Source: Planctomycetia bacterium (GTDB taxonomy: Bacteria > Planctomycetota > Planctomycetia > Pirellulales > UBA1268). Taken from it: a DNA stretch of 35,887 nucleotides. The translations under genes were made by a program, and so were the position numbers. The DNA is taken from NCBI GenBank assembly GCA_026401075.1, contig JAPLNQ010000101.1, forward strand, positions 1 through 35,887, written 5' to 3'. The notes under the pieces were generated by a model. That model was not told where the DNA came from. It searched no databases and saw only the letters and a program-made list of their open reading frames with translations. Below, in pieces: positions 1 through 35,887 of this stretch (its first letter is position 1; each line of letters begins with the position of its first letter).

Positions 1-1
1 A

Positions 2-2648
2 CTTCCGTCCGGGGCTTCTTATCGTGGATGGCTCCGTGGCGGCATCTTGGTGGCGGCCTGCGTTGCCGCAGTGTCGGCGGGGGCTGCGGCGCCGGCCCCG
101 GTGATGGTCGAGGCCGAAAAAGCCGCCAAGCCGCCAGCCCTCGTCCATCGCGACGAGCGTGCCTCGGACGGCCGCGTGGTGGTTGGCCTCCTGTCCAACA
201 AGGATGGCAGGCCGGCCGAACAAAAGCTGTTCGAGCACGGCTCCCCGCTGCCCGCCGGCGACTACGACGTGACGGTGTGGATGGAACCCAAACCGCTATC
301 GCTCATGCACAGCCTCGCGGTCACGATCCAGGCAGGCAATGAGCAGCGGACGCTCGGGGCGATCGCGTTCGATCCCGAGGGGGGCTACCAGCCGTTCACG
401 TTCCGCTTCATGCATCCCGGAGGCAACGCGACGGTCCGCGTCTCGGCCATCGCCAGCAGCGGCTTCGAGGGCATGCGGCGGGACCAGAGCGAGGAGGAGA
501 AAAAGGCGGTCGCCAGCATCGTCCCCAGCGACGCCGACTCGCTGCTCTCGGACAAGCCGGGCGTGGATGACGACGAGTTCGAACTCGAGGAGGATCCGGC
601 GGTCGACAGGATTCCGATCGACATGCTGCGGCTGGCGATCGACCGGATCGAGATCCGCCCCGTGCGGACCGCCGATGCGGTCGTGACGGCGGTCGAACTC
701 GACAAGGTCCACTACTTTCCCGACGAGACCGTGCGGGGCACCGCCACGCTCGCCTCGCCCCGCGGCGGCGACTACCGCGCCGTGGTCGAGGTGGTCACCG
801 AGGCCGACGCCGCCCGCCCGGTTGCCGAGCAGGCGGTGACGCTCGCCCCTGGGAAGGCGTTCACACTGCCCTTCGAGTGCGTGCTCGATGGCACAACCGA
901 GATGGGCCACGAATTCCGCGTTCGACTGCTCGACGGCGACCGCGAGATCCATGCCGGCCGGCAGTTCGCCGGCGTGAGCGGCAACGTCTACCGCATCGGG
1001 ATCACGGGTGGCAACTGTGGGCAGAACACGCAGACGGTCAAGCCCGAACAGCTCACCACAGTGATGCGGGCCAACAAGCAACGCTACGCCAACTACTACG
1101 AGCGGTTTGCCTGGGCGCCGTGCGACTATTCCGACATGACGCCCGATACCGAGCTCTTCTGGTCGGGGCAGACGCAATATCCCGGCAGCATCACGGGATT
1201 GAAGCGAGAGATCGACGAGGCCCACCGACTGGGCATCAAGGCGATCAGCTACGGCAAGTCCTGCGGCGCCAGCTTCTCAGGAGCCGAGACCTACCGGCGA
1301 TTTCCGGAACTCTTCCAGCACTCCCCCGACTACGGCACCGGTTCCGAGGCGTTCTCGACCTTCTACCTGGAGCGGATGGCCCGGGGCGAGTATGTGATCG
1401 ACGCCGGCCCCAACGTGCCGCCCACGTGGCAACACTGGGCGAGCTTCTGGGTGAAGTCGACGCCCGAGGCCGTCGACTTTTCGGCGCGGGAGACGATCGC
1501 CTCGGCGAAGATGCTGGGCTGGGACGGCGTCCGCTGGGACGGCCATTTTTCCGGACTCATGCCCCGCTTCGTCGAGCAGGTCAACGCTGAGCTGCCGCGG
1601 TTCGTCCACGGCTACAACGCGGCCTTCGCCAGCCCGGGCGGGACGGTCTTCACGCCGACGCCCCCGCCCGACGACTTCCACCAGATCGCCGCCGGCCACG
1701 GCACGGTCATGGACGAGAGCGTCCGTGACTGGAGCCACACGAATTTCTCGAGCGGGCTCATACGACCCTACTGGGAGGCGATCGCCCGCGAAGCCGACTA
1801 CGTGAAACGGATCGGCGGCCTGCCGCTGATCATCACCTTCGACATGGCCAGCGGCCTCGACACCACGCTCGACGTGCTCTTCGCGCTGGCCTGCGGCCAG
1901 CGGTACACGTATCTCACCGCGCCGCCGAGCGACTTTGCCTTCGGCACGCTGCCCCGCTTTCTCACGCGGTATTCCGCGTTCGTCTGGGACGACACCGCCC
2001 GCGTGGCCGAGCCGGAGAAGTTCATCCGTGTGGCCGCAGGCAGCACCGTAAACGCCAAGGCCAAGCAAGCCGCCGCGTTGTGGTGGCAGGAGGCGACGTG
2101 GGTCCGCCGGCTCGTGGGAAAGCGGCAGCAGCTGCTCGTCAATCTGATCAATCCGCCCGGCTACCCCGCCTTCTGCAACCGGGTGCAGCCGCCGCCGGTG
2201 ACGCGAACCGGCGTCACGGTTTCCGTCGATGCCCCAGCCGGAGCGAAGCTCGTGCGAGCGTTCGAGGTGTCGCCCGATCTCGTCGAGGGCCTGGCGATCC
2301 GCACCGTGAAGTCGGACGATCGCACCCACTCGATCGAGTTGCCGCGGCTGCGGGCCTGGTCGATCGCGGTCTTCGAGTTCGAGACCGATGGCGATGCGCC
2401 GCTCCTGCCGCTGACCGACCCGGTCGGTGCCGCAGACAAGGCTGCACAGGAAGCCAAAGCCAAGGCACAGAAAGAGGCCGAGGACAAGCAGGCGGCCGCG
2501 GGACTCGCTGCGGCGAAGCCGCCGGCCAGCAAGGCTGATCCCACGGCCGACGCCAAAGCGGCAGACAAGACCGCAGCGAAGAACGCCACCGCGCAGCCGC
2601 TCGTCCTGCGGCGCAACGGCCTGCTCGACGTCATCGACGTCCGCGGGC
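2..2648 (+). CDS. Exported glycoside-hydrolase-like protein, N-terminal part (5' partial, frameshifted)
   Basis: The reading frame is open to the left edge. It already reads RGWLRGGILVAACVAAVS, a signal-peptide h-region after arginines, so the true start is probably outside the window and the TTG at 47 offered by the ORF track is not convincing. After the signal comes a carbohydrate-binding-like beta region (first ~110 residues), an acidic linker, a second beta-sandwich, then a TIM-barrel-like region. That region contains RYANYYERFAWAPCDYSD, HRLGIKAISYGKSCGASFSG and the acidic motif GWDGVRWDGHFS, where a barrel hydrolase of GH66/GH13-like type would carry its nucleophile Asp. An Ala/Lys-rich linker (about 2420-2600) follows. 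The family is not firmly recognised; a polysaccharide-active enzyme is inferred. The frame breaks at the GGG at 2645-2647, and the remainder is encoded in the next frame (see following entry). Confidence 0.6.
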
Positions 2649-4148
2649 TCCTATGTCGATCGGGTCGGCTTCCGGCTGGGACCGGCCGGGTCGCTCGAGG
2701 GTTTTCCGGATGCGACAGGCGACCTCGAGGGTCAGGATGTGGTCGTGCTCGACGACGTACATGCGATCGACCTGGGGGCCGATCGCGCGGCCCGGATCGC
2801 ACGCTTCGTGCGTGGCGGCGGTGGGCTGCTCATCATCGGCGGCCCGTTCAACCTGTCGAGTGGCAACGATCACACGACGGCCTTGGCCGACATCCTGCCG
2901 GTCACACACCGCCAGGCATACGACCTGGCGACCGATGCGAAGGGACTGTCGCTGGCCCCGGCGGGGGATGCGTTCGGGAAACTCGACTGGTCGCCACTCC
3001 GCTGCCTCTCGGTCGATACCTCCCCATTGGCCGAGGGGGCTACGGTGCTGGCCACGGGGGGTAAGCATCCGGCGATCGTCGAACGCACGGTGGGCGCCGG
3101 CCGTGTGATTGCCGTCATGCTCACCCCGCTCGGTGATTTTCCTGAGGGCATCCAGCCCTACTGGCGTTCCCCGCAATGGGCCCAGGTGCTCGCCACCTGC
3201 CTGCGGCGGCTGGGCGAGGGCGCGGAAAAGCTGTCGACCGCCACGGCGAGGAAGCCGAATTCCGAGGGCGGGTTCACTCCCGAAAGCCTGCTCATCGAGT
3301 CCGAGGATCTGCCCGACGAAAAACTCGCCGCGGCGATCCTCGAGGCTGCCGATGGCGCGGTGTCCGCCGATGAGGCGGGAACGGTGCTCGACGTCCTCAT
3401 CGACTCGCTCGGCCGGATCGACGATGCGGAGCTGGCACTTTCGGTGGTCGACCGGCTCGCGCCCGTGGTCGATGCCTCCTGCACACCGCGGGCACTCACC
3501 CTGACAACATCGCAGTTTGAATTCGTCCGTGTAGCCGGCTACCGGCTGCTGCGGTTCTGTGGTGATCCCGCACAGGCCACGCTTCTGGTCAATGCGCTCG
3601 ACAACCCAAACGCCGACATCGCCCGCGAGGCGCTGCTGGCCCTCGGGAAGACGGGCGACCGCGGCGTCGTGCCGAAGGTGGAAAAGCTCTCTCGCGCCGG
3701 AGGCAACCGGCTGCTTGCCCATCTTGTGCTCAGGCAGCTCGGAGGCGACCGCGAGTCCTCCGCCGCCTGGAAGGCTTTCATCGACGGCGAGAAGCAGGCC
3801 GTGGGGCTCACCGCCGCGAGGAAGTCGATTCAGGGCGATCTCTACGGTGGCACGTCGTTCAAGCTGACGCCGGCGGCACGGAAGGCGCTGACGAACCAAC
3901 TGCGACGCGTGCAGCGGCTCGAAACGCAGGCTCGCAGCGACGTCGCGATGTTCATGCGATCGCTCGATGGACTGACCGACGAGGAGGTGGCGAGTCTGGG
4001 CCCGGTGCTGGCCGAGAGCCAGTCGGCGGCGGCGACCATGCTGGCCTTCTCGGTACTGCCGAAGCTCAGCGAGACGCAGGTGCAGGCGTTGCGTCAGGCG
4101 CTTGCAGCTGCCAGGCTCGAGGAGCTGCGTTGGCTCTCCGCGAAGTGA
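2649..4148 (+). CDS. C-terminal part of the same gene: GATase1-like plus HEAT-like repeats, after frameshift
   Basis: In frame 3 the sequence resumes with SYVDRVGFRLGP, GQDVVVLDDVHAIDLG and a glycine-rich turn (FVRGGGGLLIIGGPFN). These match class I glutamine-amidotransferase-like (ThuA/GATase1-like) domains found at the ends of planctomycete exported hydrolases. No nucleophile Cys elbow is visible, so the domain is probably non-catalytic. From about 3480 the protein has short helical pairs (ATLLVNALDNPNADIAREAL, ALGKTGDRGVVPKVEKL) typical of HEAT-like repeats, ending at TGA 4146-4148. The upstream frame reads LLDVIDVRG up to 2647; removing one G from GGG restores V-R-G-S-Y-V-D continuously. 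The 3' part is intact over 500 codons with normal codon use, so the break is recent or an assembly/sequencing error. The whole gene would encode about 1370 residues from the window edge. Confidence 0.6.
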   Translation, partial: SYVDRVGFRLGPAGSLEGFPDATGDLEGQDVVVLDDVHAIDLGADRAARIARFVRGGGGLLIIGGPFNLSSGNDHTTALADILPVTHRQAYDLATDAKGLSLAPAGDAFGKLDWSPLRCLSVDTSPLAEGATVLATGGKHPAIVERTVGAGRVIAVMLTPLGDFPEGIQPYWRSPQWAQVLATCLRRLGEGAEKLSTATARKPNSEGGFTPESLLIESEDLPDEKLAAAILEAADGAVSADEAGTVLDVLIDSLGRIDDAELALSVVDRLAPVVDASCTPRALTLTTSQFEFVRVAGYRLLRFCGDPAQATLLVNALDNPNADIAREALLALGKTGDRGVVPKVEKLSRAGGNRLLAHLVLRQLGGDRESSAAWKAFIDGEKQAVGLTAARKSIQGDLYGGTSFKLTPAARKALTNQLRRVQRLETQARSDVAMFMRSLDGLTDEEVASLGPVLAESQSAAATMLAFSVLPKLSETQVQALRQALAAARLEELRWLSAK

Positions 4149-4206
4149 CCTTCCCCTTGGGTTCGACAGTTGGTCGTCGCACCTGGAATCTTGGATCGAT
4201 CTCCCC

Positions 4207-4212
4207 TATGAT
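4207..4212 (+). promoter_or_regulatory. Candidate -10 element upstream of the 4357 gene
   Basis: CTATGATG contains TATGAT about 145 nt before the ATG at 4357. It shares CTATGATG and a following GAAG with the upstream region of the 21307 gene. There is no clear -35. The call rests on recurrence of the motif in this window and is weak alone. Confidence 0.3.
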
Positions 4213-4356
4213 GCGAAGATGGGCCGCAAACCGCCGCCTGTGCTGCCACGGCCCGACATCCCCGAGCGGTGCCGTCAGCCAAGCGAATCGCCGCTCAAGG
4301 CGTAAGTCGTGGCCGGCAAAAAAAACGTGATCGACCTGGAACGATTGGACTGAATC

Positions 4357-7300
4357 ATGCGTATGCCGTGGCTGGTGCTTGTCGTCGTGGCCGCGATCTG
4401 CGGGCTGCCGTGTCTGGCTGCAGAAACGCCCGGCCCGGCTCCGGTAGCCGGCCAGCGGGTGTTTGTTACGGCGCACAGTTTTCACATCTTCGTCGCCGAG
4501 CGGCTTGCCCCTCTGGCCAGGGCGGCCGGCATCACCGGTCATGAACTGGTCGGCAAGCAGATGCTCGGCGCATCTCGGGTGCAGCAGCACTGGGATCTGG
4601 CGGACCGGATGAACCCGGCCAAGAAGGCCTTGGTGGCGGGTGACGTAGACGTGCTGACCATGTCGCCGAACTGGATGGTGCCGGACGATGGCATCGCGCT
4701 CTTCACCGAGCTGGGCCTCAAACACAACCCGCAGTTGCGGGGGCTGGTGCAGATATCGTGGCCGGCGTTCGACCATTGGGAGCCGACCGGCAATCCGGCA
4801 CTGTGGAATCCGGCCAAGAAGATCAATCACAACGAGGAGCGTGACGCCCGCCCCCTCGACGGCCCACGCGAGGCGAACGCCCAAGTCAGGGCGGTGATCG
4901 AGAAGCAGGTCGCCGCGCTCAACGCGAAGTATGGGCGTGACGTCATCCACATCGTTCCGGTGGGCGATGCCGTGCTGCGGCTGCGGGAACGGGTGGCCGC
5001 AGGGAATGTGCCCGGCATCAAGCGGCAGTCGGAGCTGTTCACCGATCCCATTGGCCATGCGAAAGCCCCGGTCATGGCGCTGGCGACCTACTGCAACTTC
5101 GCATGCATCTACGGTCGTTCACCCGTGGGGCTCGACGATGGGGACCGTGAACTCGACAGGATCGACCCCTCGCTCCGCAGAGTGTTGCAGGAGATCGCCT
5201 GGGATGCGGTCACGTCGCACCCCATGTCGGGCGTGACGAAAGACGGTCTCACGAAAGATAGTCCGGCGAAAGAAAGTCCTAGGAAAGAAGGTGTGCCCAA
5301 AGACAACGCAGGGCGAAGTTCATCGCCAACAAGCGTCGACAGCAGTTCCAGCACCCCTGCCACGGGTGTGCCGATCACCTATACGCTCCCGACGGACGGG
5401 CCGCTCCCGAAAACCTACCGGGTGACGCTGGCCATCACCGATACAAGCGCCCCAGACTGGATCGTGAGTTCGTTCCTCTCCGGTGAGCCGCGGACCGTGA
5501 CCGCGGAGAACAAGGGACATTTCACCGATACGTGGGATGGACTCGACGACAACTTCATGCCGGCACCCCCGGGCGGCTACGGCGTGAAGGGTATTTTCCT
5601 ACCCGCTGAAATCTGGCCCGTCGACGGCAATTCGCACACGTTGACCGCCAAGCTTGCCGGGGGGCCGTTCGCATTTCTGCCGCGGCCCGATCAGGACATG
5701 CAGCCGCCGAAGGTGCACGGCGACCCGGTCAACTCACCCCCCGGTGACGTGGCAACCTTCGGCGAGTCGGCCGTCTTCACGTGGACCTATCTCGAAAACG
5801 GCACGAACAATTTCGTGCTCGATCTGACGAAGCCGGTCGGGCTCGACCAGATTGTCGGCTCGTTCAACTCCGGGGGGGCCGCTGGCGGGCCGTGGACCGC
5901 GACCGATGGCTCGGGCGTCTGGACTGTCGGCGAGGACTTCGGGCGGTCATTCATCTACAAGGCGCAGGGCAAATGGGGGCCTGATCGCGCGATGTACCGC
6001 GAGGGCGTCGTGCTGCTCGACGGTGTCGCGTGCGGGCTGGCGGCGTCCCGCGAGAGCGACCGGTCGTTCGTCTATGTCGCCGAGGCCGCGAAGGTGGAGA
6101 TGAAGGGCAAGGATCGCGCCGGCCGTGACGTCTGGACAGAGGGAGAGAGCCGCATCGACCGCGTCACCGTGCTCGACGGCGAGAATGGCAAGAAGCTGGC
6201 AGCCGTCGATCTGCCCTCGCCCGTGGCGATCACCGTGCGGAATGGAACTTTGTTCGCGCTCCAGCAGTCGGGCGACACGTTTGCCCTTCGGTCGTTGAAG
6301 CTCGCGCAGGGGCTACCGACGGGCGAGTGGTCCGTGCCGATCGTGCTCTCTGGTGTGAAGGCACCGGCAGATGTCGATGTCGATTCAAGCGGCAGGATCT
6401 ACGTGGCGGATCCGGCTGCCAATCACGTGTTTGTCTTCAACTCGAATGGGAAGTCCCTGCGGACGATCGGGAAGGCTGACTCGCAGCGGCCCGGTCATTA
6501 CGACCGGCTGACGATGATGAGCCCGCGTCGTGTTTCGTGCTGGAACGACGGAAAGCGAGATCTGGCGATCGTCATGGAGGGCGAGGGGCCGGGACGGTTT
6601 GCAGAATGGTCGGCCGAGGGCGAATTGGTTCGCGAGTGGCAGGGGCTCGTGCCCCATGCGAACAACGGCTATGCCGAAGATCCCGCTCACCCTGACCACA
6701 TCTACATTCAGGGACACGGCGAATACCTGCTGCGGTTTGTCGTCGCGAACGACACTGGGATGTGGACGCTCGACGCGGTGTGGCCGCATGTCACGGGTGA
6801 CCTCGGCAAAACATGGCGTGGCGAGGGGAGCTTTCCGCGGATGATCAGACGCGACGGCAGGCTGTATCTCGCGTATGGGCGGGGCCTGTCGGTCTACCGA
6901 TTTGACGGCGATCGCTGCCTGGCGTCGGCGGCGATCGTGCTCAAGGTCGACGGCAAAAACAGGAATTACTTCGCATGGCACGACGCCAATGGTGATGGCA
7001 CGATGCAGGACGGCGAGGTCAGCGCCGAGAAGATCGAGGTGCCTCGTGGCGTGTTTGGGTATCACGGCGATGGCTGGCAGCACGACTTCTCCCTGCTCTG
7101 TCCCGGTGAGGGAACGCGGGACATCTGGCGACTGGCGCCGGAATCGTTCGATGCGCACGGGAACCCGGTGTTTGCCAGGTTCACGAAACTCCTGGCCGAT
7201 CCGATCATGGCCGCCAAGGCCGCAGGGAATGCGCCGGCGGTGAGGGGCGGCAACGAAGTCTCCGACACGATCAACAGCGCCTGGCGCCGCGTGGTGCTGA

Positions 7301-9219
7301 CGCCGAACGGCGAGGTGTTGACCGACATCCGGTGCGGCTCCCTCTCAGCCAACCACGGCACGGAGCAGAAGATCAGCCGCTACGTGCCCGACGGCAAGGG
7401 CGGGTATGACATTCGTTGGCGTATCGGTCGCTCCGCGAACATCCGGGCCTCGCGTGACGGATTCGTCGGGTCCATTCAGATGACCGAGCCGATGCACGGA
7501 CTTATCGGCGTCGTGGATCAGTCGCGGGCGGGAGTGCAGGTGTTCACCGCGGACGAGGGGCTCTATGTCGACACGCTGCTGCTCGACGGCAGCTTCAACA
7601 AGCAGACGATCTACGGCGTTCCGGGCGAGTTTTTCAGCGGCGATGGCTTTCTGAACAACGAGACCGGCAAGGTCTCCATCAAGTGGGGCAAGCACACGCC
7701 GATCCTATTCGAGGCTGTCGGCTGGACGAAGGATCTTGCGATTCGACGCATCGCCGGACTGCCGAAGGAAGTCACGCTCACGGCGGCGCAGACGGCACCG
7801 CCTCCGCCGATGGCGATGGTGGTGCGGGGCGGCGCGGGAAAGGCGCCCTATGCGCGGTTTCAGCCCTCGCCGGGCGGGCCACCGGCCCTCGATGGGGCAA
7901 TCGACGGCTGGGAATCGTGCGAGGCCATCACCTTCGGTGAGGGAGAGTGCAAGGTCGAGGTCCGGGGGATGTATGACCTTGATCACCTCTATCTCCGCTG
8001 GCATGTCAGGAGCGACGCACCGATCCGGGTCAGGCCGCTTGAGCAGGCGGACCGGCTGTTTACGCACGACCGCGGCGCGGACACGCTCGGCGTTTATTTT
8101 CAGGGCAGCCCATCCGCGACTGGCAAGACTCCCGAGGGCAGGCCTGGCGATCTGCGGCTGGTGTTCGGCCTGTTCGACGACGCTGGGAAGACCGTTCCGG
8201 CGGCGCTGGCGATGGTTCCGTCTTGGAACGTGCCGGGAGCGCATCCTGTCACGTACGGTTCGCCCGTCGGCAAGACGTCGCTCGCACACGTCGCCCTCGC
8301 GACACAGGTGCGGCTCGCCCACCGACTCGACGCCGACGGCAAGGGGCTGACGCTCGCCGCCGCGATCCCCCGCTCCGTCCTCCCCGCGGAGACGCCCGAT
8401 TGGAGCGAGGGACTTCGCACGACGATCGACTTCGACGCCAACTTTGGCGGCAATCGCAAAATCTGGTGGTCGAATGCCGACGGCTCCGCGAGCCGCGAGA
8501 CCAACGACGAGCCGACCGAGGCGCGGCTCTATCCAGGGGCGTGGGGGCCGCTTGAACTCGCCGCGCTCTCCCGCGGGCTGTATGTCCGCCAGTGGCAGGT
8601 CATCGGACCATTTGGTTTTGGAAAGCTGCCGCAACTCGATGTGCGTTCGGGTCGCGGTCAGATTTGCGCGACGCTCGCCGACCTGAAGTTTCCACCCGAA
8701 CTGCAGGGAGACGCTCGGGACGGCGGTTCTGCCGCCGTGCTTGTGCGGCGGGATCTCTCCGGGCGCTACGAAGGCGACATGGCTCGAACGCGGAAGATGA
8801 ATCGTGTGCTCACATGGATGCCAGTGACGATCACCGAGGACGAGGTGGATTTCAGGAAAATCGCGCGGCTCAAGTGGACCATGCATGACGAGGAGGGCGT
8901 CGCGTACATGGTGACGTGGATTCACGCGGCCGATGCGTCTGACGTCACCCTCACGATCCCCGAAGTGCACGGTCACCGTGCCGTTCGCGGCTGGTTCAAC
9001 GGCGACCCGCTGCCGGCGACCCTCGGCGAGGGGAAGCGGGCCGCGGATCTGCGGCAGCGGATCGATTCCTCGCGGCCGATGTCGCTCAGGAAGGGCTGGA
9101 ACGAGCTCCTGATCCGTGTCGATCACATCTGGGGTGATTCTGCGATCACGGTGAGGCTCGACGCCCCCGCCACGACATTGTGGAAGCTGCGGACGAGCAA
9201 TGAGCAGCCGGAAGAGTGA
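4357..9219 (+). CDS. Exported multidomain protein: SGNH-like hydrolase, FlgD-like, beta-propeller, DOMON-like
   Basis: This is a 1620-residue protein with a clear signal peptide (MRMPWLVLVVVAAICGLPCLA). Residues about 35-240 look SGNH/GDSL-hydrolase-like: Ser41 in VTAHSFHIFV, and Asp230/His234 in FTDPIGHAKAP arranged as the Asp-x-x-x-His dyad. Residues 294-318 are five tandem pentapeptides forming a linker. About 338-430 resembles a FlgD-type Ig-like module (DTWDGLDDNFMPAPPGGYGV). About 480-1115 is a propeller-like region with an NHL-type strand (GRIYVADPAANHVFVFNSNG). About 1172-1405 resembles a DOMON/CBM9-like carbohydrate-binding module (LDGAIDGWE...LRWHV). The end is a beta-sandwich with KGWNELLIRVDH. 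An esterase or deacetylase acting on polymeric carbohydrate outside the cell is inferred. The start has no strong Shine-Dalgarno. The next gene follows after 48 nt, so co-transcription is likely. Confidence 0.6.
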   Translation: MRMPWLVLVVVAAICGLPCLAAETPGPAPVAGQRVFVTAHSFHIFVAERLAPLARAAGITGHELVGKQMLGASRVQQHWDLADRMNPAKKALVAGDVDVLTMSPNWMVPDDGIALFTELGLKHNPQLRGLVQISWPAFDHWEPTGNPALWNPAKKINHNEERDARPLDGPREANAQVRAVIEKQVAALNAKYGRDVIHIVPVGDAVLRLRERVAAGNVPGIKRQSELFTDPIGHAKAPVMALATYCNFACIYGRSPVGLDDGDRELDRIDPSLRRVLQEIAWDAVTSHPMSGVTKDGLTKDSPAKESPRKEGVPKDNAGRSSSPTSVDSSSSTPATGVPITYTLPTDGPLPKTYRVTLAITDTSAPDWIVSSFLSGEPRTVTAENKGHFTDTWDGLDDNFMPAPPGGYGVKGIFLPAEIWPVDGNSHTLTAKLAGGPFAFLPRPDQDMQPPKVHGDPVNSPPGDVATFGESAVFTWTYLENGTNNFVLDLTKPVGLDQIVGSFNSGGAAGGPWTATDGSGVWTVGEDFGRSFIYKAQGKWGPDRAMYREGVVLLDGVACGLAASRESDRSFVYVAEAAKVEMKGKDRAGRDVWTEGESRIDRVTVLDGENGKKLAAVDLPSPVAITVRNGTLFALQQSGDTFALRSLKLAQGLPTGEWSVPIVLSGVKAPADVDVDSSGRIYVADPAANHVFVFNSNGKSLRTIGKADSQRPGHYDRLTMMSPRRVSCWNDGKRDLAIVMEGEGPGRFAEWSAEGELVREWQGLVPHANNGYAEDPAHPDHIYIQGHGEYLLRFVVANDTGMWTLDAVWPHVTGDLGKTWRGEGSFPRMIRRDGRLYLAYGRGLSVYRFDGDRCLASAAIVLKVDGKNRNYFAWHDANGDGTMQDGEVSAEKIEVPRGVFGYHGDGWQHDFSLLCPGEGTRDIWRLAPESFDAHGNPVFARFTKLLADPIMAAKAAGNAPAVRGGNEVSDTINSAWRRVVLTPNGEVLTDIRCGSLSANHGTEQKISRYVPDGKGGYDIRWRIGRSANIRASRDGFVGSIQMTEPMHGLIGVVDQSRAGVQVFTADEGLYVDTLLLDGSFNKQTIYGVPGEFFSGDGFLNNETGKVSIKWGKHTPILFEAVGWTKDLAIRRIAGLPKEVTLTAAQTAPPPPMAMVVRGGAGKAPYARFQPSPGGPPALDGAIDGWESCEAITFGEGECKVEVRGMYDLDHLYLRWHVRSDAPIRVRPLEQADRLFTHDRGADTLGVYFQGSPSATGKTPEGRPGDLRLVFGLFDDAGKTVPAALAMVPSWNVPGAHPVTYGSPVGKTSLAHVALATQVRLAHRLDADGKGLTLAAAIPRSVLPAETPDWSEGLRTTIDFDANFGGNRKIWWSNADGSASRETNDEPTEARLYPGAWGPLELAALSRGLYVRQWQVIGPFGFGKLPQLDVRSGRGQICATLADLKFPPELQGDARDGGSAAVLVRRDLSGRYEGDMARTRKMNRVLTWMPVTITEDEVDFRKIARLKWTMHDEEGVAYMVTWIHAADASDVTLTIPEVHGHRAVRGWFNGDPLPATLGEGKRAADLRQRIDSSRPMSLRKGWNELLIRVDHIWGDSAITVRLDAPATTLWKLRTSNEQPEE
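5236..5310 (+). repeat. Five tandem 15-bp units encoding x-K-[D/E]-x-x linker pentapeptides
   Basis: The units begin at 5236, 5251, 5266, 5281 and 5296 and translate TKDGL, TKDSP, AKESP, RKEGV and PKDNA. Each carries the core AAAGA at the same position. They lie exactly between the SGNH-like and FlgD-like domains and are followed by a Ser/Thr-rich stretch, so they extend a flexible charged inter-domain linker. Confidence 0.85.
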
Positions 9220-9267
9220 TCTGTTCCGCACGGTCGCCTTGAGCGGCCCCCGAAGAAGAGGTGTGTC

Positions 9268-10578
9268 GTGGCCGGGATCCAGCGTCCGTTTTCTTTCCGG
9301 GCCATAGGCATCGCCCTGCTCTGCGGGGCCGCGCTGCTCGCGGAAGAGCCAGCCACAACCACGATCGTCCCCGCGCCGGAACTGCCCGCATCGCTCCCGT
9401 GGGACCTGGCCACGCTCAGTCAGCCGCCAGCAGTCGAATGGCTCGACGAAACCTCGCCAGTGCGGTCGCTGCTCTACGCAGGCGAGCCGTTCGAAGGGCA
9501 TGCCACGCGGGTGTTCGCGTATTACGCCACGCCGGCGAGTGTCGCTGGCGGTGGCGATGCGGGCCAGGCCGCCGCGGCCACGACCAAGGGCCCCTGGCCC
9601 GGTGTCGTGCTCGTGCACGGCGGTGGCGGAACGGCGTTTGCCGAATGGGTGACGCTCTGGGCGAAGCAGGGCTATGCCGCGATCGCGATGGACCTCGCCG
9701 GTAGCCGGCCAGACCCTGCGGGCACGAAGAAGAACGCCGTCATCCGTATGGCCGATGGTGGGCCGGGGCAGGAACACAAGAACAAGTTCGACACGATCGC
9801 CACGCCTGAGACAAGTGATGACTGGCCCTACCATGCCGTGGCCAATTGTGTCCGCGCGCACTCGCTGCTACGGAGTTTCCCTGACGTCGATCGCAGCCGC
9901 ACGGCTATCACCGGGATCAGTTGGGGCGGCTACACCACCTGCCTCGTCGCGTCACTCGACAACCGCTTCCGCGCGGCGGTGCCCGTCTACGGCTGCGGCC
10001 ACCTCAGCGACAACAGCTGCTGGCTCGGCGATTTTGAGCGGATCGGCCCCGAGCAGTCGACGCGATGGACAAAGCTCTATGATCCCGGCAGCTATCTGCC
10101 TGCCTGCCGCGTGCCGATCTTCTTCGTGAACGGCACCAACGACTTCGCCTATCCGCTCGACAGCTATGGAAAGAGCTATGCCGATGTGCCGCAGGCGACC
10201 AAGAACATCCGCATCCAGGTGAACATGCCACACGGTCACGAGGCGGGCTGGGCGCCGAAAGAAATCGCCGCCTTCATCGATGCGACGCTGCTCGGTGCAC
10301 CCGGCCTGCCCGTGGTCGGCACGCCGACTGTCGATGAGCGTGGCACGCGGTGCCGCGTCACGGCCGGTGGGCCGGTCGCGTCGGCCGTATTCGTCTCGAC
10401 GGCCGAGCCGGGGCCGATCAACAAACTCACCTGGCAGACCGTACCAGCGGAGGTCGACGCAGACGGCACGCTCGCGGCTCCAAAGCCGCCGGCCGATACG
10501 CGGGCCTATTTCTTCACGGCCACGACCCCCGCCGGGCTCCAGGTGAGTTCGCCGGTGGTCATCGTGCCTGATCGGTGA
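9268..10578 (+). CDS. Exported alpha/beta hydrolase (acetyl-xylan-esterase / dienelactone-hydrolase-like)
   Basis: This is a 436-residue protein starting at GTG with a purine-rich GAAGAAGAGG 6 nt upstream. The N-terminus AIGIALLCGAALLAEEP is a signal peptide. The alpha/beta-hydrolase triad is readable: Ser218 in the nucleophile elbow GISWGG, Asp292 in NGTNDFAYP, and His324 (or His322) in MPHGHEAGW. The oxyanion strand HGGGGTAFAEWV lies near residue 115. A C-terminal Ig-like beta domain (about 340-436) follows. The fold and spacing fit AXE1/prolyl-oligopeptidase-type esterases, so an extracellular ester hydrolase acting on substituted polysaccharide is likely; the exact substrate cannot be read. 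It sits 48 nt downstream of the 1620-residue gene, and its TGA is followed directly by the leuB promoter. Confidence 0.7.
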   Translation: MAGIQRPFSFRAIGIALLCGAALLAEEPATTTIVPAPELPASLPWDLATLSQPPAVEWLDETSPVRSLLYAGEPFEGHATRVFAYYATPASVAGGGDAGQAAAATTKGPWPGVVLVHGGGGTAFAEWVTLWAKQGYAAIAMDLAGSRPDPAGTKKNAVIRMADGGPGQEHKNKFDTIATPETSDDWPYHAVANCVRAHSLLRSFPDVDRSRTAITGISWGGYTTCLVASLDNRFRAAVPVYGCGHLSDNSCWLGDFERIGPEQSTRWTKLYDPGSYLPACRVPIFFVNGTNDFAYPLDSYGKSYADVPQATKNIRIQVNMPHGHEAGWAPKEIAAFIDATLLGAPGLPVVGTPTVDERGTRCRVTAGGPVASAVFVSTAEPGPINKLTWQTVPAEVDADGTLAAPKPPADTRAYFFTATTPAGLQVSSPVVIVPDR

Positions 10579-10588
10579 CGCTGCCCTC

Positions 10589-10616
10589 TTGCGATGGGCC
10601 GGACATGGCCTATCAT
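10589..10616 (+). promoter_or_regulatory. Predicted leuB promoter (leaderless transcript)
   Basis: TTGCGA (10589-10594), 16-nt spacer, TATCAT (10611-10616). Only CCGGCC separates the -10 from the leuB ATG at 10623, so the transcript should begin at or within one base of the start codon. No Shine-Dalgarno is visible, as expected for a leaderless mRNA. Confidence 0.5.
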
Positions 10617-10622
10617 CCGGCC

Positions 10623-11717
10623 ATGAACATCACCATCGCTGTGCTCCCTGGCGACTACATCGGCCCCGAGGTCATGGCCGTCGCCCTCCCGATCCTCGAG
10701 ACCGTACTCCGGAAGTCGGGGCATACGCTCGAGCATTCGACCCACGACGTGGGCGGCGCCGGCATCGACCGGCACGGCAAAGCTCTCCCCGACTCCACCC
10801 TCGCGGCCTGCCGGGCGGCCGATGCAATTCTCTTCGGATCGGTTGGCGGGCCGAAGTGGGAAAAGCTGCCTCCGCAGGAGCAGCCTGAGCGGGCGTCGCT
10901 CCTGCCGTTGCGGAAGCATTTCCGTCTGTTCGCGAACGTGCGGCCTGGCCTGCTCTTGAAGAATCTCGTCGACACCTCGCCGCTGCGGCCGGACCGCATC
11001 CCCGACGGCGTCGACATGGTCTGCATCCGCGAACTCACCGGCGGCCTCTACTTCGGGGCCAAATCAACCAGGGAGATCGAAGGGGGCGACATCGAGGCGA
11101 TCGACACGATGGTCTACCGCCGCTCGGAGATCGAGCGGATCACTGACGTCGCCATCGCGACCGCCCGGGCGCGGCGCAGGCACATCACGCTGGTCGACAA
11201 GGCCAACGTGCTCGAGACGTCGGTCCTGTGGCGGAAGGTAGTCGGCGAGCGGATCAAGGCCGTTGCCCCCGACGTCACGCTGGCGACGATGTATATCGAC
11301 AACGCGGCGATGCAACTCGTGTTGCGCCCGTCGCAATTCGACGTCGTGCTCACCGAGAACATGTTCGGCGACATCCTGTCGGACGAGATGGCCGTGATCT
11401 GCGGCTCGCTCGGCATGATGGCCTCAGCGTCGCTCGGGCTCGACGAAAACCGGCACGGCAGGCCGTACGGCCTCTACGAGCCGTCTGGCGGCACAGCGCC
11501 CGACATCGCCGGCCAGGACAAGGCCAACCCCTGTGCGCAGGTGCTATCGGCCGCCCTCATGCTCCGCCACTCGTTCGGGCTGGAGGCCGAGGCGCGGGCG
11601 ATCGAATCGGCCGTGGAGCGGACGGTGGCCTCTTGGATACGCACCGCCGACATCGCCGGTGGCGGCCCGGCCGTGGGCACGAGGGCGATGGGCGAGGCGA
11701 TCCTCGCCCGGCTCTGA
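10623..11717 (+). CDS. leuB: 3-isopropylmalate dehydrogenase
   Basis: LeuB catalyses the NAD-dependent oxidative decarboxylation of 3-isopropylmalate in leucine biosynthesis, in the cytoplasm. At 364 residues it has the usual length. Family landmarks in order are VLPGDYIGPEV at the N-terminus, GSVGGPKW, the substrate-binding arginines in LFANVRPG, IRELTGGLYFG, the Mg-binding Asp in ENMFGDILSDE, and the NAD-binding GTAPDIAGQDKANP. I chose the ATG at 10623, giving MNITIAVLPG, rather than the upstream GTG at 10575 of the ORF track, because family proteins begin just before the GDYIGPE loop and a -10 box lies immediately upstream. It overlaps no neighbour. leuA, leuC and leuD are not in this window, so leuB stands alone among exported hydrolases. 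Confidence 0.93.
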   Translation: MNITIAVLPGDYIGPEVMAVALPILETVLRKSGHTLEHSTHDVGGAGIDRHGKALPDSTLAACRAADAILFGSVGGPKWEKLPPQEQPERASLLPLRKHFRLFANVRPGLLLKNLVDTSPLRPDRIPDGVDMVCIRELTGGLYFGAKSTREIEGGDIEAIDTMVYRRSEIERITDVAIATARARRRHITLVDKANVLETSVLWRKVVGERIKAVAPDVTLATMYIDNAAMQLVLRPSQFDVVLTENMFGDILSDEMAVICGSLGMMASASLGLDENRHGRPYGLYEPSGGTAPDIAGQDKANPCAQVLSAALMLRHSFGLEAEARAIESAVERTVASWIRTADIAGGGPAVGTRAMGEAILARL

Positions 11718-11719
11718 GC

Positions 11720-11745
11720 CGTGGCGGCAAGTTTTAAACTTGTCC
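11720..11745 (+). repeat. Palindromic intergenic element, form B
   Basis: CGTGGCGGC precedes the palindrome CAAGTT-TTA-AACTTG (11728-11742). It matches form B at 14358-14384 in the CGTGGC lead and AACTTG arm. It begins 3 nt after the leuB stop, so it could form a hairpin at the mRNA 3' end. Confidence 0.7.
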
Positions 11746-11761
11746 GTGTCTCGACGCGGAT

Positions 11762-11797
11762 TCCACAAGTTAAAAACTCGTGGCCACGGGTCGAACT
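11762..11797 (-). repeat. Palindromic intergenic element, form B, inverted copy (36-bp exact match to window end)
   Basis: TCCACAAGTTAAAAACTCGT and the following 16 bases are the exact reverse complement of 35852-35887. The element faces the form B copy at 11720-11745 head to head, so this locus carries an inverted pair in the leuB to esterase gap. Confidence 0.85.
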
Positions 11798-11820
11798 TCG
11801 TCGGCCACGTCGATCGAGTC

Positions 11821-11826
11821 TATGCT
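11821..11826 (+). promoter_or_regulatory. Candidate -10 element before the 11872 gene
   Basis: CTATGCTG contains TATGCT, about 45 nt upstream of ATG 11872 and just beyond the repeat pair. It fits the TANNNT pattern common in this window. There is no obvious -35. Confidence 0.3.
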
Positions 11827-11871
11827 GAATCCTTGCGAACGCCTTAGGCTGGCAGCATTCCAGGAGCGATC

Positions 11872-12975
11872 ATGAAGAGAGAACGACCACAGGCACATGA
11901 CGCCGTCGCGACCGACCGGCGTGGTTTCGTCGGCATGGCGGCCACGGGACTTGCGGCGGCAACGTTGGCGTCGCAGCCTGTGTCGAACGTTGCTGCGGCG
12001 GAGGCCACTGTGGCACAGCGTGAAAAGACGTTTCGTGATCACCTGCTCGAGTGCCTCGGCGGGCCGTGGCCCGAGGCCTGCCCGCTCAACGTTCGCTCGC
12101 GTGAGCCTGTCGAGTTTCGCGGGATGCGGATCGAGAGCGGTCGCAAGGACGGCTACCGCATTGAATCGATCGACTACGAAGTGGAGCCGGGCGACCGTGT
12201 GGCTGCGTTCGTGCTGATCCCGGACGGCGTCGATGCCGCTCACCCCGCGCCCGCCGTCGCGGTGTGGCACCAGCACGCCGGCGAATGGCACCTGGGCAAG
12301 AGCGAGCCGGCCGGTCTGGCCGGCAACCCGATGCACCACACCGGCGTGGCGCTGGCCAAGGAGGGCTACGTGGTGATCTGCCCCGACGCGCTCTGCTTCG
12401 AGGAGCGGCAGAGCCCGGTCCTCGAGAAGGGCAATTACGAACGGTTCGAGTTTCTGCGGCTCACCGTGGCGGGCCGCTGCATGGCCTGGAAAAACATCCT
12501 CGACATGCGGCGGGCGATCGACGTGCTCGCGGCAAGGCCCGAAGTCGACGCCAGCCGCATCGGCTGCTACGGACACTCGATGGGATCGACGCACACGTGG
12601 CTCGTGGGGCCGTGGGACGAGCGGCTCACGTGCCTCGTGGGCAACTGCTGTCTGCCCACCTACGCCGCGATCGAGCGGACCCACCTGCTCCACTGCTTCC
12701 CCAACTTCATCCCTGGCATCCATCAATACGGCGATACACCCGACATCGCCGCCCTGATCGCGCCGCGGCCGCTTCTGCTCAACTTCGGGGAGACCGACAA
12801 GGGGAGCCCGATCGAGGAGGTACGGACCGGCGTCGAACGGATCGGGACAGCGTATCGTGAGGCGGGGGTTCCGGACCGCTTCAGCTCGTTCATCGAGCCC
12901 GGCGTCGGTCATGTGCTCTCCGATGCGATGTGGCAACGCACCCGCGAGTGGCTCGCCCGTTATCTCAAGGCTTAG
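11872..12975 (+). CDS. Tat-exported alpha/beta hydrolase (acetyl-xylan-esterase-like)
   Basis: This is a 367-residue protein. The N-terminus contains a twin-arginine signal (DRRGFVGMAATGLAAATLA), so it is exported folded. AGGAG lies 5 nt before the ATG. The hydrolase triad is visible: Ser236 in CYGHSMGS, Asp309 in NFGETDKG, His347 in PGVGHVLS. The region VWHQHAGEWHLGKSEPAG matches planctomycete hydrolases that act on alkyl or acetyl esters, related to AXE1 and dienelactone hydrolase. The substrate is not readable. It follows leuB after a 154-nt gap filled by the palindromic repeats. bioA starts within 37-85 nt downstream, so the two may share a transcript, although their functions are not linked. 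Confidence 0.72.
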   Translation: MKRERPQAHDAVATDRRGFVGMAATGLAAATLASQPVSNVAAAEATVAQREKTFRDHLLECLGGPWPEACPLNVRSREPVEFRGMRIESGRKDGYRIESIDYEVEPGDRVAAFVLIPDGVDAAHPAPAVAVWHQHAGEWHLGKSEPAGLAGNPMHHTGVALAKEGYVVICPDALCFEERQSPVLEKGNYERFEFLRLTVAGRCMAWKNILDMRRAIDVLAARPEVDASRIGCYGHSMGSTHTWLVGPWDERLTCLVGNCCLPTYAAIERTHLLHCFPNFIPGIHQYGDTPDIAALIAPRPLLLNFGETDKGSPIEEVRTGVERIGTAYREAGVPDRFSSFIEPGVGHVLSDAMWQRTREWLARYLKA

Positions 12976-12984
12976 TCGCTCAGA

Positions 12985-13010
12985 GCGTAGTGGTATTGGC
13001 GTAGTGGCAT
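12985..13010 (+). repeat. Direct repeat before bioA
   Basis: GCGTAGTGGTAT (12985-12996) and GCGTAGTGGCAT (12999-13010) are 12-bp copies with one mismatch, 2 nt apart, ending 2 nt before the first possible bioA ATG. They could be a regulator site or a slippage duplication. They do not resemble the BirA operator. Confidence 0.5.
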
Positions 13011-13012
13011 AC

Positions 13013-14305
13013 ATGGCAACACCCCATCCCGTTCGGTCCCCTTCCCCAACAGTCGAGCCCATGCTTTCGGACCTCACGCTCTGGCGGCCGTATTGCCAGA
13101 TGAAAACGGCAGGGGAACCGCTGCACGTGGTCGCCGCGGAGGGATCGTGGCTCGAACTCGACTCGGGCCAGAAGATCATCGACGCCCTGTCGTCGTGGTG
13201 GACCGTCTGCCACGGCCATCGCCATCCGCACATCGTGGCGGCCATCGTGGATCAGGCCCACCGGCTGCCGCACGTGATGCTCGGCGGCATCGATCATCCG
13301 CAGGCCGTGCGGCTGGCGGATCGTCTCGCAGCGCTGATGCCCGGCAGCCTGAACCATTCGTTCTTCTGCGACTCCGGCTCCGTGGCCGTCGAAGTCGCCA
13401 TGAAGATGGCGGTGCAGTTCTGGATGAACCGGGGCGAGCCGGCTCGAAAGCGGTTCATCTGCCTGCGGCATTCCTACCACGGCGATACCAGCGGCGCGAT
13501 GAGCGTCTGCGATCCTGACGACAGCATGCACCGGCACTTCCGTGGGTTCCTGCTCGAGCAGTATCCGCGGGAGTTACCGACCGACGAGGAAGGCTGGCAG
13601 TCTTTCGCAGAGTTTCTCAAGGGTGTGGGCGGGCAGTGCGCCGGCGTCATCGTCGAGCCGCTCGTGCAGTGTGCGACCGGCATGCGGTTTCATTCGCCTG
13701 AACAGCTGCGGCGACTGGCGGAGGTCACGCGGGAGGCTGGGCTCCTGTTCATCGCCGATGAGATCGGGACGGGCTTTTGGCGGACCGGCAAACGGCTCGC
13801 CTGCGACTGGGCCGGCGTGGTGCCCGACATTCTCTGCCTCGGCAAGTCTCTTACTGGGGGCACGCTGCCGATGGCCGTGGCGATGGCGACCACGGAGGTC
13901 TTTGCCGCGTTTTACAGCGATCAGGCCGACCATGCCCTGATGCACGGGCCGACCTACATGGGCAATCCGCTCTGCTGTGCGGCAGCCAATGCGTCGCTCG
14001 ACCTCTTCGAACGGGAGCCTGTGGCGGAACGGGTGGCTGCGATCGAACAGATGGGCCGCGAGTGGCTCGAGCCGCTGGCCGCCCTCGGGCATGTGCGGGA
14101 GGTCCGCTGCCGCGGCGGCTTTCTCGCGGTCGAAACGGAGAAAGCATTCGATCGAAAGCAGCTTGCGCCCTCGATCGTCGAGTATTCCGTCTGGCTGCGG
14201 CCGATCGGCAATGTGATGTATGCCGTGCCGCCGTTCACGATCACGGCTGACGAACTGCGGCAGGTGATCGACGCGATGTCGGCCGCGGTGCGGGCGAATG
14301 CGTAG
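13013..14305 (+). CDS. bioA: Adenosylmethionine-8-amino-7-oxononanoate aminotransferase
   Basis: BioA transfers an amino group from SAM to KAPA to give DAPA in biotin synthesis; it is PLP-dependent and cytoplasmic. Landmarks are LWRPYCQMK near the N-terminus (BioA-type LWHPFTQMK), SSWWTVCHGHRHP, FFCDSGSVAVEVAMKMA (PLP phosphate loop), YHGDTSGAMSVCD, the catalytic Asp in FIADEIGTGFWRTG, the Schiff-base Lys in LGKSLTGGTLPMA, and RPIGNVMYAVPP at the C-terminus, which distinguishes BioA from other class III aminotransferases. The start is either ATG 13013 or ATG 13061 (MLSDLTLWRP), the latter closer to typical family length. The ORF-track start at 12857 runs inside the upstream gene and is rejected. 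No other bio genes lie in the window. Confidence 0.92.
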   Translation: MATPHPVRSPSPTVEPMLSDLTLWRPYCQMKTAGEPLHVVAAEGSWLELDSGQKIIDALSSWWTVCHGHRHPHIVAAIVDQAHRLPHVMLGGIDHPQAVRLADRLAALMPGSLNHSFFCDSGSVAVEVAMKMAVQFWMNRGEPARKRFICLRHSYHGDTSGAMSVCDPDDSMHRHFRGFLLEQYPRELPTDEEGWQSFAEFLKGVGGQCAGVIVEPLVQCATGMRFHSPEQLRRLAEVTREAGLLFIADEIGTGFWRTGKRLACDWAGVVPDILCLGKSLTGGTLPMAVAMATTEVFAAFYSDQADHALMHGPTYMGNPLCCAAANASLDLFEREPVAERVAAIEQMGREWLEPLAALGHVREVRCRGGFLAVETEKAFDRKQLAPSIVEYSVWLRPIGNVMYAVPPFTITADELRQVIDAMSAAVRANA

Positions 14306-14321
14306 GCGGTGCCGGGAAACA

Positions 14322-14350
14322 ACAAGATGCAATCTTGTCGCCACGGGGAG
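14322..14350 (+). repeat. Palindromic intergenic element, form A
   Basis: ACAAGAT-GCA-ATCTTGT followed by CGCCACGGGGAG. It matches the copy at 35783-35811 with two substitutions and one indel. It lies in the gap between bioA (+) and the convergent 14407 gene (-). Confidence 0.8.
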
Positions 14351-14357
14351 TCTTTCA

Positions 14358-14384
14358 CGTGGCAGCGAGTTTGTAACTTGCTGA
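14358..14384 (+). repeat. Palindromic intergenic element, form B
   Basis: CGTGGCAGCGAGTTTGTAAC begins the copy. The hairpin GCGAGTT-TGT-AACTTGC (14365-14381) pairs with one G-T. It follows form A after a 7-nt spacer, giving the compact two-hairpin arrangement between convergent genes. Confidence 0.75.
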
Positions 14385-14406
14385 TGCCTGTCGCCACGCG
14401 CGGCGA

Positions 14407-15312
14407 CTAAAACACGTTGGGCACGAAGTGGCCGCCACGGCAGCGTTTGAGGTAGTCGAGCGCCGCCACCTGCCCGGTGGTCTCGAGGGCGTCGCGGTAG
14501 ACGGGGTCGTGAAAGCCCTCGATGTCGATGCTGCCCCGCCAGCCGTGGAGCCTGAGCGTGCTGATCAGGTCGGTCCAGTTGGTGTCGCCGAAGCCGGGGG
14601 TGCGGTGGTGGATGTATTGCACGCCGCCGCGGATCCCGTGCTCGCGGACCACGTCCCACAACACCGTCGCGTCCTTGCCGTGGATGTGCCAGATGCGGTG
14701 GCAGTAGCGGCGTAACTGCGGCAGTGGATCGACGAAGCTCACGATCTGGTGGCACGGCTCCCACTCGAGGCCGATTACCGGGCTCTGCACCTCGCCGAAG
14801 ATTGCCTCCCAGGCCTGCGGGGCATGGGCGATGTTGCGGTCGCCCGCTTCCCACGTGCCACGGGCCTCACAATTCTCAAAAGCCAGCCGCACCCCCTGCT
14901 CTTCCGCGCGGGCGGCGAGCGGTCGAAAGACCTCGCCGAATCGGCCGTATGACTCGGGCACCGGCCGGCCCGGAATCCGACCGGCGAAGCCCGACACGAT
15001 GTCGCAGCCGAAGCTGGCAGCGGCATCGATGAGCCGCTCCCAGTCGCGAACCGTCTCGGGACTCGTGAGCGGATTGCCGTAGACGCCGATGGCGCTCACG
15101 CGACGCGGCAGGTCGCCGCTCGCGACCGGGCATTCCTCGAGCACCCGCCGGACGGCGTCGGCCAGCCCGGAGAGATTGGCGTCGCCGACGCTCTTGCCGA
15201 AACTGATCTGGAAGGTTTCGAAGCCGAGCGGGAGGAGTTGGCGGATCACCTCTGCAGTGCGGTCGTGGGCGGGGACAAGCGTGCCGATGCGGATGTCGTC
15301 GTGGGCGTGCAT
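14407..15312 (-). CDS. Sugar-phosphate isomerase/epimerase-family protein (AP endonuclease family 2 fold)
   Basis: This is a 301-residue TIM-barrel protein. Starting at ATG 15312 gives MHAHDDIRIGTLVPAHDRT, the normal family N-terminus; the ORF-track start at 15495 adds an unrelated tail. Metal-binding-type residues are visible in ENCEARGTWE, GLEWEPCHQ, HIWHIHGKDA and DIEGFHDP, the order of Glu/Asp/His expected for xylose-isomerase-like epimerases. The likely role is interconversion of sugars or sugar derivatives in the cytoplasm; the substrate is unknown. It is convergent with bioA, with palindromes between, and divergent from the CopZ-N-like gene 78 nt away. A TACGCT sits 6 nt before the ATG, a possible leaderless promoter of low confidence. 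Confidence 0.72.
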   Translation of the reverse strand: MHAHDDIRIGTLVPAHDRTAEVIRQLLPLGFETFQISFGKSVGDANLSGLADAVRRVLEECPVASGDLPRRVSAIGVYGNPLTSPETVRDWERLIDAAASFGCDIVSGFAGRIPGRPVPESYGRFGEVFRPLAARAEEQGVRLAFENCEARGTWEAGDRNIAHAPQAWEAIFGEVQSPVIGLEWEPCHQIVSFVDPLPQLRRYCHRIWHIHGKDATVLWDVVREHGIRGGVQYIHHRTPGFGDTNWTDLISTLRLHGWRGSIDIEGFHDPVYRDALETTGQVAALDYLKRCRGGHFVPNVF

Positions 15313-15327
15313 GATGGAAGCGTAGGG

Positions 15328-15333
15328 TACAAT
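15328..15333 (+). promoter_or_regulatory. Candidate -10 element for the CopZ-N-like gene
   Basis: GGGTACAATCTC contains TACAAT. A start at about 15340 would leave about 51 nt before ATG 15391 but only about 9 nt before ATG 15349, which favours the later start. No clear -35. Confidence 0.4.
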
Positions 15334-15390
15334 CTCGTGAGCGGGAAGATGTGTGTTTGGACCCAGAGTGATCCTGAAGCCAGAGTGATC

Positions 15391-15837
15391 ATGAACAAGG
15401 CCTTCTGCAAGGAGCCCGATTCGAGCCTGCCGCCGCGGTGCCCCCGCTGCGGTGCGGACGGCCTGCCGGTAGCGCCGGAGACCCTGCGGGCCCACCTGGC
15501 CTCAGACGCAGCCGAGTCGCTCGGTGAGCCGGCCTACTGGTGCGTGACCGACGCCTGCCCCGTCGCCTACTTTGACCTTTTCGAACGGAGCGTGGATTCC
15601 GCCGCCGCCCATGGCCTCTACTGGCCAAAGGATCCCGCCGGGCCCCTCTGCTGCTGCCACGGCCTGAGCGTGGACGACGTCGACGCCGACCTTGCAGAGC
15701 CCGTGCCTTTGCGGGTGCGGGCGGTGGTGCAGAAGGCCGGCCAGCCCGATGCGGCCTGCACGACGAAGAGCCCCGACGGTCGCCCATGCGTGGCACGCGT
15801 CCAGCGGTACTACATGCGGCAGAAGCAGAAAGGCTGA
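15391..15837 (+). CDS. CopZ-N-like zinc-ribbon/[2Fe-2S]-binding protein
   Basis: This is a 148-residue protein from ATG 15391. It starts with a zinc ribbon (PPRCPRCGADGLPV), then has YWCVTDACPVAYF, then LCCCHGLSVDDVDAD, and ends with CTTKSPDGRPC. This Cys order matches the N-terminal half of Archaeoglobus CopZ and related BFD-like [2Fe-2S] proteins: CPxCG, a Cys pair before a Tyr-Phe strand, C-x-C-x-G, and a final C-x(8)-C. The C-terminal HMA copper-binding domain of CopZ is absent. A metal- or redox-sensing metallochaperone role is inferred; copper as partner is unproven. The start could also be ATG 15349, but the promoter position favours 15391. A perfect GCTGACC/GGTCAGC hairpin spans its stop codon. 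Confidence 0.62.
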   Translation: MNKAFCKEPDSSLPPRCPRCGADGLPVAPETLRAHLASDAAESLGEPAYWCVTDACPVAYFDLFERSVDSAAAHGLYWPKDPAGPLCCCHGLSVDDVDADLAEPVPLRVRAVVQKAGQPDAACTTKSPDGRPCVARVQRYYMRQKQKG

Positions 15838-15848
15838 CCCCGGTCAGC
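15833..15848 (+). terminator. GC-rich hairpin spanning the stop codon of the CopZ-N-like gene
   Basis: GCTGACC-CC-GGTCAGC forms a perfect 7-bp stem containing the TGA (15835-15837). There is no U-tract, so intrinsic termination is doubtful. It may act on the 21-nt gap to the next gene at 15859. Confidence 0.3.
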
Positions 15849-15858
15849 GTTCTATTCC

Positions 15859-16572
15859 ATGCGACTGCTGAGTTGGAACATCCACAAGGGGATCGGCGGC
15901 CGGGACCGGCGGTATTCGCTCGCGCGGATCATCGACTGCATCGAGGCGGAGAATCCCGACTTGATCTGCCTGCAGGAGGTGGACCGTCTCGTGTCGCGGA
16001 GCAGGCTCGATGATCAGCCCCGGCTGCTCGCCCGCTACTTCCGCGCGCATTCGGTGTTTCAGGCGAACGTGGCGGCTGGTGAAGGCGGCTACGGCAACCT
16101 CGTGCTGTCGCGATGGCCGGTGGAGAGCCGCCACCGGATTCTGCTGCGGCATGGCACGCGAAAGCCACGCGGTGCGCAGTTGCTTGTCATCGACAGTCCC
16201 GAGGGTCCACTGCACCTGGTGCACACGCATCTGGGGCTGGCGGAGCGGGAGCGGCACTGGCAGATGGACCGCCTGCTCGGCCACATGCTCTTCCGCTCGG
16301 CCGACAACCTACCGACGATGGTCGTGGGTGACTTCAACGATTGGCGCGACACACTCGCCGCTGCGAGCCTAGCCGCAAATGGCTTCGCGCAGGTGACCCA
16401 TCCGGCGGGAAAATTTCGGTCGTTCCCGGCATGGCTGGCGGTAGGGGCGCTCGACAAGGCATTCATTCGGGGCGCGATCGAGGTGCGTCAGGCGCGGATC
16501 GTGAAGACGAGCCTCTCGCATGTCGCCAGCGACCACCTGCCGCTGGTGATCGATTTTCACGTGGGATCGTGA
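15859..16572 (+). CDS. Endonuclease/exonuclease/phosphatase-family protein
   Basis: This is a 237-residue single-domain EEP-superfamily metallohydrolase with no signal peptide, so it is probably cytoplasmic. The catalytic motifs appear in order: LLSWNIHKGIGG (metal-binding Asn), LICLQEVDR (catalytic Glu), LVHTHLGLAERER (His), VVGDFNDWRD (Asp and Asn) and SHVASDHLPLVIDF (terminal Asp-His). Family members cleave phosphodiesters in nucleic acids or phosphoinositol lipids; the substrate cannot be told here. The ATG at 15859 gives the exact family N-terminus. It starts 21 nt after the CopZ-N-like gene and may share its transcript. It is convergent with the PfkB kinase, with a form A palindrome between the two stops. 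Confidence 0.82.
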   Translation: MRLLSWNIHKGIGGRDRRYSLARIIDCIEAENPDLICLQEVDRLVSRSRLDDQPRLLARYFRAHSVFQANVAAGEGGYGNLVLSRWPVESRHRILLRHGTRKPRGAQLLVIDSPEGPLHLVHTHLGLAERERHWQMDRLLGHMLFRSADNLPTMVVGDFNDWRDTLAAASLAANGFAQVTHPAGKFRSFPAWLAVGALDKAFIRGAIEVRQARIVKTSLSHVASDHLPLVIDFHVGS

Positions 16573-16582
16573 TCCTCTGTGG

Positions 16583-16603
16583 GGACAAGATTGCATCTTG
16601 TCC
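16583..16603. repeat. Palindromic intergenic element, form A, between convergent genes
   Basis: GGACAAGAT-TGC-ATCTTGTCC has a perfect 9-bp stem and 3-nt loop. It occupies the 40-nt gap between the EEP gene (+) and the PfkB gene (-), so it could act as a bidirectional 3'-end hairpin. It shares CAAGAT and ATCTTG with the other A copies but lacks their GCCACGGGG tail. Confidence 0.8.
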
Positions 16604-16612
16604 ATGCCGTCG

Positions 16613-17596
16613 TCACGAGGCGTTGGCCAGACGCAGCGTGTCGTCGAACGATCGTAGACCGGCGGTGGCGCCCAGACCCGTCACGCAGCAGGCAGCCGTG
16701 GCGGCGCCGAGCAGGCCAGCCTCGCGGAGTGGCATGCCTCGGAGGACTCCCGTGAGCAGACCGGCGAGGAACGAGTCGCCCGCGCCGGTCGTGTCGACGA
16801 CCGGACCAGGGGCGGCTACGCACGGAATATCGAAGACTTCGCCGACCGCGGGGCTCAGGAGCGTGCCCTGCGTGCCAAGTTTTACGCCGACGATACCCCC
16901 CGCTCCATGCCGTCGGTAGCAGTCGATGATCTCCTTCGGGTCGGAGAGCCCGGTCTGGTGGACGGCTTCGTCGAGGCTGGGCACATAGATGTCGACGTGT
17001 GGCAGGGCTGGCGCAAGTTGCGCGAGTGTGCCTCCGGAGCTACCGGTTTCGAGCGTGACGCGGCAGCCTGTCGCCTTGATGGTCGCGAGGGCGTCGGCCA
17101 GCACCGGCTCGAGGGAAGGCAAGAGTCCGAAATAGCCGACGAGCGCCATGCGGCTGTTGCCGAAGTGCGCAGCCTGCCGCTTGATGAAGGTGAGATCGAT
17201 GGCGTGCGGCGCGCCGACGTGATGGGCGAAGCTGCGTTCGCCGCTCGGATCGATCAGCACGGCGGTCGTGCTGGTGGCGAGCGTGGCGTGCGGTTCGAGC
17301 GCCGCGGTGTCGATCCCCTCGGCCGTGAGCCGCGATCGGACGACGCTACCCCAGAGATCGTCGCCCACCAGGCTCGACGCCGCCACGCGAAGTCCGAGCC
17401 GCTGCATGGCGGTGCCAGAGTTGCAGACGATGCCGCCGGTGGTCACCTCGATTGGCTCGACGTGAAATAGCCGGCCGGCACCGACCGGCTGCGTGAGCGG
17501 CACCGGTCGAACGAGGATGTCTGCCACGCAGGTACCGCAGACGATGCAATCGATCGCGTTGCCGTGTGACGAATCGCCGTGGGGTCTGCCGCTCAT
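16613..17596 (-). CDS. PfkB-family carbohydrate kinase
   Basis: This is a 327-residue protein of usual length. PfkB signatures are visible: TTGGIVCNSGTAMQRLG (substrate-side Gly-Gly and Asn), the GDDLWG loop, the acceptor-phosphate strand VVDTTGAGDSF with the catalytic Asp, and the following helix FLAGLLTG. It phosphorylates a sugar or nucleoside with ATP in the cytoplasm; ribokinase, fructokinase and related activities cannot be separated by reading. The N-terminal MSGRPHGDSSHG is short and polar, and the kinase proper begins at AIDCIVCGTCVADI. A TACAAT -10 candidate lies about 90 nt upstream. It is convergent with the EEP gene, and downstream of the LEPR-type gene on the same strand with a 148-nt gap. 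Confidence 0.85.
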   Translation of the reverse strand: MSGRPHGDSSHGNAIDCIVCGTCVADILVRPVPLTQPVGAGRLFHVEPIEVTTGGIVCNSGTAMQRLGLRVAASSLVGDDLWGSVVRSRLTAEGIDTAALEPHATLATSTTAVLIDPSGERSFAHHVGAPHAIDLTFIKRQAAHFGNSRMALVGYFGLLPSLEPVLADALATIKATGCRVTLETGSSGGTLAQLAPALPHVDIYVPSLDEAVHQTGLSDPKEIIDCYRRHGAGGIVGVKLGTQGTLLSPAVGEVFDIPCVAAPGPVVDTTGAGDSFLAGLLTGVLRGMPLREAGLLGAATAACCVTGLGATAGLRSFDDTLRLANAS

Positions 17597-17684
17597 GCCA
17601 ACGCCTTACCCGTCGAGTGGAGTCGCGTGGCGTTGCTGCTGGGAACGTTCTCCGGCACGCATCGCCACGCATCGGATGGGATCG

Positions 17685-17690
17685 ATTGTA
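17685..17690 (-). promoter_or_regulatory. Candidate -10 element for the PfkB gene, with upstream A-tract
   Basis: On the minus strand, GGGCTACAATCG carries TACAAT about 90 nt before ATG 17596. CTGAAAAAACATAA (17724-17737, minus) lies 34-47 nt upstream of it, in UP-element position. A near-identical tract precedes the PSD1 gene. Confidence 0.4.
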
Positions 17691-17744
17691 GCCCGTGCCC
17701 ATCGACGGCCTGGGGCCCAATCCTTATGTTTTTTCAGCCCCGGC

Positions 17745-20700
17745 TTACATGATGGGCGGGCGGACCGCAGATCGGCGACTTGGAGCCGTCGGTACGAGCG
17801 AGAACAGCTCGGGAGCCGGCATCACGGGGAGCGATCGCGACGAGGCAGCCGAACTTGTCGTGACGAGCCGAAACGCGAGGGCACGGCTGGCTGTGGAGAC
17901 GTTGCCCGCCACGTCGATCTGTCTGACACGGACCACATTCCGGCCCTCGGTGGGCGTGTAGTCGGTGCTCCATTGACTCCATCCGGCACGTTCTTCGAAC
18001 GAATACTCGACCATCGCGGTCCTCTCCACCCGTCGCACCGACAGGGAGGGGTCGCGGGTCACGATGGCATAGAGGTTGATGCCGGCCAGGCGGGCAGGCA
18101 TCACCTGCGGCGCCACCGGCCGCGAGCGATCGAGTGTGAAGCTGAATGTGGTGGTGGGCGAGATATTGTTGGCCGCATCGATCTGGCGGACATGCACGAT
18201 GTTGCGACCGGCCTTGGACTGGAAGACAGGGTTCCACCGCAGCCCGCCATTCGTTGAATACTGAGTCCTCGCCCCGGGTTCCGATGCGACCACCAGCCGC
18301 CCGTCGCTCGTGATGCGATCGCTGGCGCTGAGCCCCGTGTCGCGGACGAGGGCAACCTGCGGAGCCTTCGGCGGGATCACGTCGGCCGTGCCCGGATACG
18401 TCGCGATGTTCCATGCCGAGCAGATCTGCTTGAGGCTGTAGAGGCCGTAGTTGGCCAGCGGCACGCCACGGCCTTCGTTGCCGTCGACAAAGATCGCGGT
18501 GGTGGGATCGGTCGAGCCGAGCAGGCCGGAGGCCTTCGTCATGAACGAAAGGAAGTCGGGCAGTTGCCAGTAGCCGAAGAACGGCAGGTCCTGCCCCTTC
18601 TCGGCGCTGAACATGAACGTGATCCGATTTTCGAGGCCGGCCGGCACGTTGGGCGCCTGCCAGTCCATGGTGAGCTCCGTAAACTTCCAGCCGCTCGCGG
18701 TTGTGACGTCGATCGCCGGCCCCGTCACCGAGAGCGACGTGCCCGACGGCACAGTGTCCTGCACCTTCCAGTACGGCGCCGTGGCAGGCAGAAGGTCGCC
18801 CGTCTCCGTGACGGATGTGATCGCGGAGTATTGCTGGAGTTCGTCGAAATTCGTGCCGCTGCCGCTCATCGTCAGGTTGCCGCTGGTGCCCGACACCATG
18901 ATCGTCCCCTGCCCCGCGGCATAGGGCCAGTCGAGCAGGCTCCGCTGAAAATCGGTCGCCGCGTCGGCCGGCGATCGGGGCGTGGGTGTCTTGCCGTCGG
19001 TGGCCCCGTTGTCGGTCATCCAGCGAAAGTAGGAGCCGGCCGAGGGGTGGTCGGGCGGAGTCGGCTTATTCGGAGGAGTCGGCGGCGGTGCATTGCCAAC
19101 GTAGGCCTCCATGTAGGCCATCGACAGGATCGGCTCAGACACGCCCGGCCTCCACGACGGATACCCCTGGGCGTCGAGGTACGGTTTGATCGGCGTGTAG
19201 GGAACGAGGCCGGCGAGGTCGCCCGTCGCTGGAAAAGTCGCTGTATTCATCTTGGCGAGCGTGTGCGAGTCGACCTCGAGGGCCATGCCGACCCCGAGCG
19301 ACTTCGTCACGGGTGACTGCCGTTTGGCCCAATCGAGCCAGCACGCGACATTCTGGTAGGCCACCGATCCGATGTTGGGGCCTGCCGAGCCCTTCGTCAG
19401 TTCCGGGTCGATCGTGATGCTGGTGATCACACCCTGCGGCACCTCTGCATTGGCGAGCAGTGTGGAGAACCAGCTGAGCGCGCGGGGCAGGTTGGCCCAG
19501 TCGGCTGGCAGCTCGATCGAGGCAGGCTGGCCTGAGAGGAGCGGGGTCCAGCCCGTGTCGGCCGCGCCGCTGGCGGAGGCCGGAAAGCTGGATCGGTCGA
19601 TGAGAATCTCGAGCGGAACTTTCTTGGCCCCCGACAGCTTGGCGAACTGCGTGAGGAAGCCGACGAAGTTGGTCGTTTTTGTGCCAACGACCGCCGTTGC
19701 CGTCGGGTCGTAGAAGCTGTTCTTCAAAACATCTGGATCGGTGACGTAGAGCACGAGCTTCGAGGGCGGGTGGTCGGCGAGGTAGCCGAGCAGCCAGTTG
19801 TGGTAGCCGGCCAGGGACACGGCATCGGTCGCGCACTCGCGATAGTCCCACATCACGAACCGCCAGTCGTCGAAGGAGGCGGGGGCGGCAGTGACCGAAT
19901 GGGATGCGGTATTGACCCAGGTGGCGGGCAGCAGCTGGTACTGGAAGACGCAGATATTCGGCTGCACCGTCGCATTCCAGAAGGGCACGAACTCCTTCGT
20001 GAAGGTCTGGCAGAAGTCGACGAAGTCATCCACGCCGGCACCGGGGCCGCCCGCAGGGGCGTCCCAGGTGCCGAAGGCGTCGATCAGCGAGCCGCCCACA
20101 CCGAGCTTCTCGCAGCTGAACATCAGGTAGGTCCGCGACAGATCGGTTGGCATGTTGCCCGACGTGTGCGTGCCGACGAGGTAGCCGAAGGTGCTGGCGG
20201 GATCATCGACCGACGGCGTGCCCAGCACTTCCTGCACCGGATCGGCCGCATTGCGGGCGCGCGTGTAGATCGTGTCGGGGGCCGCGGGCGAGGGATTCGG
20301 GACGCTTGCAGTTGACGCGTAGGCATCGACATAGGTCGTGCCAGCGCCCACCTGCTTGTACATGTTGTAGAGCTCGCAGTAGGCCGCATCGAGGAGGCGG
20401 GTGTCGGGGTCGCCGACCGTCCAGGTTGCCATCTGCGCGAGATTGGTGAAGCCGTGTGAGAAGCCGCTGCCGACGAAGCCGGGGTCGGCATGCATCGTCG
20501 GCCAGAGCGTCTTCTGGTAGTCGCGGATGGCCTGCAGCGTCTGCGGATCGGCGGAAATCTGGCTCGACTCCGCTTCGATCGTCACCTCGCTGATCAGCAG
20601 CCTCGACCCGTTGGCCGTCAGCACGTCGTTGGCATGGTCGGCCCAGTAGTAGGCCTTCTCCCATTTGTTGTCGTCGGTGAACGTGCCCCCGGTCGGGTTC

Positions 20701-21098
20701 CATGTCCAGGTCTGGCCGCCTGTGAAATCGGGGATGATGGCCACCTGTCCGGTGAAGCCGCGCTGGCTCAGCTGCAGGATCGAGGCGATCAGCCGCGACT
20801 GGGCGGTGAGTTGGAAGTTCGCGCTGATCGAGGTGTCGGATGACTCAGGATCGGCCAGCCGAAGCAGCAGCTTGTTGGACTCGAGCGGCTGGACGCTCGT
20901 GGCGTAGTCGACGATGCCCTGGTAGAAGGTGTCGTCACCGTTGTCGCCCTCGATCCACATGGCCACCGGGAGGCCGGCCGCGTCGAATGCGTGGCGCTGT
21001 TCGAGTGGCTCGATCGCTGGGGTGACCCCGGAGCGGCGTCGTGTGCGTTTCGTGCCGGCCGCAGGCCGGGAGGATCGATCAGAGGGGGCTTGCTTCAT
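17745..21098 (-). CDS. Large exported protein with LEPR-like N-terminus and C-terminal Ig-like repeats; function unknown
   Basis: This is a 1117-residue protein. The N-terminus has basic residues and then IEPLEQRHAFDAAG, a variant of the LEPR-xLL-type export motif of planctomycete surface proteins. The middle (about residues 45-880) contains tryptophan- and acid-rich stretches such as MWIEGDNGDDTFYQGIVDY and a Pro-rich linker (NAPPPTPPNKPTPP, about residue 670), with no recognised catalytic domain. Two Ig-like modules (about 900-985 and 990-1085) share GRNIVHVRQIDAANNIS and GRNVVRVRQIDVAGNVS, separated by VAPQVMPAR. A secreted surface or attachment protein is inferred. ATG 21098 has TAACAT 7 nt upstream (GTAACATC), consistent with a leaderless transcript. 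It is divergent from the CxxCH gene. Confidence 0.6.
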   Translation of the reverse strand: MKQAPSDRSSRPAAGTKRTRRRSGVTPAIEPLEQRHAFDAAGLPVAMWIEGDNGDDTFYQGIVDYATSVQPLESNKLLLRLADPESSDTSISANFQLTAQSRLIASILQLSQRGFTGQVAIIPDFTGGQTWTWNPTGGTFTDDNKWEKAYYWADHANDVLTANGSRLLISEVTIEAESSQISADPQTLQAIRDYQKTLWPTMHADPGFVGSGFSHGFTNLAQMATWTVGDPDTRLLDAAYCELYNMYKQVGAGTTYVDAYASTASVPNPSPAAPDTIYTRARNAADPVQEVLGTPSVDDPASTFGYLVGTHTSGNMPTDLSRTYLMFSCEKLGVGGSLIDAFGTWDAPAGGPGAGVDDFVDFCQTFTKEFVPFWNATVQPNICVFQYQLLPATWVNTASHSVTAAPASFDDWRFVMWDYRECATDAVSLAGYHNWLLGYLADHPPSKLVLYVTDPDVLKNSFYDPTATAVVGTKTTNFVGFLTQFAKLSGAKKVPLEILIDRSSFPASASGAADTGWTPLLSGQPASIELPADWANLPRALSWFSTLLANAEVPQGVITSITIDPELTKGSAGPNIGSVAYQNVACWLDWAKRQSPVTKSLGVGMALEVDSHTLAKMNTATFPATGDLAGLVPYTPIKPYLDAQGYPSWRPGVSEPILSMAYMEAYVGNAPPPTPPNKPTPPDHPSAGSYFRWMTDNGATDGKTPTPRSPADAATDFQRSLLDWPYAAGQGTIMVSGTSGNLTMSGSGTNFDELQQYSAITSVTETGDLLPATAPYWKVQDTVPSGTSLSVTGPAIDVTTASGWKFTELTMDWQAPNVPAGLENRITFMFSAEKGQDLPFFGYWQLPDFLSFMTKASGLLGSTDPTTAIFVDGNEGRGVPLANYGLYSLKQICSAWNIATYPGTADVIPPKAPQVALVRDTGLSASDRITSDGRLVVASEPGARTQYSTNGGLRWNPVFQSKAGRNIVHVRQIDAANNISPTTTFSFTLDRSRPVAPQVMPARLAGINLYAIVTRDPSLSVRRVERTAMVEYSFEERAGWSQWSTDYTPTEGRNVVRVRQIDVAGNVSTASRALAFRLVTTSSAASSRSLPVMPAPELFSLVPTAPSRRSAVRPPIM
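17915..18400 (-). repeat. Two tandem Ig-like coding repeats in the LEPR-type protein
   Basis: The two modules share the strand GRN-V-VRQID-A-N-S near residues 969 and 1056, each closing a beta-sandwich of about 85 residues. This is ordinary domain duplication inside the gene. Confidence 0.55.
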
Positions 21099-21105
21099 GG
21101 ACTCG

Positions 21106-21111
21106 ATGTTA
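21106..21111 (-). promoter_or_regulatory. Candidate -10 for the LEPR-type gene (leaderless)
   Basis: Minus-strand GTAACATCGAGTCC reaches ATG 21098 after 7 nt, the same arrangement as leuB. The -35 is poor. Confidence 0.35.
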
Positions 21112-21239
21112 CCTTGACCGGTGCAAAAAGCGATTTCTGGGTGAAAGATCGCGGTTTTCCTTGCTTGCGCTGCGGGCTTGGATGGAGCACTTCAAACGTC
21201 ATAAAGAACAGTCAACTCCAACGTTCTCGGAGTAGTAAC

Positions 21240-21245
21240 TATGAT
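21240..21245 (+). promoter_or_regulatory. Candidate -10 for the CxxCH gene
   Basis: CTATGATGGAAG contains TATGAT at 21240-21245, about 61 nt before ATG 21307. It overlaps the ORF-track start at 21241 and so argues against that start. Confidence 0.4.
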
Positions 21246-21306
21246 GGAAGTGAAGCACGCTGATGCCTCGGCGAGCAGGCTCCAGGAAGAGAAACGAGGG
21301 CGATGT

Positions 21307-24300
21307 ATGGCCATGGTGTTCAGTCGGTTTCGGGAAATCTGTGTGGGCGTCGTCCTCGTCGCTGCCGTCGCGTTGCCCGCGGTTGCGGTGCCCACGAGTG
21401 ATGCGGCGCCTGCCCCCAAGCCGCCCGTCGTCGCGGCCCGCTCGGATGAGCCGATGAAGGCCAGCGCGGCCTTCGGCATGCCCGCTGGCATGACGGTAAC
21501 GCTCTTTGCCGCTGAGCCCGATGTGGCGAACCCCGTCGCCTTCGCCATCGATGAGCAGGGGCGGGTCTTTGTCTGCGAGACTTTCCGGCAGAGTCGCGGT
21601 GTGAGCGACAACCGGGGACATACGAGCGAGTGGGTCGATGCCGATCTCGCCTCACAGTCGGTCGAGGACCGGCAGGCCTATCACCGTCGACTGCTCGGCG
21701 ACAAGGCCCGCGAGTGGGAGATCCACGATGATCGCCTGCGGCTGCTCGTCGATACCAACCGCGACGGCGTGGCCGACATGGCGACCGTCTTTGCGGATGG
21801 CTTCAACGGGCTTATCGAGGGGACGGCGGCCGGCGTCCTTGCCCGCCGCGGCGACGTGTTTCTCACGTGCATCCCGAGCCTCTACCGGCTGCGTGATCTC
21901 GATGGCGATGGCCGTGCCGATGCCACGCCGGCCGAGCGGGCCGTGCTCTCGACGGGCTATGGAGCTCGCGTGGCGTTTCGTGGCCACGACATGCACGGGC
22001 TCGTGCTCGGCCCCGATGGTCGGCTCTATTTCACGATCGGCGACCGCGGCTACAAGGTCGAATACAAGGACGACAAGGGCGAGGCCCACGTGGCCCATGA
22101 TCCGAGCAGCGGCGCGGTCTTTCGCTGCGAGCCGGATGGCTCCGGCCTCGAGGTGTTTGCAACGGGGCTCCGCAATCCGCAGGAGATCGCCTTCGACGAT
22201 CTCGGCAACCTCTTCACGGTCGACAACAACTCCGACGCGGGCGACAAGGCAAGGCTGGTGCACGTCATGCCCGGCAGCGACTCCGGCTGGAACATGGCCT
22301 TTCAGTATCTCGGCGACCGCGGGCCGTGGCATCGTGAGAAGATTTGGCATCTTGCTAACGCTTCACAGCCTGCGGGCCTCGTGCCGCCACTGGCACACAT
22401 CGGTGCTGGCCCGTCGGGCTTTGCCGCCTATCCCGGCAGCGGTCTGCCGGCCCACTTCGATGGACGCTTCCTCCTGGCCGATTTTCGTGGCGGCCCTGCC
22501 GGTAGTTCGGTGCGAAGCTTCCGCCTGCGGCCGAAGGGGGCGAGCTTCGAGCCCTTCGACGAGGAGGAGACGTTCAAGAACGTGCTCGCGACCGATGTCG
22601 AGTTTGGCCCGGACGGGGCCGTCTGGGTGAGCGACTGGGTGCAGGGCTGGAACGGTGAGGGCAAGGGCCGTATCTGGCGTTTTACGCCCAGCGAGCCAAA
22701 GACGACGGATGATGGCGACGTGGCGGCGCTGCTGGCGGGCGATTGGTCTGCACTGGCATCGCCGAGACTCGCGCAGTTGTTGGGCCATACCGATCGGCGG
22801 CTCAGGTGTGAGGCGCAGTGGGAACTGGCCCGTCGCGGAGAGGCAACACCTTTCGAGGCGATCGTTGCAGATCAATCGCAGCCGCTGCTGGCACGCGTGC
22901 ATGCCCTCACAGGAATCTGCCAGATCGCCCGCCGGATGTCCCGCGGGAACGGTGATGGCTCGGCAGCACAGAAGTTGCTGGCGGTGATCGCCGCCGCAGT
23001 CGCCGATCCAGCCTGGGAGATCCGCTCTGTGGCAGCGCGAAACCTGGGCGAGGCATGGGCCGGCCGAGTGGATACTGCTGACGGTGGAATAGCCTCAAGC
23101 TTGCAGGCGTCTCGTGCTGCGTTGCTCGACCGGCTTGCCGACGACAACCTCCAGGTGCGGGCCGCGGCGGCCATCGCACTCGGGCAGTTGGGCACCGGTT
23201 CTGATCTGGTGGTGCAGGCGCTTGTCGCCATGGCGGAGCGTGATGTCCAAGGCGACCATGTCGACCCGCACCTCCGTCATGCGATCGTGATGGGCTTCGC
23301 AGGAGCCGTCGATGCACCGGCGCGGGCGGTGTTCGTCGAGCATGCCTCGACGGCTGTGCGGCTCGTCGACTGCCTTGCCATGCGACGGTGCCGCGATAGC
23401 CAAGTCGCGAGGTTTCTCGCTGACAGCGACCCGCGGATCGTGCTGGAGGCGGCGCGGGCCATTCATGATCTCCCGATGACGAATCTCCTGCCGGCGCTGG
23501 CGGCATGTGCGACCTATCAGCCGCCGCAGGGCAAGGTGGACGACGCGTTGGTGCGACGCGTGATTTCCGCCGCCGAAAAGTCGGGCACACCGGAGGCGGC
23601 GCGGCTGCTCACTGTCGTGGCCGCGCGGAGCGATCTGCCCACTGACCGTCGAGTGGAGGCGATCGACGCCCTGCGGGTCTGGGCGAAGCCGCCACAGAGA
23701 AACCGGGTCAATGGCGTGTGGCAGTTTCACTCGGCTTCACGTGATCCAGTCGTGGCTCGCGTGGCGCTCGAGGCCGCCCTGCCGGAGTTACTTGGATCGA
23801 GGCTTGACGAGCCGCTGCGGTTCGCTGTGCTCCAGGCGGCGACCGAACTGGGGATCACGTCGACGGGTTCGATGCTCGTGAACTGGTGCTACGACACGAC
23901 ATGCTCGCCGGCCTCGCGGGCGAAGGCGCTCGGCAGCCTGCTGGCGTCGAAACCAGCGGCTGCGGTCGAGGTGTCAGAAAAACTCCGCGATGACCCGCAG
24001 CCGGCGGTGCGAATGGCGGCGCGACGCGTCCGTGCGACACATCTTCCGGCGGAGCAGGTCGTGCCCGAACTGGAAGCGGCGGTCAGCTCGGCGGATCTTG
24101 CCGAGCGGCAGGCGGCCGTCAGCCTGCTGGCCGAAATGGATGCTCCGGCGTGTGTTGAAGCGGTGAAGACTCTGACGGCGAAGCTCGATGCGGGCTCGCT
24201 CGATCCGACGATCCATCTTGAGGTTCGCGAGGCCGCGCAGAAGCGGTTGGGCCGCGAGGTCGCCGCAGCGCCGGCATCCGGGAGCAGCGAGGATATGGTC

Positions 24301-24759
24301 GCCGCCTGGAGCGACACGCTCGAAGGCGGCGATGTTGCGCGTGGCCGCGACCTCTTCTTCACGAAGGGTGAGGTCTCTTGTGTGAGGTGCCATCACGCCG
24401 AGGGCAAGGGGGGCGATGTCGGGCCAAAGCTCGATGGCATCGCCGCCACAAAACAGCGGCCGTATCTACTCGAGAGCATCGTGGCCCCGAATGCAACGGT
24501 GGCCGAGGCCTATCGCACGACGGTCTTTCTCACCGATGAGGGCGTGACCGTTGCCGGAATCCTTGTGTCAGAGAATGCGGATACGGTGAAGCTCAAGCTG
24601 GCCGATGGCACGGTCAAAGACGTCAAGGTAGCATCGATCGACGAACGCACGAGCGGCCCCAGTTCGATGCCCGCCGACCTGGTCGGCAAACTCACCCGCC
24701 GGGAGCTCCGTGATTTGATCGCCTGGATGGCGAGCCTCACGAAGCCACCGAAGCCCTAG
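21307..24759 (+). CDS. PVC-type heme-binding CxxCH protein with propeller and HEAT repeats
   Basis: GAGGG 6 nt upstream supports ATG 21307, which gives an 1150-residue protein with a clear signal peptide (MAMVFSRFREICVGVVLVAA). After it comes the planctomycete/verrucomicrobial N-terminal propeller (AIDEQGRVFVCETFRQSRGV, LLVDTNRDGVADMATVFADG, VFATGLRNPQEIAFDD). A HEAT-like region follows (about residues 480-980). The C-terminal c-type heme motif is CVRCH with a KGGDVGPKLDGIA loop, followed by the GVTVAGILVSEN domain. This is the known architecture (TIGR02604 plus TIGR02603 type) of exported heme-binding proteins thought to act in periplasmic electron transfer or sugar oxidation; the substrate is unknown. 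It is convergent with the chromate transporter, 18 nt from its stop. Confidence 0.88.
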   Translation: MAMVFSRFREICVGVVLVAAVALPAVAVPTSDAAPAPKPPVVAARSDEPMKASAAFGMPAGMTVTLFAAEPDVANPVAFAIDEQGRVFVCETFRQSRGVSDNRGHTSEWVDADLASQSVEDRQAYHRRLLGDKAREWEIHDDRLRLLVDTNRDGVADMATVFADGFNGLIEGTAAGVLARRGDVFLTCIPSLYRLRDLDGDGRADATPAERAVLSTGYGARVAFRGHDMHGLVLGPDGRLYFTIGDRGYKVEYKDDKGEAHVAHDPSSGAVFRCEPDGSGLEVFATGLRNPQEIAFDDLGNLFTVDNNSDAGDKARLVHVMPGSDSGWNMAFQYLGDRGPWHREKIWHLANASQPAGLVPPLAHIGAGPSGFAAYPGSGLPAHFDGRFLLADFRGGPAGSSVRSFRLRPKGASFEPFDEEETFKNVLATDVEFGPDGAVWVSDWVQGWNGEGKGRIWRFTPSEPKTTDDGDVAALLAGDWSALASPRLAQLLGHTDRRLRCEAQWELARRGEATPFEAIVADQSQPLLARVHALTGICQIARRMSRGNGDGSAAQKLLAVIAAAVADPAWEIRSVAARNLGEAWAGRVDTADGGIASSLQASRAALLDRLADDNLQVRAAAAIALGQLGTGSDLVVQALVAMAERDVQGDHVDPHLRHAIVMGFAGAVDAPARAVFVEHASTAVRLVDCLAMRRCRDSQVARFLADSDPRIVLEAARAIHDLPMTNLLPALAACATYQPPQGKVDDALVRRVISAAEKSGTPEAARLLTVVAARSDLPTDRRVEAIDALRVWAKPPQRNRVNGVWQFHSASRDPVVARVALEAALPELLGSRLDEPLRFAVLQAATELGITSTGSMLVNWCYDTTCSPASRAKALGSLLASKPAAAVEVSEKLRDDPQPAVRMAARRVRATHLPAEQVVPELEAAVSSADLAERQAAVSLLAEMDAPACVEAVKTLTAKLDAGSLDPTIHLEVREAAQKRLGREVAAAPASGSSEDMVAAWSDTLEGGDVARGRDLFFTKGEVSCVRCHHAEGKGGDVGPKLDGIAATKQRPYLLESIVAPNATVAEAYRTTVFLTDEGVTVAGILVSENADTVKLKLADGTVKDVKVASIDERTSGPSSMPADLVGKLTRRELRDLIAWMASLTKPPKP

Positions 24760-24777
24760 CACGGAATCCAGCGGCGG

Positions 24778-26052
24778 TCAGAAAATTGCCTGAAGGAGTG
24801 CGCCGACCGCGGCGGCCGCTGCGACCACGACCGGCGTCGAGGCCCAGCCGCGGAGCAACGCCACGGCACTGACGATCGCCACGGCAATGGGCAGAAGCGA
24901 CAGTTGGCCTTCTGGCAGGAACGAGGCGAACGCGAGCTTGAGGCCCAGCAATACGATGGCCGCGACGACGGCTGCGCCGATCGCCGTCATCGCCCGGCCC
25001 AGACCCGACGTTGGCCGGATGCTCCGCACGAGCGGCGCTAGCGCAAAGACCATCGCGAACGAAGGGATGAACGCGAAGAGCGTGGCGATCGCGGCCCCCT
25101 CGAGGCCGGCTGCCGCGGCGCCGGCGGTATCGGTCTTCCAGCCGGCGAGAAACCCGATGAACGTGACGACGAGGATCAGCGGGCCCGGCGTGGCCTCCCC
25201 CATGGCGAGCGCATCGAACCGTTCGGCGGGCGCGAGCCAGCCGCGGGCGACCGACTCATCGAGCGCCCACGGCACGACCGCGTAGGCGCCACCCAGCGAG
25301 AGGAGCGTCGTCTCGGTGAAGAGCGCGGCGATGTCGGCGCCGCGTCCACCCGCCAGATGGAGCAGGCTGACAACGAGATAGGCTGCTCCCCAGATCGCGG
25401 TCCAGACAGCGGCGGTGATGACTGCGTGGTGGATCGGCGATCGGCCGCGTGCAGGTGCGGTGTCTGCAGGCTCTGCAGGCATGGCGGGCTCCGCACGGCC
25501 TGCGTGGGCATCCTTACCGCCCGCTCGAGGCGCGAGGTCGAACGGCAGCAGGAAGCCCACGATTCCCGCCACCAGCACCACGAGCGGAAAACTCGCGCCT
25601 GCGGCAAGCGCCGCCAAGGCGCCGATCGCGATCACGACTGCCGCCGGTGAGCGGAGCGATTTTCTTCCGATCCGCCAGGCGGCGAGCGAGACCAGTGCCA
25701 CGACCGCCGGCCGGGTGCCCGCGAACGCCGCCGCGACGAGCGGAAGGTGTTCCCCAGCGGCATGGAGCCAGGCGAGCGCCGTCACGAGCAGGGCGCCGGG
25801 AATCACGAAGAGCGTGCCGGCGAGTAGTCCACCGGCCACCCCGCCCTGCCGCCAGCCGGCGTAGGTGGCCAGCTGCTGGGCCTCCGGGCCCGGCAGGAGC
25901 ATGCACAGCCGCATGGCAGCGAGGAATTCTTCTTCGTCGAGCCACTTGTGGCGTTCCACCACCTCACGGTGCAGGATGGCGACCTGCCCCGCCGGGCCGC
26001 CAAAGCCCGTGGCACCGATCATGAGCCATGTCTTCCAGGCGCCGGGCTTCAT
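24778..26052 (-). CDS. chrA: Chromate transporter, two-domain
   Basis: This is a 424-residue inner-membrane protein with two ChrA domains. The first half has MIGATGFGGPAGQVAI, LPGPEAQQLATYAGWR and a run of hydrophobic helices. The second half has LLSLGGAYAVVPWALDE and GEATPGPLILVVTFIGFLAGW. It would export chromate (or take up sulfate-like anions) in long-chain ChrA style. The start at ATG 26052 (MKPGAWKTWLMIG) is chosen because the ORF-track N-terminus (26358) runs through the overlapping upstream gene in a different frame. It overlaps the upstream small gene by ATGA, so translation is probably coupled. It is convergent with the CxxCH gene. No chrB regulator is seen. Confidence 0.85.
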   Translation of the reverse strand: MKPGAWKTWLMIGATGFGGPAGQVAILHREVVERHKWLDEEEFLAAMRLCMLLPGPEAQQLATYAGWRQGGVAGGLLAGTLFVIPGALLVTALAWLHAAGEHLPLVAAAFAGTRPAVVALVSLAAWRIGRKSLRSPAAVVIAIGALAALAAGASFPLVVLVAGIVGFLLPFDLAPRAGGKDAHAGRAEPAMPAEPADTAPARGRSPIHHAVITAAVWTAIWGAAYLVVSLLHLAGGRGADIAALFTETTLLSLGGAYAVVPWALDESVARGWLAPAERFDALAMGEATPGPLILVVTFIGFLAGWKTDTAGAAAAGLEGAAIATLFAFIPSFAMVFALAPLVRSIRPTSGLGRAMTAIGAAVVAAIVLLGLKLAFASFLPEGQLSLLPIAVAIVSAVALLRGWASTPVVVAAAAAVGALLQAIF

Positions 26053-26276
26053 CCGGCCTTGCTCTGCGTCGGTGGCACCTCGAGCTCCGACATCAGAAGG
26101 AGATCGACGACGCTGTAACTGTCGTCGGGCTGGAACACGATCACGGTGCGGCCGGTCGGTGACACGGCCACGAAATCCGGATGTGCCACGGGAAAGACCC
26201 GCCCATCGACCATGTGAATGGTGAAGGCGCGAAATGGCTGCTGCCTGATGGTCGCGCGGAATTGCTCGATGGTCAT
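26049..26276 (-). CDS. Small conserved protein overlapping chrA
   Basis: This is a 75-residue protein from ATG 26276. It reads MTIEQFRATIRQQPFRAFTI, then HMVDGRVFPVAHPDFVAVSP, and ends in a negatively charged strand (FQPDDSYSVVDLLLMSELE). The pattern PFRxF-DGR-HPxFVA-SP-GR is that of a widespread small cytoplasmic family of unknown function. It ends ATGA over the chrA start, so it is co-translated with chrA. Its promoter TTGACA-N16-TATATC lies directly upstream. The ORF-track start (26354) is rejected because it lies in the leader upstream of this start. Confidence 0.65.
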   Translation of the reverse strand: MTIEQFRATIRQQPFRAFTIHMVDGRVFPVAHPDFVAVSPTGRTVIVFQPDDSYSVVDLLLMSELEVPPTQSKAG

Positions 26277-26335
26277 GACGTCGAATTCTCCACGGCGGGT
26301 TGATCCCAGTCGATGCACAGAACCTTGCCGAAAAA

Positions 26336-26363
26336 GATATACGCACGTACACACTCATGTCAA
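26336..26363 (-). promoter_or_regulatory. Strong promoter of the small gene-chrA operon
   Basis: On the minus strand TTGACA (26363-26358), 16-nt spacer, TATATC (26341-26336), about 53 nt leader. The -35 is a perfect consensus, unlike every other promoter here, and lies inside the last codons (TTG-ACA-TGA) of the sialidase fragment. Confidence 0.6.
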
Positions 26364-26702
26364 CCCGCAGATGAGGCTTGTCCCGGTGCGGCGATTCTCC
26401 CGCATGATGCAGCAGAGTTCGTCGCCGCCGGGCGAGCGGAACACGGAGGGCTCGCAGGGATCTTTTCCACCAAGTGTCGTGCCATCGCAGGCCATGACAG
26501 GATCCGACCAGGTGAACCCGCCGTCGCGGGTGACCGACTGGAGCACCTGAAGATCGGCATCCTTTCCCCCTGCGCCCCGGTGGAACATACCGAGCGTCGA
26601 GCCATCCTTCAGTGGCACCAGGCTGGAGAACGTCATCACGTTGCGGAACGGGGCATCGCTGGCGAGGGGCGTCGAAAGTGGCGGCTCCTCACGCCAGGGA
26701 TA
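26355..26702 (-). pseudogene. Exo-alpha-sialidase-like fragment, truncated at both ends
   Basis: Reading upstream of the GTG start in the ORF track, the frame stays open from 26702 ([20 protein letters not shown]) to a TGA at 26355. It contains the conserved sialidase motif [19 protein letters not shown] and an Asp-box-like [13 protein letters not shown]. Its first codon abuts the left arm of the 28-bp inverted repeat. Its end ([16 protein letters not shown]) stops well short of a full sialidase, whose domain would need several further Asp-box blades. It is not a close copy of the intact sialidase-like gene at 31838-33070. It has no promoter or start of its own. It is called a remnant from which DNA was lost or replaced on both sides. 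Confidence 0.65.
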
Positions 26703-26783
26703 TGAAAAGGGGACGCAGCTCTTTTCTTCATCCGTGCGCTCCGTCTGGTGAAAGGTGAAGAAAAGAGCTGCGTCCCCTTTTCA
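26703..26783. repeat. 28-bp perfect inverted repeat (REP-like), 25-bp loop
   Basis: Arms 26703-26730 and 26756-26783 are exact reverse complements, beginning TGAAAAGGGGACGCAGCTC. The loop is TCCGTGCGCTCCGTCTGGTG plus 5 bases. The right arm begins with the TGA stop of the DUF1501 gene (on its strand), and the left arm meets the sialidase fragment. The shape resembles the REP/BIME elements mobilised by REP-associated tyrosine transposases; no such transposase gene is in the window. The arm length is unlike the other palindrome family here. Confidence 0.85.
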
Positions 26784-28174
26784 CGCCAGCACGGGCTGGA
26801 TCACGTGGCCGTGCACGTCGGTGAGCCGGCGTTCGATGCCGTTGTTGTAGAAGGAGAGCCGCGTGTGATCGAGGCCGATGAGGTGGAGGATCGTGGCGTG
26901 GAGATCGTAGATCGTGGCCACGTTCTCGACCGCCTTGTAGCCAAACTCATCGGTCGCGCCGTAATGGAAGGCCCGCTTCACGCCGGCACCGGCGAGCCAG
27001 ACGGTGAACCCCGCTGGGTTATGGTCGCGGCCGTTGGCTCCCTTCTGGAAGGTCGGCATCCGGCCAAACTCCGTCACGAACACCACCAGCGTGTCGGCAA
27101 GCAGACCACGGTCCTTGAGATCCCGGAGCAGTCCGGCGACGGGCTGGTCGAGGATCGGACCGTGCACGCTGTATTGCTTCTCGATGGTCTTGTGGCCGTC
27201 CCAGTTGCCCACGCCCTCGCCCATTGCGTAGCCGCCGTTGAAGAGCTGCACGAACCGCACCCCCTTCTCCACGAGCCGCCGGGCGAGGATGCAGTTGCGG
27301 GCGAAGCGGGCCTTGAGTGAATTCTTCGTGTCGTCGGCGCCGTAGAGCGCGAGGGTCTGGGCCGACTCGTCCGAGAGGTCGGCCACCTTTGCCGCGGAGA
27401 GCTGCATCTTGGCGGCCAGTTCGTAGGCACTGATCCGGGCCGCGAGGTCGGTGTCGCCCGGATGCCGTGAAAGGTGGTCTTCGTTGAGCCTCTTGAGGAA
27501 GTCGCGGGTGGCCTGGTCGGCTTCGACTGAGATCGAAGCCGGACGGGCCAGGTTTGCAATCGGGCGGTCGGCATTGAAGCCCGTGCCCTGAAAGACGGCC
27601 GGTAGAAAGGCCGACTGCCAGTGCCGTGGACCGTTCTGCGGCACGCCGCGAGGATCGGGGATGGCCACAAACGCCGGCAGGTCGTTGCATTCGCTCCCAA
27701 GGGCGTAGGTCGTCCACGCGCCGATGCTCGGGAAGCCGTCGAGCGTGAACCCGGTCGACATCTGGCTCTCGGCCGGCCCGTGGGTGTTGCTCTTGGCCGT
27801 CATTGAGTGGATGAAGCACATCTCGTCGGCCATGTCGCCAAGCTGCGGCAACAGGTCGCTCGTCATCGTGCCGCTCTCGCCCCGTGGCTTGAAGTCCCAG
27901 AGCGGCTTGATCAGGTTCCCCTGCTCACCCTGGAACGTGATCAGCTTTTCGCCGCTGGCTGTCGGCATCGGCGTGTCGTGCCGCTTCACGAGCTCCGGCT
28001 TGTAGTCGAACGTGTCGACATGCGAGAGCGCGCCCGAGCAGAAGATCATCAGCACCCGCTTGGCCTTCGCGGGAAAGTGCGGCGACCGCGGGGCGAGAGG
28101 CCGGTGCCGCCCCACTGGAGGAAGTCACGGCGATCGAGCATCCGGCGGCCGGCATGGGAAAGTTCGTGTCGCAT
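26781..28174 (-). CDS. DUF1501-family protein with disrupted Tat signal
   Basis: The main frame (28115-26781) encodes the DUF1501 family: [97 protein letters not shown]. These exported, sulfatase-like proteins usually follow a PSD1 gene, and here it starts 7 nt after the PSD1 stop. A different frame from ATG 28174 reads [20 protein letters not shown], a normal Tat signal start with its twin arginines, then loses the frame in GGCACCGGCCTCTCG before any hydrophobic core. The main frame resumes at [16 protein letters not shown], so the h-region is gone and export should fail if the DNA is right. Function of the family is unknown. Confidence 0.75.
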
Positions 28175-28181
28175 GGGCGCC

Positions 28182-31100
28182 TCAGTAGATGGTGATGAAT
28201 TCGCTGGCGTTGTAGAGGCTGCGGCAAAGCATCGGCAGGCCGTGAGCGGCGACGAGCGTGCGGCCTGCGGCCACCTCGGCCTCCGTGGCCTTGCGGCCGA
28301 AGGCCAGTTCGATCGCCCGGCCCACCTGGAGGCCGGGGTCGCTTCCCGCCTCCCGCTCGACCCGCTTGGCGAATCGCGCGGCCTGGTCGAGCAGGAAATC
28401 GCCGTTGAGCATGTTGAGCGCCTGCAGCGGCGTCACGCTCACTGTCCGCTTTGGCTGCACCTGCCCGGCATCGGGGCAGTCGAAGGCGCCGAAGAAGCTG
28501 TCGAGCTCGGCCCGCGGCTTCGACTGATAGACCATCCTGCGGAAGTCCTCGTCGGTGAACGTCGTCTTCGTGGTGTAAACCTTCACGTAATTCGTGTTGG
28601 GCTCGAAGAGGTCGAAGCCCGGCCCGCCCATCTTCGTGTTGAGGCTGCCGCTCACGGCGAGGATCGCGTCGCGCAGCGGCTCGGCCTCCAGCCGCCGCGG
28701 CGGATATCGCCAGAGCAGCCGCGAGCCCGAGTCGACCGTCAGGCCATCCTCTCGTGGCGTGCTCGTCTGCCGGTAAGCCCGGCTCGTGACGATCAGCTTG
28801 TGAAGGGCCTTCAGCCGCCAGCGGCTGGCAGGGTTTGCGGGGTCGATGAGTTCGCTGGCCAGCCAGTCGAGCAGTGCAGGATGGCTCGGCAGGGCCCCGT
28901 TGACGCCGAAGTCGCTCGGCGTGTCGACGATGCCGGTGCCGAAATGGTAGTGCCAGAGCCGGTTGGCGATCACACGGGCCGTGAGCGGATTGGTCGGCGA
29001 GGCGATCCAGTCGGCGAGCGCCCTGCGGCGGTCGCTCTCCGGGGCGTCGGCCGGGAGCTCCCACGAGGCACCGAATCGCGAAAGGCTGCCGGGGGCGATC
29101 TCCTCCCGCAGAGCCATCGGGTCGCCACGGAAGAAACGATGCGTCTTCTGGGCCGCGACGAACTGGCCGGCATACGCCTTCGGCAGCGTCTTCAGCGGCT
29201 CAAGCTTCTTCTTGAGATCCGCCGCCGTCTCCGAGAGGCTTTCCATCTCGGCCAATTCATTTGGCGAGAGCTCGGCGGCCGACGTGATCGGGCCGGTCTT
29301 GTGAGCGTAGTCGTGCGGCAGCCGGTCGGCGTGGGTCGCAACGACCTTCCAGTTCTCGCCATCGAGCGACGTGCTGACCTCGTATTTCGTCGTCAATCGG
29401 TCGGTGTATTCAGGCTTCGGACTGCGGTCGCGGCTCCAGACGACGCGGCTGAGTTCCTCCACCCCGGGCAGCTCCAGCTGAACCCAGCCCTTGCCGATCT
29501 CATTGGAGATCCACGACCGGCGGTTGCCGTACTTGCCGTCGTTGATGTGCTCGAGCTTATGGGAGATGTTGTCGGCGATGGTGCCCGAGGCCGACGGTTT
29601 CGCTCCGGCTGCCACATTGCGGCCGTCGACGGTGAATGCCTCCAGTTCGTCGAGGCAGGGCTCCGCTGCCGTCGTGTCGAGCACGGTGAATCGCACGAAC
29701 CGGGCCTTCGTTGGCGGGAAGGCATCCACATTCTCGCTGGCCGACACCGGGCCGCGGAGATGCGGAGTCCGGTTGGCCACGTCGTCGAGCGACTCCTGCT
29801 CTTCGAAGATCACGGCGTCGGCCGTGAGCGGAGCCTCAGCAGAGCCACCGACGACGAGCAGCCGCGATGCCTCAGTGAGCGCATGGACGCCAGCCTCGCG
29901 CAAGCCACTCCAGAGCGGCTGGCTCGGCGTCGGTTCGCCGCTGGCATCGTTCAAGAGTCGCTGGTCGACCGTGGCGATCACGGTCTGGTCTGCCGTGGTC
30001 TTGGCGTCGCCGTCGGCGTCGATGACGTATTTCGCGTCGCGAGAATGCGTGTGCCATCCGGCACCCCACGAGAGCCAGATCCGGAACACGCCGGCAGCCT
30101 TGGGCCCGTAGGCGAAGACGGTCTGACCGGGGGCAGCCTGCCACCAGGTGTATTCCTTGCCGATGTTGGGGAGTGAGCGGATGTCGCCGGGCTCGTCGGC
30201 GTGGCCGCGTTCGGTGCCGGCGGCATGCGTGGCGACCCCCTTCGGCTCGGCCAGCTTCTCCGTCTGTGAGGCAGAGAGGTCGTCGATCACGATCGTGCGG
30301 CGAAGCCGCGCAGCGGGCTGCAGTTCGGCAAGCCGACGCTGGATGGGCCGCAATTCCAGCTCGATGGCGGCGACCTGCTTCAGCCGGTCGGCGTTGTCGG
30401 GGGGCAGGATGTCGCGGTCGCCGTGCTTGACTCCGGCAAAGACCGCTTTGATCCGATAGTAATCGGTCTGCAGCACGGGATCGAACTTGTGGTCGTGGCA
30501 GCGGGCGCAGCCAACGGTGAGACCGAGCATGGCCGAGCCCGTCGTGCTCACCATGTCGTGCATTTCGTCGGCCCGCTGGTTGGCCGTGAGCACAGGATCG
30601 GGCGACCCGACCTCGTCCTTCGGTCCGCCGACGATGAAGCCCGTGGCCGCGTCGGCTCCGAGCATGTCGCCGCAGAGTTGCTCCCTGACAAACTGGTCAT
30701 AAGGCGTGTCGGCATTGAACGACGCGATCACCCAGTCGCGATAGGGCCAGGCATTGGACCGAACCTTGTTCATCTCGAAGCCGTGGCTCTCGGCGAATCG
30801 CACGACGTCGAGCCAGTGCCGCGCCCAGCGCTCGCCGTAGTGCGGTGAGGCAAGCAGCCGGTCGACGAGTTCCGCAAACGGCCCGGCCGTGTTGCCAGCG
30901 GCGCGGCAGGAGTCTTCGAAGGCCGCGATCTCCTCTGGCGATGGCGGTAGGCCGATCAGGTCGAAGTGGACGCGGCGAATGAGTGTTCGCGGGTCGGCCT
31001 CCGGATTGAGGGCGAGGCCCTTCTCGGTAAGCGCGGCGACGATGAACGCGTCGATCGGATTCTTGCCGATGGCTGCCTGACCGCCGCCGGCTGCTTGGGT

Positions 31101-31622
31101 TGAAGCGAGAGCTGGTACAGCCGGTCGCTCGAGCGGTTGAAACGCCCAGTGGTTCGCGCCCTTCGCGGGGGCGGCATCGCCCTTAGGCAGGAGCGACTCA
31201 GGCAGCGTCTGCATGTCGTCGGGCCACGGGGCGCCGGCCTCGATCCAGAGCCGCACGAGCTGCTGCTCGTCGGCAGAGAGTGGCTCGCCGTCGGCCGGCA
31301 TTCGGCTTTCATGGTCGTCGGTGACGATCCGCTTGAAGAGTTCGCTCTCGTCGGGCTTGCCGGGCGCGATGCCCACGGACCCCGAGTCACCGCCTGCGAT
31401 CGTCTTTTCCCGCTCGTCGATCCGAAACCCGCTCTCCGGGCTGCCGGCGGCATGGCAGGCCCCGCACTTCGTGGCCAGCAGCGGCGCCACCTGGGTGCGG
31501 AACGTCTCGGCGGCCGCGGTATCAGCGGCGGGAGCCGCAAAGGCGGCATCGCGAGGGACGGCGAGGGCCAAAAGGCCCGCGAGGACAACCACCGCCCAGA
31601 CGCTCGACTGCGAAAGCTTCAT
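28182..31622 (-). CDS. PSD1/DUF1553 cytochrome-like protein with discoidin-like insertion
   Basis: ATG 31622 (MKLSQSSVWAVVVLAGLLAL) gives a signal peptide and an 1146-residue protein. In order: a c-type heme motif CGACH (PSCyt1-like), the DUF1549 region (NPIDAFIVAALTEKGLALNP, FDLIGLPPSPEEIAAFE), a second motif CARCH in GCARCHDHKFDP, a discoidin/F5-8C-like insertion at about residues 600-760 (LEAFTVDGRNVAAGAKPSAS, EVSTSLDGENWKVVATH), and the DUF1553/PSD1 region (LADWIASPTNPLTARVIANR, GVNGALPSHPALLDWLASEL, NMLNGDFLLDQAARFAKRVE). These exported proteins accompany DUF1501 in Planctomycetota and are thought to oxidise or bind complex sugars; neither is proven. The ORF-track start at 31724 is rejected. 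Promoter TACTAT with an A-tract lies upstream. Confidence 0.88.
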   Translation of the reverse strand: MKLSQSSVWAVVVLAGLLALAVPRDAAFAAPAADTAAAETFRTQVAPLLATKCGACHAAGSPESGFRIDEREKTIAGGDSGSVGIAPGKPDESELFKRIVTDDHESRMPADGEPLSADEQQLVRLWIEAGAPWPDDMQTLPESLLPKGDAAPAKGANHWAFQPLERPAVPALASTQAAGGGQAAIGKNPIDAFIVAALTEKGLALNPEADPRTLIRRVHFDLIGLPPSPEEIAAFEDSCRAAGNTAGPFAELVDRLLASPHYGERWARHWLDVVRFAESHGFEMNKVRSNAWPYRDWVIASFNADTPYDQFVREQLCGDMLGADAATGFIVGGPKDEVGSPDPVLTANQRADEMHDMVSTTGSAMLGLTVGCARCHDHKFDPVLQTDYYRIKAVFAGVKHGDRDILPPDNADRLKQVAAIELELRPIQRRLAELQPAARLRRTIVIDDLSASQTEKLAEPKGVATHAAGTERGHADEPGDIRSLPNIGKEYTWWQAAPGQTVFAYGPKAAGVFRIWLSWGAGWHTHSRDAKYVIDADGDAKTTADQTVIATVDQRLLNDASGEPTPSQPLWSGLREAGVHALTEASRLLVVGGSAEAPLTADAVIFEEQESLDDVANRTPHLRGPVSASENVDAFPPTKARFVRFTVLDTTAAEPCLDELEAFTVDGRNVAAGAKPSASGTIADNISHKLEHINDGKYGNRRSWISNEIGKGWVQLELPGVEELSRVVWSRDRSPKPEYTDRLTTKYEVSTSLDGENWKVVATHADRLPHDYAHKTGPITSAAELSPNELAEMESLSETAADLKKKLEPLKTLPKAYAGQFVAAQKTHRFFRGDPMALREEIAPGSLSRFGASWELPADAPESDRRRALADWIASPTNPLTARVIANRLWHYHFGTGIVDTPSDFGVNGALPSHPALLDWLASELIDPANPASRWRLKALHKLIVTSRAYRQTSTPREDGLTVDSGSRLLWRYPPRRLEAEPLRDAILAVSGSLNTKMGGPGFDLFEPNTNYVKVYTTKTTFTDEDFRRMVYQSKPRAELDSFFGAFDCPDAGQVQPKRTVSVTPLQALNMLNGDFLLDQAARFAKRVEREAGSDPGLQVGRAIELAFGRKATEAEVAAGRTLVAAHGLPMLCRSLYNASEFITIY

Positions 31623-31684
31623 GGTGGCACGTTCCAGGAGGTTGGGCGAATGCGGCCCAGCGGTCGTGAAGCAGGACCCTCCTA

Positions 31685-31690
31685 TAGTAT
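31685..31690 (-). promoter_or_regulatory. Candidate -10 for the PSD1/DUF1501 operon
   Basis: Minus-strand GATACTATAGGAGGG carries TACTAT about 62 nt before ATG 31622. CTGAAAAAACGTAA lies roughly 45-60 nt upstream of the -10, as for the PfkB gene. Confidence 0.45.
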
Positions 31691-31837
31691 CGACAAGCGC
31701 ACCCGCCCTGCACTTCCATTCCACCGCAAATCTTTTACGTTTTTTCAGGAAGTGCTACTGCTGCGGCGGCGCTATGTCCTGCAGCCGGCGGGCAGCCAGC
31801 CGTGGTGGAAGTGTTGTGCCGCATGATGCCAGTCTGA

Positions 31838-33070
31838 TCAGTCGGCCCGCAGGGCCGCAACCGGGATCACGGCCAGTTCGCCGCTGTTGTTGTTCCACAG
31901 TTGCCGCCCCTCACCGACACGGCCCGCGCCGCCACCGGAGTTTGAGTAGCCCACATAGAGTTGGCCGTCGCGCTCGATCGCATACGGATACGAAAGCTGG
32001 GCCCTTGGATGCGACTCCGCTTCGCCGTCTTGCTCGCTGCGGCGAATCACCAATACCCGCGAAAAGGTGCTCGCCCCCGGCGGCCCGAGGGCGATCGTCA
32101 GCGGGGTGCGCTTGCTGCCGCTGTCCGCAGTGGTCGTGCAGATCAGATACGGCTCGCCGCTCGAGAGCCGGCCCGCGTAGGGCTTGCTCGTCGTCATAGG
32201 GAGGTTACTCGGCTGCGACGGCGTCCAGGTGCGTCCGTAGTCGTCGCTCGTCGCCACGAGTGCGAGAGCCTTTGCCCCGTAGCGGGCGATGCTCGTGATC
32301 CGGCGGCCCTGCGTGACCAGCGTCGATTCGCCCCACATTCCCCCGGGGCCTTCGGCCGCGGGGACCACCCCGAGACCTTCGGCCACCGGAATCACCACGA
32401 GATCCCAGGTCGTGAAATTATCCCCCCGGCTGATCGCGACGGCGGCCGGATGCACACCGCCCGCGCTGGCGTCGCCCCGCGCGGATATGCCCGCCATGAT
32501 CCAGTTGCCGTCCTCAATCCGCTGCGGCTCCTGCATCGGCCAGAAGCCCCCTTCGACCACGACGCCAAGTGCCGCCCACCGTCCCGTCGCCTCGTCGAGC
32601 ACGTAGCCCCTGGTGTGTACCCGTTTCATCGTGCCGTAGTAGGCCCCCATGAACGCATGGAGCCGGCCGCCGTGCGAGAGAAACACGCCGTGGCTCACGG
32701 CCAGATCCGGCTCCTCACCAGAGTCGATCGTGAACGTCTCGCCCCACGTGCGTCCGCCATCGTCGCTCACCCGGCTACGGGCCTCTTCGCTGCCAGTGTT
32801 TTCGCCCCCCTTGTTGTGGCCGAACGACGCATAGAGCCGGTCCTTGTGCCAGGCAAGCCCGACCCCGTGCAGAAACCGGTAGCCGTCTTGATTGAACTCA
32901 TATGGCTTGATGACGGCAAACCGCGTGCCGGCAATCACGGGCATGTCGACCGCACGCGGCAACGTCGCGGCCGGATCCCAGAGCATCGCCGGCTCCGCCG
33001 CAAAAAGGTGGCAGCCACCAAAAATGGCGAAGATGCACAGGACAGGGGGCGGCAGTCGAGCGTTCATCAT
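31838..33070 (-). CDS. Exported sialidase-like (BNR/Asp-box) protein
   Basis: ATG 33070 (MMNARLPPPVLCIFAIFGGC) follows GAGG with an 8-nt spacer and begins a signal peptide; the ORF-track start at 33157 has no SD and a charged tail. The 410-residue protein is a beta-propeller with clear Asp-boxes (SDDGGRTWGE, SDDYGRTWTP), plus HGVGLAWHKDRLYASFG and SYPYAIERDGQLYVGYSNSG, the last close to the sialidase C-terminus. It would cleave sialic acid or related sugars from glycans outside the cell, or act as a lectin-like propeller; an obvious catalytic Tyr-Glu pair was not assigned. A 215-nt gap separates it from the PSD1 gene downstream. Confidence 0.72.
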   Translation of the reverse strand: MMNARLPPPVLCIFAIFGGCHLFAAEPAMLWDPAATLPRAVDMPVIAGTRFAVIKPYEFNQDGYRFLHGVGLAWHKDRLYASFGHNKGGENTGSEEARSRVSDDGGRTWGETFTIDSGEEPDLAVSHGVFLSHGGRLHAFMGAYYGTMKRVHTRGYVLDEATGRWAALGVVVEGGFWPMQEPQRIEDGNWIMAGISARGDASAGGVHPAAVAISRGDNFTTWDLVVIPVAEGLGVVPAAEGPGGMWGESTLVTQGRRITSIARYGAKALALVATSDDYGRTWTPSQPSNLPMTTSKPYAGRLSSGEPYLICTTTADSGSKRTPLTIALGPPGASTFSRVLVIRRSEQDGEAESHPRAQLSYPYAIERDGQLYVGYSNSGGGAGRVGEGRQLWNNNSGELAVIPVAALRAD

Positions 33071-33209
33071 TCCCATTTCCTCACGGTTTGGTGGCCGGCA
33101 CCTTTCTCGAGAAGATACGCCGGCACGACGGCGGAGGGAACGGATCGGTTCGGCCATTTCACGGTAACTCGTCTCCGTTTTTTCCCGGTGAGACGCCCTT
33201 CCCCGCGGC

Positions 33210-33215
33210 TACGAT
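33210..33215 (+). promoter_or_regulatory. Candidate -10 for the GAF-phosphatase gene
   Basis: GGCTACGATGCTG contains TACGAT, with a T-tract at 33178-33183 upstream and ATG 33254 39 nt downstream. No clear -35 or Shine-Dalgarno. Confidence 0.35.
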
Positions 33216-33253
33216 GCTGATGTTTTACAGCGACGAAAGACGACAACACACCC

Positions 33254-34552
33254 ATGAATGACACCGAATCTGGTCTCTCCCGGTCGCGGATCACTGATCT
33301 CGAGCGGCTGCTCGACGTAGCCCGCCACCTGGGGGCGACGGTCGATCTGGATGCCCTGCTCGAGACGGTCGCGGTTGCGGCGATGTCGGTGCTCGATTGC
33401 GAACGGGCGACCGTCTACCTCTACGATCAGTCTGCCGGCGAACTGTGCAGCAGGCTGGCGACAGGCATCGCGGATTCGCCGATCAACGAGATTCGGTTTC
33501 CTGTCACCCGGGGCATCGCCGGTGAGGTGGCTCGCACCGGGCACAGCGTCAACCTGCCCGACGCGTATGCCGATCCGCGGTTCAACCCCGACTTCGACCG
33601 CGTCAGCGGGTTCCGCACCCGGAGCATGCTGGCCGTGCGGTTAGCCGATCACGACGACCAGACGGTGGGCGTGTTGCAAGTGCTCAACAAGCGGTCGGGC
33701 CCATTCGATGCCCGCGACGAAGAGGTCGCGGGCTTCCTCGGCGGCCAAGCGGGGGTGGCGATCCAACGGCAGTCGCTGCTGCATCACTTCGCGGAGAAGC
33801 AGCGGATCGAGCGGGACCTCAGCATCGCCCGCAGCATCCAACAGGGACTTCTGCCGCGGGAGAAGCCGAGCGTGCCGGGGTTCGACATCGCGGGCTGGAA
33901 TCAGCCGGCCGACGAGACCGGTGGCGACTTCTACGATTTTTTTCCTCTCCCCGACGGTCGCTTCGCACTGGCGATCGCCGATGCCACCGGCCATGGCATC
34001 GGTCCGGCGCTGGTCGTCGCCGAAACGCGGGCGCTGCTCCGGGCCCTCGTGCATCAGTCGTCGTCGCTGCCAAGTGTCGTGTCGAGCGTCCACTCGCTGC
34101 TCTGTCTCGATCTGCCCGACGGACGGTTTGTGACGCTGTTCTGCGGCCTTCTCGATCCATCGCGGGGCACGGTGCACTACGTGAGTGCAGCGCAGGCACC
34201 GATTTACGTCTATGAGGCGGCGACAGGAATGGTGCGCGAATTTGCCGCGCAGGGCCTGCCGCTCGCCCTCATGCCCGAAGCAACCTACGAAGAGTCAACC
34301 GATATCCACCTGGCCGAGGGCGATGTGCTCGTGCTCCTCACGGATGGATTCTTCGAGTGGAGTCGGCCGGACGGCGAGCAGTTTGGCGAGGAGCGCGTGC
34401 GGGAGATCATGCGACGGCATCATGCCCTCCCGGCGGCCGAGTTCATCGACCTCCTGCATCGCGCGGTCGTCGAATTCGCAGCGGGCACCCGTCAGGGCGA
34501 TGATCTGACGGCTGTGGTCGTCAAGCGAACTGCGTCAGTAACTAGGCTATAG
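33254..34552 (+). CDS. GAF-domain PP2C-type serine phosphatase (RsbU/SpoIIE-like)
   Basis: This 432-residue cytoplasmic protein has an N-terminal GAF domain (about residues 15-175: LLDVARHLGATVDLDALLET, VTRGIAGEVARTG, SMLAVRLADHD, TVGVLQVLNKRSGPF). A short helix then leads into the SpoIIE-type PP2C domain (residues 190-428), with metal-binding acidic residues in ADETGGDFYDFF, ADATGHGIG, LLTDGFFEWS and QGDDLTAVVV. Such proteins dephosphorylate anti-sigma-factor antagonists in stress-signalling partner switches after sensing a ligand through GAF. No anti-sigma or antagonist gene is adjacent here, so the partner is unknown. ATG 33254 is well placed. A GC hairpin without U-tract follows its stop (34578-34593). 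Confidence 0.87.
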   Translation: MNDTESGLSRSRITDLERLLDVARHLGATVDLDALLETVAVAAMSVLDCERATVYLYDQSAGELCSRLATGIADSPINEIRFPVTRGIAGEVARTGHSVNLPDAYADPRFNPDFDRVSGFRTRSMLAVRLADHDDQTVGVLQVLNKRSGPFDARDEEVAGFLGGQAGVAIQRQSLLHHFAEKQRIERDLSIARSIQQGLLPREKPSVPGFDIAGWNQPADETGGDFYDFFPLPDGRFALAIADATGHGIGPALVVAETRALLRALVHQSSSLPSVVSSVHSLLCLDLPDGRFVTLFCGLLDPSRGTVHYVSAAQAPIYVYEAATGMVREFAAQGLPLALMPEATYEESTDIHLAEGDVLVLLTDGFFEWSRPDGEQFGEERVREIMRRHHALPAAEFIDLLHRAVVEFAAGTRQGDDLTAVVVKRTASVTRL

Positions 34553-34577
34553 GCAAATCGTGTGGCCAAGCCGTCGG

Positions 34578-34593
34578 GCCGCCCGTGGGCGGC
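34578..34593 (+). terminator. GC-rich hairpin after the GAF-phosphatase gene
   Basis: GCCGCCC-GT-GGGCGGC has a 7-bp stem between the phosphatase and DUF2293 genes. It is followed by TCTAGC rather than a U-tract, so termination is uncertain. Confidence 0.35.
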
Positions 34594-34612
34594 TCTAGCA
34601 AGGATGTGAACG

Positions 34613-35305
34613 ATGCCCAGTCCCACCTTTATGCCAGGCCCATCGGCCCGCACCGTTTGCACTGCCGCCGGCGCGGTGAAGACCGTGCCCGCCGACTGGG
34701 TGCTGCTGCCGCCCGGCGACGCGGGGCTGACGCGGCGGGTGAAGGCGGCTGGCGACCACTATGTCGTGCAAGAAAAGGTCGGCCGCCGGATGTTTTCGCG
34801 GGGCGTGTGGGCGCCGACCGCCACGGTGGACCAGATCCGAAAGGAACTCGACGCCGAGCGAGCCACCGACGCTTACGCCAAGAAGCAGGAGTCGGCAGCC
34901 AAGCGGCGCGAGAGGGTCCAGGAAGAGTATGTCGAGGATTTTCAGGGAGCGGTCGCAGAGTTTCTGCGATTTCACCAGACGCATGCGGCCCTGTCGCGGC
35001 GGCTGGCACGGCTCGTGGCCGCCCACGCGACGCCGGTCGGCAGTGGCACGGTGGCCCGCACGAAGCGGATTCCGATCGAGCGGCGGGCGGAGGCGGCGGT
35101 CATCGCGTGGATGCGGCACCAGACGACGGCCTACGAATCGATGAAGATCCCCCGGGTGAAGGGGCAGCGACGCGAGGTGCGGAGAATGCTGGCCGCGCGG
35201 TCGCGGTCAGTGCTCGACGCCTATCGTCAGGGCCACGCCATTCCCGATAGCTGCCCGCTCAAGCGGGCGCTTGCGGCCGAGTCGCCGTCGCCACAGAAGC
35301 AGTGA
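34613..35305 (+). CDS. DUF2293 domain protein
   Basis: This 230-residue cytoplasmic protein has AAGGA 8 nt before ATG 34613. The N-terminal half contains VPADWVLLPPGDAGLTRRVK and a charged coiled stretch (about residues 80-110). The C-terminal domain reads RRAEAAVIAWMRHQTTAYES and IPRVKGQRREVRRMLAARSR, matching DUF2293, whose function is not known. Basic residues make nucleic-acid binding possible but unproven. It ends in GTGA overlapping the start of the GGQ gene, so the two are probably translated together, hinting at a shared role in translation or rescue. Confidence 0.72.
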   Translation: MPSPTFMPGPSARTVCTAAGAVKTVPADWVLLPPGDAGLTRRVKAAGDHYVVQEKVGRRMFSRGVWAPTATVDQIRKELDAERATDAYAKKQESAAKRRERVQEEYVEDFQGAVAEFLRFHQTHAALSRRLARLVAAHATPVGSGTVARTKRIPIERRAEAAVIAWMRHQTTAYESMKIPRVKGQRREVRRMLAARSRSVLDAYRQGHAIPDSCPLKRALAAESPSPQKQ

Positions 35306-35765
35306 GTGTCTGTCGCATGCACCACGCCGCCCTGCCCGCCGATGGCCTGCTCTCGCAGTGTGACGAAACCCGCACCCGCCGCGGCGGGCCGGGCGGACAG
35401 CATCGCAACAAGGTGGAGACGGCCGTTGTGCTTGTGCACCGGCCGACGGGAGTTTCCGCGGAAGGGTCCGAGCGGCGGTCGCAGGCCGAGAACCGCCGTG
35501 TCGCACTGTGGCGGCTACGGCTCGCGCTAGCTCTTTCGCACCGAGAGCCGCCGACGGCGGGCCCGCGGCGGACCACGACGACTATCCAACGATCGTTGCT
35601 GAGGCGATCGACAGGTTGATGGCAGTCGGATTCGAGATGCGGCCGGCCGCCGATGCGCTCGGGGTGAGCATGTCGCAGCTCACAAAACTGTTCAGGAAGG
35701 TGCCCGCCGCGTGGGTGGCTATCAATCGACTCCGCGAAGAGGCGGGGTTGCCGCGGCTCAAGTAA
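35302..35765 (+). pseudogene. GGQ-domain release-factor-like gene, frameshifted
   Basis: The first frame reads from GTG 35302 (or ATG 35317, MHHAALPADGLLSQ) into RGGPGGQHRNKVETAVVLVH, the GGQ motif that triggers peptidyl-tRNA hydrolysis, and GSERRSQAENRRVALWRLRL. It has no codon-recognition domain, like the short planctomycete release-factor-like (ArfB/ICT1-type) proteins that rescue stalled ribosomes. The frame ends uselessly at 35619, while a second frame (DHDDYPTIVAEAIDRLMAVG to EEAGLPRLK) carries the usual C-terminal half to 35765. The switch must fall between about 35530 and 35575 in a GC-rich palindromic stretch (CCGCCGACGGCGG). A connecting segment expected in relatives seems missing, so a deletion is more likely than a single lost base. 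Product is broken unless the DNA is misread. Confidence 0.7.
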
Positions 35766-35780
35766 GACCAGGAGGGGCAC

Positions 35781-35811
35781 GGCAAGATGCGATCTTGCCG
35801 CCACGGGGGAG
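35781..35811 (+). repeat. Palindromic intergenic element, form A
   Basis: GGCAAGAT-GCG-ATCTTGCC followed by GCCACGGGGGAG. Stem 8 bp, loop 3. It begins 16 nt after the GGQ gene stop and repeats the 14322-14350 copy. Confidence 0.8.
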
Positions 35812-35851
35812 AAGGTTGAGGTTGTCTCGGCATGGAGGATGAGGCCGAAGG

Positions 35852-35887
35852 AGTTCGACCCGTGGCCACGAGTTTTTAACTTGTGGA
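35852..35887 (+). repeat. Palindromic intergenic element, form B (reaches window end)
   Basis: CGTGGCCACGAGTTTTTAAC with the palindrome ACGAGTT-TTT-AACTTGT. The 36 bases to the window edge are the exact reverse complement of 11762-11797. It follows form A after about 40 nt of spacer. The element may continue beyond the edge. Confidence 0.85.

Follow-up and report, generated by a model that had tools for sequence, protein, structure and literature searches.

What are the two small palindromes that stand side by side between convergent genes at 14322-14384 of this 35,887-nucleotide stretch of a Planctomycetia bacterium (hereafter the window), and what places similar palindromes just past the ends of other genes? 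An earlier note had described them as two hairpins, A and B, forming an intergenic element of unusual two-hairpin design, either a genome-wide REP-like repeat or a bidirectional 3'-end element. The palindromes are present at all four loci of the window to which that note assigned them. Read in one direction, B gives CGTGGC-NN-C[A/G]AGTT-NNN-AACTTG, and A gives CGTGG-NNN-CAAGAT-NNN-ATCTTG when the other strand is read; A and B are a single repeat in opposite orientations, not two designs. The repeat unit consists of a GTGG tag (usually CGTGG), a 9-bp stem and a 3-nt loop, and the family hairpin can be written as GTGG-CGGCAAGTT.

A search of the window with the pattern GTGG-NNN-CRAGWT-NNN-AWCTTG, allowing at most two mismatches, returns seven matches, at 11721, 14359, 16579 and 35862 on the forward strand and at 11766, 14323 and 35783 on the reverse strand. 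The corresponding copies, delimited by sequence and pattern match, are found in several arrangements. The first two make up a canonical tag-outward dimer: its left half (11721..11745, forward strand; tag GTGG 11721-11724, hairpin 11725-11745) begins 3 bp past the stop codon of a leuB-type Iso_dh gene, and its right half (11763..11787, reverse strand; hairpin 11763-11783, tag CCAC 11784-11787) is assigned by sub-type profile to the B-reverse subtype and is followed by a flank (11788..11811) that is repeated beside some other copies. Copies A (14320..14344, reverse strand; hairpin 14320-14340, tag CCAC 14341-14344) and B (14359..14383, forward strand; tag GTGG 14359-14362, hairpin 14363-14383) form a tag-inward pair in a convergent gene gap, and a single copy (16579..16603, forward strand; tag GTGG 16579-16582, hairpin 16583-16603) sits between convergent Exo_endo_phos and PfkB genes. 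Near the end of the window, a reverse-strand copy (35780..35804; hairpin 35780-35800, tag CCAC 35801-35804) is joined by a recurrent linker of about 55 nt, which carries its own GTCTCG...CGAGAC-type inverted repeat (35805..35861), to a forward-strand copy (35862..35886; tag GTGG 35862-35865, hairpin 35866-35886) that was located by pattern match and whose end was placed from the dimer structure. Complementarity between the arms 11762-11811 and 35838-35887 reaches 92% across 50 nt, and the window probably terminates inside a dimer at 35838-35887. The genes that precede the window copies are the leuB-type Iso_dh (tandem gap), a class-III aminotransferase (convergent), the Exo_endo_phos gene (convergent) and a doubtful 85-aa ORF.

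The conserved entity in these copies is the hairpin itself, as compensatory changes in its stem reveal. The GTGG directly 5' of the stem is nearly invariant across 278 copies that differ in their surroundings, a handful of them chance matches to tRNA-like sequence. For the analysis of the stem, we hand-picked 56 distinct copies from this set, almost exclusively from the genus, omitting chance matches and some decayed copies; standard pairs occupy 97.8% of their stem cells, a figure that leans high because the rows were selected. In the unselected set, the outermost stem pair is paired in 60% of copies and the remaining eight in 92-100%. Cells changed on both sides of the stem number 80 in the 56 copies, against 23.4 in shuffles, with none of 500 shuffles reaching 80, and sliding the pairing partners abolishes the signal. 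Compensatory changes occur at four of the nine stem pairs, including the T-A to A-T swap that constitutes the difference between B and A.

The source genome is a 4.16 Mb draft in 301 contigs, 92.8% complete and with 66% GC. Searching it with a 23-nt pattern and at most one mismatch yields about 447 copies (230 on one strand and 217 on the other), whereas the reversed-pattern control yields none on either strand, which excludes chance; the core of A (CAAGATGCNATCTTG) has 30 exact matches in the genome and none in the control. A draft this fragmented, in which several clusters of copies lie at the ends of contigs or of the analyzed stretches, could in principle owe such a family to misassembled repeats or to contamination, but separately assembled genomes, those of four congeners and of six other planctomycetes, carry the family as well, and different species share some copies at orthologous sites (C27:24491 and C289:4671), so that we deem an assembly or binning artifact exceedingly improbable. 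The position of these clusters near contig ends indicates that the repeat probably breaks the draft assembly.

To analyze the context of the copies, we used a 756 kb sample (22 contigs, about 18% of the genome) in which genes were called with a home-made hexamer caller, with 85% of the sequence coding. All contigs other than the window were picked for holding copies, and hence the density of copies in the sample is biased, while their placement in genes versus gaps should not be. The sample contains 114 copies, which group into 53 clusters. The commonest cluster is a tag-outward pair, with a spacing of 46 or 47 bp between the forward and reverse copies in 26 cases, and same-orientation tandem copies occur at a spacing of 40 or 41 bp in 13 cases. 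Tag-inward pairs, such as the one at 14322, are the rarer arrangement, and the "A then B" design of the earlier note thus does not survive as a description of the family. The consensus dimer folds as one long hairpin (z = -6.1); for the window dimer at 11718-11791 the fold has z = -5.1. In about one third of the clusters that have a B-reverse copy, the linker of about 55 nt joins two REP copies, and other palindrome families (GGGGACGGGAGCGA, GGGGACGCAGCTC) adjoin or interrupt some copies.

This anatomy places the family among known repeats. The published rule for GTRG-tagged REPs calls for a GTAG or GTGG tetranucleotide 0-2 nt from a basal stem of 7-20 bp closed by a loop of 2-5 nt, and the REP consensus admits GTGG (PMC6006769); here GTGG adjoins a 9-bp stem with a 3-nt loop, and the copies are numerous and mainly intergenic. 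The inverse pairs with a spacer of the REPIN/BIME type, often in tandem, are likewise present, as the 46-47 bp dimers and the 40-41 bp units. The GTAG superfamily includes GTGG variants, such as GTAG-20 of O. terrae, and has stems mostly of 6-9 bp (PMC3733652). The family shares with these GTAG-tagged REPs a short tag left unpaired at the base of the stem, inverted dimers and a location in convergent or unidirectional gaps near stops, but GTGG is the rule in it and a variant there. CGTC-tagged REPs (PMC3733652) resemble it in the occurrence of 9-bp stems and in lacking a dedicated flanking transposase despite genomic RAYTs, yet their defining features are a CGTC, TGTC or CCTC tag, an AT in the first two pairs of the stem and a 4-5 nt loop, none of which is found here, where the tag is GTGG, the loop has 3 nt and the first two stem positions have no AT. 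The E. coli REP/BIME system with its TnpA-REP (PMC8266576) likewise combines tag and hairpin in paired or tandem intergenic copies, from which the present family differs in having no stem bulge and no REPtron found. The family is a new addition to the GTRG-tagged REP/REPIN kind, with GTGG as a recorded variant of the GTAG tag. No Rfam family matched in the window, and a literature search, with most subscription papers outside its scope, found no published account of this repeat family, no planctomycete REP family with a matching stem-loop and nothing relevant on Gemmata palindromes.

The REPINs of Pseudomonas are made of two inverted REP hairpins with their GTAG tags facing outward. The present family is also built of two inverted REP hairpins with tags outward, and differs in its GTGG tag, in the lack of a detected flanking RAYT, in its planctomycete host and in its frequent 41-bp tandem extensions. 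In the Pseudomonas account (PMC3116915), REPINs are further similar in numbering hundreds of copies, in being intergenic and in being mobile between closely related genomes.

The placement of the clusters lends substance to the earlier proposal of a genome-wide REP-like element past gene 3' ends. In the 756 kb sample, none of the 53 clusters overlaps a predicted gene, and in the genome as a whole copies are far above chance. The association with 3' ends that the note had suggested examining is also apparent: convergent gaps hold 20 of the 41 classifiable clusters against 5.4 expected by base count (p = 3e-8), clusters lie at a median of 26 bp from a flanking stop, as against 112 bp from a flanking start, and 13 of the 16 clusters in tandem gaps lie closer to the stop. 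Divergent gaps hold five of the 41 clusters against 13.7 expected by base count (p = 0.002); when gaps are counted by number and not by bases, the convergent excess persists but the divergent deficit vanishes (p = 0.67). The claim that the element occurs only beyond gene 3' ends accordingly stands as a strong bias and falls as a rule, given the five clusters in divergent gaps. Known REPs have a like preference for convergent or unidirectional gaps near stops (Di Nocera et al., PMC3733652).

Such a bias toward 3' ends and convergent gaps could also be produced by a functional bidirectional 3'-end signal, a terminator or mRNA stabilizer maintained by the host at convergent ends, and the stable hairpins with stems kept by compensatory change, together with reports that other REPs are transcribed and thought to affect mRNA (PMC3733652), agree with that function. 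We nonetheless find it improbable. A TTTT run follows the stem in only two of the 114 copies and a terminator scan of 9000-18000 picks up no copy, leaving nearly all copies without the T-run of an intrinsic terminator and intrinsic termination unlikely; copy number ranges from 2 to 447 within a single genus; and in the congener G002 the family is missing at 15 of 20 orthologous sites, seven of which have merely 4-33 bp between conserved flanks. The bidirectional 3'-end function put forward in the earlier note is therefore not borne out. Modest effects on mRNA decay or on Rho-dependent ends are possible, though they would be secondary.

The same comparison establishes the family as a mobile one. 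Several other empty sites of G002 have the gap filled by another palindrome family, and at the five sites where the family is kept, two copies are preserved nearly letter for letter. In both convergent gaps of the window (the 14322 pair and the 16579 copy) the element is absent from all four congeners (G001-G004): the gaps are short in G002 and G003, one is short and the other holds unrelated sequence in G004, and in G001 a different palindrome family is present instead. For the 16579..16603 copy, three congeners have an empty site. Presence and absence among close relatives, as in REPINs mobilized by RAYTs, is thus evident, and the empty orthologous sites imply a mobile and dispensable element and not a fixed signal of gene 3' ends. 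Its gain or loss is rapid, and gene ends manage without it; such 3'-end hairpins should not be taken as conserved terminators. Neither a target duplication nor a fixed target is evident at the empty orthologous sites in the G002 comparison. As separate observations, the G001 ortholog of window 14304-14406 (loci L170 and L173) has its convergent gap occupied by the unrelated palindrome family CAAGCCCGACGCGCCAGCGAGGGA, and G002 has a divergent Y1_Tnp gene next to similar repeats. CCGTGG at two empty sites of G002 might be a scar, although that is a common word at 66% GC.

Beyond the source genome the family is patchily distributed. Five genomes of the genus have 447, 16, 53, 2 and 52 copies. Outside the genus, no more than one or two loose matches, several resembling tRNAs, turn up in any of 94 relatives from the same family and order, with a single exact, dimer-like copy in one member of the same family (G032). 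Among 398 genomes of the class, six belonging to a different family and order (f23) have 5-42 exact copies with the same tag, tag-outward dimers and a loop that is usually TCC. The carrier records that bear names are planctomycete MAGs from freshwater and groundwater, one of which has the title Kuenenia. This patchy spread suggests horizontal spread or repeated loss.

The identity of the enzyme that moves these copies was addressed by examining the Y1_Tnp loci of the ten carrier genomes and of G003. At none of these 45 loci in draft genomes, a count that leaves out nine weak Y1_Tnp matches in G281, do copies of the family lie within about 1.5 kb of the gene, as they would in a REPtron; at six of the loci the gene has GTAG or GTGG hairpins of other kinds next to it, a GTGG hairpin at L272 among them. 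The family is an orphan without a cognate RAYT, provisionally so because the gene might lie in one of the gaps that repeats leave in an assembly. The two RAYT-type Y1_Tnp genes of the source genome (L031, 1200-2060; L032, 1390-2190) were considered as cognate enzymes and set aside, their flanks carrying GGGGACGGGAGCGA and GGTGCCTGGCACC palindromes instead; each lies between palindromes of its own (ATGGGGACGGGAGCGAATTT; AACGGTGCCTGGCACC), and one of the two stands directly after a tRNA-like sequence. The divergent Y1_Tnp genes of G002 are accompanied by GCGACGGGATCTC- or AAGCCCGAAGCGC-type repeats, and a AAGCCCGAAGCGC-type repeat also occupies orthologous gaps in G001. Palindromic direct-repeat clusters of about 60-100 bp lie on both sides of divergent Y1_Tnp genes at L166 and L167 of G002. 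At L272 (G313), several hairpins with a GTGG tag (GTGGCTGGCCTCTTTGAGGCC) flank the Y1_Tnp gene; this genome has 39 copies of the family, and the gene is a candidate for trans mobilization.

The absence of a RAYT association, together with the inverted ends of the dimer and the conserved repeated flank of many copies, might point instead to a MITE or BIME fragment moved by a DDE transposase through its outer inverted ends (CCCGTGGC/GCCACGGG), without any RAYT. Singlets, 41-bp tandem arrays and tag-inward pairs nevertheless occur, target duplications are not seen at empty sites, the tag-stem-loop anatomy agrees with that of REPs, and ORFs between nearby clusters, considered as possible transposases, look housekeeping when their translations are read by eye. 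We judge movement by a DDE transposase very improbable.

We are largely confident that the family is a GTRG-tagged REP, usually deployed as a tag-outward REPIN, and a non-autonomous miniature mobile element for which trans mobilization of the RAYT type is most likely. Single-strand transposition and the enzyme itself are the parts of this explanation that we infer, from the GTRG anatomy and from TnpA-REP cleavage data, in which the tag acts as a guide and a change from GTAG to GTGG permits cleavage at CC (PMC8266576). Under this model, an HUH tyrosine transposase of the RAYT/TnpA-REP class would act in trans, binding the hairpin on single-stranded DNA, with the tag serving as guide sequence for cleavage and the freed piece being joined elsewhere. 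The tag-outward REPIN, with a spacing of about 46 bp between its copies and with tandem expansions of 41 bp, would be the usual unit of spread, and purifying selection would then keep copies at the least harmful places, past stops and above all in convergent gaps. It is possible, if on balance doubtful, that an expansion to more than 400 copies took place without a RAYT of its own, through trans mobilization (for example by an L272-like GTGG RAYT) or a non-RAYT enzyme, with horizontal transfer between two planctomycete orders. The C-run before the tag is conserved in the source genome and not kept in the other planctomycete family; a CC beside the tag, suggestive as a cleavage signature in the source genome, was dropped on that account.

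What is notable in this family is its orphan status combined with the recent expansion of an abundant, mobile repeat. Through it, the range of REPIN-type mobile repeats comes to include a large, recent planctomycete expansion, in which sites are empty in congeners and one and the same convergent gap can be filled by different palindrome families. REP families that lack a transposase, the CGTC class among them, are a persistent puzzle, and the difference between some 450 copies here and 2-53 in congeners makes trans mobilization directly testable. A different inverted repeat of the window, at 26703-26783 (TGAAAAGGGGACGCAGCTCTTTTCTTCA), is perfect over 28 bp and has its arms 25 nt apart; it resembles RAYT-associated terminal repeats, and the 756 kb sample contains its core 13 times.
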